Below are positions 1-64,000 of a DNA stretch of 64,000 bases, one piece after another. Location: the NCBI RefSeq assembly GCF_900114675.1, contig NZ_FOZM01000001.1, forward strand, positions 1,054,001-1,118,000. Direction: 5' to 3'. The notes under the pieces were generated by a model. The model was not told the origin of the DNA. It was given only the letters and a program-made list of their open reading frames with translations, and did not search any database. Origin of the DNA: Yoonia litorea. Its GTDB lineage: Bacteria > Pseudomonadota > Alphaproteobacteria > Rhodobacterales > Rhodobacteraceae. Position 1 is the stretch's first letter, and the number at the start of each line of letters is the position of its first letter. A program made the position numbers and the translations under genes.

Positions 1-820
1 TCGCGTCAGCGAGGTTGGTCACATCAGGATCAGAGATGCGTGGCACAATGCGATGTGCTGCATTCACGAAGAGAAATACCGCAAACCCCAAAAGGCCAAG
101 GCAAAGAGCCGTCACCAGTACCTGACCGTAAAGCTGCTGGGACAGCCAGTCGAAGGTCTGTCCAAGCCCGCCAGCCTGTGCGGGATCAGTTGTCCAAGCT
201 GCATAGGTCAAGAACACACCGATGATCGTGACAACGACACCTTGGGCAAAGACGCCTGCGCGCAGTGCGGTGTTCCAATTGCGCGTAAAATGGTTTGCGT
301 GCAGTTTTTGCATGTAAGACTGGGTGTAGGCTTTGTGCAGATAGTAGATGCCTGCACCGATCGTTGCGATCCCTGCGATGCCGACCAGCCAGATGCCGAA
401 CGGCACGGACATGACGGCCTGAACTGCGTTCGCGATCTGTGATCCGCCTTGATCACCGTTCGATCCGAACGCGATGCTGAGTGCTGCGATCCCGATGGCT
501 GCGTGGACAAGCCCGGTCACGATCATTCCAACGCGCGCTACGAAGCCTTTGATGTCGTCGCCTTCGTCCTCAAGATCAAAGAAGCCGTCAATGACACGCC
601 ACAGGGTATAGCACAGAAGGCCGACACCAATGGCCACAAGCAGGACAGTCCCGAAAGGCGAGGTCTCAACGGTGCGGAGCGCGTCTCCGGTCCCTTGCGC
701 CTGCCCGCCTTGCCAGATCGTCCAAAGCGAGATTGCAGCGATCACAACGTAGGTGATCCCCCGTCCGGTATAGCCAGCGCGCATCACCGGCATTGCCCAA
801 TCAAGTTTTTCCTGTGCCAT
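1..820 (-). CDS. DUF1206 family membrane protein (3' end beyond window)
   Basis: An open frame starts at the ATG at 818-820 and runs off the left edge without a stop, giving 273 visible codons. The protein begins MAQEKLDWAM and has about six hydrophobic segments arranged as three related pairs, each opening with a short Arg/Gly-rich loop (RAGYTGRG near residues 14-21, then ARVGMI, then LRAGVF). That threefold layout and a length near 270 fit the DUF1206 inner-membrane family, whose function is unknown. A strong Shine-Dalgarno (AAAGGAGG) lies just upstream, at the base of a small hairpin. It sits 53 bases after the peptide-importer ATPase on the same strand and may be its last operon gene. The family call rests on recognition of the sequence pattern, not on a search. 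Confidence 0.75.
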   Translation of the reverse strand, partial: MAQEKLDWAMPVMRAGYTGRGITYVVIAAISLWTIWQGGQAQGTGDALRTVETSPFGTVLLVAIGVGLLCYTLWRVIDGFFDLEDEGDDIKGFVARVGMIVTGLVHAAIGIAALSIAFGSNGDQGGSQIANAVQAVMSVPFGIWLVGIAGIATIGAGIYYLHKAYTQSYMQKLHANHFTRNWNTALRAGVFAQGVVVTIIGVFLTYAAWTTDPAQAGGLGQTFDWLSQQLYGQVLVTALCLGLLGFAVFLFVNAAHRIVPRISDPDVTNLADA

Positions 821-829
821 TGAAGCCTC

Positions 830-846
830 CTTTACCCATAGTAAAG
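830..846 (-). promoter_or_regulatory. hairpin overlapping the DUF1206 ribosome-binding site
   Basis: A perfect 6-bp inverted repeat with a 5-nt loop (CTTTAC-N5-GTAAAG) lies directly before the DUF1206 start. On the minus strand its 3' arm runs into the Shine-Dalgarno AAAGGAGG, so the folded form would hide part of the ribosome site. It may only be a translational brake; no U-run follows, so it is not a terminator. Confidence 0.35.
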
Positions 847-873
847 AAATGCAAAATGGCGTTATTGGTTCCG

Positions 874-2946
874 CTATTCGGCGGCGACCTGGATCACTGG
901 CTCCATTTCGGCAAGCTGGTCATCGTTCAGGTGACACTTGATCTGATGCCCGTCGCCGAGTTGTCGCGTGGGTGGAACTTCTTTCTCGCAAAGGCCGCCT
1001 GCGACCTTTGATTTCCAACGGCAACGGGTCTGGAACGGGCATCCCGGTGGCGGGCTCATTGCCGACGGAATGTCACCTTCCAGAACAATATGCTTCTTCT
1101 CGACTTTGGTGTCTGCAATCGGCACAGCCGACAGAAGCGCCTCCGTGTAAGGATGATACGGCGGGGCAAAGACCTGATCGGTTGTGCCAAGTTCAACCAC
1201 GTGGCCCAGATACATCACCATCACGCGGTCGCTGAGATAGCGCACAATCGAGAGGTCATGGCTGATGAAGAGCAGCGTGGTTTTGTGCTCGCGCTGGATT
1301 TCCATCAGAAGATCCGTGACAGCAGCCTGCACTGACACATCGAGCGCGGAGACAGGTTCGTCGGCCACAACGATGCGCGCATCACCCGCAAAGGCACGCG
1401 CGATCCCGACACGTTGCTTTTGACCGCCCGACAATTGTCGTGGCATCCGGTCTGCAAAGGCACGCGGCAGTTTCACGAGGTCCAACAGGCGCAACATGCG
1501 TTCTCGGCGGTCGGCGTCGTTTTCACCGACACCGAAGATCTCAAGCGCGCGCATGATCTGCCGCCCCACGGTCATGGATGGGTTCAGCGTATCGAAGGGG
1601 TTCTGGAACACCATCTGTACATCAGCGATCGTTTTCGTGTCGCGGTTCTCAATCGGCGTGTACCCGATCGAATTGTTGTCCAACAGGATTTGCCCTTCGG
1701 TCGCGGTCTCAAGGCCCATCAGCACCTTGGCGAATGTGGATTTGCCGCAGCCGGATTCGCCCACAATCGCAAGCGTCTCGCTTTCGCGGGCTTCAAAGCT
1801 GAGGGTTTCGTTCGCTTTTACAACCCGCTTTTCGCCACCACCAAAGAGGGCATTCGCGGCGACCTCATAATATTTCTTGAGGTTGTCCATTTTGAGAACC
1901 ACATTCCCGGGTTCCGGTTTGGGCGGTTTCGCCTCGACTTGTGGCGGGGCGGACCAGTCGATTTCCTTGAACCGCAGGCAGCGGGTCTGGTGGCGGTCGT
2001 TGCCTTCAACCTGTTCCATCGGAATAAAGCCCTGATCGCAGCGGCCGGCCTCGAAGTAATCGCAGCGCGGACCAAAGTTGCAGCCTTGCGGGCGTTCATG
2101 GGGCAGGGGGAAGTTTCCCGGGATCGCCACCAGCGGGCGTGCGTTCTTGTCAGCGCCTGGAAGCGGGATCGAACGGAAAAGCGCTTGTGTGTATGGGTGC
2201 TGCATCTCGTCAAACACGTCTTTGATGCTGCCACGTTCGACGGCTTCTCCGGAGTACATCACGCAGATACGGTCGCAGGTTTCCAGCACAAGCCCGAGGT
2301 TGTGACTGATGAAGAGCATCGAGGTGCCGTATTTCTTGCCAAGGTCCTTGACCAGTTCGACCACGGCGGCCTCGACCGTCACGTCCAGCGCGGTTGTCGG
2401 CTCATCAAGGATCAGAAGCGCCGGTTTCGACATCAGCGCCATGGCGATCACGATGCGCTGCTGCTGACCACCTGAAAGCTGGTGCGGGTAACTGCGCAGC
2501 ATCCGTTCAGGGTCGGGCAGTTTCACGTCGGTTACGACTTCAAGCGCGCGCTTGTAGGCCTCTTCCTCGGAGACGCCCTCGTGGATCATGGGCACTTCCA
2601 TGAGCTGCTTGCCGATCCGCATGGCAGGGTTCAGCGACGCCATCGGCTCTTGATAGATCATGGCGATCTCTGAACCACGGATGTCGCGCAGGCGTTCTGG
2701 CGACATGGTGTTCATCTCTTCGCCCTTGAACTTGATCGAACCGCCGACGATGCGGCCATTGACCCCGAGGTCCTGCATCACACCCAATGCCACGGTGGAT
2801 TTGCCGCAACCGGACTCGCCCACAAGGCCAAGCGCCTCACCTGGCATGACAGTTGCGGAGAAGTCCATCACAGCGGGGATTTCGCGCAGTCGGGTGAAGA
2901 AGGAAATCGAAAGCTTGTCGATCTCAAGAATGGGTTGATCGGTCAT
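874..2946 (-). CDS. peptide-type ABC importer, fused double ATPase (DppD-DppF fusion)
   Basis: This 690-residue protein contains two complete ABC ATPase halves. Each has a Walker A GESGCGKST (residues about 43-51 and 395-403) and an ABC signature (LSGGQQQR in the first half, LSGGQKQR in the second), with a Walker B LILDEP in the first and IVVADEP in the second. Each half ends in the oligopeptide-transporter C-terminal domain with four spaced cysteines (around CNFGPRC and CPFQTRC), a pattern that binds an iron-sulfur cluster in some DppD proteins. Most dipeptide and oligopeptide importers use two separate ATPases; here they are one chain, as in GsiA or YejF. It powers the two permeases encoded just upstream (3-nt gap) with the binding protein at 5.6-7.2 kb. 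The substrate cannot be read from sequence; peptides, opines or sugars are all possible in this family. Confidence 0.9.
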   Translation of the reverse strand: MTDQPILEIDKLSISFFTRLREIPAVMDFSATVMPGEALGLVGESGCGKSTVALGVMQDLGVNGRIVGGSIKFKGEEMNTMSPERLRDIRGSEIAMIYQEPMASLNPAMRIGKQLMEVPMIHEGVSEEEAYKRALEVVTDVKLPDPERMLRSYPHQLSGGQQQRIVIAMALMSKPALLILDEPTTALDVTVEAAVVELVKDLGKKYGTSMLFISHNLGLVLETCDRICVMYSGEAVERGSIKDVFDEMQHPYTQALFRSIPLPGADKNARPLVAIPGNFPLPHERPQGCNFGPRCDYFEAGRCDQGFIPMEQVEGNDRHQTRCLRFKEIDWSAPPQVEAKPPKPEPGNVVLKMDNLKKYYEVAANALFGGGEKRVVKANETLSFEARESETLAIVGESGCGKSTFAKVLMGLETATEGQILLDNNSIGYTPIENRDTKTIADVQMVFQNPFDTLNPSMTVGRQIMRALEIFGVGENDADRRERMLRLLDLVKLPRAFADRMPRQLSGGQKQRVGIARAFAGDARIVVADEPVSALDVSVQAAVTDLLMEIQREHKTTLLFISHDLSIVRYLSDRVMVMYLGHVVELGTTDQVFAPPYHPYTEALLSAVPIADTKVEKKHIVLEGDIPSAMSPPPGCPFQTRCRWKSKVAGGLCEKEVPPTRQLGDGHQIKCHLNDDQLAEMEPVIQVAAE

Positions 2947-2949
2947 TTC

Positions 2950-4395
2950 TTAGTCCTTCAAGCTTTCTTCACGCAGGCCGTCGGCCAGCAGGTTGAGACC
3001 CAGCACAAGGCTCAGCAGCGCAATCGCGGGTGGCAGGGCAGGGTGGGCGAAGATCAACAGAAGCTTGCGCCCCTCGTTGATGGTCGACCCCCAGTCAGGG
3101 CTTTCTGACGAAAGACCCAGTCCGAAGAAGCCCAAGGTGCCAAGAAGGATCGTGGTGTAGCCGATCCGCAGGCAGAAATCGACGATCAGCGGACCACGCG
3201 CATTTGGCAGGATTTCCCAGAGCATGATGTACCATGCACCCTCGCCACGGGTTTGGGCCGCCGCCACATAGTCACGTGTGCGCAAATCCAGCGTCAGGCC
3301 ACGCACAATACGGAAGACGGTTGGTGCGTTGACGAAGACCACAGACACAAAGACCACGAGGATCGAAATGTCGAAGAGGTCAAACCACGCAGGCAGGAAG
3401 TCGATGACGGTGCCCGGCTGGTTGATGACCGACAGATACAGCCATCCAAGCACGCCCAGCACGGGGAAAAGGATCAGGTTCCGTTTCTTTGGCTGCGTGT
3501 AGTAGCGCGAGTTCAGCAAGACGCCGAAGAAGATCAGTGGAAAGACAAACAGGAAGGCCGCCATATAGGACGGGATGCCTGTCAGCACGATCTCAGGCGT
3601 CACCAGAAGATAGAACAGCAGGATTACAGGGAAGGCGAGGATCAGGTTTGCCAGGAAAGACAGAACCGTGTCGAGCTTGCCGCCATAGAAGCCGGCTGGC
3701 AGTCCCAGGGTGATCCCGACCATGAAGGCAAAGATTGTTGCAAGTGGTGCGATCGCAATGACAAAGACCGATCCCTGCACCACACGACTGAAGATATCGC
3801 GGGCGAGGTTATCGCCACCCAGAAGGTAGTGCGGAATGTCACCTGCCGTGCCGTCCGGTACCGGAACACCCGGTCCTTTGTTCTTCAGGCCTGAAACCTG
3901 AGTGAGATAATCATGGGTTGCGATCATGTCGAATAGTCCGACGAAGATCGCGGTAAAGACCCAGAACATCACCAACCCAAAGCCGATCATGCCGACGGTG
4001 CTGTCAAAGAGCTTGCCGTAAAGACCAAGCTTGCGCTTGTAATAGATCGAGACGGCGAAGAGCGCGATGAGGGCGATCCAGACCGGCAAGAACCGTTTTG
4101 ACATCTCGCCCACAATGCCTGCACTGCCATATGGCATCACCAATGGCACGACGATGTAAGCCACGATCAGGGCGACCACTGCGAGAAACAGCCATTTGAC
4201 GGCGTTCTCGAAGAAACCAAGTGCACCGCCACGCGACTGCAGCGTGCCATCGGGGTTGGATTGCAGGGTGACTGCCGGGGCAAAGAACCCCAGCACGATT
4301 TGGGCCACAATGGCGACGGCCAGCAGGCCGACCAGAACCATCAGAACCGGATTGAGAATTGCACCGAGGCTACCTGTCCAAGTGAGAGCTTCCAT
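2950..4395 (-). CDS. peptide-type ABC importer permease, DppC-like, enlarged
   Basis: Inner-membrane permease of 481 residues, against about 300 for typical DppC. The core motifs are present: a GGDNLARDIFSR segment before the conserved helices, and an EAA-type ATPase contact loop (DYVAAAQTRGEGAW, ILPNARGPL) near residues 385-410. The additional length is an N-terminal block of about 110-150 residues with several hydrophobic helices, plus a hydrophobic insertion of about 70 residues in the core. The ATG start is at 4393-4395, 13 nt after the DppB-like permease, and the fused ATPase follows after 3 nt, so the genes are surely co-transcribed. The long form looks intact, not a read-through fusion, because the frame is continuous and hydrophobic throughout. 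Confidence 0.88.
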   Translation of the reverse strand: MEALTWTGSLGAILNPVLMVLVGLLAVAIVAQIVLGFFAPAVTLQSNPDGTLQSRGGALGFFENAVKWLFLAVVALIVAYIVVPLVMPYGSAGIVGEMSKRFLPVWIALIALFAVSIYYKRKLGLYGKLFDSTVGMIGFGLVMFWVFTAIFVGLFDMIATHDYLTQVSGLKNKGPGVPVPDGTAGDIPHYLLGGDNLARDIFSRVVQGSVFVIAIAPLATIFAFMVGITLGLPAGFYGGKLDTVLSFLANLILAFPVILLFYLLVTPEIVLTGIPSYMAAFLFVFPLIFFGVLLNSRYYTQPKKRNLILFPVLGVLGWLYLSVINQPGTVIDFLPAWFDLFDISILVVFVSVVFVNAPTVFRIVRGLTLDLRTRDYVAAAQTRGEGAWYIMLWEILPNARGPLIVDFCLRIGYTTILLGTLGFFGLGLSSESPDWGSTINEGRKLLLIFAHPALPPAIALLSLVLGLNLLADGLREESLKD

Positions 4396-4408
4396 GTTCT
4401 GACCCCCC

Positions 4409-5455
4409 TTAAGAAATGCGAATGCGTGGGTTCAGGAACACATAGCCGATGTCTGAGATCAGCTGTGTGACAAGCACCACGAAAACGGAAACGATGGAAA
4501 CACCCAGCAAAAGCTCGATGTCGTTATTGCCTGCGGCTTGCACCAGCACCCACCCAAAGCCTTTGTAGTTGAAGAGCGTCTCAACGATAACGACGCCGTT
4601 CAAGAGCCAAGGGAACTGCAGCATGATCACTGTGAACGGTGCAATCAGCGCATTGCGCAGTGCGTGTTTCAGCACGATTTTCGGAAAGCTCACACCTTTC
4701 AGTCGTGCGGTGCGGATGTATTGCGCTGTCATCACCTCAGTCATCGAGGCGCGGGTCATGCGGGCGATATAGCCCATGCCGTAAAGTGCAATGGTAATCA
4801 CCGGCAAGAAGAAGTTCTCGAAATTGGCGTCATCCATCGCGCCTGTCGCGGTGCCTTTAAACCACTGCATCCCGAAGGTTGCTGTTGCAAAGACCGAGAT
4901 GAAGACAACACCGGAGACGTATTCTGGCGTCGCAGTGGTCACAATCGAAACTGTCGAAAGACTCCGGTCGGTCCGCGATCCTTCCCGCATACCAGCCAGA
5001 ACGCCGATGATCAGCGCACCTGGCACCATCACCATCATCACCCAGAACATCAGTTTGCCTGTCAGACCAAGGCGGGTTGCGATGATTTCGCCAACATCTT
5101 CCTTGAAGACCGTGGAGTAGCCCCAATCACCCTGCAGGATGCCACAGAAGGTCGAAATCTCTTCCATCGGCTGCCCCGGTTCCTGACATCTGGCGCGCGT
5201 TTCCCCGTCGGTGCCCTCAATCACGTAACCTGGCAGGACGCCAAGCCATTGACCGTATTTGATTGGCAGAGGTTGCGAATATCCCCGGTTATCAAGCCAT
5301 GTCACAACAGCTTCGTCCGACATGCGGGCGTTGCCTTGCGTCTTGGCCAGTTTTTCGAGGTTTGGTCCGAGGTTGGTAAGCCAGAACACGATAAATGTCA
5401 GGCATAAAGCCGTGAGGATCATGACCCCAAGGCGGCGCAGAATAAACAGTCCCAT
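4409..5455 (-). CDS. peptide-type ABC importer permease, DppB-like
   Basis: Inner-membrane permease of 348 residues that starts with the family-typical MGLFILRRLGVMI segment and ends with a loop of the NPRIRIS type. The ATPase contact loop is seen as YIRTARLKGVSF, with a following ALRNALI. A periplasmic insert of roughly 60 residues after helix 1 (about residues 50-110) carries two cysteines (RCQEPG and FCGIL) that could form a disulfide. It precedes the DppC-like gene by 13 nt. It is separated from the binding-protein gene by 125 bases containing a terminator-like hairpin, a common way to make more binding protein than membrane complex. Confidence 0.9.
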   Translation of the reverse strand: MGLFILRRLGVMILTALCLTFIVFWLTNLGPNLEKLAKTQGNARMSDEAVVTWLDNRGYSQPLPIKYGQWLGVLPGYVIEGTDGETRARCQEPGQPMEEISTFCGILQGDWGYSTVFKEDVGEIIATRLGLTGKLMFWVMMVMVPGALIIGVLAGMREGSRTDRSLSTVSIVTTATPEYVSGVVFISVFATATFGMQWFKGTATGAMDDANFENFFLPVITIALYGMGYIARMTRASMTEVMTAQYIRTARLKGVSFPKIVLKHALRNALIAPFTVIMLQFPWLLNGVVIVETLFNYKGFGWVLVQAAGNNDIELLLGVSIVSVFVVLVTQLISDIGYVFLNPRIRIS

Positions 5456-5543
5456 AAAGGCCCCTGTTGGTGAGCTACGTCAGAGCGTTGTCTGACACGT
5501 GATATTGTGGCCCCGTTTGCCGGTGTTCCACCTTGATCTGAAA

Positions 5544-5570
5544 AGGGCCGCCCGATCTGCGGGCGGCCCT
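5544..5570 (-). terminator. intercistronic terminator-like hairpin between binding protein and permease genes
   Basis: An AGGGCCGCCC/GGGCGGCCCT inverted repeat (10 bp, extended to 11 by an inner G-C pair, loop of 5) lies directly after the binding-protein stop on the minus strand and is followed there by TTTTCAG. The position suggests partial termination or RNA stabilisation, which would lower permease and ATPase expression relative to the binding protein. Confidence 0.7.
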
Positions 5571-5580
5571 GTTCGTTCGT

Positions 5581-7236
5581 TTAGCCCGCGATTGCGACCT
5601 TATACATCTGCGGCAGGTATGCGATGTGCATGTCCCAACCCACAAATCCGGGCTTGGCGTGGCGGTAGACTTGACGCCAGTATGGCTGGATGGTCACACC
5701 TTCGTCTGTCATGATCGCCTGCAGTTTGGCCATCACTTCGCGGCGTGCATCTGCATCTGCGATCGCGTTGGCTTCTGCCAGAAGGGCGTCGAACTCGGCA
5801 TTGGAGAAACCGGCTTCGTTCCATGCTTCACCTGAACGATAGGCCAGACCGAGGATCTGGGTATCAAGCGGACGGTGGTTCCAGTTCGTGGACGAGAACG
5901 GATACTTGGTCCAGTCGTTCCAGAAGGTCGAACCAGGGATGATTGTCCGCTTGACGTTGAAGCCTGCGTCACGCAACTGCGCTGCAACTGCGTCAGTGGT
6001 GTTTTTGCGCCAGTCATCGTCGATGGAAATGATTTCGAACTCGAAGTCAGCCATGCCGGCTTCTTCCAGAAGCTCCATCGCGCGGGCTGGATTGTATTCC
6101 AGAGCCGGAACGTCCGCCCATGCAGGGTGCATCGGACCAACGTGCTGGTTGCGCGCAACGGTACCGAGGTTCGAATAGCCCAGCTCGAGGCAGACTGCGT
6201 TGTCGACCGCATGTGCAATCGCCTGACGGACGCGCTTGTCTGCGTATGGCTGCATGCCGTCAACTTCGGCCAACTGGTTTGGACGGATCACGATGGTCGC
6301 AGCAGATGCGATTTCGGACCGCTCCCAGCCGATACCTTCGACGATTTCCACGAAGTCACCGACGGTTTCGTAGAACATGTCCACTTCGTCAGCAGCCGCA
6401 GCGGCAACCCAAGCGGATGGGTCGGTACCGTAGTCGATGTATTCGATCCGGTCGAGGTAGGCGCCTTTGCCAGCCTCATAGCCCCACCATTCGAAACCTT
6501 CGTTGCGCACGAGAGATGCTTTCACACCCACTTCGTACTCGTCAGGCAGGTAAGGGCCAGTGCCGACAGGGTTGCCGACCATGTTTTCTGGATCAAACCC
6601 GGCAGGCACGATTGCCGCAGGGTAGTCAGACATACCTGCGATCAGTGTAATGTCGGAACCTGGCAGGTTCAGACGGACGGTGTGGCTGTCAACAACCTCG
6701 ATACCGCCATCAACGGCCATGCCAGTGGCTTCGTCGATCAGGATCGCAAAACGACCGGCCATCGAGTTGCCTTCAACGTTCTTGTCGCACCAGCCGGCAA
6801 TGTTGCGTGCAACATCTTCTGCGGTGAAGTCGGAACCGTCGTTCCACTTGACGCCCTGACGGACATTCAATGTGTAGACAGTCGCATCATCGTTGACGTC
6901 CCAGCTTTCCAGCAGCATTGGCGCAAAGGAACCATCGTTGTTGTATTCAACGAGGTACTCAAGCCAGCCGTGCGAGAAGAACGCAATCTGTGTCCAGTCG
7001 TAAGTGCGCGGATCTTTCAGTGCGCGCACTTCCATTTGCATGCGCACGGTACCACCTTGCTGATGGCCTGCGGCCATTGCTGGTTGGGCCGCGCCGATCA
7101 GCCCATAGGCTGCCGCTGCTGAAACACCAAGGGCTGTCGTACGTGCGAGGAATTCACGGCGGCTGAGTTTGCCTGCCTTTTCCTCTTCAGCATACATCAG
7201 CGCGGCTGGATGAATTTTTGTCGTTTCATGCGTCAT
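5581..7236 (-). CDS. ABC importer periplasmic binding protein, family 5 (peptide/opine type), Tat-exported
   Basis: This 551-residue protein begins with a twin-arginine signal: [11 protein letters not shown] near residues 24-34, then a hydrophobic stretch ending in QPAMA before AGHQQ. The mature part has the family 5 solute-binding features: [20 protein letters not shown], then [12 protein letters not shown], then [11 protein letters not shown]. Tat export is less usual than Sec for this family and implies a protein that folds before export. The ATG has a good ribosome site (GGGAGAAACGA). It is the first gene of the importer, with permeases and ATPase downstream and an AraC-type regulator 242 bases upstream. 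The ligand is unknown. Confidence 0.92.
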
Positions 7237-7356
7237 TCGTTTCTCCCTGTGACACAGTTCTTATTTTGTCGAAGCAACAGACGATCAACACTGGCCCGCC
7301 CAGATCACGCATTCGCTCCGCCGATCTTCATTCCGCACTTTTTTAGGTGCGAGGTC

Positions 7357-7371
7357 AACAAATCCTTTGTT
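7357..7371. promoter_or_regulatory. inverted repeat upstream of the binding-protein gene
   Basis: AACAAA-TCC-TTTGTT is a perfect 6-bp dyad in the 242-base leader between the AraC-type gene and the importer genes. It could be an operator. AraC proteins usually bind direct repeats, so the link to the neighbouring regulator is weak. The rest of this gap is AT-rich and shows no gene. Confidence 0.25.
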
Positions 7372-7478
7372 CAAAGAAAAGTCATTTGCGACATATTGGG
7401 TGTTGAAAAGCGACATGAGGGTCAAGCCCATTCAAACCGCTTTGGCGAGAAATCCAAAAAACGGAAAAATTGAAAAAC

Positions 7479-8288
7479 CTATCGTTGTTTTTCGACTCGT
7501 CTGAACTCTGTCGGCGTTTTCCCCGCTTTTTCCTGAAATCTGCGGGTAAAATAAGCCGGTGATTGGAAGCCTAGATCTGCTGCAATCTGCTGAACAGGCG
7601 TCGCTGTTTCCTTAAGCATAATGCAGGCTTCGTAGTGTATGCGATCGTTCAAGAGCGACAGTGCCGAGCGCCCGCAGGTCTTCTGGCAGCAGCGTGTCAG
7701 ATGGGTCGTCGTGACACCCAAGGCCGCGGCATAGTCCACGACACCGCGGTTCGATCCATATTGCCGCGCGATCATCGCGGTATAGCGTTCCACCAACTTA
7801 GCGGCAGCGCTGGATCGCCTTGTGTCAAGGTTCGTTGCGTCTTGTGCCGCCAACTGACGTTCGACGAAAATCGAAAGCAGACCAAAGTGACAGGCGGCCG
7901 CTCTCGGATCACCAGTTGGCCGCAGTTCGCGCTCAATGGCTTCATAATGTGCGACGACTTCCTTTTGCCTCTCGACGTCCCGCAGCCGCAGATGAAAAGC
8001 GTGCGCCGGCCAGAAGGGCGGGGCGTCAAACGCCAAAACCTGACCAAAGACGGTTTGGCCAACCTCGATGCCATACATCGTGTGTGGCGGGATATAGATC
8101 AGGTTGTTTGGTCCATACCCATTCGTCAGTCCCGCAACGGTAATCCGGCCCTGACCGCGCGTGATCAGGACAAGCCGCGCAGATGAATGACTGCGCATCG
8201 CCTCGTTACGCCAGCGCCCCTGTGGCCCACCATGTGTCAGCGTCATCAGACGCAAGTCTGATGGAAGAGAGAGAAAGCTGTCCTGCAT
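7479..8288 (-). CDS. AraC family transcriptional regulator
   Basis: This 269-residue protein has an N-terminal cupin-like sensing half (SARLVLITRGQGRITV, then a Pro-rich IYIPPHTMYGIEVG turn) and a C-terminal AraC double helix-turn-helix. The second DNA-binding helix region reads IAADLGFQSPAYFTRRFQEKAG, closing with TPTEFRR, which is the standard AraC signature. It lies on the same strand and immediately upstream of the peptide-type ABC importer, so local control of that importer is the simplest reading. No effector can be assigned. Downstream of its stop there is a T-rich stretch on the minus strand without a stem. Confidence 0.9.
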   Translation of the reverse strand: MQDSFLSLPSDLRLMTLTHGGPQGRWRNEAMRSHSSARLVLITRGQGRITVAGLTNGYGPNNLIYIPPHTMYGIEVGQTVFGQVLAFDAPPFWPAHAFHLRLRDVERQKEVVAHYEAIERELRPTGDPRAAACHFGLLSIFVERQLAAQDATNLDTRRSSAAAKLVERYTAMIARQYGSNRGVVDYAAALGVTTTHLTRCCQKTCGRSALSLLNDRIHYEACIMLKETATPVQQIAADLGFQSPAYFTRRFQEKAGKTPTEFRRVEKQR

Positions 8289-8346
8289 CGCCCCAGCACT
8301 TGTTTTTCTTTTGCGGTATTGAGCGGAGGATACAGCGCAAAATCAA

Positions 8347-9268
8347 TCATTTCTCGCCAGCGTCGAAGCGAAGTGTTGCAGATAAGTCGGGCAGGTCAGC
8401 GGATATGTGCCGCCATGCCTTGTGGCGTGACCGGAACCAGGTGCGCTGACGTTTTGCGTATTGGCGCGTCGCGACAATGGCTGCGTCGCGCGCGTCCTCC
8501 AACGTCATTTCACCACGCAGATATGCTATCAACTCAGGCGCTCCGATCGCTTTTGATGACAGGTGGCTCGGGTCCCAAAGAGGCAGCATCTGCCTTGCTT
8601 CGTCCAACGCACCCCCATCGAGCATCTGATCAAATCGTCGCGCAATCCGATCATTCAACCAGTCTTTTGGTGCATCAAGCGTGATGGCTGTGACCGCCCG
8701 AAGTGGCAAAAGTGGAGGAGGCGTGGCGTCCTGCCAGTCCGCCAGCCCGCGTCCGGTTGTTTCAAGGACTTCCCATGCTCGCTGCACTCTGGCGCGGTTT
8801 GCAAGGTCGATGCGCGATCTGGTGACGGGATCAAGGGCCGCAATCATCGCTTCTCTTGTCATCGCGTTGCCAGCGTCACGGATGGATTGAGGTGTGGGTG
8901 GGATCTCTGCCAGCCCTTGGGTCAGCGCGTGGAAATTCAGCCCCGTGCCGCCAACGATGATCGGACGCTCACCACCGGCCAGCAAGGGCTTCACATCGCG
9001 TAGCCATTGCCCCGTTGAATAGTCTGCATCGAATGGAATGTGACCATAAAGCCTATGTGGGGCGGCTGCGAGGTCAGCGTCATCCGGTCTTGCTGTCAAA
9101 ACACGCCAGCCCTGAAAAACCTGCAACGCATCGGCATTGACGATCACGCCGCCTTGCTGGCGTGCGATCTCCAGCGCCAAGGCTGACTTGCCGCTCGCCG
9201 TCGGTCCTGCAATCAGAACCGGACGGGAAGGGATGATGCGGATCGTTTCAGGCAAGGATTTGGCTCTC
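8347..9268 (-). CDS. miaA: tRNA dimethylallyltransferase
   Basis: MiaA transfers a dimethylallyl group to A37 of tRNAs that read codons starting with U. The 307-residue chain has the P-loop [16 protein letters not shown] near residues 22-37, the [11 protein letters not shown] motif that binds substrate, and [16 protein letters not shown] around residues 100-115. The length matches the family. The start is a GTG with its first base at 9270 (the window gives CAC on the plus strand), because the nearest ATG is followed at once by a stop; the end coordinate here may therefore be read as 9270. It is transcribed away from pyrH. Confidence 0.93.
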
Positions 9269-9284
9269 ACATTCGGTGACCTCT

Positions 9285-9303
9285 GCGCTTAACAGATAAG
9301 CGC
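9285..9303. promoter_or_regulatory. inverted repeat in the miaA/pyrH divergent region
   Basis: GCGCTTA-ACAGA-TAAGCGC is a perfect 7-bp dyad 15 bases upstream of the miaA start in the 162-base divergent gap. It could be an operator or a leader hairpin. No matching known site is recognised. Confidence 0.3.
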
Positions 9304-9432
9304 TATCGGGCAAAGACGATGGTTTTCGCCACGTGAACTCTGAACATGCATATTTGCGCCTTGCGGCACATTGAACCTTGGCGCGATTTCCGACAGTTTA
9401 GCGCCAATTTGGAATCCATGTGGGGGTGCGCC

Positions 9433-10158
9433 ATGAGCGAGAGTGAGAAGACGGCTTACAAACGGGTCATGCTCAAAATCTCGGGGGAGGCGCTGATGGG
9501 TGATACTTCCTTCGGTTTGCACCCGCCGACGGTTCAGCGCGTCGCGCGTGAGGTAAAGTCGGTCCACGATATGGGTGTCGAGATCTGCATGGTGATCGGA
9601 GGTGGCAACATCTTCCGCGGCCTGCAAGGTTCTGCACAAGGGATGGAGCGTACCACAGCGGATTACATGGGGATGTTGGCGACAGTTATGAATGCGCTGG
9701 CCATGCAGTCTGCATTGGAAGAGTTGGGCATCCATACCCGCGTGATCTCGGCAATCACGATGAACGAGGTGGCAGAGCCCTATATCCGTCGCCGCGCCGT
9801 GCGCCACTTGGAGAAAAAGCGGGTGTGCATCTTCGCAGCGGGCACGGGAAACCCTTACTTCACGACCGATACTGCAGCCACGCTGCGCGCCAATGAGATG
9901 AATTGCGAGGCAATCTTCAAGGGCACAAAGGTTGATGGTGTCTACGACAAAGATCCAGCCAAGCACAGCGATGCCAAACGCTATGAAGAAGTGAGCTACG
10001 ACGAGGTGCTGCAACAGCACCTTGGCGTCATGGATGCCAGTGCGATTGCGCTGGCGCGGGACAATGACCTGCCCATCATCGTGTTCTCGCTGGATGAACC
10101 TGGTGGATTTAGGGGCATTCTGGCCGGCGAGGGGACTTACACAATCGTCCAGGATTGA
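9433..10158 (+). CDS. pyrH: UMP kinase
   Basis: PyrH phosphorylates UMP to UDP in pyrimidine nucleotide synthesis. The 241-residue protein shows the amino-acid-kinase fold motifs: [14 protein letters not shown] at the start, [10 protein letters not shown] near residues 55-65, and [12 protein letters not shown] with [10 protein letters not shown] in the C-terminal half. The frame is open further upstream to 9346, but the ATG at 9433 gives the family-typical N-terminus and follows a G-rich ribosome site. It is first in the cell-envelope gene run, 167 bases before frr. The rpsB-tsf genes that precede pyrH in many bacteria are not here. Confidence 0.96.
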
Positions 10159-10325
10159 TGGTTGCGCGGCTTTGAGGATGGAAACGGTCCGCGCTCGTCA
10201 AAGTCATGCTGGAAATTCCAAGCGCTTCACTGATATGTCCGCAGCGCACAATGCTATACAACACCGGCAGTTTCGCCTAAACCTATGAAAACGGCGCGAA
10301 TTGCGCCTTTGGAAGAGCAGAAGAT

Positions 10326-10889
10326 ATGTCTGAAGAGTTTGAACTGGATACCGATGATCTGGCCCGCCGCATGAAGGGTGCGATCAGCAACTTGCGGACC
10401 GAACTTGCATCGCTGCGGACGGGTCGTGCCTCAGGCTCGATGCTGGAACCGGTGATGGTCGAGGCTTACGGGGCGATGACACCGATCAACCAGGTAGGCA
10501 CTGTTAACGTGCCGGAACCGCGGATGGTGACCATCAACGTCTGGGACAAGGGTCTGGTCGGTAAAGTGGAAAAAGCCATCCGGGAGAGTGGCTTGGGCAT
10601 CAATCCTCAACTTAACGGTACGATCATCATGCTGCCGATCCCTGAGTTGAACGAAGAGCGTCGCAGGGAGCTGACAAAAGTTGCTGGCCAATATGCAGAA
10701 AGCGCGCGCGTCTCGATCCGCAATTTGCGCCGCGACGGCATGGACCAGATCAAGAAAGCCAAGGCCGACGGCATGTCGGAAGATGATCAGAAATTCTGGG
10801 AATCGGCCGTGCAGGAAGTGACTGACGAGTACATTAAGATTGTCGATGAAACGCTTGAAACAAAACAGGCAGAAATCATGCAGGTTTAA
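10326..10889 (+). CDS. frr: ribosome recycling factor
   Basis: Frr separates ribosomal subunits after termination together with EF-G. The 187-residue length and the motifs [20 protein letters not shown] (residues about 36-55), [14 protein letters not shown] and [16 protein letters not shown] are diagnostic. The upstream stretch 10159-10325 (167 bases) holds no gene that I can see. It contains an AAAACGGCGCGAATTGCGCC segment with a short GCGC/GCGC stem just before the GGAAGAGCAG ribosome region. uppS follows after 28 bases. Confidence 0.97.
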
Positions 10890-10917
10890 ACCTGCATAGA
10901 TAGATAAGGGGGCACCT

Positions 10918-11643
10918 ATGCCCAAAGATGCTGAAGTAAAGCAGACACCGTCACATGTGGCGATCATCATGGACGGAAATGGTCGCTGGGCCCAACAACG
11001 CGGCCGGCCAAGGCTCTTTGGACATCATGCCGGTGCACGCCGCGTCAGAGAAATCGTGAAATCCTGCCCTGATCTGGGTGTGAAGTATCTGACGATATTC
11101 GCTTTTTCGACCGAGAACTGGAAACGGACCCAGACCGAGGTCGCTGGCCTTATGGGGCTTTTCCGCAAATACCTTGAGCGCGAAGCGGATGAGCTTTTTG
11201 CCAGCGGCGTCTGCGTTCGCTTCATCGGTGACCGGATCCGTCTCGATCCGAAACTTGTCAGCCTGATGGATGATCTTGAGTTACGGACAGCAGGCAATGA
11301 CCGTGTCAATCTAACGGTGGCGCTTAACTACGGTGGGCGCGATGAGGTGACCCGCGCTGCCAAGCGTCTTGCGTATGAGATCGAACAGGGCAGGCTGACC
11401 CACAAAGACGTCGATGCCGAAACGCTGGCACGGTTCCTTGATACGCATGTGCTCCCTGATCCTGATCTGGTGATCCGGACAAGCGGCGAAGCGCGCATTT
11501 CGAACTTTTTGTTGTGGCAATCGGCTTATGCCGAATACGAGTTTGTCGACACGCTTTGGCCGGACTTCTCGACTGCAGAATTTGCCAAAGTGCTGGGTCA
11601 GTTTGGCAAGCGCGATAGACGTTTCGGAGCTGTCCGAGCCTAA
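10918..11643 (+). CDS. uppS: undecaprenyl diphosphate synthase (cis-prenyltransferase)
   Basis: UppS condenses isopentenyl units on farnesyl diphosphate to make the C55 carrier lipid for peptidoglycan and LPS. The 241-residue chain has the catalytic-Asp motif IIMDGNGRWAQQRG near residues 17-30, the FGHHAGARRVREIV helix, FSTENWKRT, and the C-terminal LVIRTSGEARISNFLLWQ with YAEYEF. It is followed after 2 bases by cdsA, and the spacing implies a shared transcript. Confidence 0.97.
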   Translation: MPKDAEVKQTPSHVAIIMDGNGRWAQQRGRPRLFGHHAGARRVREIVKSCPDLGVKYLTIFAFSTENWKRTQTEVAGLMGLFRKYLEREADELFASGVCVRFIGDRIRLDPKLVSLMDDLELRTAGNDRVNLTVALNYGGRDEVTRAAKRLAYEIEQGRLTHKDVDAETLARFLDTHVLPDPDLVIRTSGEARISNFLLWQSAYAEYEFVDTLWPDFSTAEFAKVLGQFGKRDRRFGAVRA

Positions 11644-11645
11644 GT

Positions 11646-12449
11646 ATGACGACCCCGCCGCCAATACCTGCCAAATGGGATGACCTGACAGTCCGGCTGA
11701 CATCAAGCGCCGCGATGGTCGTTGTTGGTGCTGCCGGCGTGATCATGGGCGGGATATGGTTCCAGATGCTTGTCGTCTTTGTGACGGCGGTCATGGTCTG
11801 GGAATTGTGGATGATGATCCGCCCCAAGGAACCGACAAAGGGGATGTTGCTGGCCGCATTGGTTGCCTCGATCATGTCGGGCCAGCTTGTTGAGAACAGC
11901 CCATGGGGCATGTTGCTGTTTTTGATTGTCCCCGTGATCGGTGTCACGCAGCTTAATACCGAGAAGAAGACGTTTTTTATTTTTGCGTTGGGGATTCAGG
12001 TCGCCGGATGGGGCCTTGTGCATTTCCGCGAGGATTTCGGCTTTTTCTGGCTCCTGTGGCTTATGTCAGTCGTGATCGTGACGGATATCTTTGGGTATTT
12101 TGCAGGGAAGGCTTTTGGAGGGCCGAAGTTCTGGCCAGCAATCAGCCCCAAGAAAACCTGGAGCGGAACAGTCGCCGGTTGGATCGGTGCCGCAATCGTC
12201 GGGTTTCTTTTCACCATTTTCACCAATGCGGGCCTTTGGGTCATTCTGATCTCTGTGATCCTCAGCTTTGCTGGTCAAATGGGGGACATCGCGGAAAGCT
12301 CACTCAAGCGGCGGATGGGGGTCAAGGACAGCTCGACGCTGATCCCCGGTCATGGTGGCCTGTTTGACCGTTTCGACGCGCTTTTGGGGGCCTCGCTTTT
12401 CCTGATTGTCGTGGCCGATGTCTTTGATGTGCCGGGGGTCGTCTTTTGA
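11646..12449 (+). CDS. cdsA: phosphatidate cytidylyltransferase
   Basis: CdsA makes CDP-diacylglycerol from phosphatidate and CTP, the branch point for phospholipid synthesis. The 267-residue integral membrane protein has many hydrophobic helices and the complete family signature at the C-terminal end: SLKRRMGVKDSSTLIPGHGG followed by LFDRFD, with metal-binding Lys-Asp and Asp-Arg. KKTWSGTVAGW is also present. Its stop overlaps the TTG start of dxr by 3 bases (TTGA). Confidence 0.96.
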   Translation: MTTPPPIPAKWDDLTVRLTSSAAMVVVGAAGVIMGGIWFQMLVVFVTAVMVWELWMMIRPKEPTKGMLLAALVASIMSGQLVENSPWGMLLFLIVPVIGVTQLNTEKKTFFIFALGIQVAGWGLVHFREDFGFFWLLWLMSVVIVTDIFGYFAGKAFGGPKFWPAISPKKTWSGTVAGWIGAAIVGFLFTIFTNAGLWVILISVILSFAGQMGDIAESSLKRRMGVKDSSTLIPGHGGLFDRFDALLGASLFLIVVADVFDVPGVVF

Positions 12450-13615
12450 GGCGCATCACTTTTTTCGGCGCAACAGGGTCAATCGGTCAAAGTGCGTTGG
12501 ACCTCGTCGCGCGTGATCTGGATCACTATGACGTTGTAGCCCTGACTGGCGGTCGCAATGTCGCGCAACTGGCAAAGGATGCGCGGGCGCTCAATGCCGA
12601 TCTTGCCGTGACCTGCTATCCTGAATGCTACGCAGAACTGAAGGACTTGCTGGCCGATACAAATGTCGAAGTGGCCGCTGGCGGTGAGGCGATTGTTGAG
12701 GCCGCATCGCGCCCTGTTGATTGGGCGCTTTCGGCGATTGTCGGTGCTGCCGGTCTTGTCCCCGGGCTAGAGGCCTTGGCACATGGCACGACCCTTGCAC
12801 TTGCCAATAAGGAATCGCTCGTGACTGCCGGGCCGCTTCTGTTGGGCCGTGCCAAGGCGCATGGCGCGACAGTCTTGCCTGTCGATAGCGAGCATTCAGC
12901 CGTTTTTCAGGCGCTCGTCGGGGAGCATATGGCCGCGGTTGAGCGCGTGATCATCACCGCCTCCGGTGGCGCGTTCCGTGACTGGCCGATTGAAAAGCTG
13001 GCAACTGCAACGCTGGCAGAAGCGTCAAGCCATCCGAATTGGGATATGGGGCAGCGGATCACCATCGACAGCGCTTCAATGTTTAATAAAGCGATGGAGC
13101 TGATTGAAACCAAAGAATTCTTTGGTGTTCCGCCTGAAATGATCGAGGTGCTGGTTCATCGCGAAAGCCTGATCCATGCTTTGGTCGGCTTTAACGATGG
13201 GGCGCTCATGGCGCATGTGGGGCCGCCGGATATGCGTCACGCTATCGGATATGCGCTCCATTGGCCGGAACGGCAGCACCTGCCCGTGGAAAGGCTTGAT
13301 CTTGGCAAGATCGGGCAACTGACATTCGAGGCACCGGATCAGGCGCGCTACCCCGCACTTGGTATTGCCAAAGATGTGATGGCCACAGGCGGTCTGTCTG
13401 GTGCGGTCTTTAATGCCGCCAAAGAACAGGCACTCGACGGTTTCATCGCGGGTGACATCGGATTTTTGGACATGTCGACAGTTGTCGCAAAGACGCTTGA
13501 GAAAATGTCATCAGGTGATGGGCTGCAATCTCAGGCGATCACCCTAGATAGCGTGTTAGAGACAGACCGGCTGGCACGAATCTATGCCGCTGAAGCTATG
13601 AAGAATTTGGGATAA
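12446..13615 (+). CDS. dxr: 1-deoxy-D-xylulose 5-phosphate reductoisomerase
   Basis: Dxr (IspC) converts DXP to methylerythritol 4-phosphate, the committed step of the MEP isoprenoid pathway, using NADPH. The 389-residue chain begins with the Rossmann motif FFGATGSIGQSALDLV and has ALANKESLVTAG, PVDSEHSAVFQ (metal-binding Asp and Glu) and TASGGAFRD. The start is a TTG overlapping the cdsA stop, giving the family N-terminus MRRITFFG; no ATG is available there. ispDF of the same pathway is encoded at 36.8 kb. Confidence 0.96.
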   Translation: MRRITFFGATGSIGQSALDLVARDLDHYDVVALTGGRNVAQLAKDARALNADLAVTCYPECYAELKDLLADTNVEVAAGGEAIVEAASRPVDWALSAIVGAAGLVPGLEALAHGTTLALANKESLVTAGPLLLGRAKAHGATVLPVDSEHSAVFQALVGEHMAAVERVIITASGGAFRDWPIEKLATATLAEASSHPNWDMGQRITIDSASMFNKAMELIETKEFFGVPPEMIEVLVHRESLIHALVGFNDGALMAHVGPPDMRHAIGYALHWPERQHLPVERLDLGKIGQLTFEAPDQARYPALGIAKDVMATGGLSGAVFNAAKEQALDGFIAGDIGFLDMSTVVAKTLEKMSSGDGLQSQAITLDSVLETDRLARIYAAEAMKNLG

Positions 13616-13619
13616 ACCT

Positions 13620-14954
13620 TTGGACCTGATGCAGTTTCTGCCCCAGTTTGGCAATTTCGCATTCATGATCGTCGCCTTTGTCGTGGCGCTCTCGGTGATT
13701 GTCGCAATCCACGAATACGGACATTACATCGTAGGGCGCTGGTGTGGCATCCATGCTGAAGTGTTTTCGCTGGGCTTTGGTCCGGTGCTTTACAGCCGGA
13801 CAGACAAACGCGGCACCCAATGGCAAATCGCGGCGCTGCCTCTAGGTGGCTACGTCCGATTTATGGGTGATGCGAATGCCGCAAGTGTCGGCAGTGACGG
13901 GCAGGTCGCCCCGTCCGAGATGCGACGCACCATGCTTGGCGCACCGCTCTGGGCGCGGACGTTGACTGTTGCGGCGGGTCCCGCCTTCAACTTTATTCTG
14001 GCGATTGCCATCTTTGCAGGCTCGATCATGTATCAGGGGCGCTCTGTGACGCCTTTGACCTTTGATGACCTCAGACCGCTTCCCGCAAGTTATCAAAGTG
14101 ACTTGCGCTCAGGTGATGTGCTGATTGCCGTGGAGGGGCAGCGTTTCGACGATGTGACCGCAACGACCAGCCTTACAGACCGTGTTCCGGTGCAAGAGAC
14201 GCTCACCTACACAATTGAGCGCGATGGCCGCGTGATGGATGTCGAAGGACCGTACTATTTTCCGCCCGCAGTTCTGAGCGTGACGCCTCGATCAGCGGCA
14301 GATGACGCGGACATCAAGATCAATGACGTGATCACGACAATTAACGGCGAACCGGTCTTTGCGTTTTCCCAAGTGCAGGACATTGTGCTGGCGGCTGATG
14401 GTGCACCGCTTGATTTCACGGTCTGGCGCGATGGTGAGACGCTGACAAAAACCATCGCCCCCCGGCGGGTTGATCTGCCTCTTCCCGAGGGCGGCTTTGA
14501 GACGCGGTGGCTGATCGGGATCAGCGGGACAATCTTTTTCGAGGAACTCAGAGAAGGTGTCGGCCTATTTGAGTCTGTCTCACTGGGCGCGCAGGGGTTG
14601 TGGAATACGCTCACCACATCATTGTCTGCGCTGCAGCACATCATCGTCGGACAAATTTCGACCTGTAACCTCTCTGGCCCCGTCGGCATTGCCGAGACCA
14701 GCGGATCGATGGCAGAGCAGGGTGCGCAGAGCTTTATCTGGTTCATCGGCGCGCTTTCAGCAGCGGTTGGTTTGATCAATCTGTTTCCGATCCCGGTCCT
14801 CGATGGCGGGCATCTTGTCTTTTATGCCTATGAGGCAGTGACGCGCCGCAAGCCGAGTGATCGGGCCGTGCAGGTGTTCATGTTCATGGGGCTTGCTTTG
14901 ATCCTGTCGATGATGACTTTCACCATTCTCAACGACACCATTTTGTGCCCGTAA
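13620..14954 (+). CDS. rseP: RIP metalloprotease, site-2 protease family
   Basis: Inner-membrane zinc protease that cuts anti-sigma factors or signal-peptide remnants within the membrane. The 444-residue protein has the zinc motif HEYGH at residues 31-35 in the first helix, two PDZ-like segments between about 120 and 330, and the second metal motif FPIPVLDGGH in the C-terminal helix. The start is TTG at 13620 or the in-frame ATG at 13629 (MQFLPQF); both leave the family N-terminus intact. The position before bamA is standard in proteobacteria. Confidence 0.95.
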   Translation: MDLMQFLPQFGNFAFMIVAFVVALSVIVAIHEYGHYIVGRWCGIHAEVFSLGFGPVLYSRTDKRGTQWQIAALPLGGYVRFMGDANAASVGSDGQVAPSEMRRTMLGAPLWARTLTVAAGPAFNFILAIAIFAGSIMYQGRSVTPLTFDDLRPLPASYQSDLRSGDVLIAVEGQRFDDVTATTSLTDRVPVQETLTYTIERDGRVMDVEGPYYFPPAVLSVTPRSAADDADIKINDVITTINGEPVFAFSQVQDIVLAADGAPLDFTVWRDGETLTKTIAPRRVDLPLPEGGFETRWLIGISGTIFFEELREGVGLFESVSLGAQGLWNTLTTSLSALQHIIVGQISTCNLSGPVGIAETSGSMAEQGAQSFIWFIGALSAAVGLINLFPIPVLDGGHLVFYAYEAVTRRKPSDRAVQVFMFMGLALILSMMTFTILNDTILCP

Positions 14955-14981
14955 AAACGTGCTCGAGACGTTGCTCGCGTT

Positions 14982-15010
14982 TTGACATCGCTGGGCTTTG
15001 TCGCTACTCC
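14982..15010 (+). promoter_or_regulatory. possible sigma-70 type promoter for bamA
   Basis: A perfect TTGACA at 14982-14987 is followed after 17 bases by TACTCC at 15005-15010, about 35 bases before the preferred bamA start. The -10 element is weak. It would give bamA and the genes behind it transcription independent of the upstream isoprenoid genes. Confidence 0.4.
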
Positions 15011-15044
15011 AAATGCATAAGTAAAATTGCGAGGGGCGGTCGAG

Positions 15045-17351
15045 ATGATGGTTTTGGGTGGGCGCAGTCTGGCGCGCTACTGGTCTGGCGCTAAGACACT
15101 GTTTTTTGCAGGCGCATTGGTGACGATGGGTGCCGTTTCCGCCGTCGCACAAAGCTTCTCATTCAGTAGTTTTGCCGTCGAAGGCAATCAGCGTGTCGGC
15201 GATGCAACGATCCTGAATATTGCAGGGCTGCAAGCAGGTGTTCCGCTTTCGACAGCTGGTCTGAACGATGCAGGCCAAAGCTTGCGCGAGAGCGGCCTGT
15301 TTTCCTCGGTTGACCTGACACCGCGTGGCAGTCAGCTTGTGATTGAGGTTGCGGAAAACCCGACGATCAACCGCATCAATATCGAAGGAAACAGCCGCAT
15401 CAGTGATGCAGACCTGCTGCCCTTGATCCAGTCTCAGCCACGCCGCGTCTTTACCCCCGCGCAAGCAGAAGCTGATACGGCCGCTATTTCAGAAGCTTAC
15501 GCACGGCAGGGACGGATCAACGCCACCGTCACCCCGCGGATCATCCCGCGCTCTGAAAACCGTGTCGATCTGGTTTTTGAAGTCATCGAATCTGCGGTGA
15601 CTGAAATTGGCCGGATCAGCTTTGTCGGCAACAGAAGCTTCTCTGAAAATCGTCTGCGGCGCGTACTGGAATCCAAGGAGGCTGGTGTTTTCCGCATTCT
15701 TGTGGCCCGCGACACGTTCTCGCCCGAGCGCGTGGCAGAGGACCGTCAGGTTCTGACCGATTTCTACCAGTCGCGCGGCTTTGCCGACTTTGTCATCCAG
15801 AACATCGACGTGACGCTGACGCGAGAACGCGATGCCTATCTGATCACCTACAATATCCAGGAAGGTCAACGGTTCTCGATCGGGTCCGTGTCAGTGTCGA
15901 GCGCTATTAACGGCGTTGATGCTGCCAACTTCGAAGACGAGGTGCGTCTGCGCTCTGGTGCGACCTATTCACCGGTCCCCATCGCTGATGACATCACGCG
16001 TCTGGAACGCTTGGCTGTGGACCGTGGATTGCGATTTGTTCAGGTGGAACCTCAGATCACAAGAAACCCGCGCGATCTGACGCTTGACGTCAATTACGTG
16101 CTGACATCCGCCCCGCGTGTCTTTGTCGAGCGGATTGATATCGAAGGGAACAGCACCACGCTTGATCGGGTCATTCGGGGGCAGTTCCGCACTGTTGAAG
16201 GTGATCCTTTGAACCCCCGCGAAATTCAGGAAAGCGCGCGCCGCATCCGTGCGCTTGGCTTTTTTGAAAATGTCACGGTTAACACACGTCCCGGTTCCAG
16301 CCCGTCCCAGCGGGTGATTGACGTTGATGTGGTCGAGGGCCCGACTGGTACGCTGACATTCGGTGCCAACTTTAACAGTGATACCGGCGCAAGCCTGATA
16401 GCGACCTATCGGCAGGCGAACTTCCAAGGCCGTGGCCAGCGCCTGAACGTGGATATCTCGACAGCCGAGAGCAATCGCCGGTTCAATTTTGGTTTCACTG
16501 AACCGCAATTGTTGGGCCGTGATCTGCGTGGATCGTTTGACCTCAACTATGCGACGACGGACAATGAGAACGCGCTTTACGACACTGAGACCTTCCGGAT
16601 TTCTCCGCAACTGAGCTTTCCGATCAGCGATGAAAGCCGTCTGACAGTTTACTACGCGTTGGAATATAATGACCTCACCGATGTTTCGGATGATGCCAGC
16701 GAGATTATCGCCGCAGAAGCCGAAGAGGGTGGCATTTGGACCAATTCGGTCGGTTACGCATTCTCCTATGACAACCGGCGCACTGGTTTGAACCCGAACG
16801 CGGGTGTCGTGCTGCGGTTCGGTCAGGAATTCGGTTTCGGCGACAAGCAGTTCATCAAAACCACCGCTTTGGCAGGTGCTGAGACACGCATCTGGAACGA
16901 AGAAGTCACCTTGCGGGCAACGCTTGAGGGCGGGCTTCTGACGTATCAGGAGGGCCGCAGCCGTGTGACAGACCGTTTCTTCCTTGGAAGCCGTATCATG
17001 CGCGGTTTTGAACCCGGCGGGATCGGCCCAAGAGATGCACTGACAGATGATGCCCTTGGCGGTAACGCGTTCTCGGTGCTGCGTCTTGAGACGGAATTTC
17101 CCCTTGGTCTGCCAAGCGAGTACAACCTCTCCGGTGGTGCGTTCATCGACTACGGCTCGGTTTGGGACGTTGGCGATGTCGATACATCCAATGTGATCTA
17201 TAATGACTTTACAGGGCGTGCCATCGCTGGCCTGTCATTGTTCTGGACCACACCAATCGGACCTCTGCGTTTCAACTTTACCGAGCCACTTGATGTGCAG
17301 CCTGAGGACAACACCCGGAACTTTGAAATCACGATCTCGACGAGCTTCTGA
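15045..17351 (+). CDS. bamA: outer membrane protein assembly factor BamA
   Basis: BamA inserts beta-barrel proteins into the outer membrane. The 768-residue precursor has a signal peptide ending in VSAVAQS, then five POTRA repeats (each around a FVEGNQRVGD or RINIEGNSRI type start) to about residue 430, then a 16-strand barrel. The barrel includes the lid motif SRIMRGFEPGGIGPRD and ends in a C-terminal Phe (EITISTSF). The frame extends to a TTG at 15027, but the ATG at 15045 follows a GAGGGG ribosome site and is preferred. The stop overlaps the start of the skp gene by one base (TGATG). Confidence 0.96.
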   Translation: MMVLGGRSLARYWSGAKTLFFAGALVTMGAVSAVAQSFSFSSFAVEGNQRVGDATILNIAGLQAGVPLSTAGLNDAGQSLRESGLFSSVDLTPRGSQLVIEVAENPTINRINIEGNSRISDADLLPLIQSQPRRVFTPAQAEADTAAISEAYARQGRINATVTPRIIPRSENRVDLVFEVIESAVTEIGRISFVGNRSFSENRLRRVLESKEAGVFRILVARDTFSPERVAEDRQVLTDFYQSRGFADFVIQNIDVTLTRERDAYLITYNIQEGQRFSIGSVSVSSAINGVDAANFEDEVRLRSGATYSPVPIADDITRLERLAVDRGLRFVQVEPQITRNPRDLTLDVNYVLTSAPRVFVERIDIEGNSTTLDRVIRGQFRTVEGDPLNPREIQESARRIRALGFFENVTVNTRPGSSPSQRVIDVDVVEGPTGTLTFGANFNSDTGASLIATYRQANFQGRGQRLNVDISTAESNRRFNFGFTEPQLLGRDLRGSFDLNYATTDNENALYDTETFRISPQLSFPISDESRLTVYYALEYNDLTDVSDDASEIIAAEAEEGGIWTNSVGYAFSYDNRRTGLNPNAGVVLRFGQEFGFGDKQFIKTTALAGAETRIWNEEVTLRATLEGGLLTYQEGRSRVTDRFFLGSRIMRGFEPGGIGPRDALTDDALGGNAFSVLRLETEFPLGLPSEYNLSGGAFIDYGSVWDVGDVDTSNVIYNDFTGRAIAGLSLFWTTPIGPLRFNFTEPLDVQPEDNTRNFEITISTSF

Positions 17352-17878
17352 TGTGGTTTCTGCGCGCGGCTTTGGTTTGGTTTGCGCTGACAGTGTCAGC
17401 GCAGGCGCAAGAGCTGCGTCCCCAGGTCCTCATCATCGACAGTGATCGGCTCTATCTGGAAAGTGATTTCGGTCGGCGGGTCGCAGCTGATCTGGCGGAA
17501 CAGGCCGCAGAGATACAGGCGGAGAACGACCGGATCGTTGAATCGCTGACACAAGAGGAGCGCAGTCTGACGCTCAGAAGGCCTGAGATGACGCCGGAAG
17601 CTTTTCGCGCGGAATCAGAGGCTTTTGATGCCAAGGTGCAGGAAGTCCGCCGTGTCCGTGATGCCAAGAACGTCGAGTTCCAGCGCGCAAACGCCGAAGC
17701 GCGGGTCGAGTTTGAAGAACGCATTCAGGGAATTGTGGCCGGTATCATGCTTGAGCGAGGAGCCACACTGGTGATGGAACAGCGCAATGTCGTTCTTTCA
17801 ATCAGATCGGCCAATATCACCGACGAAGCAATCGCGCGTGTAAATGCCCAGCTTGGCGATGGCACTGACGAACCCTGA
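17351..17878 (+). CDS. skp: OmpH/Skp family periplasmic chaperone
   Basis: Skp-type chaperones hold unfolded outer-membrane proteins in the periplasm for BamA. The 175-residue protein has a cleavable signal (hydrophobic stretch to VSAQAQE) and a highly charged helical middle (about residues 45-125, rich in Glu, Arg and Ala), predicted to form the coiled-coil arms. It then returns to a beta/hydrophobic end (ATLVMEQRNVVLS). It is translationally coupled to bamA. In many alphaproteobacteria lpxD lies at this point; here Skp is followed directly by fabZ. Confidence 0.88.
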   Translation: MWFLRAALVWFALTVSAQAQELRPQVLIIDSDRLYLESDFGRRVAADLAEQAAEIQAENDRIVESLTQEERSLTLRRPEMTPEAFRAESEAFDAKVQEVRRVRDAKNVEFQRANAEARVEFEERIQGIVAGIMLERGATLVMEQRNVVLSIRSANITDEAIARVNAQLGDGTDEP

Positions 17879-17960
17879 GCTTGCCGCCATTTACCGGCCT
17901 TGCTAGTGATGAAGTAATGCTCGCCACCGCTGCTGCCGAGCGCACAAGATAGGGACACCC

Positions 17961-18425
17961 ATGACTGACGCTGTCACGACCGCCGATATTCACCTGATCC
18001 AAAAAATTCTACCGCACCGCTATCCGTTTTTGCTGGTCGACAAAGTGCATAGCATTGACGGGATCAAAACGGCCGTGGGTGTCAAGAACGTCACGATGAA
18101 CGAGCCGCATTTTCAGGGGCACTTTCCGGCGAATCCAATCATGCCAGGCGTCACCATTGTCGAGGCGATGGCGCAAACCACAGCCGTGATGGTGGGCGCG
18201 TCCTTGGGTCTGACGGACGGCAATTTGCTGGTGTACTTCATGGGGATCGACAACTGCAAATTCCGTCGCAAGGTTGTGCCCGGTGACGTGCTTGAGATGT
18301 ATGTCGAAACCACACGTGGAAAGCCCGGCGGCAAGGTCTGGAAATTCAAGGGCGTGGCGAAAGTCGATGGCGAACTTGCAGCCGAAGCCGAGTTCACCGC
18401 CATGATGGATATGCAGAACGCATGA
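17961..18425 (+). CDS. fabZ: 3-hydroxyacyl-ACP dehydratase
   Basis: FabZ dehydrates beta-hydroxyacyl-ACP in fatty acid elongation. The 154-residue hotdog-fold protein has [11 protein letters not shown] near residue 20, the catalytic His in [15 protein letters not shown] and the catalytic Glu in VEAMAQ. Its stop overlaps the lpxA start by 4 bases (ATGA), which couples fatty-acid supply to lipid A synthesis, as in most proteobacteria. Confidence 0.97.
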
Positions 18426-19204
18426 CGGGCATCCACCCTTCTGCCGTTGTCGAAGAGGGCGCAACCATCGGTGCCGACTGCACGATTGGCCCGTTTTGCG
18501 TCATTGGTGCAGATGTCGTTCTGGGTGACCGCGTGACGCTGAAGAGCCATGTGGTGGTGCAAGGCGATACGCAAATAGGTGACGAAACGGTTGTCTTTCC
18601 CTTTGCCGTGCTGGGCGAGATCCCACAGGACCTCAAGTATGACGGGGAGCCAGCCAAACTGCGTATTGGCAAACGTAACCGCATCAGAGAGCACGTCACG
18701 ATGAATATCGGGACAACCCATGGCGGCGGATTGACCAAAGTGGGGGATGACGGGCTTTTCATGGCAGGGTGTCACATCGCGCATGATGCTCAGGTCGGTG
18801 ACCGAGTGATTGTCGTGAATTCGTCAGCCGTTGCAGGTCACTGCATTATCGAGGACGACGTGATCATTGGGGGCCTTTCAGGTGTGCACCAGTGGGTGCG
18901 CATTGGTAAGGGGGCCATTATCGGCGCTGTGTCGATGGTGACAAAGGACGTGGTGCCGCATGGCCTCGTCCAAGGTCCGCGCGGCGCGCTTGATGGTCTC
19001 AATCTGGTTGGTCTCAAGCGCAAGGGCGTTGACCGCGCGGATATCACCGCGCTACGGGCCGCGTTCCAGATGCTCAAAGACGGCGAAGGCACATTCCATG
19101 ACCGTGCCCGCAGACTGGCTGATGAAAGCGACAGCGCCTATGTTCAGGAAATGGTCGCATTCATCCTTGGTGATACCGACCGCAACTTTCTGACCCCCGG
19201 CTGA
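18422..19204 (+). CDS. lpxA: UDP-N-acetylglucosamine acyltransferase
   Basis: LpxA transfers a 3-hydroxyacyl chain to UDP-GlcNAc, the first step of lipid A. The 260-residue protein has the N-terminal left-handed beta-helix built of hexapeptide repeats (residues about 8-180, for example [20 protein letters not shown]), the catalytic His region [12 protein letters not shown], and a C-terminal helical domain. It overlaps fabZ by 4 bases and lpxI by 1 base. Confidence 0.97.
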
Positions 19205-20085
19205 TGCTGGCGCTGATTGCAGGGACAGGGGAGCTTCCGCCAGCGTTGATCGCGCGGTTGGACACGCGGCCATTGGTGTGCGCCCTTTCAGGGTTTCGGC
19301 CGGCGGTTACTCCGGACATCACCTTTCGGATCGAACACCTGGGCCGGTTTCTCTCCGAACTGTCGGACCGGGGCGTGACCGAGATTTGCATGGCCGGCGC
19401 GGTCAGGCGGCCAAAGATCGACCGGTCAGAGATCGACGCGAAAACCATGCCCCTTGTCCCGCGGATACAGGCGGCGATCGCGTCGGGCGATGACGGAGCC
19501 TTGAGGGCGATCATCGCGATATTTGAAGACCATGGCTTCACCGTCAGGGCGGCGCATGAGATTGCACCGGATTTGTTACCAGCAGCAGGTGTGCACTCGC
19601 GTGCTGTTGTGACAATCGACCACAAAAACGATGCTGTGGCGGCCGAACAGACGCTGGCTGAAATGGGTCGCGCAGACCAAGGTCAGGCTTGTCTTGTCCG
19701 CAAGGGTAGGGTGCTCGCCAAAGAGGGTCAGGACGGGACCGACGCGATGTTCGCGCGATTTGCCCCGGCAGAGGATCCGCTTTGGGGGGCTGTTGATCTG
19801 ATGGGCGATGTGCTTGGCAGCGCCTCTGAGTGGTTGAGCGGCGCTGATGGTGATCCAAGTGACCTGCGAGGCGCAATTCTCTTCAAAGGGCCGAAGCCAG
19901 ATCAGGACCGCCGCGCCGATCTTCCGGTCATCGGGCCCCAGACGGCAGCACATGCCATTCGGGCTGGATTGGCCGGAATTGTGATCGAAGCGGGCGGCGT
20001 CATGGTGCTTGAGTTCGATCGCGTCTTGAACGAGCTGGACCGTGCTGGGCTGTTCTTCTGGGTGCGGCCCAAGGGGGGCGCATGA
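19204..20085 (+). CDS. lpxI: UDP-2,3-diacylglucosamine pyrophosphatase LpxI
   Basis: LpxI cleaves UDP-diacylglucosamine to lipid X, replacing LpxH in many alphaproteobacteria. The 293-residue protein starts with LALIAGTGELPPALI and has the DUF1009 features EICMAGAVRRPKID, GDDGALRAII and the C-terminal LPVIGPQTAAHAIRAGLAGIVIEAGG. It lies between lpxA and lpxB with 1- and 4-base overlaps, the typical location for this enzyme. Confidence 0.96.
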   Translation: MLALIAGTGELPPALIARLDTRPLVCALSGFRPAVTPDITFRIEHLGRFLSELSDRGVTEICMAGAVRRPKIDRSEIDAKTMPLVPRIQAAIASGDDGALRAIIAIFEDHGFTVRAAHEIAPDLLPAAGVHSRAVVTIDHKNDAVAAEQTLAEMGRADQGQACLVRKGRVLAKEGQDGTDAMFARFAPAEDPLWGAVDLMGDVLGSASEWLSGADGDPSDLRGAILFKGPKPDQDRRADLPVIGPQTAAHAIRAGLAGIVIEAGGVMVLEFDRVLNELDRAGLFFWVRPKGGA

Positions 20086-21218
20086 GGGTCTTTCTGATCG
20101 CTGGTGAAGCCTCAGGTGACAAACTGGGTGCGGCGCTGATGGCGGGGTTGAAAGCGTTGCGCGACGACGTGACCTTCGACGGTGTTGGTGGCCCGTTGAT
20201 GCAGGCTCAAGGCCTGCAAAGCCGCTTTCCGATGGACGAACTGTCAGTCATGGGGTTGGCGGAAATTCTGCCAAAGTATCGGGCGCTCAAGGCGCGTATC
20301 CGGCAAATGGCGGATGCGGTTCTTGCAACCCAACCCGACGTCCTGATCACGATTGACAGCCCTGACTTCTGCCTGCGTGTTGCGCGATTGGTGAAGGCAG
20401 CGGGCAAAACACCAACCGTCCACTATGTTGCGCCGACGGTCTGGGCGTGGCGTCCCAAACGGGCAGAAAAGATGTCGGGTTTCATCGATCATGTTCTGGC
20501 GCTTTTTCCGTTTGAGCCACCTCTGATGGAAACTGCCGGGATGCGATGCGACTTTGTCGGGCATCCTGTCGTGGCCGAACCCGTCGCGAGTGATGCGGAG
20601 GCCGCGGCACTTGGTGACGGCACGGTGATCCTTGTTCTACCGGGCAGCCGACGGGGTGAGGTGATACGGCTGGCTGATCGCTTCGGCGACGTCGTTGCGA
20701 AGATGGCGGCAGAGATACCGGACGCGCGGTTTGTCATACCCACAACGCAGAACGTGCACGGCTTGGTGCAGGACAAAGTCAGTCATTGGAAGACGCCGGT
20801 CACGGTCCTGTCTCCGGCGGATGCGCAAAAGGCGGCTTGGTTCAAGCGCGCTGATGTGGCCTTGGCAGCCTCCGGCACGGTGTCTCTGGAATTGGCTGCA
20901 AGCAATACGCCCATGGTGATTGCTTACGATATGGCGTGGCTCAGCCGCCAGATCATCAGTCGGATGCTGATGGTTGATACGGTCACGCTGGTGAACCTTG
21001 TATCGGAAACCCGCGCGGTGCCCGAATTCATTGGCGACAAATGCCAGCCAGCGCCGATTGCAGAGGCAATGCTCGCCGTCCTGAAAAATCCGAACGCACA
21101 GCGGGAGGCGATGGCGCTCACCATGGAACGTCTGGGGCAGGGCGGTCAACCACCGGGTCTACGCGCGGCGCACGCGGTGCTGGCCGGACTTGAAAAGGCG
21201 CCCGTCAAGGATCAGTAG
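20082..21218 (+). CDS. lpxB: lipid A disaccharide synthase
   Basis: LpxB joins lipid X and UDP-diacylglucosamine. The 378-residue GT19 enzyme has FLIAGEASGDKLGAALM at the N-terminus, GVGGPLMQAQG, YVAPTVWAWRPKRAEKM near residues 125-141, LPGSRRGE, and ASGTVSLELAASNTPMVIAY. The 3' end overlaps the convergent EamA gene by 60 bases. Both protein ends look natural, so the overlap appears real. Confidence 0.96.
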   Translation: MRVFLIAGEASGDKLGAALMAGLKALRDDVTFDGVGGPLMQAQGLQSRFPMDELSVMGLAEILPKYRALKARIRQMADAVLATQPDVLITIDSPDFCLRVARLVKAAGKTPTVHYVAPTVWAWRPKRAEKMSGFIDHVLALFPFEPPLMETAGMRCDFVGHPVVAEPVASDAEAAALGDGTVILVLPGSRRGEVIRLADRFGDVVAKMAAEIPDARFVIPTTQNVHGLVQDKVSHWKTPVTVLSPADAQKAAWFKRADVALAASGTVSLELAASNTPMVIAYDMAWLSRQIISRMLMVDTVTLVNLVSETRAVPEFIGDKCQPAPIAEAMLAVLKNPNAQREAMALTMERLGQGGQPPGLRAAHAVLAGLEKAPVKDQ

Positions 21219-22082
21219 CCCAAGCGCAAGGATGCCAAAGCCAAGATAGGCGCGCGCAGGCAATTCCTCTCCTAGTGCGACGGCACCAAGGACAATGGCT
21301 ACGGGTGCGACGAGCAAGGTGACCAACATCAGGTTTCCACTGCCCGCAACTGCAAGAACGCGGTAGTAAAGCAGATAAGCCAGAGCAGTTGCGACAAGCG
21401 CATAATAGGCGATGGCTGCCCATGTCGCTCCGGCGAGATTGAGTGTGATCGGCCCCTCAACGAACCACGCGGTCGGTATGCTGATCAGGCTTGCACCGGT
21501 CAACATGCCAGCGGCGGCCACTTGCGGGGAAAGACCCGACAGCGTTTTTCTGGCCCAGACGCCTGCCAAAGCATAGCTTATCGTGCCTGCAATCACGGCA
21601 AGTTGCCCCATCGAGCGGATGTCGAAACTCCGGAACGACTCCAGACCGATTGCTGTCGCGACGCCGAAAAAGCCAAGGATCACGCCGATCCCCTTTCGCA
21701 GCGTTAAACGCTCGTCTGCAAAGAAAATTGCTGCAACAATGACACCGAATATAGCCGTCGCTGCGTTGAGGATGGACGTTAGTCCGGTTTCAATATGCAA
21801 CTGGCCCCATGCCATAAGGCTGAACGGGATCATGTTGTTGAGCAAGCCCATCACAAGAAAAGCCCCCCAGATCCGACGACCTGTCGGCAGAGGTAACCCT
21901 TTGTAAAGGATATAAGCCCACAGAACCAACATGGCCCATCCCGTACGGTGTGCGACAGCCGTCAACGGCCCGATTTCATTCAGCGCAATTCTGATTGAAA
22001 AAAACGATGCGCCCCAAATAAGGGCGAGCGTGAAAAGCTGTGCCCATGCCGCTGGCGAGATTGATTTCTGTGCTTGATCCAT
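21159..22082 (-). CDS. EamA/DMT superfamily transporter
   Basis: Inner-membrane permease of 307 residues with ten predicted helices arranged as two EamA repeats (first from about residue 10, ending in GIGVILGFFGVATAIGLES; second from about residue 155). Substrates in this superfamily include amino acids, nucleosides and other small metabolites and cannot be told from sequence. The start chosen is ATG at 22080-22082 (MDQAQKS), since the longer frame adds residues with no family match. Its last 60 coding bases overlap lpxB on the other strand. Confidence 0.85.
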   Translation of the reverse strand: MDQAQKSISPAAWAQLFTLALIWGASFFSIRIALNEIGPLTAVAHRTGWAMLVLWAYILYKGLPLPTGRRIWGAFLVMGLLNNMIPFSLMAWGQLHIETGLTSILNAATAIFGVIVAAIFFADERLTLRKGIGVILGFFGVATAIGLESFRSFDIRSMGQLAVIAGTISYALAGVWARKTLSGLSPQVAAAGMLTGASLISIPTAWFVEGPITLNLAGATWAAIAYYALVATALAYLLYYRVLAVAGSGNLMLVTLLVAPVAIVLGAVALGEELPARAYLGFGILALGLLILDGRLFKSGQHRVRRA

Positions 22083-22144
22083 GCGGTTGATCTGGCAGGG
22101 AAACCGACGATTGGACAACCCGTTTCTTGCGCTATGGCAAAAGA

Positions 22145-22170
22145 AAAGCCCCGCTGGCTGGCGGGGCTTT
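22145..22170 (-). terminator. rho-independent terminator of the FadL-like porin gene
   Basis: AAAGCCCCGC/GCGGGGCTTT forms a perfect 10-bp stem with a 6-base loop, 25 bases after the porin stop on the minus strand. It is followed there by TTCTTTT. This is a strong, standard terminator. Confidence 0.85.
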
Positions 22171-22194
22171 GAAATTGTGTTCCCGTTGTCGGTC

Positions 22195-23289
22195 TTAGAA
22201 AGAGTATGTCACCCGCAGACCAGCACCAATTGCGCTGTTGTCTTCGAAGAAAGCACCATCGGTGTCAGGAGCAAGCGGGTTCTCGACGACAGCATCGCCG
22301 ATCATCACGTAGGTGATACCGCCGGTCAGTTTCAGGTTCTCCTGAACCTGATATGTCCCGCCCAGACCCACGCTTGTGAAACCATCGGTTGGCCCGAGGT
22401 TGCCGGAATACCCACCAGTTGCCGCTTCATAGCCAACTGTTGCAAAGCCCGAGAAGACATCGCTGAAGCGACGGCCAACGCCAAGCGTATAGGTCACCGT
22501 ATCATCATCGTAGGACAGCAGAGACGCACCTGCGTTCGCGCCCGCATAGCCTGCCGGTGTGAATGCAAACGACGACCACTCGGCCCAGCGGATTGTACCG
22601 AAGACGAGCGTATCTTCAGCGACACCAGACTGGAAATCGAGGTTCACCGACTGTGGCGAGCTGAAAGATGTTGTTGTCGCAAGAACGCCGTTCTCGAGTG
22701 TTTCCTGCTCGTGATCGATCGCGCTGTTGTAAGTCAGGGCGACGCGGAATGCGATCTCAGGGATCTCGTAAGCCGCACCGACGACATAACCTGTGCCGGT
22801 GGTGCTTTCTGTTTCAAGCTCATAGGGACCGGCTGGAATTTCGACTGCGGATTTGATGGACTGATAACGCAGACCGCCATACACGCTTGCATTTTCGTTC
22901 AGCTGGTACTTCACCAGACCTGTAACTGCGAAGCTGTCAACGCTGGCAGTTGCGCCTTGGGCGAAATAGTTTGTGCCAACTGGGTAATCAACATCGCCGC
23001 CAAATGGCTGATCAATGATGACTGCGATCGAGGTCGTGTCTGACAGCTCGTTCTTGTAGCCGAAGCCGAGGTTGAAATAGCTTGGCGACATATCTTCGGA
23101 GTCAAAGCCGCCCAGCAGTGGAATGGCTGTGCCGGATACAGTCGGGCTTGCCCCACCAAAGGAAAGCTGGATCACATCGCCATCTTCCCACAAGATACCT
23201 ACGCCTTGGCCGGAACGATCCAGGCCGCCCGCAGTTGCAATACTCGTTGTCAGCAGCAGGGCCGCGCCCGCTGTCAGTACGTTCTTCAT
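22195..23289 (-). CDS. FadL/OmpP1-type outer membrane transport protein
   Basis: Outer-membrane beta-barrel precursor of 364 residues: signal peptide to about residue 20 (SIATA), then alternating hydrophobic strands typical of a 14-strand barrel, ending in an aromatic C-terminus (RVTYSF). Features shared with the FadL group include an early GLDRSGQG segment, LGFGYKNELSDTTSIAVIIDQPFGGDVDYP and repeated GLRYQSIKS-type strands. The family moves hydrophobic compounds such as fatty acids or aromatics across the outer membrane. It is a single-gene unit with its own terminator and a possible upstream promoter. Confidence 0.82.
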   Translation of the reverse strand: MKNVLTAGAALLLTTSIATAGGLDRSGQGVGILWEDGDVIQLSFGGASPTVSGTAIPLLGGFDSEDMSPSYFNLGFGYKNELSDTTSIAVIIDQPFGGDVDYPVGTNYFAQGATASVDSFAVTGLVKYQLNENASVYGGLRYQSIKSAVEIPAGPYELETESTTGTGYVVGAAYEIPEIAFRVALTYNSAIDHEQETLENGVLATTTSFSSPQSVNLDFQSGVAEDTLVFGTIRWAEWSSFAFTPAGYAGANAGASLLSYDDDTVTYTLGVGRRFSDVFSGFATVGYEAATGGYSGNLGPTDGFTSVGLGGTYQVQENLKLTGGITYVMIGDAVVENPLAPDTDGAFFEDNSAIGAGLRVTYSF

Positions 23290-23325
23290 GTCCTCATCCC
23301 TGTCATGAATAAAAAGTGTGCGGCG

Positions 23326-23364
23326 ACACTACGGATTGCCTAAGCTTTAGGTCAATTATTGACG
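23326..23364 (-). promoter_or_regulatory. possible promoter and operator dyad of the porin gene
   Basis: On the minus strand TTGACC and TAGTGT are separated by 18 bases upstream of the porin start. The -35 lies within GTCAA-TTA-TTGAC (23352-23364), a perfect 5-bp dyad. A second, imperfectly centred dyad CCTAA-GCT-TTAGG adjoins it. A repressor binding there would block the promoter. Evidence is pattern only. Confidence 0.3.
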
Positions 23365-23436
23365 CCACGGCATTTGCAAAGTTGAGTCGTAGCGTCACAA
23401 AAACGCTATATCTCAACCAATTGGACGTTTTGTCTG

Positions 23437-24303
23437 TCAGGCAGACTTCTGCCGCATGGCGAATGTGATGTTGAGGTAGTTTGCCGCGAAGATCAGTGCC
23501 GCGCCCACAAATACCAGAACTTCCAACGGCTCATCGTAAAGCAACATACCGACCACCGCGATCGTCGGAAGCCGCACGAAATCAATCGGCATGACAACAC
23601 TGGCGGGCGCGATCTTGAGAGCATTGGTCAGACAGAAATGCGCCATTAATCCCGCGAAGCCGATCAGGATCACCCACGGTGCATTTGCAAGCGATGGCAC
23701 GGCGATGTCGCCGTCATAGCCAGCACAGATCAGGCCAAAGACGGCTTGCATGGTGGTGAGGTAGAACAGAATCGTCGTGATCGTCTCGGTCCGGGTCAGA
23801 AGCCTTGTGAAGATCGCAGTGATTGCAAAAAATACCGCGCAGCTTGCCGCCGCGATCAACCCGATATTGATGTTCGCAGGATCTGGCCGTGTGACAATCA
23901 GAATGCCGAGAAACCCGATCAAAGCGCTGATCAGCCCGACAGCAGTCAACCGTTCCTTCAGGATCAGCGGCGACAGCAGGATCACCCAGATCGGCGTTGT
24001 GAACTCCAGCGCGAAAACCTGAGCAAGCGGGATCATCGTGATTGCGTAAAACCACAGGTTCTGTCCTGCAAAATGACAGATGTTGCGCGTGGCGTGCAGC
24101 CCAAGTCGGTTGCGCCCGACCTCCTTCAATGTGCCCATATACCAGGCAACCGCGACCACAACCACGATGCCAGTCAGGCTGCGAAAGAGCATGATTTCGA
24201 ACGTATCAAGCTCGATACTGACTGTGCGGCCTGCGATGGCCATCAGGGTGAAAGAAGTGATCGCGCCCACCATCCAGAGGGCGGCTTGCAAAGTGGTGTT
24301 CAT
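23437..24303 (-). CDS. EamA/DMT superfamily transporter
   Basis: Second drug/metabolite transporter of the window, 288 residues from the ATG at 24303 (MNTTLQAALW). The frame is open to a GTG at 24342, which would add 13 residues; the ATG places helix 1 at the usual position. Ten hydrophobic helices form two EamA repeats, with LRSLTGIVVVVAVAWYMG-like and EFTTPIWVILLSPLILKERL segments characteristic of the group. Substrate unknown. It is divergently oriented from the probable metallopeptidase homologue, with about 70 bases between the starts. Confidence 0.85.
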   Translation of the reverse strand: MNTTLQAALWMVGAITSFTLMAIAGRTVSIELDTFEIMLFRSLTGIVVVVAVAWYMGTLKEVGRNRLGLHATRNICHFAGQNLWFYAITMIPLAQVFALEFTTPIWVILLSPLILKERLTAVGLISALIGFLGILIVTRPDPANINIGLIAAASCAVFFAITAIFTRLLTRTETITTILFYLTTMQAVFGLICAGYDGDIAVPSLANAPWVILIGFAGLMAHFCLTNALKIAPASVVMPIDFVRLPTIAVVGMLLYDEPLEVLVFVGAALIFAANYLNITFAMRQKSA

Positions 24304-24374
24304 GAGGGCAGTTGCCACCGCCTCAACCTGTTTGGCAAGCACATTCGCGCTAGGTCGATGAGCGGAGGTGTAAC

Positions 24375-24989
24375 ATGAGACTTCTTTATGTGTTGATCAT
24401 CGTTGTTTTGGGTGGGCCAGCGACTGCTGACGTGGCACAGCGGGTGGCGGCAGTTGCCGATGCATCATTTGCGCGTATGCCTCAACAGGTCACGGCAGAT
24501 CGCATCGCAGGTCAGTGCGGCGCTGATGAAACGGTGCACCCCACAGTCGCATACTGCACCAGCCAGAACCGGATTTATGTTTCAGCAGGATCGGTCGAGC
24601 CGCCGTTCCTGAGCTACCTCGTGGCACATGTTTACGGACATGCAGTGCAGGTTCAGCATGGGGTTGCCGATGTTGCCTTGCGCACAATTCGCGCGCGCCC
24701 CGAAGATGAAGCAATGTTACGTGGGTGGGTCGAGCGTCAGGTAGATTGCATTGCGGGATTCGTCTTGGCGCAGGCCGACCTGCCACTTCCCGATCTGACA
24801 ACCTATGTCACAGATGATCCATTCGACCGTCCGCACTGGGGGCGCAGCCCATTGTCGCGCGGGCCGCATTTGCCCATCCCTGTGTCGGACCGGATGCGAT
24901 GGTTGAAAACGGGTTATGAACGGGGTCTAAGTGCTTGCGCTGTCGGTGAATTTGACGCCTCGCTCCTGCTGGCTGCGCAGCGCAACTAG
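24375..24989 (+). CDS. exported protein resembling neutral zinc metallopeptidases, catalytic Glu absent
   Basis: This 204-residue protein has a signal peptide (cleavage near PATA-DV) and a good ribosome site (GGAGG). The middle resembles the putative neutral zinc metallopeptidase family (YpfJ-like, PF04228): a Cys-containing strand AYCTSQNRIYVS (residues 59-70), LSYLVAHVYGHAVQVQHG (79-96), then WVERQVDCIAGFVLA (118-132), matching the family pattern of an HExxH helix followed by ExQADCxAG. Here the zinc motif reads H85-V-Y-G-H89, so both zinc His are kept but the catalytic Glu is Val. It may be an inactive homologue with a binding or structural role. The family assignment is my inference. Confidence 0.6.
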   Translation: MRLLYVLIIVVLGGPATADVAQRVAAVADASFARMPQQVTADRIAGQCGADETVHPTVAYCTSQNRIYVSAGSVEPPFLSYLVAHVYGHAVQVQHGVADVALRTIRARPEDEAMLRGWVERQVDCIAGFVLAQADLPLPDLTTYVTDDPFDRPHWGRSPLSRGPHLPIPVSDRMRWLKTGYERGLSACAVGEFDASLLLAAQRN

Positions 24990-24993
24990 CGTC

Positions 24994-26553
24994 CTATTCC
25001 CACTCAATCGTTCCGGGCGGCTTGCTGGTGATGTCGTAAGTGACACGGTTGATCCCCTGCACCTCATTGATGATCCGCGTCGCGGTTTCGCCAAGGAATT
25101 CGTGTGTGAAAGGATAGTAATCGGCGGTCATGCCATCCACGGATGTCACCGCGCGCAACGCACAGGCGTAGTCATATGTCCGGCCATCGCCCATCACACC
25201 GACGGTTCGCACAGGCAGGATCGCCACGAAAGCTTGCCAGATATCGTCATAAAGGCCGTGTCTGCGGATCTGATCAATGTAGACCGCGTCAGCTTTGCGC
25301 AGGATCTCCAGCTTCTCGCGTGTGATTTCACCAGGGCAGCGAATGGCGAGGCCAGGTCCGGGGAACGGGTGGCGTCCGATGAAGGATTTCGGCAAGCCCA
25401 GTTCAACACCAAGCGCGCGTACCTCGTCTTTGAAAAGTTCGCGCAAAGGCTCAACCAGTTTGAGCCCCATCTTTTCCGGCAGACCGCCAACATTGTGGTG
25501 GCTTTTGATCGTGACCGAAGGACCGCCGGAAAAACTGACGCTTTCAATGACGTCAGGGTAGAGCGTGCCCTGCGCCAGATATTCGGCGCCTTCGATGCCA
25601 TTGGCGTATTTCTGAAACACATCAATGAACAGGCGGCCGATGATCTTGCGCTTTGTCTCGGGGTCACTGACGCCTTCGAGTTCGCCTAGGAAGAGCTCGG
25701 ATTCGTCGGCGTGGATCACCTTGAGGTTCATGTGATCGCGGAACATGCCAACGACCTCTTCTGCCTCATTGAGGCGCAGCAAACCGTGATCGACAAAGAC
25801 GCAGGTCAACTGATCGCCAATCGCCTCATGCAAAAGTGCCGCCGCAACGGAGCTATCGACCCCACCTGACAGAGCGCAAATGACATGGGCGTCACCGACT
25901 TGTTCCTTGATCGCCGCAATTGCCTGCTCGCGATAGGCACCCATCGTCCAATCGCCAGAGAAACCGGCGATGCGCACGAAGTTTTCATAGAGCTTCAGAC
26001 CGTTTGGCGTGTGGTGGACTTCGGGGTGAAACTGGACGGCATAAAAATTCCTCGCAACGTCAGCCGTCACCGCAAAAGGTGCATTTGGCGATGTTCCGTA
26101 AACCTCAAAACCCGGAGCAATTTCAGAGACATGGTCGCCATGGCTCATCCAGACTTGTTCTCGGTCTGTTGCGAACCAGCCCTCCAGAAGTGACAGCTTG
26201 CCTTTTGGCGTCACATAAGCCCGCCCGAACTCTGCCGTGCCTTCACCGCTGACGACCTTGCCACCCAATTGCGTCATCATCGTCTGCTGGCCATAGCAGA
26301 TGCCCAGGACAGGCACGCCCATGTCCCAAAGTGTCTCGGGTGCGCGGGGTGATCCTTCGCGGGTGACGCTGTCAGGGCCACCAGACAGGATCACGGCCCG
26401 CGGGGCAAAGTCCGCCAGAAAGCCGTCAGTCACGTTCTGATAGGGGTGAATTTCACAGTAGACATTCAGCTCGCGCAGGCGGCGGGCGATGAGTTGCGTG
26501 ACCTGACTTCCGAAGTCGATGATCAGCAGGCGTTCATGCGTGTTCTGTTCCAT
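24994..26553 (-). CDS. guaA: GMP synthase (glutamine-hydrolysing)
   Basis: GuaA converts XMP to GMP using glutamine and ATP. The 519-residue protein has the class I amidotransferase domain ([19 protein letters not shown], catalytic Cys in [11 protein letters not shown], His-Glu in QFHPEVHHT). The ATP pyrophosphatase domain follows with the P-loop [16 protein letters not shown] near residue 225 and the C-terminal dimerisation domain ending in KPPGTIEWE. Full length, single gene. It is convergent with the metallopeptidase homologue, with only 4 bases between stops. Confidence 0.97.
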
Positions 26554-26633
26554 GCCGCACCCGTAAAGCGCAGTGGGTTTAAGCGCAAGAGGTCGGTCGC
26601 ATTGCGACTGACGCGCATCGACCTGATGGAAAT

Positions 26634-27293
26634 TCAGAAGTTGATATTCACCCCAAGGCGCACGGCCAGAAAATCGCCGTCGGCCTGAAAATCAGCCGTC
26701 TCTTCGTCGTTTGTACCAAAGGTCAAAGCCCCGAGATCGTAGAACCCGACCTCGCCGAAAATGGTCGTGGACGGGCTTGTGATACGTTCTGCGCCGATGG
26801 CGTAAGTCAAGCCGCTTGCGGTGGAGCTGCCTTCCTGAGGGCTGTTCTCGATGCCGCCTTCGACCGCGGCGAGGGCCAAGCCGCCAGCCCCGTAAACCAT
26901 TGTGCGCGTGTCAACGAGGTATCCGAATTTTGCGCGCAGCGTTGCCATTGCCGTAATGGCGACGGTGCAATCTCCTGTGGTGCATTCCCACGTCGCGCCA
27001 GTCGTACCTTGATCGGTGGCACCGCTTGGGCCTGTCGTGATAGCTGCATCAACACCAACGACGGTCTGACCGTTTTGTATCTGAAAACCAGCATGACCGC
27101 CAAAGATCAGACCGCCTACGTCGACGTCGAGCCCGGGCTGGTCGAGGTCAGGCACGCCTTGGGTGTAGGTGCCAATTCCCACACCAGCGGAAGCACCATA
27201 GTAGGCACCATCCCAATTCTGTGCAGCGGCGCCTTGCGCCACGATGCACGCCAGAGCGGTCGCAGCCGCGCTCAATAGATTTTGTCCCGACAT
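26634..27293 (-). CDS. small outer-membrane beta-barrel protein
   Basis: A 219-residue precursor with a signal peptide (cleaved near GAAAQ-NW) and an OmpA/opacity-type eight-strand barrel pattern: [16 protein letters not shown] at the mature start, [44 protein letters not shown], ending in RLGVNINF with the barrel-signal Phe. The loop with two cysteines (WECTTGDC) may form a disulfide. The frame opens at 27536, but the first 81 residues lack any barrel or signal character, so the ATG at 27293 is chosen. Related proteins occur widely in alphaproteobacteria without a firm function. Confidence 0.8.
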
Positions 27294-27478
27294 GGTGTGT
27301 TCCCCCTTCACCCACGTTTGTGTTGGTCGCACGCTAACCCTCTGCCGTGCTGGGGGAAAGCAAATTTCATCAATGTCGTTTTCGCGCCTGAAGGGACGCA
27401 AACTCTGCACGGCGGTATCATGCTGGGGTGTATCACTTGCCTCAAAATTAGGGACGCCTCGAAAAACAGGAGTTTGGC

Positions 27479-29029
27479 ATGTCTGACACAGCAGTACGCA
27501 CAGGGCGTCGCGCGCGGGGCGGAGGTGGCGCAGCACGCCGCGCAGAGCGAACAGCGGTCAGTGTCGAAACTGCGAAGTATATCGAACGCAATGTGCCGAA
27601 CTTCGAAGTGCTCACCGAAGAAGCGTTGGATATCATTGAAGCGAATGCCGAAACGGTGTTGGCCGAAATCGGTGTCAATTTCGTTGACAATCCTGACGCC
27701 TTGGCGCTTTGGAAAGACGCCGGCGCTGTAATCGAAGGGGAGCGAGTGCGTATTCCGCGTGGGCTTGCGCGCAAGCTTTGTTCAACCGCCCCTTCGGAAT
27801 ACACCCAACATGCACGCAATCCCGAGCGGTCGGTTGTCGTGGGTGGCAAGAACCTTGTTCTGGCCCCTGTCTATGGACCGCCCTTTGTACGGGACGCAGA
27901 AGGCGGACGCCGCTATGCGACGATGGCGGATTTCGAGAAATTCGTAAAGCTGGGCTATATGTCAAAGTGGTTGCATCACTCAGGTGGGACAGTTTGCGAA
28001 CCAACAGATGTGCCTGTGAACAAGCGACATCTGGATATGTTGCTGACGCATATGATCTATTCCGACAAACCTTTTATGGGGTCAGTGACCGAGCCAAGCC
28101 GCGCGCAAGACAGTATCGAGATGTGTGAAATCCTGTTCGGCAAGGAATTTGTCCAGGAAAACACCGTCATGACCTCGCTGATCAACATCAACTCTCCATT
28201 GACGTTCGACAGCATCATGATGGGCGCGCTTGAGGTCTATGCACGCAATAATCAGGCGTCAATCATCAGTCCGTTTATCGTTGGCGGTGCGATGGCACCT
28301 GTGTCAGTGGCCGGGACCTTGACGCAAGTGATGGCTGAGGTGCTGGCTGGCGTCGCGTACAGCCAGCTCATCCGCCCGGGTGCGCCTGTGATTTTCGGAA
28401 CATTTGTCACATCCATTGATATGAACTCTGGTGCGCCGACTTTCGGTACGCCAGAGGCGTCACACATCACCTACGGGGCAGGGCAGCTTGCCCGCCGTCT
28501 GGGCCTGCCATATCGGTCGGCTGGATCGTTCTGCGGCTCGAAGCTTCCTGACGCACAGGCCGCTTATGAGACGGCCAACAGCCTGCAGATGGGTTTGCTT
28601 TCGGGTGTGAACTTCATGCTGCACAGCTGCGGCTGGCTTGAAGGCGGGCTTGTCGCCTCCTTTGAAAAGTTTGTCATGGATGCCGATCAGCTTGGCACCT
28701 TGCACCACTTTGCCAAAGGTGTGGACCTGTCTGAAAACGGGCAAGCCATGGGTGCGATTGCAGAGGTCGGACCGGGTGGTCACTATCTTGGCTGTGAGCA
28801 CACACAGGCGAATTTCAAAACAGCCTTCTGGCGGTCTGATCTGTTCGACTACAAGCCGTTTGAGACTTGGGATGAAGAAGGCGCGCGCGATACGCAGGTG
28901 CTGGCATCGGCACGGGTCAAGAAATTGTTGGACACATACCAGCAACCGCCTCTCGATCCTGAAATCGAGGCACGGTTGCGGGCGTATGTGGCTGAGAAGA
29001 AAGCCAGCATGCCGGATGCATTCACCTAA
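27479..29029 (+). CDS. trimethylamine methyltransferase family protein, non-pyrrolysine (MttB superfamily)
   Basis: A 516-residue protein with an Arg/Gly-rich N-terminal tail (residues 8-22) and then the MttB TIM-barrel: NFEVLTEEALDIIEANAETVLAEIG, GTFVTSIDMNSGAPTFGTPE, and SGVNFMLHSCGWLEGGL. No in-frame amber codon occurs, so it belongs to the non-pyrrolysine branch, members of which demethylate quaternary amines such as glycine betaine, proline betaine or carnitine with a corrinoid protein. No corrinoid-protein gene or corrinoid-reactivation gene is in the window. The start is supported by AGGAG 8 bases upstream. The 3' end overlaps the DUF6477 gene by 4 bases. The substrate cannot be read from sequence. 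Confidence 0.85.
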   Translation: MSDTAVRTGRRARGGGGAARRAERTAVSVETAKYIERNVPNFEVLTEEALDIIEANAETVLAEIGVNFVDNPDALALWKDAGAVIEGERVRIPRGLARKLCSTAPSEYTQHARNPERSVVVGGKNLVLAPVYGPPFVRDAEGGRRYATMADFEKFVKLGYMSKWLHHSGGTVCEPTDVPVNKRHLDMLLTHMIYSDKPFMGSVTEPSRAQDSIEMCEILFGKEFVQENTVMTSLININSPLTFDSIMMGALEVYARNNQASIISPFIVGGAMAPVSVAGTLTQVMAEVLAGVAYSQLIRPGAPVIFGTFVTSIDMNSGAPTFGTPEASHITYGAGQLARRLGLPYRSAGSFCGSKLPDAQAAYETANSLQMGLLSGVNFMLHSCGWLEGGLVASFEKFVMDADQLGTLHHFAKGVDLSENGQAMGAIAEVGPGGHYLGCEHTQANFKTAFWRSDLFDYKPFETWDEEGARDTQVLASARVKKLLDTYQQPPLDPEIEARLRAYVAEKKASMPDAFT

Positions 29030-29319
29030 AGTCTGTTCTGCGCAGCCCGCATGATGCGGACTTCTCCCAAGAGGGCGATCAGGACGTCAACGTGGTGGGC
29101 GGGCCGGTAGTGGCCCGCCTTTTCTTTGCGGTGGGCTTCGAGTTCGGCTTCTTTTCCTAAGAGCGCCATGACTGCGGCGGCTGGCCGTGGCAGGTCCATC
29201 TGACCCAAGATTCGTGGCAGATGACTATCGCGGCGATAGCTATCCACGCCAAATCGCGCCGCTTGCGCCAGCAGCTTTGGGCGTTCAAGCAATTTCAATT
29301 GTGTCTCCAGGTCAAGCAT
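29026..29319 (-). CDS. DUF6477 family protein
   Basis: A 97-residue, mostly helical, charged protein (LDLETQLKLLERPKLLAQAARFG, then LPRPAAAVMALLGKEAELEAHRKEKAG). It resembles the DUF6477 family found in Rhodobacterales, of unknown function. It is divergent from the DUF6456 protein gene, a pairing I recall as common in this order. It has no signal peptide or membrane segment, so it is probably cytoplasmic. Confidence 0.65.
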   Translation of the reverse strand: MLDLETQLKLLERPKLLAQAARFGVDSYRRDSHLPRILGQMDLPRPAAAVMALLGKEAELEAHRKEKAGHYRPAHHVDVLIALLGEVRIMRAAQNRL

Positions 29320-29458
29320 TCCTACGGTCCTCCATCGGGGTTACCTATGGAACAGTGACACAAGCTAGGCGTGTGTTGCGCCAAGCGTGACAGGTCAGAA
29401 CGCTCTGCTCACTGTTGTTTAGGTTTTGGAAAGAATGGTTGACGGGTCAAAGACCTCA

Positions 29459-29508
29459 TTAACCCTTAGGTAACGATACACGCTCAGGTAGAGTTAATCC
29501 TTTGTGAA
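29459..29508. promoter_or_regulatory. two near-matches to the CtrA box upstream of the DUF6456 gene
   Basis: TTAA-N7-GTAAC at 29459-29474 and TTAA-N7-TGAA at 29494-29508 each differ by one base from the TTAA-N7-TTAA half-site pair. They lie 35 bases apart in the 238-base gap between the divergent DUF6477 and DUF6456 genes. They may be CtrA or a related OmpR-type site, or chance. Nothing else is seen in that gap. Confidence 0.3.
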
Positions 29509-29557
29509 TGGGACATGGCATGGACAAAGGCTGAGAGTAACTGAGAGGGAACAACAC

Positions 29558-30625
29558 ATGACTTGCTTGGGAAACACAACGGGGTCGCAAGGATTGCCGG
29601 GTTGGGTGCCCGAAGCAGCGTGCAATTATCTCGCGCACACAGAAGGCGGGATCTCAATCCGGGCCGTTGCCCGGCAGCGCGATGTGCATCCGTCTACCGT
29701 GTTGCGACAGGTGCGCCGGTTTGAAAGTCGCCGGGATGATCCGCTCGTTGACGCAGCACTGCAGGATTTGTCTGCGCAGGTTGCGAGAAACGCGCGGGCC
29801 TTGCGTGCGAAGGCAGATCAGGTCACCGAGCGGCACGTCACCCAAGAAGCCAAGCGCGTTTTGCGCCGCTTGGCTGAACCACATGCCGTTTTGGCTGTCG
29901 CACTTGAAATGGAGACGGCTGTCGTTGTGCGTCAGTCCGATGATGGCGGGCAAGTGCGCACGGCTACGGTGACGCGCGACATTGCACAGGCTTTGGCGCT
30001 CAAAGAATGGATCACCTGTGCAGAGCCTGATGCGCGCATCGTCCGTTACACGATCACGAACGCAGGGCGTGCCGAATTCCGGCGTCTCATGGCGATGGAT
30101 GAAAACCGCGCCGCTGCCCAAGGCGCAGGTGAGGCGCTGGCGGAAGAAGATTGGGATACAATCGATTTGGCTTCGGTCGGTCGGTCCATGGCGCGCCAAT
30201 GCGCATCAGAAAGCCCGCTCGTCGCGCTGTCACGTCGTCGCTCAAGCAGCGGTGACCCGTTTCTGACGCGTGAACTGGTTGCGGTAGGGGAGCGGTTGCG
30301 CGAGGACTTTGAACTTGTGGATTTGGGGCGGCACGGCCTGCAAGAGTGGCAAGCCCTTCTGTCAGGTGCGCCGACCAAGTTGGAAAGTGTCTCGCAAGGG
30401 GCGCAAGCGGCGCTCGACCGTGTGAAAGCCGCTCTGCAGGACCTCGGGCCGGGGCTTGGCGATGTTGCCCTGCGGTGCTGCTGTTTTCTGGAAGGGCTGG
30501 AACACACAGAGAAGGCGATGGGCTGGTCAGCCAGATCCGGCAAGATCGTTCTGCGGATCGCACTTGAGCGGCTCAAGCGGCACTATGCGCAGACCTACGG
30601 CCAATTTGGTCCGATGATCGGCTAG
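29558..30625 (+). CDS. helix-turn-helix protein with C-terminal DUF6456 domain
   Basis: A 355-residue cytoplasmic protein. Residues about 15-55 (AACNYLAHTEGGISIRAVARQRDVHPSTVLRQVRRFE) form a helix-turn-helix of the resolvase/Trp-repressor type. The C-terminal 140 residues (from PFLTRELVAVGERLREDFELVDLG to LRIALERLKRHYAQTYG) fit DUF6456. The middle contains an RRLAEPHAVLAVALEMETAVVVR segment. The role is unknown, though DNA binding is likely. The start at 29558 follows GAGAGGGA; an upstream ATG at 29504 lacks one. Possible CtrA-type sites lie upstream. Confidence 0.7.
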   Translation: MTCLGNTTGSQGLPGWVPEAACNYLAHTEGGISIRAVARQRDVHPSTVLRQVRRFESRRDDPLVDAALQDLSAQVARNARALRAKADQVTERHVTQEAKRVLRRLAEPHAVLAVALEMETAVVVRQSDDGGQVRTATVTRDIAQALALKEWITCAEPDARIVRYTITNAGRAEFRRLMAMDENRAAAQGAGEALAEEDWDTIDLASVGRSMARQCASESPLVALSRRRSSSGDPFLTRELVAVGERLREDFELVDLGRHGLQEWQALLSGAPTKLESVSQGAQAALDRVKAALQDLGPGLGDVALRCCCFLEGLEHTEKAMGWSARSGKIVLRIALERLKRHYAQTYGQFGPMIG

Positions 30626-30627
30626 CA

Positions 30628-30644
30628 GGATGCGGCATGCATCC
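30628..30644 (+). other. hairpin after the DUF6456 gene
   Basis: GGATGC-GGCAT-GCATCC is a perfect 6-bp stem three bases after the stop. No U-run follows, so termination would need Rho or the hairpin may protect the mRNA end. Confidence 0.35.
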
Positions 30645-30731
30645 ATTGCAGTCCCGTCATGCGCGGCAACCAGTCCATTGGACAAGCCTCATGTGAAACG
30701 TTAGGTAAGCTGCAACAACTCGGAGCAGATC

Positions 30732-31691
30732 ATGCCGACACGCGACCTGAAAATTCCTGCGCAGCGTCACCCCGAAAAGCAGCGCCGTCCGGATGCACCG
30801 CAACCCAAGAAACCAGATTGGATTCGCGTCAAAGCGCCTGTCTCAGAGGGTTACAAGGAAACGCATAAGATCATGCGTGAGAACAAGCTGGTCACCGTCT
30901 GCGAAGAGGCCGGCTGTCCGAACGTTGGCGAATGCTGGTCACAAGGCCATGCCACCATGATGATCATGGGCGAGGTGTGCACGCGTGCCTGCACCTTCTG
31001 CAATATCGCAACTGGTAAGCCGCCAGAGGCTCTCGACGTTTTTGAACCCGGTCGCGTTGCCGATGCGGTGAAGAAGCTTGGCCTGAACCACGTCGTCATT
31101 ACGTCTGTTGATCGTGACGATATCGAGGATGGCGGTGCAGAGCATTTTGCGCAAACCATTAGAGCCATTCGCCGCCAGTCGCCATCGACCACAATCGAAA
31201 TCCTGACACCCGATTTTATCCGGTGTGACCCGTCGGTTCTGGAAGTGGTCGTGAAGGCGAAACCTGATGTGTTCAATCACAACCTCGAAACAGTGCCCGG
31301 TCTTTATCCGCAGGTCCGTCCGGGTGCGCGCTACTTCCACTCCTTGCGTCTTTTGCAGCGTGTGAAAGAGATCGACCCATCGATGTTTACGAAATCGGGT
31401 ATCATGGTGGGCTTGGGTGAAGACAAGCAGGCTGTCGTTCAGGTCATGGAAGATATGCGGGCGGCCGATATCGATTTCCTGACAATCGGGCAGTATCTGC
31501 AGCCAACTCCGAAACACCACAAGGTGGACCGGTTCGTGACGCCGGAAGAATTCAAGACCTACGAAAAAACAGCCTACAACAAAGGGTTCCTGATGGTTTC
31601 AGCTACGCCGTTGACCCGCTCGTCATACCACGCCGGTGATGACTTTGCGCGGCTCCGCGCTGCCCGTCAGGAAAAGCTGGGTCAGGGTTAA
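30732..31691 (+). CDS. lipA: lipoyl synthase
   Basis: LipA inserts two sulfur atoms into octanoyl groups on lipoyl domains, using radical SAM chemistry and a second, sacrificial iron-sulfur cluster. The 319-residue protein has both cysteine sets: [13 protein letters not shown] (auxiliary cluster, near residues 57-69) and [10 protein letters not shown] (radical SAM CxxxCxxC, near 84-93), and it ends with SYHAGDDF plus a short tail. The ATG is preceded by CGGAGCAG. The stop overlaps the convergent cytochrome gene by 4 bases. Confidence 0.97.
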
Positions 31692-32563
31692 TTTTCAACC
31701 TGTGGTACGGCTTTGAGGTAGACGGCAATCGCTTCGCGGTCTTCGTCGCTCAATCGGCTTGTGTTGCGAATGACGGCAGCCATTGAGCCGCCCGCAACAT
31801 CAAAGGCCGGGGTGAAACCGCTCAGAAGATATTCCGAGATTTCCCCGACACTCCAGGTCAAGGCGGCTGGCGTGATATTGGGGATCTGCCCTTCGCCGGA
31901 GGGGTTTGGCGCGCCGGCCATCCAACGGGCGTGATCGAGGGCACCCAGGGCATTGCGCGGTGTGTGGCACTCCGCACAGTGGCCAAGCGCCTCGACCAGA
32001 TAACGACCGCGCTCCATCTGCACGCTATCTGCAGCCAGCACCCAATCTTCGTTCAGGTAAAGCAGCTTCCACGCGCCAATGCCTGCACGCAGGTTGTAGG
32101 GGAAACTGAGCCTGTGGGCCTCTGATGGACGGTCGGAACCGGGCAGGGTGCGCATGTAGGTGATAAGATCAAGAACATCCTGCGGCGCCGCCTTGTTATA
32201 GGCGGTGTAGGGAAACGCAGGGTAGAGGTGACGGGTGTCTTTTCCGACACCGGCCATGATCGCTGATGCAAGCTCAAGGTCAGACCACCTGCCAACACCG
32301 TGTTCAGGGTCGTTCGAGATGTTTGGAGCAAAAAACGTCCCGTAAGGCGTGTCAAAGGCCCTGCCACCTGCAACAAGGGACGACGGATCATTCGGGTCTG
32401 CATGACACGATGCGCAGCCGGCAGCGGCGAATATAGTCTCACCAGCATCAGGATTCCCGATGAGCCCTGCAAAGCGATCTGGGTCGATCGGCTGCGGGCG
32501 GGTGAAAAACCAGCCTGCAGCCGCCCCAATCAGGACAAGAGCTATGATCGGGAAGACACGCAT
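31688..32563 (-). CDS. membrane-anchored di-heme cytochrome c
   Basis: A 291-residue protein with an uncleaved-looking N-terminal helix ([17 protein letters not shown], residues 4-20) and two cytochrome c domains, each with a heme site: CASCH at residues 50-54 and CAECH near residue 195. Methionine ligands could be in the LSF/TYMRTLP and WMAGAPNP regions. The two-domain layout resembles the cytochrome subunits of periplasmic alcohol/sorbitol dehydrogenases and related electron carriers. No dehydrogenase lies next to it. It follows the cytochrome c'-like gene by 23 bases on the same strand, so the two probably act in one electron path. Confidence 0.85.
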
Positions 32564-32586
32564 TGTTCCGTGAGTGAAGCGCGTGT

Positions 32587-33063
32587 TTAGTTACGCGGAG
32601 CGCGGTAGGCTTCGTGGCATGATCCGCAGCTTTGACCGACAGCGCCAAATGCCGCCCGCATCGCATCGAGACCGTCACCTGCCACAGATGCAAGCGCAAC
32701 AGTCGCCGTGGCAAGCCCCTGCATCTCAGCATCAAACCCATCCGGATCGGACCAGATTTCGGCTTTGGCACGATTGCCGCCAACACCCGTGTCTGTTCCT
32801 TCCAGCCAGTAACGGTCCTGCGACATGCTCGCCAGGGCAGCAAGGTTTGCCGCCGCGGCCGCTGCAACGTCTGCATCATATGGCAACCGTTCCTGCGCCA
32901 TCGCGCCCAATGGCCCGAGGTTGAATCCAAGCAATCCCATATGCGACTGACGGGCCGCGATTGCGCGTTCCTGATCCTGAGACAAATGTCCGTCTGCAAA
33001 AGCAGGTGTCACCATCGCGATGATCATGCTGCAAACGGCTGGAGTAAAAATCTTCTTCTTCAT
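32587..33063 (-). CDS. cytochrome c'/c556-type protein, class II
   Basis: A 158-residue precursor with signal peptide (cleaved near TPAFA-DG) and a four-helix-bundle pattern rich in Ala. The single heme site CGSCH is at the extreme C-terminus (residues 146-150), the hallmark of class II c-type cytochromes. HMGLLGFNLGPLGAM near residue 41 supplies a possible Met ligand. Proteins of this group carry electrons or bind NO. The start at 33063 (MKKKIF) gives the signal peptide and follows a weak AAGGATATTTC site. It is likely the first gene of a two-gene cytochrome operon. Confidence 0.85.
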   Translation of the reverse strand: MKKKIFTPAVCSMIIAMVTPAFADGHLSQDQERAIAARQSHMGLLGFNLGPLGAMAQERLPYDADVAAAAAANLAALASMSQDRYWLEGTDTGVGGNRAKAEIWSDPDGFDAEMQGLATATVALASVAGDGLDAMRAAFGAVGQSCGSCHEAYRAPRN

Positions 33064-33142
33064 CGAAATATCCTTTCGCAAAGCCAAGCCCTGCTTGGAT
33101 ATTAGCGCGAAAAGAGGTGCGGTCAAATGACGCAGGCGTCAG

Positions 33143-33295
33143 TTATCGTCTGGCGTTCACGCGCTCTGGCGTGAGCCAGTCCGGCCAGCCCCAGACGGCT
33201 TCGATGCCGGCAAGAAGGAGGCAAAAAGCAACGATTCCGAACACAAGTTTGATTTTCGCATGCGAGGGCGGGTTTTGCGCCCATCGCTTCATCAT
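33143..33295 (-). CDS. small single-helix membrane protein, 50 residues
   Basis: ATG at 33293-33295 (or 33290-33292) to TAA at 33143-33145. The product begins MMKRWAQNPPSHAKIK, has one transmembrane helix (VFGIVAFCLLLAGIEAVWGW, residues 18-37) and a short basic end. The positive N-terminus suggests it faces the cytoplasm. It starts 17 bases after the hpt stop on the same strand and lies before the cytochrome genes. The compact positive-helix pattern and operon-like position argue for a real gene. Function unknown. Confidence 0.6.
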   Translation of the reverse strand: MMKRWAQNPPSHAKIKLVFGIVAFCLLLAGIEAVWGWPDWLTPERVNARR

Positions 33296-33312
33296 CACGA
33301 ACCATCGCGGGC

Positions 33313-33864
33313 TCAGCACGAATTGTCATCCGTAAACCGGACGTTGCCGATGAAAGGCAGGTTGCGGTTGCGTTGCGCAAAGTCGATGCCGTAGCCCACC
33401 ACAAATTCGTCAGGGATTTCAAATCCTGTCCAGTCTGCCTTGAAATCGACTTCGCGTCTGGCGGGCTTATCAAGAAGCGCAATCGACTTGAGCCTCGCAG
33501 GCTTACGGTTCAGCAGAAACTTTGTGACATGCGCAAGGGTGTGGCCTGTATCGACGATATCCTCGACCACCAGAACATCGCGCCCTTCGATCTGGCCGCG
33601 CAGGTCTTTCAGGATGCGGACCTCGCGGCTGCTTTCCATGCCGTCGCCGTAGGATGAAGCCTCCAGAAAATCGACCTCAACTGGCAGATCCAACTCGCGC
33701 ACCAGATCGGCGATAAAGACAAATGATCCGCGCAACAGACCCACGACGACCAGTTTGTTGGTGTCTGAGAACTCCGACCCGATTTCTGTCGCGAGGTCTT
33801 CGATCCGGGCGGCAATCGCCTTTGCGCTGATCATGGTGTCAATGACATAGGGGCGGTGCGACAT
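33313..33864 (-). CDS. hpt: hypoxanthine phosphoribosyltransferase
   Basis: Hpt salvages hypoxanthine and guanine with PRPP. The 183-residue protein has the PRPP loop [17 protein letters not shown] near residues 96-112, the early [19 protein letters not shown] and the C-terminal [22 protein letters not shown]. The frame extends further upstream, but the ATG at 33864 (MSHRPYVID) gives the family length. It is divergent from the Coq10/RatA gene with 77 bases between starts. Confidence 0.94.
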
Positions 33865-33941
33865 CGGAGCCTCGGCAATGGGTTGATTTCTTGAGCGCAT
33901 TCTACGACATGAGGCAGTGAAGTCACCCGTGAAAGGCCCCA

Positions 33942-34385
33942 ATGCCAAGCCATTCCGAAACCAAGTTCCTGCCTTACACTGCGCAACAGATGTTTGATCT
34001 GGTCGCAGATGTCGGCAGTTACCCGCAGTTCCTGCCTTGGACGGCCGCCGCGCGCGTGCGCAGCGTTACTGACAAAGGTGACCACGATGAGATGCTCGCG
34101 GATCTTGTGATTTCATTCAAAGTCTTCAGAGAACGGTTTGGCAGCCGTGTCTTGCTGTGGCACGAGAAAAAGCAGATCGATACGGCATATCTTGATGGTC
34201 CTGTCCGGCATCTGGAAAGTCAGTGGAACTTCCGCGATGTCGACGGCGGATGTGAGGTCTCATTCGAAGTCGACTTCGAGTTCAAAAGCAGACTGTTGCA
34301 AGGTGCAGCCGGTATGTTTTTCAACGAAGCGATGCAGCGTGTCGTGCGATCATTCGAGCGTCGCGCGGCAGAGCTTTACGGCTGA
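33942..34385 (+). CDS. Coq10/RatA family START-domain protein
   Basis: A 147-residue protein of the polyketide-cyclase/START fold: [28 protein letters not shown] at the N-terminus and [36 protein letters not shown] at the C-terminal helix. In mitochondria and alphaproteobacteria Coq10-like members help ubiquinone function; in E. coli the homologue RatA was reported to affect ribosome assembly. The Coq10 role is the better guess here because of the taxon. The start has GAAAGG upstream. A probable terminator follows at 34411-34431. Confidence 0.88.
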
Positions 34386-34410
34386 CTGAGCGCCTTTTGC
34401 TATCGTCGGA

Positions 34411-34431
34411 GCCTCCGGCGGGAGTATTTTT
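34411..34431 (+). terminator. terminator-like element with GCCTCCGGCGGGAGTATTTTT
   Basis: CTCC-GGCG-GGAG forms a short GC stem followed by TATTTTT, 26 bases after the Coq10/RatA stop. I recognise this sequence as a common repeated intergenic element in roseobacter genomes; this window has only this copy. It likely ends the plus-strand transcript. Confidence 0.65.
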
Positions 34432-34444
34432 GGCAAAATGATGG

Positions 34445-34470
34445 GCGGGGCCGCGCATTGGCCGCCCCGC
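34445..34470 (-). terminator. probable terminator of amt
   Basis: GCGGGGC/GCCCCGC (7 bp, 12-base loop) lies 12 bases after the amt stop on the minus strand, followed by CCATCATTTTG. The U-run is delayed, so strength is uncertain. It is back to back with the plus-strand terminator at 34411-34431. Confidence 0.45.
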
Positions 34471-34481
34471 TGAAACCAACC

Positions 34482-35663
34482 TTAGCTGTTCATTTCGTAG
34501 GCGCGTTCGCCATGGACGCTGAGGTCAAGACCGGTGGCCTCGGTTTCATCATCCACGCGCAAAGGGGTGATCGCCTTTACGATAAAGATCAGTACCGTCG
34601 TCACGACGATTGTGTAGATGCCGACAATCGCAAGGCTGCCGAGTTGTGCCGCCCATGCGCCAGCGCCGAAGACGGCAATCATGATGGTTCCGAAGATCCC
34701 GCCGACACCGTGAACTGCAAAGACGTCAAGCGTGTCATCGACCCGTGCTTTGTTGCGGATGAGGTTCACAGCTTCCTGACAGAGGATGCCCGCGACGCTG
34801 CCGATGATCAGCGCCTCGACCGGACCCACAAAGCCCGACGCGGGCGTAATCGATGCGAGACCTGCAATCGTGCCTGTGACCATCCCGACAAGCGAGGCCT
34901 TCCCGAATTTGATGCGTTCCCAAAGCGCCCATGTCAGGGATGCGGCAGCCGCAGAGATATGTGTCACTGTCAGCGCCATTGCAGCACCACCGTCAGCGGC
35001 AAGTTGCGAGCCACCGTTAAAGCCGAACCAGCCGACCCAGAGCATTGCGGCCCCGATCATCACCATGCCCGGATTGTGCGGCGGTTTGCTGTTGTCACGA
35101 CGGGCGCCAAGAAAGATCGCGAGGATCAACGCCGCAAGCCCGGCAGTTTCGTGCACCACAATACCGCCTGCGAAATCGCGGACACCGACCTCGCCAAAGA
35201 TCCCACCGTCGGCGAGCATCCCGCCGCCCCAGACCCAATGCACAACCGGTGCGTAGCAAAGCAGCATCCAGAGGGCGGAGAAGAGCAGAACAAATCCGAA
35301 TCCGATCCGCTCAACATAGGCGCCCACGATCAGCGCGGGCGTGATGATCGCAAATGTCATCTGAAAGGCAAAGAACAGCACTTCAGGCAATGTGCCAGAC
35401 AGGGTGTCGGCTGTGACGCCAGCAAGGAACATCTTGTCCAGTCCGCCCCAAAGTCCGCTCTCACCGCTGCCGAAGGCAATTGAGTAGCCAACGGCGAACC
35501 ACAGAACGCTCATCAAACAGGCAATTGCATAGCAATGCATAAAGACGCTCAGCACATTGCGTGCGCGGACGAGCCCCCCATAGAAAAGTGCCAGCCCCGG
35601 CAATGTCATAAACAGCACAAGTGCCGTTGCCACGATGATCCAGGCGGTATCCGCTCCGTTCAT
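34482..35663 (-). CDS. amt: ammonium transporter
   Basis: Amt conducts ammonium/ammonia through a trimeric membrane channel. The 393-residue protein has eleven hydrophobic helices. It has the twin-His pore residues in VVHETAGLAAL and VFAVHGVGGIFG, the early FYGGLVRARNVLS, and WVGWFGFNGGS. It has no obvious cleavable signal beyond the first helix. The usual partner gene glnK is not adjacent. It is flanked by pncC upstream and convergent with the Coq10/RatA gene. Confidence 0.95.
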   Translation of the reverse strand: MNGADTAWIIVATALVLFMTLPGLALFYGGLVRARNVLSVFMHCYAIACLMSVLWFAVGYSIAFGSGESGLWGGLDKMFLAGVTADTLSGTLPEVLFFAFQMTFAIITPALIVGAYVERIGFGFVLLFSALWMLLCYAPVVHWVWGGGMLADGGIFGEVGVRDFAGGIVVHETAGLAALILAIFLGARRDNSKPPHNPGMVMIGAAMLWVGWFGFNGGSQLAADGGAAMALTVTHISAAAASLTWALWERIKFGKASLVGMVTGTIAGLASITPASGFVGPVEALIIGSVAGILCQEAVNLIRNKARVDDTLDVFAVHGVGGIFGTIMIAVFGAGAWAAQLGSLAIVGIYTIVVTTVLIFIVKAITPLRVDDETEATGLDLSVHGERAYEMNS

Positions 35664-35810
35664 GTCGCGTCCTTTCGTCTTCAGATTTGCATTGCAGGCT
35701 TAAGGCCGGATTCGCCGCGCTGTTAAAACGCGCAAAAGCAGGCAACACCTGCTGAAATGCTAGGCGCTCGTGAATTTGATGAAAAAATGTGCGCTACTGG
35801 GCGTATTTGC

Positions 35811-36293
35811 TTAAGTGATGGGCGAAAACTGAAGGGTGGCTTTGAGGAGAAGTTTGATGGCGTGGTGGGTCGTCGCTTGTCTGACTTCTGCCCGCCCGAT
35901 AGCACCAAATTCGATGGTTTCGGTGCGCACGCCAGCATCTGTGGCCAGACCGAAGCAGACCCGCCCCTCTGGTTTGTGCTCTGATCCGCCTGGCCCGGCG
36001 ATGCCCGTCACGGAAACTGCGATCTGCGCATCTGACCCCGCCAGCGCGCCTCGCGCCATTTCTGCCGCGACCTTCTCTGAGACAGCGCCATGCGCCTCAA
36101 GTGTCGCCGGTTTGACGCCAAGCATCTCCATCTTGGCGGCGTTGGTGTAGGTAATGAAGCTGCGGTCAAAAATGGCAGAGCTGCCTGCCACATCGGTAAT
36201 CGCTGCGCTGATCATGCCGCCCGTGCAGCTTTCAGCCGTGCAGACCCTCACACCGCGTGCGCGTGCCGCATCAAAAAGGTCCGTGACGCTCAT
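35811..36293 (-). CDS. pncC: nicotinamide-nucleotide amidohydrolase (CinA C-terminal domain)
   Basis: PncC hydrolyses NMN to nicotinate mononucleotide and ammonia in NAD recycling. The 160-residue chain contains only the C-terminal CinA domain: VCTAESCTGGMISAAITDVAGSS, FITYTNAAKMEMLGV, and VSVTGIAGPGGS, the last with the conserved Gly-rich active-site loop. The N-terminal MoaB-like part of full CinA is absent, as is usual in this order. Start at 36293 overlaps the pgpA stop by one base. Confidence 0.93.
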   Translation of the reverse strand: MSVTDLFDAARARGVRVCTAESCTGGMISAAITDVAGSSAIFDRSFITYTNAAKMEMLGVKPATLEAHGAVSEKVAAEMARGALAGSDAQIAVSVTGIAGPGGSEHKPEGRVCFGLATDAGVRTETIEFGAIGRAEVRQATTHHAIKLLLKATLQFSPIT

Positions 36294-36793
36294 CAGACGG
36301 CAACCGCCCCGAGGCCCACATGCGCCAGCCAAGCAAGGATCATCACGCCGATCGCGGCCATGATCCCTGCGAAGACATCGTCGAGCATGACGCCGGTTGG
36401 CCCGTCCATGCGGTCAGCCCAGCCAACCGGACCCCATTTGGTGATGTCAAAAAGCCGGAAAAGCAGAAACGCCGCGATCCAGCCGGGCCAGAGAGCGGTT
36501 ATTGTGACACCTGCCTGCGCTGCGCCGAATGCGACGGGCAAAAGCGCAATCCATTGGCCGCAGACCTCATCGATCACGATCTCTGACGGATCATGGTTGT
36601 CTTTGCCGCGTGTCTCGACGGACGTCGCCCAAAGGCCAAGCGCGTAGGACAACAGCACGCCCGCCAAAAGCCCCCAAGGCCCCGCGACGATATAGATGAT
36701 CCAGGCCGCCGGCAGGGCCGCCAGCGACCCCCATGTGCCGGGGGCAGGGCGTAGATGCCCGCTGTAGAAGAATGTAGCGATAAGATGTGTCAT
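36293..36793 (-). CDS. pgpA: phosphatidylglycerophosphatase A
   Basis: PgpA dephosphorylates phosphatidylglycerol phosphate. The 166-residue membrane protein has the family features [17 protein letters not shown] at residue 12, [19 protein letters not shown] (acidic active-site cluster) and [32 protein letters not shown] (metal-binding Asp residues). It lies between pncC and ispDF with overlaps of 1 and 4 bases. Confidence 0.95.
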
Positions 36794-37923
36794 GTCTTGA
36801 TAAGCGTCGCTGTTGCGATCGCCGCGATGCCCTCTTCGCGTCCGGTGAATCCAAGCCTTTCGGATGTGGTGGCTTTGACGCTGATGCGGCTGCTATCGAG
36901 TTTCATAAACGCCCCCATAACGGCTTTCATCGCATCCTGATGTGGGCCAATCTTGGGGTATTCGCAGACAAGCGTGCAGTCCACATTGCTGATTTCAAAC
37001 CCATTTTCTGTCGCCAGTGCGACGGCGTGCTGCAGGAAGATATGACTGGCAGCACCTTTCCATTGCGGATCAGATGGCGGGAAGTGCTGGCCGATATCGC
37101 CCATGCCCAGCGCGCCGTAGATCGCATCGGTCACCGCATGCATCCCGACATCCGCATCCGAATGTCCCATCAGGCTGCGTGTGTGGGGGATCTGCACCCC
37201 GCAGAGCCAAACATGGTCGCCATCGCCAAAGCGATGCACGTCGTAGCCATTGCCGCAGCGGATATCCATCGTCGTCCTCATTGCTCGTGCAACACGGGCG
37301 AAATCGCCCGGTCCCGTAATCTTAATGTTGTCTTCGTCACCTTCAACGATTGCGACATCAAGACCCGCCGCGCGCGCAACGGCGACATCGTCCGTCTCTT
37401 CACCTGTGCCTGCGTCATGCGCCGCGCGCAACGGGGCCAGATGAAAACCTTGGGGGGTTTGCGCGCGATAGAGGCCGGTCCGGTCCTGAACGCCCGTCAC
37501 CAAAGAACCCTCGCCATGCCACAACGTATCCGTAACCTGAACCGCAGGCGCTGCCCCCTGATGGGTTTCAAGCGCGCCCAAGACCCGGTCGATCAGATCG
37601 GGCGTGATCAAAGGACGTGCGGCATCATGGATCAAGACTTTCTGGGTGCCGCTTGGCACAGCCGCAAGTCCTGCCTTCACCGACTCCGCACGTGTTGCAC
37701 CACCCGTCACAACGATCAGGTTTTGAGCTTCAGCCCAGCGTGCGTTCGCCGCATCGTCTGGATGCACGACAAGCACCAGACTGTCGATGCCCGGGTGCTG
37801 CACAAAGCAGTCGATGGCATAAGCCACGACCGGACGCCCTTTCAGCATTTGCCATTGTTTGGGTATATCGCCGCCTGCACGAGTCCCGCGCCCTGCTGCC
37901 ACGATGATTGCTGTGACTGTCAT
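36790..37923 (-). CDS. ispDF: bifunctional IspD/IspF (MEP cytidylyltransferase and MECDP synthase)
   Basis: One chain of 377 residues joins two MEP-pathway enzymes. Residues 1-220 are Isp[17 protein letters not shown] (CTP binding), [14 protein letters not shown], and [15 protein letters not shown]. Residues 225-377 are Isp[20 protein letters not shown] with metal-binding Asp and His, [19 protein letters not shown], and the C-terminal [18 protein letters not shown]. Fusion is typical of alphaproteobacteria. It overlaps pgpA by 4 bases and is divergent from dusB. Confidence 0.97.
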
Positions 37924-38051
37924 CTGTACCTGATCCTGTTTGCCATGGTGTAGGGCGCGCGCTGGATCAGTGCAATTCGACAGTTTTCACGGCAAAATGC
38001 CCAATAATTAAGCATACGCCACTTTTGCAGGATGATCTGCAGCGACTTTCG

Positions 38052-38080
38052 TTGAGAATTCGACCATTTCGCTCTAATTG
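38052..38080 (+). promoter_or_regulatory. possible promoter for dusB-ntrBC
   Basis: TTGAGA at 38052-38057 and TAATTG at 38075-38080 are separated by 17 bases, 27 bases before the dusB start. The 183-base divergent gap also contains an AT-rich AATAATTAAG segment. No clear NtrC site is recognised. Confidence 0.35.
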
Positions 38081-38106
38081 AAGGCCATTGCATAGACAGT
38101 AGGCGA

Positions 38107-39108
38107 ATGATCGTTCCTTTGGCACTTCCCGAATCTCTTAACCTGAAGGCGGTGAAACTTTCGCCGCCCGTTGCGCTTGCGCCTTTGGCGGGGATTACTG
38201 ATCTGCCGTTCAGGCAGCTTGTTTCTTCATTCGGGGCTGGCTGGGTCGTGAGCGAGATGGTCGCAAGTCAGGAAATGGTGCAAGCCAAACCGGGGGTCCG
38301 CGAACGGGCAGAGCTTGGCTATGATCAGGCGAATACTGCAGTGCAGATCGCCGGACGCGAAGCCTATTGGATGGCTGAGGCTGCACGCATGATCGAAGCG
38401 AACGGGGCCGCCTTTATCGACATCAACATGGGTTGCCCGGCCAAGAAGGTGATCAGTGGTTATTCGGGCTCTGCGCTTCTGAAGACACCTGACCATGCGC
38501 TGTCCCTGATTGAGGCGGTCGTGGCGGCTGTCAAAATTCCTGTCACACTCAAAACACGCCTCGGATGGGACGATCAATTGCGCAACGCACCGCAAGTGGC
38601 AAAGCGCGCCGAAGAGGCAGGCATTGCTATGGTGACGATCCACGGGCGGACGCGTTGTCAGTTCTACAAAGGCAGTGCGGACTGGGAAGCGATTGCCGAG
38701 GTCAAGCAGGCTGTGAATGTTCCTGTGATTGCCAACGGCGATATCTTGGATGCCACAACGGCCAAGACAGCATTGAAGCAATCAGGTGCTGATGGCGTGA
38801 TGGTCGGGCGGGGCGCACAAGGCAAGCCATGGCAGTTGGCGGAAATTGCCGCTGCGATCTACGGCACCCCGAAGCCTGAGGTTCCGGGTGGTGCCCGCTT
38901 TGCGGCGATGGTCAGCGCCCACTACCAGGCCATGCTGTCTTTCTATGGCAAGGCCCTCGGCAGCAAGGTCGCACGCAAACATCTCGGTTGGTATATGGAT
39001 GAAGCTGGGACACCTTCCGACTTGCGCAAATCCATTCTGACCGAAGCCAACCCTGATGCCGTGCTCAAGGCGTTGCCTGACGCGCTGCACCATCGGGTGG
39101 CAGCATGA
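38107..39108 (+). CDS. dusB: tRNA-dihydrouridine synthase B (NifR3)
   Basis: DusB reduces uridines in the tRNA D-loop using FMN. The 333-residue protein has LAPLAGITDLPFRQLV, the catalytic Cys in INMGCPAKKVISGYSGSAL (residues about 107-125), VTIHGRTRCQFYKGSADW and IANGDILD, then GVMVGRGAQGKPW. The position before ntrBC, with a 4-base overlap into ntrB, matches Rhodobacter nifR3-ntrB-ntrC. Confidence 0.96.
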   Translation: MIVPLALPESLNLKAVKLSPPVALAPLAGITDLPFRQLVSSFGAGWVVSEMVASQEMVQAKPGVRERAELGYDQANTAVQIAGREAYWMAEAARMIEANGAAFIDINMGCPAKKVISGYSGSALLKTPDHALSLIEAVVAAVKIPVTLKTRLGWDDQLRNAPQVAKRAEEAGIAMVTIHGRTRCQFYKGSADWEAIAEVKQAVNVPVIANGDILDATTAKTALKQSGADGVMVGRGAQGKPWQLAEIAAAIYGTPKPEVPGGARFAAMVSAHYQAMLSFYGKALGSKVARKHLGWYMDEAGTPSDLRKSILTEANPDAVLKALPDALHHRVAA

Positions 39109-40181
39109 TCCTTGGCGCGGCTCTCTGGGCGTCGTTGCCGGTGCCGTCTTTGATGATCAATGGCGATGATCTGATCACGATGAGCAACCCGGCAGCGGAA
39201 AGCTTCCTCAATATGTCGGCCAAAGCGTTGGAGGGGCAGCGTTTCTGGGACAAGGTGATGATTGACGCAGCGCTGGAAGGCCCCTTCACACGGGCGCGGC
39301 GCAACCGGACGTCATTGTTTGTTAACGATGTTGACGTTGGCAGTGGCGAGCGCCCGCCGCTTTTGTGCAACGTGCAGTTCGCCCCTCTACAGGGGAGCGA
39401 GGACCAGATGATCGTCATGATCAGCCCTCGCGAAATTGCCAGCCGTGTGTCGCACAACAACTACTCCGGCAAGGCTGCAAAATCGGCCATCGGCATGGCC
39501 GAAATGCTGGCACATGAGATCAAGAATCCTCTCGCAGGCATCACCGGTGCCGCACAACTTTTGTCTATGGGCCTCTCCCCTGAAGATCAGGAGATGACGG
39601 ACCTGATCGTCGCCGAAAGCCGCCGGATCGTGAAGTTGCTGGAGCAGGTCGAACAGTTCGGCAATCTGCGCCCGCCAAAACTTGCACCGCTGAACATTCA
39701 CGATGTGCTTGACCGCGCAAGGCAGTCGGCAGCGGTAGGTTTCGGGGCGCATATGCTTTTTGTTGAGGAATATGATCCTTCGCTACCGCCGACGCTCGCG
39801 GATGCTGATCAACTGCTGCAGGTCTTCCTCAACCTTCTGAAGAACGCTTCCGAAGCGTCAAAGGACGCAGGCACGATCAGGTTGCGGACCTTCTATGACA
39901 CATCGTTACGGGTGCGTCGTTCGGATGGAACACAGGCACGTTTGCCGCTTCAGGTTGAAATCATTGACGACGGACCGGGCCTGCCGCCTGAAATTGCCGA
40001 TGACATCTTTGAGCCCTTTGTGTCCGGCAAGGAAAACGGCACCGGACTTGGGCTCGCGCTGGTGTCAAAGTTGCTGGTTGACGCCGGTGGTTGGATATCG
40101 GTCGACAGTGTCCCCGGTCGCACGCTTTTCCGGATTTCGCTGCCTATCGCCCCGAAAGAATTACTGACAGGAGATGAATAA
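39105..40181 (+). CDS. ntrB: nitrogen regulation histidine kinase NtrB
   Basis: NtrB phosphorylates or dephosphorylates NtrC according to nitrogen status through PII. The 358-residue soluble kinase has an N-terminal PAS domain (residues about 10-115), the H-box [16 protein letters not shown] with His137, and the ATPase domain with N-box [15 protein letters not shown] and [12 protein letters not shown]. No transmembrane helix is present. It overlaps dusB and abuts ntrC (the stop of ntrB shares one base with the ntrC ATG). Confidence 0.95.
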
Positions 40182-41554
40182 TGGACGGAACCGTTCTCGT
40201 TGCCGACGACGACCGCACGATCCGCACTGTTTTGACTCAGGCACTTACGCGGGCTGGCTGCAAAGTGCACGCAACATCGTCTCTTGTGACGCTGATGCGG
40301 TGGGTCGAAGAGGGGAAGGGCGATCTGGTCATCTCTGATGTTGTGATGCCTGACGGAAACGGGTTGGAGCAACTGCCGCTTATTGCTGATGCAAGACCGG
40401 GGCTGCCTGTCATTGTGATTTCGGCGCAGAACACAATCATGACCGCCATTCAGGCGGCAGAGGCTGATGCCTACGATTACCTGCCAAAACCCTTCGATTT
40501 GCCCGATTTGATGAAGCGGGCGGCGCGTGCCCTCGAAATCAAGCGTCGCGCGCCCACAGCCCGCAGCGCTGGCATGGCAGCGACCGAACAGGGGGGTGAC
40601 CTGCCGCTTGTTGGCCGCACACCTGTCATGCAAGAGCTCTACCGGCTGGTTGCCCGAGTGATGAACACCCAGCTCCCTGTCTTGATCACTGGTGAGAGCG
40701 GCACAGGCAAAAGCCTGATCGCGCGCGCGGTGCATGACTTCTCCGACCGTCGCAGCCTGCCGTTTGTCGTGGTCTCGGCCTCTGATCTTGAAGGGATGGA
40801 CGGTCCGTCTACCGTGCTGAGCCGTGCAAAAGGTGGGTCGATCCTTTTCGATGAGGTCAGCGACCTGAGCGAACATGCGCAAGCGCGCATCGTGCGGATG
40901 CTCGACACACTTGGCGATAACGCCCCACGCATTATGGCCACGTCGCAATCGAACCTGATGGCGCGCATGGAGGAGGGGCATTTCCGCGAGGATCTTTTCT
41001 ATCGTCTGGGCGGTGTGACCGTCGCGGTGCCGTCGCTGCGTGAACGGGTCGATGATATTCCGCTTCTCGCCGAACATTTCTTGGCCCGTGCCGAACGGGA
41101 CGGCGCGCCGATCAGGCGATTTGGTGAAGCCGCCATTGATCTGGTGCGCGCCTACAGTTGGCCGGGCAATGTGCGCCAGTTGGAAAATGCAGTGCGCAGG
41201 CTCGTCTTTACCTCTGCTGAAGAAGAGATCACCAGATCAGAGGTTGAAACAGTCCTCGGCAATCAGCCAGCCATTGAACCGCTTCGTTCGGGTGGAGAGG
41301 GTGAGAAACTTTCTGCCAGTGTTGCCAAACACTTGCGCCGCTACTTTGATCTTCACGGTGGGGTGCTGCCGCCGCCGGGCCTTTACAATCGGATTCTGAA
41401 AGAGGTCGAAGCCCCGCTGATCGAGATTGCACTTGATGCCACCGGTGGCAATCAGGCGAAATGCGCGGACCTCCTGGGCATCAATCGCAATACCCTGCGA
41501 AAGAAGATCACTGACCTCGATATCCGCGTGACACGCCGCCGCAAATTGATGTAA
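40181..41554 (+). CDS. ntrC: nitrogen regulator NtrC lacking the sigma-54 contact motif
   Basis: Response regulator of 457 residues: receiver domain with Asp53 and Lys103; AAA+ domain with Walker A GESGTGKS (171-178) and Walker B ILFDEV (221-226); Fis-type helix-turn-helix at about 422-441. Between SLPFVVVSA and the Walker B only about 20 residues are present, so the loop with GAFTGA found in ordinary NtrC is missing. The known Rhodobacter capsulatus NtrC has the same loss and activates sigma-70 polymerase, so this protein probably does too. Nitrogen assimilation genes such as glnB-glnA or amt would be the expected targets. Confidence 0.95.
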
Positions 41555-41576
41555 AACCGCAACATAAGCGTGGCAT

Positions 41577-41594
41577 TCCTGCGTCAACGCAGGA
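41577..41594 (+). other. hairpin between ntrC and ntrY
   Basis: TCCTGCG-TCAA-CGCAGGA is a perfect 7-bp stem with a four-base loop, 22 bases after the ntrC stop and before ntrY. No U-run follows. It may slow transcription or protect the upstream mRNA and separate ntrBC from ntrYX expression. Confidence 0.4.
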
Positions 41595-41625
41595 TAGACC
41601 ATAAAACAAAGCGGTATCGTGAGGC

Positions 41626-43905
41626 TTGCCTCGCGCACAAAACAGGGCATTGCGCGTGAAGCGTTCCCTTAACGGCCTGAATTTGACGAGGCTCAGCCGA
41701 TGGCTGCGCCAAAGACGTGTGCAAAATGCGGTCACGACTGTGTTGATTGTGGCTGCACCCGTTCTTGCGGCGATGACCTATATCGTTGTTGGCCCGCTTG
41801 ATCGGGGGCCGTCGTCAAACACACTGCGCGCGGTCTTGCTATTGGATCTTACCTACGTGCTGGTTGTTGCCGCACTTGTCTTGCGGCAGGTGGCGCGGAT
41901 CGTGTCGGCGCGCCGTGCGCGGTCGGCAGGCTCGCAGCTTGCGGTGCGTCTGACGGGTGTCTTTGCGCTATCAGCGCTTGTTCCCATCGTAATGGTGGCT
42001 GTTTTTTCGGTCACGCTGATCTCAATCGCGATTGACGGTCTGTTTTCCGAGCCCGTTGGCAACGTCCTGCGGACCTCGCTCACGACCGCGCAAGCTTACG
42101 AGCAGGAACACAGGCGCGAAATCGCCCGCGACGGACAGGCCCTTGCCGCTTATCTGAACCGTGAGCGCCAGCAGAACCTGTTTATGGACGATGGCGAGGT
42201 GCGTATCGCCTTGGGCGAGGTGCAGGCTCAGATCGAACGTGGTCTTTCAGAGGCGTTCGTGATCGACGGTCTTGGGACGATCCGCGCCCGTGGTGCCCGA
42301 AGCTACGAGTTTCATTATGAGCGCCCCGATGCTGAAACCTTTGACCGCGCGCAGGCCGAGGGGATCGCCTTGGTGCAGGACTTCCCCAATAACGAATTTC
42401 GCGCGCTGATCCCGCTTTCGGCGTTCCGCGATCGGTATCTCTACGTCACGCGCGAGGTGGATGGTCAGGTGCTGTCGCTGCTGGATGACACAACCGAAAC
42501 CGTTGCCCAATACGAAGAGCTTTCCAACGAGCGTGGCCAGCTTCTGTTTCAGTTTGGGCTGCTTTACCTGGGTTTTGCTGTGATCCTGATCCTTGGTGCC
42601 ATTCTTGGCGGGCTATGGTTCGCTGAACGACTTTCGCGCCCGGTGGGGCGGCTGGTCTCTGCATCACAGCGGGTCGGTGCGGGCGACCTCGACGTCCGTG
42701 TTCTTGAAGATGATGGTCAGGACGAAATCTCGCAGCTCGGGACCTATTTCAACCAGATGACCGCGCAGCTAAAAGAACAGCGCGAAGAATTGCTGCAAAC
42801 AAACGAAACCACGGAGCGCCGGCGTCGCCTTTTCGACAGCGTTCTCAGCTCTGTCACATCCGGCGTGCTCGGGCTTGATCCTGAAGGGCGCGTTGCCTTT
42901 GTGAACCCCTCCGCGCGCAGACTTCTTTCGGTCGATGACGCCAGCGAAGAAATGGCTTTGTCGGTCGCTGTCCCAGAATTCGGAGCCCTGTTCGATGATA
43001 TCCGCGACACCGAGCGGGAAAGCGTCCAGAATCAGGTGAACCTGATCCGCAATAGCCAGCAGGAAACCCTACTGGTGCGCATGTCAGAGCGTCGGAACGA
43101 GGCAGGTGATCTTGAGGGTTATGTTGTGGCCTTCGATGATGTAACCGACCTTGTCAGTGCCCAGCGCATGGCGGCTTGGGGCGATGTTGCGAGACGGATC
43201 GCCCACGAGATCAAGAACCCGCTCACGCCGATCCAGCTTTCAGCAGAGCGGATCAAGCGAAAGTTCCACAATCAGGTCGGTGAGGATTCCGACAAGCTGG
43301 AACAGATGACCGATGTGATCGTCAGGCAAACCAATGACTTGCGGCGGATCGTTGACGAATTTTCCAAATTCGCGCGCATGCCGCAGCCGCAACTGCAGCA
43401 AAGTGATCTGACCGATCTGGTGCGCGACGCGTTGTCATTGCAAATGGCGGGCCAGCCCGAAGTTGATTTCAGCCACACCCTGCCTGACGAAACAATTGTC
43501 GTTGATATGGACGGCACGATGATCGGTCAGGCGCTGACCAATCTGCTCAAGAATGCTGGTGAGGCCACCGAAACCTATCGCGAGACCCATCCTCAGGCAG
43601 ACTACCGTCCGCGGATCGCACTTGATATGAAAACCGACGGCCAAACCGTGACAATCCGCATCTCCGACAATGGGATCGGACTGCCTGAAAACCGTGCGCG
43701 TCTGTTTGAGCCTTACGTGACCACGCGCGACAAAGGCACCGGACTTGGTCTGCCGATTGTCAAAAAGATTATCGAAGAACACGGCGGATCACTCATTCTG
43801 ACGGACGCTGAAACCTTCGACGGCGATGCCCATGCGGGGGCTTGCGCCATCATACAATTACCTGTTGTCTCGACCCCCGAACGGGTCGCAAAAGTTCCAG
43901 CATGA
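41626..43905 (+). CDS. ntrY: nitrogen regulation sensor kinase NtrY
   Basis: Membrane sensor kinase of up to 759 residues. It has several N-terminal helices (for example VLIVAAPVLAAMTYIVVG and a cluster to about residue 140), a periplasmic stretch, a further helix near 305-330, and a HAMP linker (LVSASQRVGAGDLDVRV). A PAS domain follows at about 400-510, then the H-box [18 protein letters not shown] with His527 and the ATPase core (TNLLKNAGEATETY, GTGLGLPIVKKI). It pairs with NtrX. The TTG at 41626 is the longest start; a GTG at 41656 (VKRSLNG) is equally possible. Confidence 0.94.
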   Translation: MPRAQNRALRVKRSLNGLNLTRLSRWLRQRRVQNAVTTVLIVAAPVLAAMTYIVVGPLDRGPSSNTLRAVLLLDLTYVLVVAALVLRQVARIVSARRARSAGSQLAVRLTGVFALSALVPIVMVAVFSVTLISIAIDGLFSEPVGNVLRTSLTTAQAYEQEHRREIARDGQALAAYLNRERQQNLFMDDGEVRIALGEVQAQIERGLSEAFVIDGLGTIRARGARSYEFHYERPDAETFDRAQAEGIALVQDFPNNEFRALIPLSAFRDRYLYVTREVDGQVLSLLDDTTETVAQYEELSNERGQLLFQFGLLYLGFAVILILGAILGGLWFAERLSRPVGRLVSASQRVGAGDLDVRVLEDDGQDEISQLGTYFNQMTAQLKEQREELLQTNETTERRRRLFDSVLSSVTSGVLGLDPEGRVAFVNPSARRLLSVDDASEEMALSVAVPEFGALFDDIRDTERESVQNQVNLIRNSQQETLLVRMSERRNEAGDLEGYVVAFDDVTDLVSAQRMAAWGDVARRIAHEIKNPLTPIQLSAERIKRKFHNQVGEDSDKLEQMTDVIVRQTNDLRRIVDEFSKFARMPQPQLQQSDLTDLVRDALSLQMAGQPEVDFSHTLPDETIVVDMDGTMIGQALTNLLKNAGEATETYRETHPQADYRPRIALDMKTDGQTVTIRISDNGIGLPENRARLFEPYVTTRDKGTGLGLPIVKKIIEEHGGSLILTDAETFDGDAHAGACAIIQLPVVSTPERVAKVPA

Positions 43906-43913
43906 GGGAAATC

Positions 43914-45317
43914 ATGGGCGATATTCTGATTACCGACGACGAACGCGATATCCGTGAACTGATCTCGGAAATCCTGCAAGACGAGGGCTTTACCACGCGA
44001 CTCGCCGGCACATCCGATGAATGCATGGCCCAGATCGCGGCTGAAGTGCCGGCATTGATGATCCTCGATATCTGGCTGAAAGACAGCAATATGGACGGGA
44101 TCGATATCCTGAAATCGGTGAAGCGCGATCACCCCGAAGTGCCGATTGTGATCATCTCCGGCCACGGCAACATCGAAATTGCCGTCGCTGCGATCAAGCA
44201 AGGGGCCTATGACTTCATCGAAAAACCCTTCAACATCGACCAGTTGCTTGTGGTGATCCGTCGCGCGATGGAGACGTCCCGTCTGCGCCGAGAAAACACC
44301 GAGTTGAAGCGTGGCGAGACCCATAGCGCAGAACTGCTTGGCGACAGTGCCGCGTTCCGTGCGCTGAAATCGCAACTCGACAAGGTCACGAAATCGAACG
44401 GGCGTGTAATGCTGACCGGGCCTGCCGGTAGCGGGAAGGAAATCGCCGCCCGATACATTCACGCAAATTCCAATCGGGCCTCAGCCCCGTTTGTGACCGT
44501 CAGTTCGGCCTCAATCGAACCTGAGCGGATGGAGGAGGTCCTTTTTGGCCGTGAAGTCGCCGGGCGCGGCATCGAACAGGGGCTGTTGGAAGAGGCGAAT
44601 GGTGGGGTCATCTATTTCGACGAAATTGCCGATATGCCACTTGGAACCCAATCAAAGATCTTGCGTGTGCTTGTAGACCAACGCTTCCAGCGGGTTGGTG
44701 GAACCGACAAGGTGCAGGTTGATCTTCGGGTGATCACCAGCACGAACCGCGATCTGGAGGCAGCGATCGAAGCAGGCACCTTCCGTGAGGAGCTTTACCA
44801 CCGCCTCAACGTCGTGCCGATTGCGGTTCCGTCGCTTGAGGAACGCCGCGAGGATATTCCGCTGCTGGCGGAACACTTCATCTCTGTCTTCAACCGTGCG
44901 CAGGGTCTGCCATTGCGGAAACTGGCCGAAGACGCCCGTGCGCTTTTGCAGACAATGCTGTGGCCAGGCAACGTTCGCCAGTTGAAGAACGTGATCGAAC
45001 GCGTTCTGATTCTTGGTGAAAACGGCGGCGACATCACAGCAAAGGAACTGCCATCAAGCGAAGACGGCGGTGGCGAGGAGGGCCGCGTCGTCTTGTCAGG
45101 CGGCCTTGCGACCTTGCCGCTGCGCGAAGCGCGGGAGCTGTTCGAACGTGAATACCTGCTGACCCAGATCAACCGCTTTGGCGGGAACATCAGCCGGACT
45201 GCCTCGTTTGTCGGGATGGAACGTTCGGCCTTGCACCGAAAGCTCAAGTCGCTCGGTGTTGTGACCACAAACAAAGCCGGTGGCCGCGTGGCCTACATAG
45301 AAGGCGATGACGCATGA
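43914..45317 (+). CDS. ntrX: response regulator NtrX
   Basis: A 467-residue regulator: receiver with Asp52, AAA+ domain with Walker A GPAGSGKE (169-176) and Walker B VIYFDEI (232-238), and a C-terminal Fis-type helix (ISRTASFVGMERSALHRKLKSLG). The expected GAFTGA is replaced by LFGREVAGRGIEQGLLEEA, so sigma-54 contact is doubtful, as in other alphaproteobacterial NtrX proteins. NtrX regulates envelope, respiratory and nitrogen functions in related species. Start at 43914 follows GAGGGAAA; an ATG at 43902 that overlaps the ntrY stop would add four residues. Confidence 0.94.
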   Translation: MGDILITDDERDIRELISEILQDEGFTTRLAGTSDECMAQIAAEVPALMILDIWLKDSNMDGIDILKSVKRDHPEVPIVIISGHGNIEIAVAAIKQGAYDFIEKPFNIDQLLVVIRRAMETSRLRRENTELKRGETHSAELLGDSAAFRALKSQLDKVTKSNGRVMLTGPAGSGKEIAARYIHANSNRASAPFVTVSSASIEPERMEEVLFGREVAGRGIEQGLLEEANGGVIYFDEIADMPLGTQSKILRVLVDQRFQRVGGTDKVQVDLRVITSTNRDLEAAIEAGTFREELYHRLNVVPIAVPSLEERREDIPLLAEHFISVFNRAQGLPLRKLAEDARALLQTMLWPGNVRQLKNVIERVLILGENGGDITAKELPSSEDGGGEEGRVVLSGGLATLPLREARELFEREYLLTQINRFGGNISRTASFVGMERSALHRKLKSLGVVTTNKAGGRVAYIEGDDA

Positions 45318-46690
45318 AAGTAATCATCTGCGGCGCAGGTCAGGTCGGCTGGCAAATCGCAAGGCACCTGTCTGGCGAGAATAACGACGTGACAGTTGTT
45401 GATAGCAACCCCGACCTGGTGCGTCGCGCGACAGATACACTTGATGTGCAGGGTGTATCCGGGTTTGCCAGCTACCCGGATGTGCTTGATCGGGCAGGGG
45501 CCACCGACGCGGACATGATCATCGCTGCAACCTATTCGGATGAGGTCAATATGGTCACCTGTCAGGTGGCCCACTCCGTCTTTTCGGTTCAGCGCAAGAT
45601 CGCGCGCCTGCGCGCCCAGAATTATCTCGATCCGCGCTATTCGGACCTCTACCGCCGCAATCACCTGCCTATCGATGTGGTCATCTCGCCCGAGCGTGAG
45701 GTCGCAGAGGCCGCATTGCAGCGTCTTGCAGCACCCGCTGCCTTTGACACAGAAAGCTTTCTGGAAGGCCGCGCACAGCTTTTGGGGATCACGATTGATG
45801 AAGATTGTCCCGTCATCAACACGCCGTTGCGCCAGTTGACGGATCTTTTTTCGACACTGCGTGCCGTCGTGGTCGGAATCAGGCGCGACGGTGTTCTCTT
45901 TGCACCATCGGCGGGGGATCAGATTTTCCCCGATGACGAAGTCTATGTATTTACCGACACCGAGGACATGACCCGCACGCTGGAAATCTTCGGCAAGACC
46001 CAGCAAAAGCAAGAGCGCATCGTCATCATCGGTGGCGGTAACGTCGGGCTTGGTGTGGCGCAGGCTCTTGAGGCGCGCACGGAACGCATCCGGGTCAAGA
46101 TCATCGAAAAAGACAGGGAAGTGGCTGAAAAGGCCGCAGACCTGCTAGACCGGACAATCGTCCTGAATGGTGACGGTCTGGTAAGTGCGCTTTTGGAAGA
46201 GGCCAACATTACATCTGCGGATGCCGTGCTGGCTGTCACCGACGATGATAAAACAAACCTCCTGGCCTCTGTGCGGTCCAAGGAAATGGGCTGTAAAATG
46301 GCCATTTCACTGATCAACGATCCGACGCTTGTGCCCTTGATGGGGCCATTGGACATTGATGCCTACATCAATCCGCGGGCGACGACGGTCAGTTCGATCC
46401 TGCGCCATATCCGTCATGGCCGTGTCCGGGGCGTCTATTCCATCGGCGATGCCGAAGCCGAAGTCATCGAGGCGCAGGTCCTTGGGACCTCGCCGATTGC
46501 CGGCCAGCGGGTCCGAGATGTGTCCTTCCCTGAAGGAACATTGATCGGCGCAATCATGAAGTCGAAAAAGATTGTCCGACCCACTGGTGACACGCGGATC
46601 GAAGAGGGTGATGTCATTGCCATTTTCGCCATGAGTGAAGATGTCCGCGAGGTGGAACGGCTCCTGCAGGTGTCGATCGACTTCTTCTGA
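45314..46690 (+). CDS. trkA: Trk potassium uptake regulatory subunit TrkA
   Basis: Cytoplasmic regulatory subunit of the Trk K+ channel. The 458-residue protein has two RCK units, each with a Rossmann NAD-binding motif: VIICGAGQVGWQIARHL at residue 3 and IVIIGGGNVGLGVAQAL at about 236. The second ends with PTGDTRIEEGDVIAIFA. It overlaps ntrX by 4 bases and trkH by 1 base; ntrYX-trkAH in one run is usual in alphaproteobacteria. Confidence 0.96.
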   Translation: MKVIICGAGQVGWQIARHLSGENNDVTVVDSNPDLVRRATDTLDVQGVSGFASYPDVLDRAGATDADMIIAATYSDEVNMVTCQVAHSVFSVQRKIARLRAQNYLDPRYSDLYRRNHLPIDVVISPEREVAEAALQRLAAPAAFDTESFLEGRAQLLGITIDEDCPVINTPLRQLTDLFSTLRAVVVGIRRDGVLFAPSAGDQIFPDDEVYVFTDTEDMTRTLEIFGKTQQKQERIVIIGGGNVGLGVAQALEARTERIRVKIIEKDREVAEKAADLLDRTIVLNGDGLVSALLEEANITSADAVLAVTDDDKTNLLASVRSKEMGCKMAISLINDPTLVPLMGPLDIDAYINPRATTVSSILRHIRHGRVRGVYSIGDAEAEVIEAQVLGTSPIAGQRVRDVSFPEGTLIGAIMKSKKIVRPTGDTRIEEGDVIAIFAMSEDVREVERLLQVSIDFF

Positions 46691-48210
46691 TGCAGTGGAT
46701 TATTCGCTTGCCGTTTTTTGTCGTCCTGATGGGCCTTGGCGCTGTGGCGATGCTGGTGCCCGCCATCCACGCGGTCATCATGGAAGACTTCCAGACAATG
46801 CGGGTCTTCTTTTACGGCTTCATCCTCTTCTCGATCCTCACGCTGACAATTGGTCTGGCAACGGCAGGCTATGAGCCACCCAATGTGGCGCGCAGCCAGC
46901 TTATTGCGCTCTTGGCGGCGTTCAGTGTCCTGCCAATCATGTTCGCCATCCCTTTCTACGCAGCGGTCGGCAATACCACCTTGCTCAATGCGTGGTTCGA
47001 GATGGTCTCAAGTTTCACCACCACCGGCGCGACAGTCTATGACACCGCTGGCAGACTGACACCGTCGCAGCATCTTTGGCGTGGAACGGTAGGCTGGATG
47101 GGTGGCTTGCTTATCTGGATCACGGCGGTCTCCATTTTTGCGCCTATGAATCTCGGCGGATTTGAGGTGCGCGCGAAAGGTGGTGTCGGGAAAGGTGCGA
47201 TGAGCGATTTTGCCCAGATTGGCCGGATTGCCGACCCCTCGGAACGGCTGATCCGCTACACGCTTGCTTTGGCACCGATCTATATCGGTCTGACTGTGGT
47301 TCTTTGGATCGGGCTCGTGATCGCTGGCGAGTTTCCTTATGTCGCCCTGATCCACGCGATGTCGACGCTTTCGACGTCAGGCATCACACCGATCGGCGGT
47401 TTGTATTTCGCGGCATCAAAGTTCTGGGGCGAACTGCTGATCTTCTGCTTTTTTATCTTCGCGCTCTCACGTCTGACATTCAGCCGGGGGTTGTCCGTCG
47501 AAGATGATCAGGGTTTGCGGCGCGACCCTGAGTTTCTCTTGGCGCTGGTGCTGATCTGCACTGTGACGTTTGTGCTCTTTGCACGACATTTCATCGGAGC
47601 GTCAGAATCCGAAAGTGGCGCAACAGTTGCACAGATGGCCAGCGCGCTCTGGGGTGCGCTTTTTACGGTTGCTGCATTTCTCACGACGACAGGGTTTGAA
47701 TCGACCTACTGGGGGCAGGCATCGCTCTGGTCCGGCCTTAGCACACCGGGTCTCTTCCTGATCGGAATGGCGCTGATCGGTGGTGGGGTTGCGACCACGG
47801 CTGGCGGGGTCAAGCTGTTGCGCATTTACGCGCTTTATCGCCATGGCGAGCGCGAGCAAGAGCGCCTCCTGCATCCGTCGTCAGTTGGGGGCGGCGGACG
47901 CGATGCGCGGCGCATTCGTAAACAAGGTGCCTATATTTCGTGGGTCTTTTTCATGCTCTTTGCGCTAAGTATCGCAGCCGTAATGCTGATGCTTTCGCTG
48001 ACAGGTGTGCAGTTTGAAACGTCGATGGTGCTGGCCGTCTCGGCACTTTCAACGACCGGACCGCTCGCCAGCGTCGCAGCAGAGACACCAATTGCTTACT
48101 CAGGCATCCCCGATGCTGCGAAAGTCATCCTTGCCGGAGCGATGGTTTTGGGGCGTCTGGAAACCCTCGCGATCATTGCACTTTTCAACCCTGAGATTTG
48201 GCAGCGCTAA
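46690..48210 (+). CDS. trkH: Trk potassium uptake channel TrkH
   Basis: Integral membrane K+ channel subunit of 506 residues with many hydrophobic helices. It has the selectivity-filter type segments SSFTTTGATVYD, STLSTSGITPIGG, LTTTGFESTYW and ALSTTGPLASVA, one per pore repeat. The intracellular gating loop region is GGGVATTAGGVKLLRI. It is directly after trkA. The following 117 bases to hfq carry no other gene. Confidence 0.96.
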   Translation: MQWIIRLPFFVVLMGLGAVAMLVPAIHAVIMEDFQTMRVFFYGFILFSILTLTIGLATAGYEPPNVARSQLIALLAAFSVLPIMFAIPFYAAVGNTTLLNAWFEMVSSFTTTGATVYDTAGRLTPSQHLWRGTVGWMGGLLIWITAVSIFAPMNLGGFEVRAKGGVGKGAMSDFAQIGRIADPSERLIRYTLALAPIYIGLTVVLWIGLVIAGEFPYVALIHAMSTLSTSGITPIGGLYFAASKFWGELLIFCFFIFALSRLTFSRGLSVEDDQGLRRDPEFLLALVLICTVTFVLFARHFIGASESESGATVAQMASALWGALFTVAAFLTTTGFESTYWGQASLWSGLSTPGLFLIGMALIGGGVATTAGGVKLLRIYALYRHGEREQERLLHPSSVGGGGRDARRIRKQGAYISWVFFMLFALSIAAVMLMLSLTGVQFETSMVLAVSALSTTGPLASVAAETPIAYSGIPDAAKVILAGAMVLGRLETLAIIALFNPEIWQR

Positions 48211-48284
48211 GCCTTTCAATTATTTTGCATTTTTGGGGTGGAATGTCTGAAAAACTGAATCCATACTGTTTTTCTGGGAGAGAC

Positions 48285-48298
48285 GGGCAGAAATGCCC
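48285..48298 (+). promoter_or_regulatory. GAAA-tetraloop hairpin in the hfq leader
   Basis: GGGCA-GAAA-TGCCC is a perfect 5-bp stem capped by a GNRA-type loop, about 30 bases before the hfq start. It may affect translation or Hfq autoregulation. The leader between trkH and hfq is otherwise AT-rich. Confidence 0.35.
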
Positions 48299-48327
48299 CA
48301 ATGAATGATAAACGAGGGAAGGCCAAA

Positions 48328-48561
48328 ATGGCTGCCGACAAAGCAAATCTGCAAGACGCATTCCTGAATCATGTCCGAAAAACGAAGGTCCCCGTGACGA
48401 TCTTCTTGGTCAATGGCGTCAAACTTCAGGGTGTCATTACGTGGTTCGATAGCTTCTGTGTTCTGCTGCGCCGTGACGGACAATCCCAACTCGTTTACAA
48501 AAGCGCGATCTCGACGATCATGCCAGCACAGCCGATCTCGCTCTATGAAGGTGAAGAGTAA
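48328..48561 (+). CDS. hfq: RNA chaperone Hfq
   Basis: Hfq forms a hexamer that helps small RNAs pair with mRNAs. The 77-residue protein is the classic Sm fold: [20 protein letters not shown], then [20 protein letters not shown] (Sm1) and [14 protein letters not shown] (Sm2 with YKHA-like site; here YKSA). The ATG at 48328 ([10 protein letters not shown]) is chosen over one at 48301 because GAGGGAAGG lies just before it and related Hfq proteins start there. Confidence 0.97.
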
Positions 48562-48563
48562 CC

Positions 48564-49841
48564 TTGCTCACCCATGATAAGCCCGTCACGCGGGCTTGGG
48601 TTCTGCACCCAGATCTGAAATCGGACCCGGCCCGCCGCGCCCCTGAACCAGCGCTTGAGGAAGCTGTCGCTTTGGCGGCTGCGCTGCCTGATCTGGATGT
48701 GGTCGGCAGTGACGTCGTGCGCTTGCCCAAAATCCAGCCGGGTATGCTTTTCGGGTCGGGCAAGATTGATGAACTCAAAACCGTGTTTCACGACAACGAG
48801 GTCGAGCTTGTCCTGATCGACGGTCCTGTCACACCGGTGCAGCAACGCAATCTGGAAAAGAAATGGGGCGTCAAGCTTCTCGACCGGACCGGCCTCATTC
48901 TTGAAATCTTCAGTGATCGCGCGCGGACCTCCGAAGGTGTCCTCCAGGTTGAAATGGCCGCGTTGAGCTATCAGCGCACGCGTCTGGTGCGGGCGTGGAC
49001 CCACCTTGAACGTCAGCGCGGCGGATTGGGCTTCGTGGGTGGTCCCGGTGAAACCCAGATCGAAGCTGACCGGCGCGCGATCGACGAACAGTTGAACCGT
49101 CTGCGCAAGCAGCTTGCGAAAGTCGTCAAGACACGTGAACTGCACCGCGCCAGCCGCGCCAAGGTGCCGTTCCCGATTGTCGCCCTTGTGGGCTACACAA
49201 ACGCAGGCAAATCGACCCTCTTCAACCGGCTGACCGGGGCAGAGGTGTTTGCCAAGGACATGCTCTTTGCCACGCTTGATCCGACGATGCGCAAGATCAT
49301 CCTGCCCACCGGCGACGAAGTGATCATGTCGGACACCGTCGGTTTCATCAGCGATCTGCCAACACAGCTTGTCGCGGCTTTTCGTGCCACACTGGAAGAA
49401 GTCCTTGATGCGGATCTGATTGTTCATGTGCGTGACATCAGCCACCCGCAAACCGAAGAACAATCGCAGGACGTAATGACGATCCTGCATGATCTGGGTG
49501 TCGCCGAAGAGGCGCCACTGATCGAAGTCTGGAACAAGACTGATCTGCTTGAGGGCGAAGAGCGCGACGCCATTCTCAATCAAGCAGCACGGATGGATGA
49601 TCTTTACGCCATTTCGGCGGTCTCCGGTGAAGGGATGGATGCGCTGCTGGCCGCCATCGCAGAAAAGGTCAAAGACCCGCGAAGTGAGGAAACACTGTCG
49701 CTCGGTTTTGCCGATGGCAAGAAACGGGCCTGGCTTTTTGATCAGGGCATCGTCACCGAAGAAAGGCCGTCTGATGACGGCTATGACGTCGATGTGTTGT
49801 GGACCAACCTGCAGAAAGAACGTTTTTCGCGTTTGGAGTAA
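48564..49841 (+). CDS. hflX: GTPase HflX
   Basis: HflX is a ribosome-associated GTPase that rescues stalled ribosomes. The 425-residue protein has an N-terminal nucleotide-binding-like domain (LPKIQPGMLFGSGKIDELK), the linker GGLGFVGGPGETQIEADRR and the GTPase core. The core contains VALVGYTNAGKSTLFNRL (G1), DTVGFISDLP (G3) and VWNKTDLL (G4). The start is a TTG at 48564, two bases after the hfq stop; no in-frame ATG is close. Confidence 0.95.
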   Translation: MLTHDKPVTRAWVLHPDLKSDPARRAPEPALEEAVALAAALPDLDVVGSDVVRLPKIQPGMLFGSGKIDELKTVFHDNEVELVLIDGPVTPVQQRNLEKKWGVKLLDRTGLILEIFSDRARTSEGVLQVEMAALSYQRTRLVRAWTHLERQRGGLGFVGGPGETQIEADRRAIDEQLNRLRKQLAKVVKTRELHRASRAKVPFPIVALVGYTNAGKSTLFNRLTGAEVFAKDMLFATLDPTMRKIILPTGDEVIMSDTVGFISDLPTQLVAAFRATLEEVLDADLIVHVRDISHPQTEEQSQDVMTILHDLGVAEEAPLIEVWNKTDLLEGEERDAILNQAARMDDLYAISAVSGEGMDALLAAIAEKVKDPRSEETLSLGFADGKKRAWLFDQGIVTEERPSDDGYDVDVLWTNLQKERFSRLE

Positions 49842-49847
49842 GGTGCA

Positions 49848-50582
49848 ATGGGAGCGGTGAGCGAAACAGCGAAGGGTGCCTATGCCTCAGCGCTCTGTCT
49901 TGCCGGGTTTCCATGGCTGGCGTATCGCATGGCACGCCACGCGGATGGATGTGCACCCGCGCGGCAGATGATGGCCGATCATGCGCGACGGTTTCTTGAC
50001 CGCTGCGACGTCGCGATCGAAATGGAAGGTCAACCACTCCCCAAGGGTTTCGGATGTGTGGTGTCCTATAACGAGCCTTCGTTTATTGACGTTGCCGCAT
50101 TCGCTGCGGTGATGTGGCCTTACGTTGATCGCGCGGCTGCGGCTGAGTTTTACGGCTATTTTCCTTTTGCGAAAGAGGCGCTTGCGAACGCACAAATCGG
50201 GCTGGTGACGCGCGGCAAGCGTGCGGGGACGGACGGCCTTCTGACTGAAATGGTGTCTCATGCCCGATCTGGCGCGCGGATCGCATGGGGTGGAGAAGGG
50301 CGTATCGCAGGGTTTGACGGGATTGGTCACTACAAGATCGGCGGCAGTCTGCTGGCCATCCGTGCGCAAGTCCCGGTGGTTCCTGTCGCTTTCTACGGTG
50401 GTCATCAGGTTATGCCGTTTCGCACGATCCGCGCGCGTCCCGGAACTGTGCGGATCCTGTTTGGCGATCCCATTCAGACTGAAGGTTTGTCAGAGAGTGA
50501 CGCCCGTGCCTTGGCTGATCGGGTCAAGGCCGTGATGGTTGAAATGTATGCCGGCCTCAAGGCGCGCGCAGGTCAGTTCTGA
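49848..50582 (+). CDS. PlsC-like acyltransferase with altered catalytic motif
   Basis: A 244-residue protein resembling 1-acylglycerol-3-phosphate acyltransferases. The first helix is hydrophobic (YASALCLAGFPWLAYRM). Where PlsC has NHxSxxD, here residues 75-81 read N-E-P-S-F-I-D, so the catalytic His is Glu. The motif usually FPEGTR reads GGEGRI (149-154). The last motif VPVVPVAFYGG is intact (176-185). It could be an acyltransferase with different chemistry or substrate, or a non-catalytic member. It follows hflX by 6 bases and its end overlaps the convergent acylase gene by 10. Confidence 0.75.
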   Translation: MGAVSETAKGAYASALCLAGFPWLAYRMARHADGCAPARQMMADHARRFLDRCDVAIEMEGQPLPKGFGCVVSYNEPSFIDVAAFAAVMWPYVDRAAAAEFYGYFPFAKEALANAQIGLVTRGKRAGTDGLLTEMVSHARSGARIAWGGEGRIAGFDGIGHYKIGGSLLAIRAQVPVVPVAFYGGHQVMPFRTIRARPGTVRILFGDPIQTEGLSESDARALADRVKAVMVEMYAGLKARAGQF

Positions 50583-53038
50583 ACCGGCTCCAGCACGGTG
50601 ACCCCGACCGCCGCTGCGCGCGCGAGCGCAGGATCAAGGGACATGGGGATATACTCACCGCGCCGCCACAGCTCGCCCAGATTGTCGTAATGACGAGAGA
50701 GCGGATGCCCCGACTGTCCTGTCGAGATAATAAAGACTGAGCTGTCGGGATCGGCAAAGTCATAGACGCCGCGATAAGCGCCGGCGTGGACATTGCGGAA
50801 AGGGTGGGGGTCTTCGCCTGATGTGCGTGCACGGTTCAACGTGTGATCACCACCGCTGGTAGACTGGCGAATATTCACAACCCATTCCAGAAAAGGTGTG
50901 TTGCCAAGGACCGGATGGTCATGTGTCGCCTCATGGGCATCGCCCCAGCGCACCGCCTCGATGGCTTCACCATGGTTTTCCGTGATCCAGATCAGGGCAT
51001 CATCAAGAGCCTGTCGGGCAACGTCGGTACAAGTCTCGACCGGTGCAGACTGTATGACGTCACACCAGATGCCTGCACCGTCGATGTCGCGCAGCACACG
51101 TTCGATAAAGACAGGCTCGACATGGGTAAACTCGCTGGCAAGCGGCCCCAACTCGTCGCGGATCAGGCGATCCTGAAAGGCGCGCGCCCAGGCAGCATAG
51201 ATCAGCGGCTCTGGCAGATGCTCGTTCATTTCGCCATTCCATGCAGCGAGCAACTGCAAGGCATCCTGTCTGCGCCGCTCTGGCGTGCCGGCCGGCGCAG
51301 GATCGCCGGTAAACCACAGATCAGCGCCCATCAGCGTCGAGAGCGTCCTTGCGGCATAGCTGACAGTATCTAACTGCGCCTCGATGAAGCTGTCGCGGGT
51401 GTGAACCTCCCGCGCCTGCATCAGGCCACGCCAACGGTGGATGCGTTGTGTGTCTCCCCAGAGGTGGGTGATGTGATAGGGAAACGGACGGTCGGTCGTC
51501 TTGTTGTTGGTATTGCCGATGATCCCGCCGATCGGATCGAGCACCAGCGGATTTTCGTCATAGGCAAACCGCCCCTGCCACCGGTTTTCAGGCAGATATC
51601 CGAAGGCTGGCAGGCGACCGCGACTCTGGTGATTGGGGTCGCGCGCAGGCAGTGCACCGATGACTTTCATTCCGATGCGGTTGCGATCGGCCAGTGTCAG
51701 GTTCATGGCTGGTGCAATAAAACGCTCACCGGCGGCTATCGCTTCTTCGACCGAGCGGGCGTGATTAATCGCAATCGCCGACGACATGGAGGTGTCGCGG
51801 TTAGACAGTGCTGTCCACGAAATCGCGGCGACATGACCCGGTGGCGTGATGGTCCCCAGATCGTAAATGCTGCGGGGCATGACGGGCCCGTTGGACGTCG
51901 CACGCAACCGCAGTGTGACAGCAGGTGCATCCTTGACGGTAATGATGGAGTCGCGTGTCTCGAACTCTGCCCAGCCATCAGGGGTGCGGTACTGCTCCGG
52001 ATTGTCGGGATTGACCTCTTCGATCATCACATCGACATCGTCGACATAGGCGCTTGTCAGACCCCAGCCCAGAATATCACTGCGACCGGTCAGGATGACA
52101 GGCAGCCCCGGGATCGTACCACCGATGATCCCACCGGTTTCAAGCTCCAACCGCGCAAGATACCAGATCGACGGGGCAGTCAGGCCCAGATGTGGATCAT
52201 TCGCAAGCAGTGTTGATCCGGTAGCCGAGCGTTCCGCTGTTGCAGCCCATGCATTTGAAGCCCCTCTCAGCGCAGGCGACCCAAATGGTGACAGCGGATC
52301 GGCCGCCAGCCGCATGTTCGGCGTGAAGGCCGGAACGCCGGGGACCAGCGCCGCGTATTCGGGCAACGCAATCACCGCATCGGTCGGATCATCCGGCAGG
52401 ATATCTGACAAACGCTCATTGCTCAGAAGAAGCGACACCCGCGCGCGCAAAACCTCGTCTTCCAGATTTGAGGTCAGGTCGAGGGCCATCAGTTTGAGAA
52501 TGGCAATCGAGTCCGCAGGCCGCCACGGCGCAATGGCATGATTGAAAAGCCACATCTCGGGTGCGCCGCGCCCGCGTGCACCGGCGTTGACCTCTTCCAG
52601 CCATGCGTTCACCCCGCCGGCGTAGGCCTCAAGCGCGGCTGTGGTTCTTTCATCCTGCACGGCAACTGACGCGACCGCCGCGCGGTAAAGGTCATACCTG
52701 CGCAGTACCTCGTCGATGCGGACCGTGCGTTCACCAAACAGTTCCGACAGGCGACCCTGGACAGTCCGGCGCAGCATCGTCATCTGCCACAGACGGTCCT
52801 GCGCATGGGCGTAACCAAGCGCGAAGTAGATGTCCTCGTCGGTCTCGCCAAAGATATGCGGCACGTTGGCATTGTCGCGGACGATCTCGACAGGCGCTGA
52901 AATCCCCGCAACGGACCGTGTGCCGTCATACTCCGGCAGTGACCGCGACGCAAAGTAGTAGACAAGCGCCAGCACTGCCACGACCAGTACGATCAAAGCA
53001 GTGGTCAGTCGGACAAGCCAACGAAAGACGCGTGCCAT
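50573..53038 (-). CDS. penicillin acylase family N-terminal-nucleophile hydrolase
   Basis: An 821-residue precursor with an N-terminal membrane segment (LTTALIVLVVAVLALVYYF, residues 11-29) and the acylase alpha and beta chains. The nucleophile is Ser261 in RGASNAWAA; self-cleavage would occur between Ala260 and Ser261 (Gly-Ser is more usual). FALGYAHAQDRLWQMTMLRR (72-91) is a typical alpha-chain motif, and NDPHLGLTAPSIWYL is in the beta chain. Family members hydrolyse amide-linked acyl groups from beta-lactams, acyl-homoserine lactones or acyl-amino acids. It begins 8 bases after livM on the same strand, so it belongs to the LIV transporter operon. Confidence 0.85.
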   Translation of the reverse strand: MARVFRWLVRLTTALIVLVVAVLALVYYFASRSLPEYDGTRSVAGISAPVEIVRDNANVPHIFGETDEDIYFALGYAHAQDRLWQMTMLRRTVQGRLSELFGERTVRIDEVLRRYDLYRAAVASVAVQDERTTAALEAYAGGVNAWLEEVNAGARGRGAPEMWLFNHAIAPWRPADSIAILKLMALDLTSNLEDEVLRARVSLLLSNERLSDILPDDPTDAVIALPEYAALVPGVPAFTPNMRLAADPLSPFGSPALRGASNAWAATAERSATGSTLLANDPHLGLTAPSIWYLARLELETGGIIGGTIPGLPVILTGRSDILGWGLTSAYVDDVDVMIEEVNPDNPEQYRTPDGWAEFETRDSIITVKDAPAVTLRLRATSNGPVMPRSIYDLGTITPPGHVAAISWTALSNRDTSMSSAIAINHARSVEEAIAAGERFIAPAMNLTLADRNRIGMKVIGALPARDPNHQSRGRLPAFGYLPENRWQGRFAYDENPLVLDPIGGIIGNTNNKTTDRPFPYHITHLWGDTQRIHRWRGLMQAREVHTRDSFIEAQLDTVSYAARTLSTLMGADLWFTGDPAPAGTPERRRQDALQLLAAWNGEMNEHLPEPLIYAAWARAFQDRLIRDELGPLASEFTHVEPVFIERVLRDIDGAGIWCDVIQSAPVETCTDVARQALDDALIWITENHGEAIEAVRWGDAHEATHDHPVLGNTPFLEWVVNIRQSTSGGDHTLNRARTSGEDPHPFRNVHAGAYRGVYDFADPDSSVFIISTGQSGHPLSRHYDNLGELWRRGEYIPMSLDPALARAAAVGVTVLEPVQN

Positions 53039-53046
53039 GTATTCCT

Positions 53047-54348
53047 CTAGCGTTCGGGGATCAGTCCGCGTGGGCTAAACCGCAACACAAGCAAGAGCAC
53101 AAGACCCATCGTCAAAAGACGCATGTGAGCGGCGGATTCGATCAGGCGTTCCTTCAACGGGCTGCCGTCTTCGAGACCGGCGCTGACGATGTTCATCAGA
53201 CCCAGCCCAAGAGGTTCGACCTGCACCCAAAGCCACCAGATCAGCATCCCGCCAAGGATCGCACCGAAGTTGTTACCTGACCCGCCCACGATCACCATCA
53301 CCCAGACAAGGAAGGTAAAGCGCAGCGGCTGGTAAGACGCCGGCGTCAACTGACCATCAAGCGTGGTCATCATGGCACCTGCAACTCCGCAGACAGCAGA
53401 GCCGAGAACGAAGATTTGCAAATGCCGTGCGGTCACGTCCTTGCCCATGGCTTCTGCGGCTGTTTCATTGTCACGGATCGCGCGCATCATGCGCCCCCAC
53501 GGGCTTTTGAGGGCCATCTGTGCCAACCACAGGATAATCAGCAGCACGATCGTAAAGAGGATTGCATAGCCCATTTTCGTGTAGAGGTTGGAGGCCGTCA
53601 CCGGATCAAGGCCGAAACCTGCGGCCCGTTCGACAAATGTCGGATCGTTTTGCAGGTCGATTTCATAAGGCACCGGCCGGTCCAGACCGATCACGTTCTT
53701 CACGCCGCGCGCCAGCCAGTCTTCGTTTTTCATGATTGCGATGATGATCTCGGCAATCCCGAGGGTCGCAATCGCAAGATAGTCAGACCGCAGACCAAGG
53801 GCAGTTTTCCCGATGACCCAAGCCGCACCGGCAGCCAGCAGGCCGCCGACGGGCCAGCTCAGCAGGATCGGCAGGTTCAGACCACCAAGGTTACCCTGAA
53901 GGGCGGGGTTCACCGCTTCTACAGCGATCTTGCCGGGATCAAAGATCGCGCGGTAAAGAAAGAAACCACCGACAAGGATGACCAGTGTCACAATCGTCTT
54001 CCGGCGACCTTCGAGGTTCTTTTGTGCCACGACAGCGGCAACAACTGTCGCCGCGCCGAAGACCAGTCCTGCAATGATCCGCAAACCACCGGCTGACCAG
54101 GCCTCAGGCACCGGTTCGGTCGAGATCAGCACAGCCGCCAGACCGCCCAGGGCGACAAAGCCCATGACACCGATGTTGAACAGCCCCGCAAAACCCCATT
54201 GCAGGTTCACACCCAGCGCCATGATGGCGGATATCAGGCCCATGTTCAGGATCAGAAGGGCCGAGTTCCAGCCCTGCACAATGCCAGTGCCGATCAGCAG
54301 AATGGCAACCACCCCAAAGAGGGCGGTATCTCTTACTGTAGTGCTCAT
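53047..54348 (-). CDS. livM: branched-chain amino-acid ABC permease LivM
   Basis: Inner-membrane permease of 433 residues, longer than the E. coli LivM by about the first helices. It has MGFVALGGLAAVL-type helices, the ATPase contact region RMMRAIRDNETAAEAMGKDV, and LSKLGLRSDYLAIATLGIAEII-type segments. The ending HMRLLTMGLVLLLVLRFSPRGLIPER is typical. It overlaps livH by 4 bases. Confidence 0.93.
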   Translation of the reverse strand: MSTTVRDTALFGVVAILLIGTGIVQGWNSALLILNMGLISAIMALGVNLQWGFAGLFNIGVMGFVALGGLAAVLISTEPVPEAWSAGGLRIIAGLVFGAATVVAAVVAQKNLEGRRKTIVTLVILVGGFFLYRAIFDPGKIAVEAVNPALQGNLGGLNLPILLSWPVGGLLAAGAAWVIGKTALGLRSDYLAIATLGIAEIIIAIMKNEDWLARGVKNVIGLDRPVPYEIDLQNDPTFVERAAGFGLDPVTASNLYTKMGYAILFTIVLLIILWLAQMALKSPWGRMMRAIRDNETAAEAMGKDVTARHLQIFVLGSAVCGVAGAMMTTLDGQLTPASYQPLRFTFLVWVMVIVGGSGNNFGAILGGMLIWWLWVQVEPLGLGLMNIVSAGLEDGSPLKERLIESAAHMRLLTMGLVLLLVLRFSPRGLIPER

Positions 54349-55355
54349 ACGGATTGCCCCTTGAATAGGCCGGTCGGCTTGAACAACAGCACGATAATCA
54401 GGATCGCAAAGCTGACCGCGAATTTGTAGTCGGTGGAGAGAAGCTGGACGAGACCATCAGGTTCGAGGCTTTCTGGCAGCAGATAGGTCAAGACCTTTTT
54501 CCATGCGTAGGTGATTGTCACCTCTGAGAAGGCGATGACAAAACCACCGGCAATCGCGCCAATCGGGTTGCCCAGACCGCCGACAATCGCCGCCGCAAAG
54601 ATCGGCAACAAAAGCTGGAAGTAGGTGAAAGCCTTGAACGATTTATCAAGGCCGTAAAGAACGCCCGCCGTTGTCGCCAGCGCCGCCACGATCATCCATG
54701 TGACCTTGACTACCCAGTCGGGGTTGATGCCCGAGAGCAGAGCCAGATCCTCGTTATCGGAAAAGGCGCGCATGGATTTGCCAGTGCGTGTTTTGTTCAA
54801 AAACCAGAAGAGCAGGGCCACAACAATCACAGCCACAACAACTGTCAGCGCCTGCGTCGTCTTGATGGCCAGACCTTCGTCCAGCCCTGTGGCCTCGCGA
54901 AAGCCGCGTGCTGTTACGATAAAACGCTCACCATCCGCAAACCTGATATCCCGCACCCCGATGACAAAGCGGACGATGCCGTTCATCACAAACATCACGC
55001 CCATCGACACGATGACGAGAATAACGGGCGAGGCCTTCTGTTGGCGGTAGAATTTGTAAACGCCCCAGTCGATGGCCAGCACCAGCAGGATCGTCACCGC
55101 GATGCCGACAGGCAAGGCAAGAAGGGCAGTTGGCAACGGTCCGAAACTGAGCCCCATGCCGACAAAGGCTGTCGTCACAATGATCGTAATCGCCGTGCCG
55201 AACGCCATCGTGTCGCCATGGGCAAAGTTGGAAAAGCGCAGGATGCCGTAAATCAGCGTGACACCCAGCGCACCAATGGCAAGCTGCGCCCCGTAAGCCA
55301 GCCCCGGCACAATCACAAAGTTCGCCAAGGCGACGATTGCGTTAAGAAAATCCAT
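54345..55355 (-). CDS. livH: branched-chain amino-acid ABC permease LivH
   Basis: Inner-membrane permease of 336 residues. Features include the early YGAQLAIGALGVTLIYGILRFSNFAHGD, the ATPase contact region KTRTGKSMRAFSDNEDLALLSGI and the GGLGNPIGAIAGGFVIAF helix, as in LivH. About 37 bases separate it from the 114-residue gene upstream. Confidence 0.94.
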   Translation of the reverse strand: MDFLNAIVALANFVIVPGLAYGAQLAIGALGVTLIYGILRFSNFAHGDTMAFGTAITIIVTTAFVGMGLSFGPLPTALLALPVGIAVTILLVLAIDWGVYKFYRQQKASPVILVIVSMGVMFVMNGIVRFVIGVRDIRFADGERFIVTARGFREATGLDEGLAIKTTQALTVVVAVIVVALLFWFLNKTRTGKSMRAFSDNEDLALLSGINPDWVVKVTWMIVAALATTAGVLYGLDKSFKAFTYFQLLLPIFAAAIVGGLGNPIGAIAGGFVIAFSEVTITYAWKKVLTYLLPESLEPDGLVQLLSTDYKFAVSFAILIIVLLFKPTGLFKGQSV

Positions 55356-55392
55356 TACAGGTCACCCTTTGTCATTGGGGAGAGGTCGTATG

Positions 55393-55737
55393 TCATTGCA
55401 GCACCTCGCAGGTGCCAGTCAGGCGCGCGCCTGCTTGCGGATCGGCATAAACGGCGGTCCCGTCAGCATTCACAACCAGCATTGTCTCCGCACCAACACT
55501 GTCTTTGGTCCAAAATCCGACAGTGTCACCAAGCCGGAACGGTTCGGCAGCGAATGCTGTGTCGCCCATTGTCACGTGTGTCACGCGGCGGCGCGGCGGT
55601 TCGCCGGCATTCTGTGCCGGTGCAAACTGTGCGGCATCAATGGCAAAACTGACCGGCACACCCGCAAGGTCGCAAGTGACCACTGCCGCCGTGGCCGGCG
55701 ATGCGAGACTTGCACAGAGAAACATCGGCATTCTCAT
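55393..55737 (-). CDS. small secreted protein within the liv operon (114 residues)
   Basis: The product has a short signal peptide (cleaved near PATAA-VV), about 95 mature residues rich in beta character, and two cysteines (TCDLAG near the N-terminus and TCEVLQ at the C-terminus) that could form a disulfide. The ATG overlaps the livF stop by 4 bases, so translation is coupled. It resembles no family that I can name. The position between two transporter genes argues for a role with the transporter or its ligand. Confidence 0.7.
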   Translation of the reverse strand: MRMPMFLCASLASPATAAVVTCDLAGVPVSFAIDAAQFAPAQNAGEPPRRRVTHVTMGDTAFAAEPFRLGDTVGFWTKDSVGAETMLVVNADGTAVYADPQAGARLTGTCEVLQ

Positions 55738-56447
55738 CCGCCCAAGAAACTCCGCCGGACTTCAGGATCGGCAAGAAGCTCCTTACCGGTCCCTGTGTGT
55801 GCATTGCGCCCCTGAACAAGCACATAGGCTTTATCTGCAATCTCAAGGGCTTGCCGTGCGTTCTGTTCAACCATCAGAATCGGGATGCCCGTGCGGGCCA
55901 CTTCGATAATCCGGTCGAAAAGCTCGTCCATCACGATCGGTGAGACACCCGCCGTCGGCTCATCAAGCATCAAGACCTTCGGCTTCGTCATCAAGGCGCG
56001 CCCCACAGCAACCTGCTGGCGCTGTCCGCCAGAAAGTTCGCCTGCTGGTTGGTTCCGCTTTTCCTTGAGGATCGGAAACAGGTCATAGACCTGTGTCATC
56101 GTATCGCGGAAATCGTCGCGGCGGATGAATGCCCCCATCTCGAGGTTTTCTTCGACCGTCATTGACGTGAAGATATTGCGCACCTGTGGCACGAACCCCA
56201 TGCCCTTGACGACGCGCTCTTGGGGGGAAAGTCCGGTGATATCCTCGCCATCAAGGCGCACGGACCCTTGGTTGAGGTTCAACATGCCAAAGACCGCTTT
56301 CATCGCCGTGGATTTGCCAGCCCCGTTCGGGCCGACGATCACGGCAATCTCGCCCCGTTCGGCAGCGATGGTGCAGGAATGAAGGATGTCCGGCCCTTTG
56401 CCATAACCACCGGTCATAGCATCGCCGATCAGGAATGGATCGCTCAC
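55734..56447 (-). CDS. livF: branched-chain amino-acid ABC ATPase LivF
   Basis: ATPase of 237 residues with Walker A VGPNGAGKSTAMKAVFG near residue 38, signature LSGGQRQQVAVGRALM, Walker B VLMLDEPTAGVSP and the LivF-type MVEQNARQALEIADKAYVLVQG. The start is GTG at 56445-56447, overlapping the stop of the 52-residue gene by 4 bases (GTGA). Confidence 0.95.
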   Translation of the reverse strand: MSDPFLIGDAMTGGYGKGPDILHSCTIAAERGEIAVIVGPNGAGKSTAMKAVFGMLNLNQGSVRLDGEDITGLSPQERVVKGMGFVPQVRNIFTSMTVEENLEMGAFIRRDDFRDTMTQVYDLFPILKEKRNQPAGELSGGQRQQVAVGRALMTKPKVLMLDEPTAGVSPIVMDELFDRIIEVARTGIPILMVEQNARQALEIADKAYVLVQGRNAHTGTGKELLADPEVRRSFLGG

Positions 56448-56602
56448 GGGGTAATGTACTCTTCCAGGAAGGGCAGATAGGTCAACAGCGTCTCGCGCAT
56501 CAGTGCTTGCTCGCCGCTATCTGCATGGTTGACGTAGATGTAGTAAAAGGTTGCCGCAGATCCCAGAATGGCACCTAGCAAGACGGTCAGAAGAAACTTC
56601 AT
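56444..56602 (-). CDS. 52-residue single-helix membrane protein in the liv operon
   Basis: ATG at 56600-56602 to TGA at 56444-56446. The product is MKFLLTVLLGAILGSAATFY as signal-anchor, then a hydrophilic tail of about 30 residues ending in EEYITP. Its stop overlaps the livF GTG by 4 bases and it follows an AAGGGAAAAAGACAA leader, so it is surely translated with livF. No family is recognised. It is below the usual annotation length and may be missed by automatic callers. Confidence 0.65.
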   Translation of the reverse strand: MKFLLTVLLGAILGSAATFYYIYVNHADSGEQALMRETLLTYLPFLEEYITP

Positions 56603-56651
56603 TTGTCTTTTTCCCTTTCAGTTTGCCACGGCAGCGCCGTAGCGGTTGCGA

Positions 56652-57248
56652 TTACTTCACGATTGCGATGTGAGACAGAAACGCCGCGTGCAAGTCGCGG
56701 TGCCTGTCGGTGTATTGGGTCCCGATGGAAAAGGTCATAAGCTGCATGGTCCGGTTCGCCGAGGTCCGGATGCCATTGGCGTAGACCACATCAAGCCCGT
56801 CTATTTCGAACGCATAAACGATGGTTCTGATCGACTGGTTGGAGACACGCGTCCAATATGTCTCCATCACCTCGATATCCGCACGGCTGCCGCCGATCAC
56901 GAGGGCCGCATTCTCGATGACGGTGTTCAGCATCATGTCTTCGGTCAGACCATCCTTGATGCCCAGCTCCTCAATGATCATCTGCCCGTAGTGCCGGTCA
57001 TCATAGCGATAGGTCGCGGCCACATCCGCATTCGGGGGCAGGGTGCTTTCCCACCCAAGCCCCTCGCCGCAAAATTCGACATTTCGGGCGACCGTCTGAC
57101 AATTGCCGCTCGCCTCTTGCGAATATTCCCACGTCCCATCGGCATAGAGAACAGCCGCGCGACCATCGACAGATGTCTCTGCCACGACTTCCTGCGCGAG
57201 CGCCTGCCAGGGCAGGGCTGAAAGAATGACGGCAAACGCCAGCCGCAT
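56652..57248 (-). CDS. secreted protein of unknown function in the liv operon (198 residues)
   Basis: A 198-residue precursor with a signal peptide (cleaved near QALAQ-EV). The mature part opens with VDGRAAVLYADGTWEY, a strand pattern seen in SH3-like or pilus-type periplasmic domains, then has two cysteines (CQTVARNVEFC) and a mixed alpha/beta C-terminal region. Start at 57248 shares one base with the livG stop (TGATG), so it is coupled to livG. Function unknown; the operon suggests a periplasmic accessory role. Confidence 0.75.
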   Translation of the reverse strand: MRLAFAVILSALPWQALAQEVVAETSVDGRAAVLYADGTWEYSQEASGNCQTVARNVEFCGEGLGWESTLPPNADVAATYRYDDRHYGQMIIEELGIKDGLTEDMMLNTVIENAALVIGGSRADIEVMETYWTRVSNQSIRTIVYAFEIDGLDVVYANGIRTSANRTMQLMTFSIGTQYTDRHRDLHAAFLSHIAIVK

Positions 57249-58027
57249 CAGCCAACCATCTCTTTGTTTTTCAGACCGGTGCCAAGGTAGGCCTCGATCA
57301 CCTGCTCGTTGGCCTTGATTTCGTCCAACGTGCCCTCTGCAAGCACGCGCCCTTCAGCCATACAGATGACAGGGTCACACAAACGCCCGATGAAATCCAT
57401 GTCGTGTTCGATCACGACGAAGGTGTAATTGCGTTCCTGATTGAGGCGCAGGATCGCATCGCCAATCGTATTCAGAAGTGTGCGGTTCACACCTGCGCCA
57501 ACCTCGTCAAGAAAGACGATCCGCGCGTCCACCATCATCGTGCGGCCAAGCTCCAGCAGCTTCTTCTGCCCGCCAGAGAGGTTTCCTGCCTTTTCTTCTT
57601 TCAGGTGCTCGATTGTTAGGAACTCGATCACCTCATCGGCTTTCGCCAAGAGTGCGCGTTCCTCATCAGCGATCCGCTTACGGCCGAACCAAGTGTTCCA
57701 AAGCGTCTCACCCGATTGACCGCCTGGCACCATCATCAGGTTTTCACGCACGGTCATGGACGAAAACTCATGCGCGATCTGGAAAGTGCGCAGCAGCCCC
57801 TTGTGAAACAACTCATGTGGCGGCAAGCCGGTGATATCTTCGCCCGCCATCATCACCTTGCCGGAGGAAGGTTTAAGAACGCCTGCGATCACATTGAAAA
57901 GTGTCGTTTTTCCCGCGCCATTCGGTCCGATCAATCCGGTGATTGATCCCTCCTGAATAGTCAGCGTCGCCCCGTCGACGGCACGAAACCCGCCAAATTG
58001 CTTGACCACGTTGTCCACGACAATCAT
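57248..58027 (-). CDS. livG: branched-chain amino-acid ABC ATPase LivG
   Basis: ATPase of 259 residues: Walker A IGPNGAGKTTLFNVIAG near residue 35, signature LSGGQKKLLELGRTMM, Walker B IVFLDEVGAGVNRTL, and a C-terminal VICMAEGRVLAEGTLDEIK. The Walker B has Asp-Glu-Val in place of the usual Asp-Glu-Pro. It follows livK by 88 bases, which contain a terminator-like stem. Confidence 0.94.
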   Translation of the reverse strand: MIVVDNVVKQFGGFRAVDGATLTIQEGSITGLIGPNGAGKTTLFNVIAGVLKPSSGKVMMAGEDITGLPPHELFHKGLLRTFQIAHEFSSMTVRENLMMVPGGQSGETLWNTWFGRKRIADEERALLAKADEVIEFLTIEHLKEEKAGNLSGGQKKLLELGRTMMVDARIVFLDEVGAGVNRTLLNTIGDAILRLNQERNYTFVVIEHDMDFIGRLCDPVICMAEGRVLAEGTLDEIKANEQVIEAYLGTGLKNKEMVG

Positions 58028-58070
58028 GCCACTATCCCCTTACGCGCAGTCTGTCTGCGTCTTTTTAGCA

Positions 58071-58098
58071 AAACGGCGCGAGTGTCCCCGCGCCGTTT
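58071..58098 (-). terminator. attenuator-like hairpin between livK and livG
   Basis: AAACGGCGCG/CGCGCCGTTT is a perfect 10-bp stem with an 8-base loop just after the livK stop on the minus strand, followed by TGCTAAAAAG. It should raise livK mRNA relative to the downstream genes by partial termination or protection. Confidence 0.65.
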
Positions 58099-58115
58099 GA
58101 TCTTGTTCGTGCCGC

Positions 58116-59309
58116 TTAGCGGTAGTTGATGGTCGAGTAGACGCCGTCGGCGAACTCGATTTCCTGATAGTTACCAGCGGATTCACCTGGTCCGATCAGC
58201 TCAACAGCAGATGCACCAACATAGTCGATGTCTTCGCCAGCAGCGATCAGCTCAAGGCCACGGGCCAGTTCGCCAGGCAGGATTTCGATACCAGGTGCGT
58301 TTGCAACGTCAAAGACATGATCCTTGAACTCGGCAGGGTCCTTGGAACCAGCAGCCTGCATTGCCAGCATGATCAGCGCAGCGGCGTCATAGCTTTCTGG
58401 TGCAAATGCGCTTGTGCCGTCGAAACCGGCTTCTGCGGCCAGATCAACAAACATGGATGCACCAGCGTTGTCTGTTCCTGGATATGCACCGAACGATCCG
58501 TTCAGTTCAGCACCGAAGTTTTCGTTCAGAACCGCACCGACCATACCGTCTGGCAGGTAGAACGTGTCGAACGCACCGGTGTCGAGTGCGGAACGGATGA
58601 TACCGGAACCACCTTGGTCAACGTAACCGGCAACAACCAGCACTTCACCACCGGCAGAGGCCAGGGCACCAACTTCAGCAGAGTAGTCAGCCTTGCCGTC
58701 TTCGTGTGCAGCAGAGATTGTGACTGTGCCGCCAGCAGCTTCGAAAGCTGCCTGGAACGCATCTGCCAGACCCTTGCCGTAGTCGTTGTTGGTGTAGGTC
58801 AACGCAACTTCGCTCACATCACGGTCCTGCAGGATTTCTGTGATGATGACACCCTGACGGGCGTCGGACGGGGCTGTGCGGAAGAACAGACCGTCATCTT
58901 CGGCTGTCGAAAGACCTGGCGATGTCGCGGATGGCGAGATCATGACAACGCCGTTGGCGCGTGCCACGTTCTGCAAGATCGCACCGGTAACACCAGAACA
59001 GTCAGCGCCCATGATTGCGTCAACATTGTCGGATGTGACCAGACGCTCGGCTGCAGCAGTTGCAGCACCGGCATCGATACATGTGGAGTCACCGCGCACG
59101 GACGTCACAGTCGCACCGCCCAGCAGTGCGCCTGATTCGGTCACTTCTGCCATAGCAAGCTCAGCGCCGGCGCCCATTGCGGGCGTGATGGATTCCAGTG
59201 GACCAGTGAAGCCGAGGATCACACCGATCTTGACTTCGCTGTGGCCACCAGCCTGAACACCGCCAGCCATCATCGCGACCGCTGAGGTCGCCAAAAGTAG
59301 GTTCTTCAT
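58116..59309 (-). CDS. livK: branched-chain amino-acid (LIV-type) ABC binding protein
   Basis: A 397-residue periplasmic binding protein with signal peptide (cleaved near GGVQA-GG). The mature protein has the type I fold of the Leu/Ile/Val family: VKIGVILGFTGPLESITPAM, IMGADCSGVTGAILQNVARANGVVMISPSATSPGLS, and YTNNDYGKGLADAF. Cys-containing segments suggest one disulfide. The ribosome site GGGAG is strong. It heads the operon. The exact ligand among hydrophobic amino acids or related compounds is not certain. Confidence 0.92.
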   Translation of the reverse strand: MKNLLLATSAVAMMAGGVQAGGHSEVKIGVILGFTGPLESITPAMGAGAELAMAEVTESGALLGGATVTSVRGDSTCIDAGAATAAAERLVTSDNVDAIMGADCSGVTGAILQNVARANGVVMISPSATSPGLSTAEDDGLFFRTAPSDARQGVIITEILQDRDVSEVALTYTNNDYGKGLADAFQAAFEAAGGTVTISAAHEDGKADYSAEVGALASAGGEVLVVAGYVDQGGSGIIRSALDTGAFDTFYLPDGMVGAVLNENFGAELNGSFGAYPGTDNAGASMFVDLAAEAGFDGTSAFAPESYDAAALIMLAMQAAGSKDPAEFKDHVFDVANAPGIEILPGELARGLELIAAGEDIDYVGASAVELIGPGESAGNYQEIEFADGVYSTINYR

Positions 59310-59325
59310 ATTTTTCTCCCAAGTT

Positions 59326-59370
59326 GGATATTTTTATCCTGAGCGCAAATCTATCAGTCAGTTTCCAAAA
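59326..59370 (-). promoter_or_regulatory. two short hairpins in the livK leader
   Basis: GGATA-TTTT-TATCC (59326-59339) and TTTCC-AAAA-GGAAA (within 59350-59370) are perfect 5-bp dyads in the 199-base gap before livK. They may be operators for the adjacent GlxA-type regulator or parts of the mRNA leader. No other feature is seen in the gap. Confidence 0.25.
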
Positions 59371-59508
59371 GGAAAGTGCGTTTGCCACGACAAATGACCT
59401 GAAAGGCCCGTGCAAACAGGGAAATTTCCTTTCCCTAGGGGCAATCCGCAGAGAAAACCGTCGTCGTGCCGGAAATGGCGAACACGAGTGTTTTGCAGGT
59501 GAGACGCC

Positions 59509-60510
59509 TCAAACGGACAGACGTGCGCCATGACTGCCGCGTTCGCGATAGGGTGTCGTGTCATAGTGCGACCGGTAGCATTTGGAGAAATGCGACGGTG
59601 ACGCAAAGCCACAGGCAAGGGCCACATTGATGACGGTCATATCGGTCTGCATCAGCAGGTTGCGCGCCTTCTGAAGCCGCAATTCCATATAGTACCGTTT
59701 CGGACTACGCGACAGATAGCGCCTGAACAGCCGCTCAAGCTGGCGCGTGGACATGCCCACTTCTTTGGCAAGGATCGCAGGGCTGATCGGCTCCTCGATG
59801 TTCTGTTCCATCATCTGGATCACACGGCTGAGCTTTGGATGGCGCACACCGATCCGCGTCGGGATCGAAAGGCGCTGTGTGTCCTGATCGGTGCGGATTG
59901 CGGAATAGATCAACTGGTCCGCCACAGCATTCGCAAGCTCTTCACCGTGATCGTCCGCGATCAGTTTGATCATCAGATCGAGCGAGGCGGTACCGCCTGC
60001 GGTGGTGATGCGATTGCCATCGACGACAAAGACCGACTTTGTGAGTGTGACTTCCGGAAATTCCTCTGCAAAACTGTCCTGGTTTTCCCAGTGGATCGTG
60101 GCGCGCTTGTTGTCCAACAGGCCCGCCTTCGCCAGCGAATACCCGGCGGTGCAAAGCCCACCCATCGACGCTCCGCGACGGGCCTCGCGGCGGACCCAGT
60201 TGAGGATGCGCTTGGTCGTTGCGGCCTGAATGTCGATCCCGCCACATAGAATGATCGTGTCATCACGCTCGAGTTCAACCAGATCGCTATCCACCTTGAA
60301 GGCACAGCCGTTCGAGCAGACAGCCTCTTCACCACCCTCAGAGATGATCGTCCAGCGGTAGATCTGTTTGCCTGCGGTGCGGTTGGCAATCCTCAGGCTC
60401 TCAATGGCCGCTGCAAAGCACAGCATGGTGAAATTCTCCATCAGGAGAAAAACAAAGCGGCGCGGTTTTCCGGTGTGTTTGACATCGACGATGCTGGATT
60501 CTTGGGACAT
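59509..60510 (-). CDS. GlxA-type AraC family transcriptional regulator
   Basis: A 333-residue regulator with an N-terminal DJ-1/PfpI-like domain ([25 protein letters not shown]; the nucleophile-elbow region [16 protein letters not shown]) and a C-terminal AraC helix-turn-helix ([20 protein letters not shown], then [22 protein letters not shown]). This layout is shared with GbdR, CdhR and ArgR, which govern use of quaternary amines and amino acids. It is upstream of and in line with the liv operon, so it may control it. The aroG gene is divergent, 189 bases away. Confidence 0.9.
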
Positions 60511-60546
60511 GGGCGAGACTTTAAAACGTATTGCCGAAAGACCTCA

Positions 60547-60567
60547 GCAGGTTTGTTTGACACCTGC
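60547..60567. promoter_or_regulatory. inverted repeat in the glxA-type/aroG divergent gap
   Basis: GCAGGT-N9-ACCTGC is a perfect 6-bp dyad. It overlaps a TTGACA on the plus strand, so it could be an operator for the divergent pair. The rest of the 189-base gap contains no gene. Confidence 0.3.
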
Positions 60568-60699
60568 AAGACAGAATGTCGTTTTCGGGATAGTTTTCTG
60601 AGGCCGCAGCAGAGGCGTTTTTGCCATTGGCCCCGGACTGGCAGCGCGGTATACGCAAGGCCTGATAACGCTAACCACATCCTGATATGGAGCAAGACG

Positions 60700-62070
60700 A
60701 TGACTGACTGGCAAAAATCTGACTGGCGCAAAAAGCCACGGGTTCAGATGCCTGAGTATACCGACGCAGCCGCACTGAACGCTGTCGAGGCCCGTCTTGC
60801 CAGCTATCCACCGCTGGTTTTTGCAGGCGAGGCCCGCAACCTCAAAGCGGAACTTGCCGCAGTCAGCCGCGGGGAAGCCTTCCTATTGCAAGGTGGTGAT
60901 TGCGCCGAAAGCTTCGCTGAGTTTTCAGCCGACAGCATCCGCGACACCTTCAAGGTGATGCTGCAAATGGCGATGGTCCTGACCTACGGTGCCAAAGTGC
61001 CAGTGGTCAAAGTGGGCCGGATGGCGGGCCAGATGGCCAAGCCGCGCTCTGCGCCGACAGAGACAGTGGATGGCGTGGAACTGCCAAGCTATCGCGGTGA
61101 CATCATCAACGGTTTCGACTTCACCGAAGCAAGCCGCGTCCCTGATCCCGAGCGGATGCTGCAGGCCTACCTGCAGGCGGCTGCAACGCTGAACCTGTTG
61201 CGTGCTTTCTCCACAGGTGGTTTCGCCAATGTGCATGAGGTCCACAAATGGACCCTTGGCTTTACCGATCAGAACGAGGTGAAGAAATACTCCGACATGG
61301 CGGCCCGCATCAGCGACACGCTGGATTTCATGGAAGCCGCCGGTCTGACAACCGACACCAATCACGAATTGCAGACGGTTGATTTCTACACCAGCCACGA
61401 AGCGCTTTTGCTGGAATACGAAGAGGCGCTCTGCCGTCTGGATTCGACATCCGGCAAATGGTTGGCAGGTTCCGGTCACATGATCTGGATCGGTGACCGC
61501 ACACGCCAGCCTGACGGTGCGCATGTCGAGTTCTGCAAAGGTGTTCAGAACCCCATCGGGCTCAAGTGTGGTCCATCGATGACCTCAGGCCACCTGAAGT
61601 CGCTGATGGCGTCTCTCAACCCCAACAACGAGGCTGGCCGTCTGACGCTCATCGCGCGCTTCGGGGCAGGGTCCGTGGGCGAGCATCTGCCGCGCCTGAT
61701 CAAGGCTGTCGAGGAAGAAGGTGCAAAAGTTGTCTGGACCTGCGACGCGATGCACGGGAACACGATCAAGTCCTCCTCCGGTTATAAGACACGGCCTTTC
61801 GAAAGCGTGCTGCGTGAGGTGAAGGAATTCTTCGCCATCCACAATGCCGAAGGCACGATCCCTGGCGGCGTCCACTTCGAGATGACCGGCAAGGACGTCA
61901 CCGAATGCACCGGTGGTGTGCGGGCTGTAACGGATGAGGATCTTTCTGATCGCTACCACACGGCCTGTGATCCGCGCCTCAATGCGTCTCAGTCGCTTGA
62001 ACTGGCTTTCCTTGTCGCCGAGGAACTCTCGGCGCGCCGCAGCGCAATGGCGCAGGCCAAGGCGGGCTGA
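60700..62070 (+). CDS. aroG: class II (plant-type) DAHP synthase
   Basis: Makes 3-deoxy-arabino-heptulosonate 7-phosphate from PEP and erythrose 4-phosphate, the first shikimate step. The 456-residue protein has the class II features [25 protein letters not shown], then [32 protein letters not shown], and [16 protein letters not shown]. The frame extends to 60475, but the ATG at 60700 follows GGAGCAAGACG and gives the normal N-terminus [10 protein letters not shown]. Its stop lies directly against the stop of the convergent PAS gene. Confidence 0.96.
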
Positions 62071-62721
62071 TCAGCCGTTATTGACCACTAGTTTGAGGGC
62101 CGGACGCGATGGCGTGTCCGGCCCTTTTTCGATGCGGTCCGGCGGGGTGTTCAGCAGTGTCATCACAGGACGCTTGGGCCCAAGCGGGTCAACCCGCGTT
62201 GCCTGATCCAAAGCGATCCGGAACCGCCGCGGTCTGCGCGAGGCATGATCGCCGGTGACAAATGCGCCGAGCAGACGTGTCGTTTCGCCTGCCGTATCCC
62301 GCATCGGTAAAAGAAGCAGCGCGCCAGACAGACCGGGTCGCAAAACACCGCCATCCGACACCAGCGGCAAGCCGACTATCGCCGGGTCGGCGAATGCGGC
62401 CTCCGTCAGTTCACGCAAGTCGTCATGGGTCTGCTGCTGAAAAAGGGTTGAGAATGGCATCCCGCGCGGGTCCATTTTCAACAGATCATGGATGCGCTGG
62501 CCCGCCACTCGGAACCGGGCGGTTCCCGCGGCAACCCTTTGCAGGATGAAAGCGTGCGGCAAGACGCTCTCGATTGCGGAAGGATTCATGGCGATGCGCT
62601 GCGGGACGGTTTCGGTTTTCCGCAAGCTCTGCCAATAACGCTCCAGCGCCACAAGATGCGGGTGATCCAATGGGATCGCTTCCGGTGCTGGTTTTTGCGT
62701 CGTTTCGTCATTGCTCTGCAT
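62071..62721 (-). CDS. PAS domain protein (PAS_5/DUF1457 family)
   Basis: A 216-residue cytoplasmic protein. Residues about 20-115 fit the PAS_5 family: LVALERYWQSLRKTETVPQRIAMNP, SVLPHAFILQRVAAGTARFRVAGQRIHDLLKMDPRGMPFSTLF. The rest is variable and ends PALKLVVNNG. The ATG at 62721 (MQSNDETT) has GGAGGAGATGACGAC in front and is preferred over 62742. Signal input and output partners are unknown. A CtrA-type box lies upstream in the 185-base divergent gap with yicC. Confidence 0.75.
   Translation of the reverse strand: MQSNDETTQKPAPEAIPLDHPHLVALERYWQSLRKTETVPQRIAMNPSAIESVLPHAFILQRVAAGTARFRVAGQRIHDLLKMDPRGMPFSTLFQQQTHDDLRELTEAAFADPAIVGLPLVSDGGVLRPGLSGALLLLPMRDTAGETTRLLGAFVTGDHASRRPRRFRIALDQATRVDPLGPKRPVMTLLNTPPDRIEKGPDTPSRPALKLVVNNG
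62097..62129 (+). terminator. aroG terminator inside the PAS gene
   Basis: GGGCCGGAC/GTCCGGCCC (9 bp, extended by inner pairs, loop ATGG) is followed by TTTTT at 62125-62129. It ends plus-strand aroG transcription 27 bases past the aroG stop, while the same bases encode the C-terminal part of the PAS protein on the other strand. Confidence 0.75.
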
Positions 62722-62806
62722 GTCGTCATCTCCTCCGGCCAATGCCTTCCGGCAATCAGCACAATTTTCGCGTTAGGAGTTTTTTAACATCTCTTAGAGC
62801 GCCATT

Positions 62807-62827
62807 CATTTAACAAAGCGTTAAATG
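62807..62827. promoter_or_regulatory. perfect CtrA-type box between the PAS gene and yicC
   Basis: TTAA at 62810-62813 and TTAA at 62821-62824 are separated by exactly seven bases, and both lie in the 8-bp inverted repeat CATTTAAC-AAAGC-GTTAAATG (62807-62827). A further GGTTAAT and an upstream TTTTAACAT give several TTAA motifs in about 60 bases in a GC-rich genome. The TTAA-N7-TTAA arrangement is the CtrA consensus known from Caulobacter and used in Rhodobacterales. The site is about 86 bases upstream of the PAS start and 80 bases upstream of the yicC start. Confidence 0.55.
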
Positions 62828-62906
62828 GTTAATGCCACACCGCGCCCTTGCCCCCCCTGATGGTTTTCCAGTAGGTGCAGACGAGGCTGCAAATACAGAG
62901 GTGCCG

Positions 62907-63797
62907 ATGACCCATTCCATGACCGCTTTCGCCAGCAAAACCGGCCATCTGGGATCGGTGTCATGGGTCTGGGAAATGCGCGGGGTCAATGCGCGGGGGC
63001 TGGATCTGCGTTTGCGTTTGCCTGACAGCATTGAGGGGCTGGAACCTGCGTTGCGCAAGGCGCTCACGGCGCAACTGTCGCGGGGGAATGTGACGGTGAA
63101 CCTGCGTCTGACACGCACCGAAGAAGCGCAGCCGCTCAGCCTTGATGCCGCACAGCTTGATACGGTGTTGCAGGCGCTCGATCAGATACAGGAACGGGCG
63201 TTCGCGATGGGCGTGACACTCGGCCAACCCACAGCAGCCGATGTGTTGTCACAGCGCGGTGTCCTCGTGGCTGCCCGCAACGACGACCAGACCGAGGCTT
63301 TGGCTCAGGCCCTCATGGCCGAGATTGCGCCGCTTGTCGCCGAGTTTGTCGCGATGCGGGCGACGGAAGGTGCCGCGCTCGCAGAGATCATCTCGCGCCA
63401 GCTTGATGAGATTGAAAGGTTGACCCACGCCGCAGATGCCGCCGCCCAAGCCCGCGCGCCACAGACCAAAGCCGCACTGACAACAGCGATGCAGCGCGTC
63501 CTCGAAGAAGTCGCTGACTTGGACGAAGCGCGTCTGGCGCAGGAACTGGCCGTGCTGGCCGTGAAGTCGGATGTGACCGAAGAAATCGACCGCCTTAAGG
63601 CCCATGTCGCAGCAGCACGCGATCTTTTGGCACAGGACAAACCGGCGGGGCGCAAGCTTGATTTTCTGGCACAGGAATTCAATCGTGAGGCCAATACACT
63701 GTGTTCAAAAGCGCAAGCAACAGACCTCACGGCAATTGGTCTTGATCTGAAAGCCGTGATCGACCAGATGCGCGAGCAAATCCAGAACGTGGAGTGA
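62907..63797 (+). CDS. yicC: YicC family endoribonuclease-type protein
   Basis: YicC proteins act on RNA, including small-RNA turnover in E. coli. The 296-residue protein has the family N-terminus [39 protein letters not shown], and the C-terminal [19 protein letters not shown] with [20 protein letters not shown]. The ATG at 62907 is preferred to the upstream one at 62832 since family members begin MxxSMT. It is followed by gmk after 5 bases, the common yicC-gmk arrangement. Confidence 0.95.
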
Positions 63798-63802
63798 CCC
63801 AG

Positions 63803-64000
63803 ATGAGCCGACGCGGGCTATTGATCATTCTTTCATCGCCAAGTGGCGCTGGAAAATCGACCCTGGCCAAACGGCTCAGGCAATGGGACGACACCTTGCG
63901 CTTTTCGGTCTCGGCCACAACGCGTCTGCCGCGGGCAGGCGAGACTGACGGCAAAGACTACTATTTTGTGTCGCAAGACGAATTTGCCGGCATGGTGGCG
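63803..64000 (+). CDS. gmk: guanylate kinase (3' end beyond window)
   Basis: The first 66 codons are present. The protein starts [20 protein letters not shown], with the P-loop typical of Gmk, then [24 protein letters not shown], the GMP-binding region. Gmk phosphorylates GMP to GDP. The frame is open at the right edge. It follows yicC by 5 bases. Confidence 0.94.

Follow-up and report, generated by a model that had tools for sequence, protein, structure and literature searches.

The window, which is the whole 64-kb stretch of DNA analysed, contains aroG (class II DAHP synthase; 60691-62070, plus strand; Pfam PF01474), a gene encoding a 216-aa PAS_5 protein (62071-62721, minus strand; Pfam PF07310, E 2.8e-29) and yicC (62907-63797, plus strand; Pfam YicC-like N and C, TIGR00255). 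The ATG of the PAS_5 gene, at 62721, was picked by eye via a Shine-Dalgarno-like stretch. PAS_5 and yicC are divergent and separated by a gap of 185 bp, in which we found an array of TTAA words: box A, TTAACAAAGCGTTAA, at 62810-62824 (TTAA-N7-TTAA, also TTAAC-N5-GTTAA), which the pattern scan returned as the sole TTAA-N7-TTAA of the window; box B, a degenerate TTAG-N7-TTAA located 37 bp away (62773-62787); and, on the minus strand, a TTAACCAT half-site at 62825-62832 (ATGGTTAA on the plus strand), the last two read from the sequence. The TTAA words of box B and of the half-site lie at 62784-62787 and 62829-62832, respectively, and a perfect 8-bp dyad, CATTTAAC-N5-GTTAAATG, can be read around box A (62807-62827). 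A preliminary description of this DNA had reported a TTAA-N7-TTAA inside an 8-bp dyad with TTAA half-sites nearby, and this was confirmed. The window box has an A instead of the canonical C after its second TTAA. A likely yicC promoter (TTGCCC ... TAGGTG; 62848-62877, plus strand) was predicted by eye from the sequence and the genus alignment.

PF07310 was the only Pfam domain found in the PAS_5 protein. The AlphaFold2 model (mean pLDDT 87.5) shows one PAS fold followed by a C-terminal tail of low confidence, and Foldseek returned LOV/PAS domains at modest similarity only (best E 1.7e-4, TM about 0.36 by query length). Past the low-confidence linker, the tail has the consensus RPALRLVV in 34 homologues, with L209 invariant and P207, L211 and V212 nearly so, a possible signal for docking or degradation.

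Conservation of the boxes in Yoonia/Loktanella

The PAS_5 gene was present in 34 of the 35 other genus genomes searched, and the 30 genus loci include aroG and PAS_5 in every case and yicC in 28. Alignment of the gaps gave a single strongly kept block, CAYTTAACAAAGTGTTAAnnGGTTAAY, about 75-110 bp before yicC. Box A is exact at the aligned place in 25 of these 30 loci, eroded in L009, L015, L018 and L019, and absent in L029. Among the genus gaps with an exact box A, the second pair was represented by TTAA at +37 in 19/26 and at +48 in 16/26. The TTAA half-sites and their spacing are kept in relatives; the 8-bp dyad is not, because the genus alignment is variable in the bases past the second half-site. 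The spacer CAAAGTG is also conserved in the genus, beyond the needs of a CtrA box.

For the counts, gaps sharing identical last 80 bases were taken as one (genus and family), L026 and L029 were left out of the genus set (no yicC found), and six named loci were assigned to it by eye on the basis of identity. An intact box is present in L026 and L294 (Yoonia vestfoldensis SKA53), and tblastn gave no match to yicC downstream of it, though a start resembling that of yicC can be read; the gene may be damaged or highly divergent in both.

The preliminary description considered the box unlikely by chance. The statistics of the window do not bear this out: at least one TTAA-N7-TTAA was found in 7 of 100 dinucleotide shuffles of the window (mean 0.07), and the pattern occurs at 15 places genome-wide versus 27 for its reversed form, that is, without enrichment. 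A lone site in 64 kb is only mildly surprising, and the chance argument by itself is weak. Conservation, in contrast, does sustain the claim. TTAA-N7-TTAA is present in 28/32 genus PAS_5-yicC gaps versus 0.9% of shuffles, GGTTAA (TTAACC on the PAS_5 strand) in 31/32, and the control word AATT-N7-AATT in 0/32; moreover, PAS_5 identity is just 36-58% among the genus homologues listed, so that there has been time for the gap to change. That the box arose by chance in AT-rich DNA is consequently very improbable. Other TTAA-N7-TTAA places of the genome (L103, L105, L106; G000:C8) lie before an RTX-repeat gene, before a sugar transferase gene and between two genes that, judged by eye, resemble polysaccharide export genes.

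Occurrence of the boxes across the family

PAS_5 matches were found in 354 of the 394 family genomes, and 27 of the first 28 family loci inspected have yicC divergent from PAS_5. Beyond the genus, the element can mostly be recognised in relaxed form only: KTAA-N7-KTAA (either strand) in 69/124 gaps of other genera (shuffles 2.0%), GGTTAA in 104/124 (shuffles 5.2%) and the control AATT-N7-AATT in 5/124 (shuffles 0.5%), counts which are not independent events because the sequences are related by descent. Stricter patterns are rare: TTAAC-N5-GTTAAC (either strand) occurs in 2/32 genus and 6/124 other gaps, and the 23-base pattern TTAACAAAGTGTTAANNGGTTAA, with at most one mismatch, in only 4/295 family genomes, three of these in the PAS_5-yicC gap. 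Motif conservation upstream of orthologous PAS_5 genes, the check proposed in the preliminary description, was positive both in the genus and, in the relaxed form, in other genera.

The family set left out L082 and L125 (yicC start not alignable) and L096, L117, L119, L132, L141 and L150 (no yicC hit). L274 was scored PAS_5-positive from the family search, although its locus shows no PAS_5 hit. A record with the title Nocardioides marinus, L349 (JAHVJD010000001.1), contains an aroG with 79% identity to that of the window, and PAS_5 and yicC follow it in the arrangement seen in Rhodobacteraceae; the record has probably been mislabelled or is mixed.

Association of the boxes with PAS_5 or yicC

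Upstream of aroG (80 named loci), the relaxed box was found in 1/80 and GGTTAA in 0/80; upstream of yicC, in CtrA-positive genomes without PAS_5, both were found in 0/5. The element therefore goes with PAS_5 and not with yicC-gmk. The PAS_5-less set was drawn from 11 genomes that are CtrA-positive, PAS_5-negative and matched by YicC, five of which were used. The other six were excluded: G104 and G404 for a weak PAS_5 hit (TTAACC occurs in both), G218 for its contig end (a TTAACC half-site is present), G219 as a fragment, and G152 and G229 because aroG is missing from the locus (full box absent by eye).

CtrA could also bind the array and control yicC (and gmk), or both genes; a coupling of yicC-gmk had been the alternative put forward in the preliminary description. 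The two genes have the divergent gap in common, the array precedes the likely -35 of yicC, and TTAA is identical on both strands. However, the boxes are missing in all five PAS_5-less genomes that keep yicC, and TTAACC is found on the PAS_5 strand in 104/124 gaps of other genera versus 42/124 on the yicC strand. In addition, the likely -35 of yicC lies at a variable distance from the box, 11 to 24 in 27 of the 30 genus gaps measured (the remaining three were probably misread by the pattern), whereas the two boxes keep their mutual spacing. Control of yicC is thus improbable, and the preliminary alternative is not supported.

The arrangement of half-sites was compared with that of ctrA promoters. 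On the PAS_5 strand of other genera, KTAA offsets peak at 11, 21 and 32 (68, 22 and 24 of 124), close to the 11, 20 and 31 of ctrA promoters (55, 21 and 23 of 60). The yicC strand, on which TTAA words read identically, has offset 11 in 22/124 and offset 32 in 23/124, and 21 was not among its enriched offsets. Under the ctrA-promoter matrix, the stretch after the box in other genera scored -8.3 for the 74 boxes of the PAS_5 strand, compared with -18.3 for the 24 of the yicC strand and -18.9 for random positions, so that a ctrA-like stretch after the box is seen on the PAS_5 strand only, a further point against yicC as the target; only 8 of the 74 PAS_5-strand stretches score above 3. In the genus, no ctrA-like sequence was detected after the box (-21.6 versus -18.9 for random), and the PAS_5 promoter of the window is accordingly not located in this way.

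Candidate regulator of the array

CtrA is encoded in the genome of the window (424 bits, cut-off 350). Boxes of the type GTAAC-N6-TTAACCATT are present upstream of ctrA (training set n = 30, weakest member L176), where KTAA-N7-KTAA is found in 55/60. With the matrix built from 30 ctrA promoters, the PAS_5 gaps scored a mean of 7.5 in the genus (n = 28) and 8.7 in the family (n = 60), compared to -1.2 and -3.4 for the respective shuffles, 15 to 29 for the ctrA boxes themselves and -1.5 for the CtrA-positive genomes listed without PAS_5 (n = 10). Scores of at least 14 were reached by 10/60 family gaps and 1/28 genus gaps, and the strict label of ctrA-type box was dropped for the genus on the latter count.

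The osp promoters offer the closest link of the PAS_5 boxes to CtrA. In R. sphaeroides, osp is reported to be activated by CtrA, and Osp to inhibit CckA. In the genome of the window, TTAACCATTCGTTAA ends 78 bp before the gene of a 129-aa single-domain receiver protein (L098:1262-1740, G000:C5), in which Asp51 is present and the usual N-terminal acidic residues are absent, in agreement with the published description of Osp; judged from these features, it is probably the osp of this genome. The box upstream of the osp homologue is TTAACACTTCGTTAAG in G365 and G025 and TTAACACTCTGTTAAG in G369, and the usual PAS_5 box, in gene direction, is TTAACACTTTGTTAA followed by A or G; TTAACACTTCGTTAAG and TTAACACTTTGTTAA differ in one spacer base. 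Searching the genus for YTTAACAAAGNGTTAA with at most one mismatch, the 30 loci among the matches listed fell into the PAS_5-yicC gap (23), osp (2) and elsewhere (5); 20 further, hand-picked matches fell into the gap (1), osp (1), beside an osp neighbour gene (1) and elsewhere (17). Given the similar boxes at ctrA and osp, the strongest candidate for the regulator is CtrA, and for the target PAS_5.

The boxes might instead be real and conserved and be read by another dimeric regulator of TTAAC half-sites (another OmpR-type response regulator, or a dedicated one) that controls PAS_5. The conserved spacer and the intermediate matrix scores would fit such a protein, as would G243 (99% complete, 2 contigs), in which no CtrA-family hit exceeds 155 bits, yet PAS_5 and the boxes are kept. 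Against it stand the near-identical boxes at osp and the similar ones at ctrA, together with the outcome for other motifs: those of CenR (TGA-N8-TGA according to PMC9275681), DnaA and CcrM (GANTC) are not enriched in the gaps, the palindromic FNR site was found in 0/156 gaps, and a looser FNR/Dnr-like word in 4/32 genus gaps (shuffles 0.5%) and 1/124 others, which is taken to be overlap with the TTAA array. Another regulator is clearly less likely than CtrA.

Several observations speak against CtrA as the regulator: the boxes kept in G243, the A of the window box in place of the canonical C, the low matrix scores of the genus gaps, the genus sequence after the box and the conserved spacer. So do G358 (fragmented), which has no detected CtrA yet keeps a perfect box, and L009, L018 and L019, in which box A is eroded despite an intact ctrA. 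G359, in which ctrA is interrupted, has a box A with one changed half-site. The two parts of its ctrA, residues 1-182 and 172-224, are separated by about 42 kb (L242, L372; G359:C42:148313-190613); the sequence after the break is integrase-like by eye and on the other strand, so that a mobile element may sit in this gene. In-frame stop codons in ctrA were seen in the genus members L241 (G025:C13) and L373 (G364:C29), together with a frame break in G025; no PAS_5 match was found in G025, whose genome is only 84% complete.

Co-occurrence of PAS_5 and CtrA was rejected as evidence. Among the 394 family genomes, PAS_5 is absent in 23/30 CtrA-negative versus 17/364 CtrA-positive genomes (Fisher p about 1e-20); YicC is missing as well from 16 of the 22 double negatives that could be identified, so that many are reduced, divergent or incomplete genomes, and the comparison was set aside. 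Unlisted genomes were deduced from the gaps in two lists, one of the 394, in neither list, was scored negative in both, and ctrA in the nominally CtrA-negative G065 and G432 is actually cut near contig ends.

Discussion

We consider it fairly probable that the PAS_5-yicC gap contains a CtrA site array controlling a MopJ-like PAS_5 gene. In the mechanism proposed, phosphorylated CtrA would bind the two TTAA-N7-TTAA boxes, 37 bp apart, and the TTAACCAT half-site on the PAS_5 strand, and this binding would most likely activate PAS_5, a small MopJ-like sensor protein; yicC would be served by its own promoter downstream of the array, and is probably not a target. CtrA as the binder, activation as the effect and the PAS_5 transcription start site are what we infer here. 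The suggestion of the preliminary description that PAS_5 belongs to the CtrA regulon is strengthened by the conserved boxes and by the similar boxes at ctrA and osp; the dyad on which it also relied is not the conserved feature. A literature search covering publications apart from supplementary regulon tables found nothing joining CtrA with yicC, or CtrA with Yoonia. CtrA sites of this kind are already known, and PAS_5 as their target is a new prediction.

More tentatively, and as a reading that we regard as rather unlikely, CtrA might activate across Rhodobacteraceae a MopJ-like PAS_5 sensor feeding back on the CckA-ChpT-CtrA relay. Together with Osp, it would then form a pair of CtrA-controlled feedback arms in a group from which DivK is reported to be missing (Rhodobacterales; PMC9430884), and CtrA would be tuned by a signal that the PAS domain senses. 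If the predictions are right, a widespread and apparently unstudied gene would become a predicted CtrA target, and its product a candidate input to the phosphorelay governing motility, gene transfer agents and differentiation; the set of boxes at ctrA, osp and PAS_5 could then be used to seek further targets in the family.

Regarding known CtrA-binding boxes, the D. shibae motif is given as TTAAC-N5-GTTAAC (PMC7232146), TTAA-N7-TTAAC has also been used for this species (PMC4046655), and full, half and ungapped TTAACCAT sites are described in PMC6180460, which gives the full site also without its final C. The window box resembles them in its TTAA halves 11 bp apart and in 10 of the 11 fixed letters of TTAAC-N5-GTTAAC, with TTAACCAT present on the PAS_5 strand, ctrA in the genome and similar boxes at ctrA and osp; it differs in the missing C after the second TTAA, the arrangement of two boxes 37 bp apart plus a half-site, and the conserved spacer. 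The osp promoters of Rhodobacterales are similar in that the Yoonia osp boxes are one spacer base off the usual PAS_5 box and share its orientation, and different in that they precede another gene and show one box in the stretches read, versus two at a fixed 37 bp for PAS_5.

As for the protein, Caulobacter MopJ, which acts in motility and cell cycle, is described as promoting CtrA re-accumulation and interacting with DivJ (PMC4432633). The likeness lies in the single PAS_5 domain and in the MopJ model, matched by 33 of the 34 homologues tested; the window protein itself, however, scored 28.9 bits against the NCBIfam MopJ equivalog, far under the cut-off of 200, and the mopJ promoter is described as GcrA- and (p)ppGpp-dependent and linked to GANTC methylation (PMC4432633), whereas GANTC is not enriched in the PAS_5 gaps. 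A MopJ-like feedback by PAS_5 is accordingly put forward by analogy, as a hypothesis on function and not as membership of the MopJ family.
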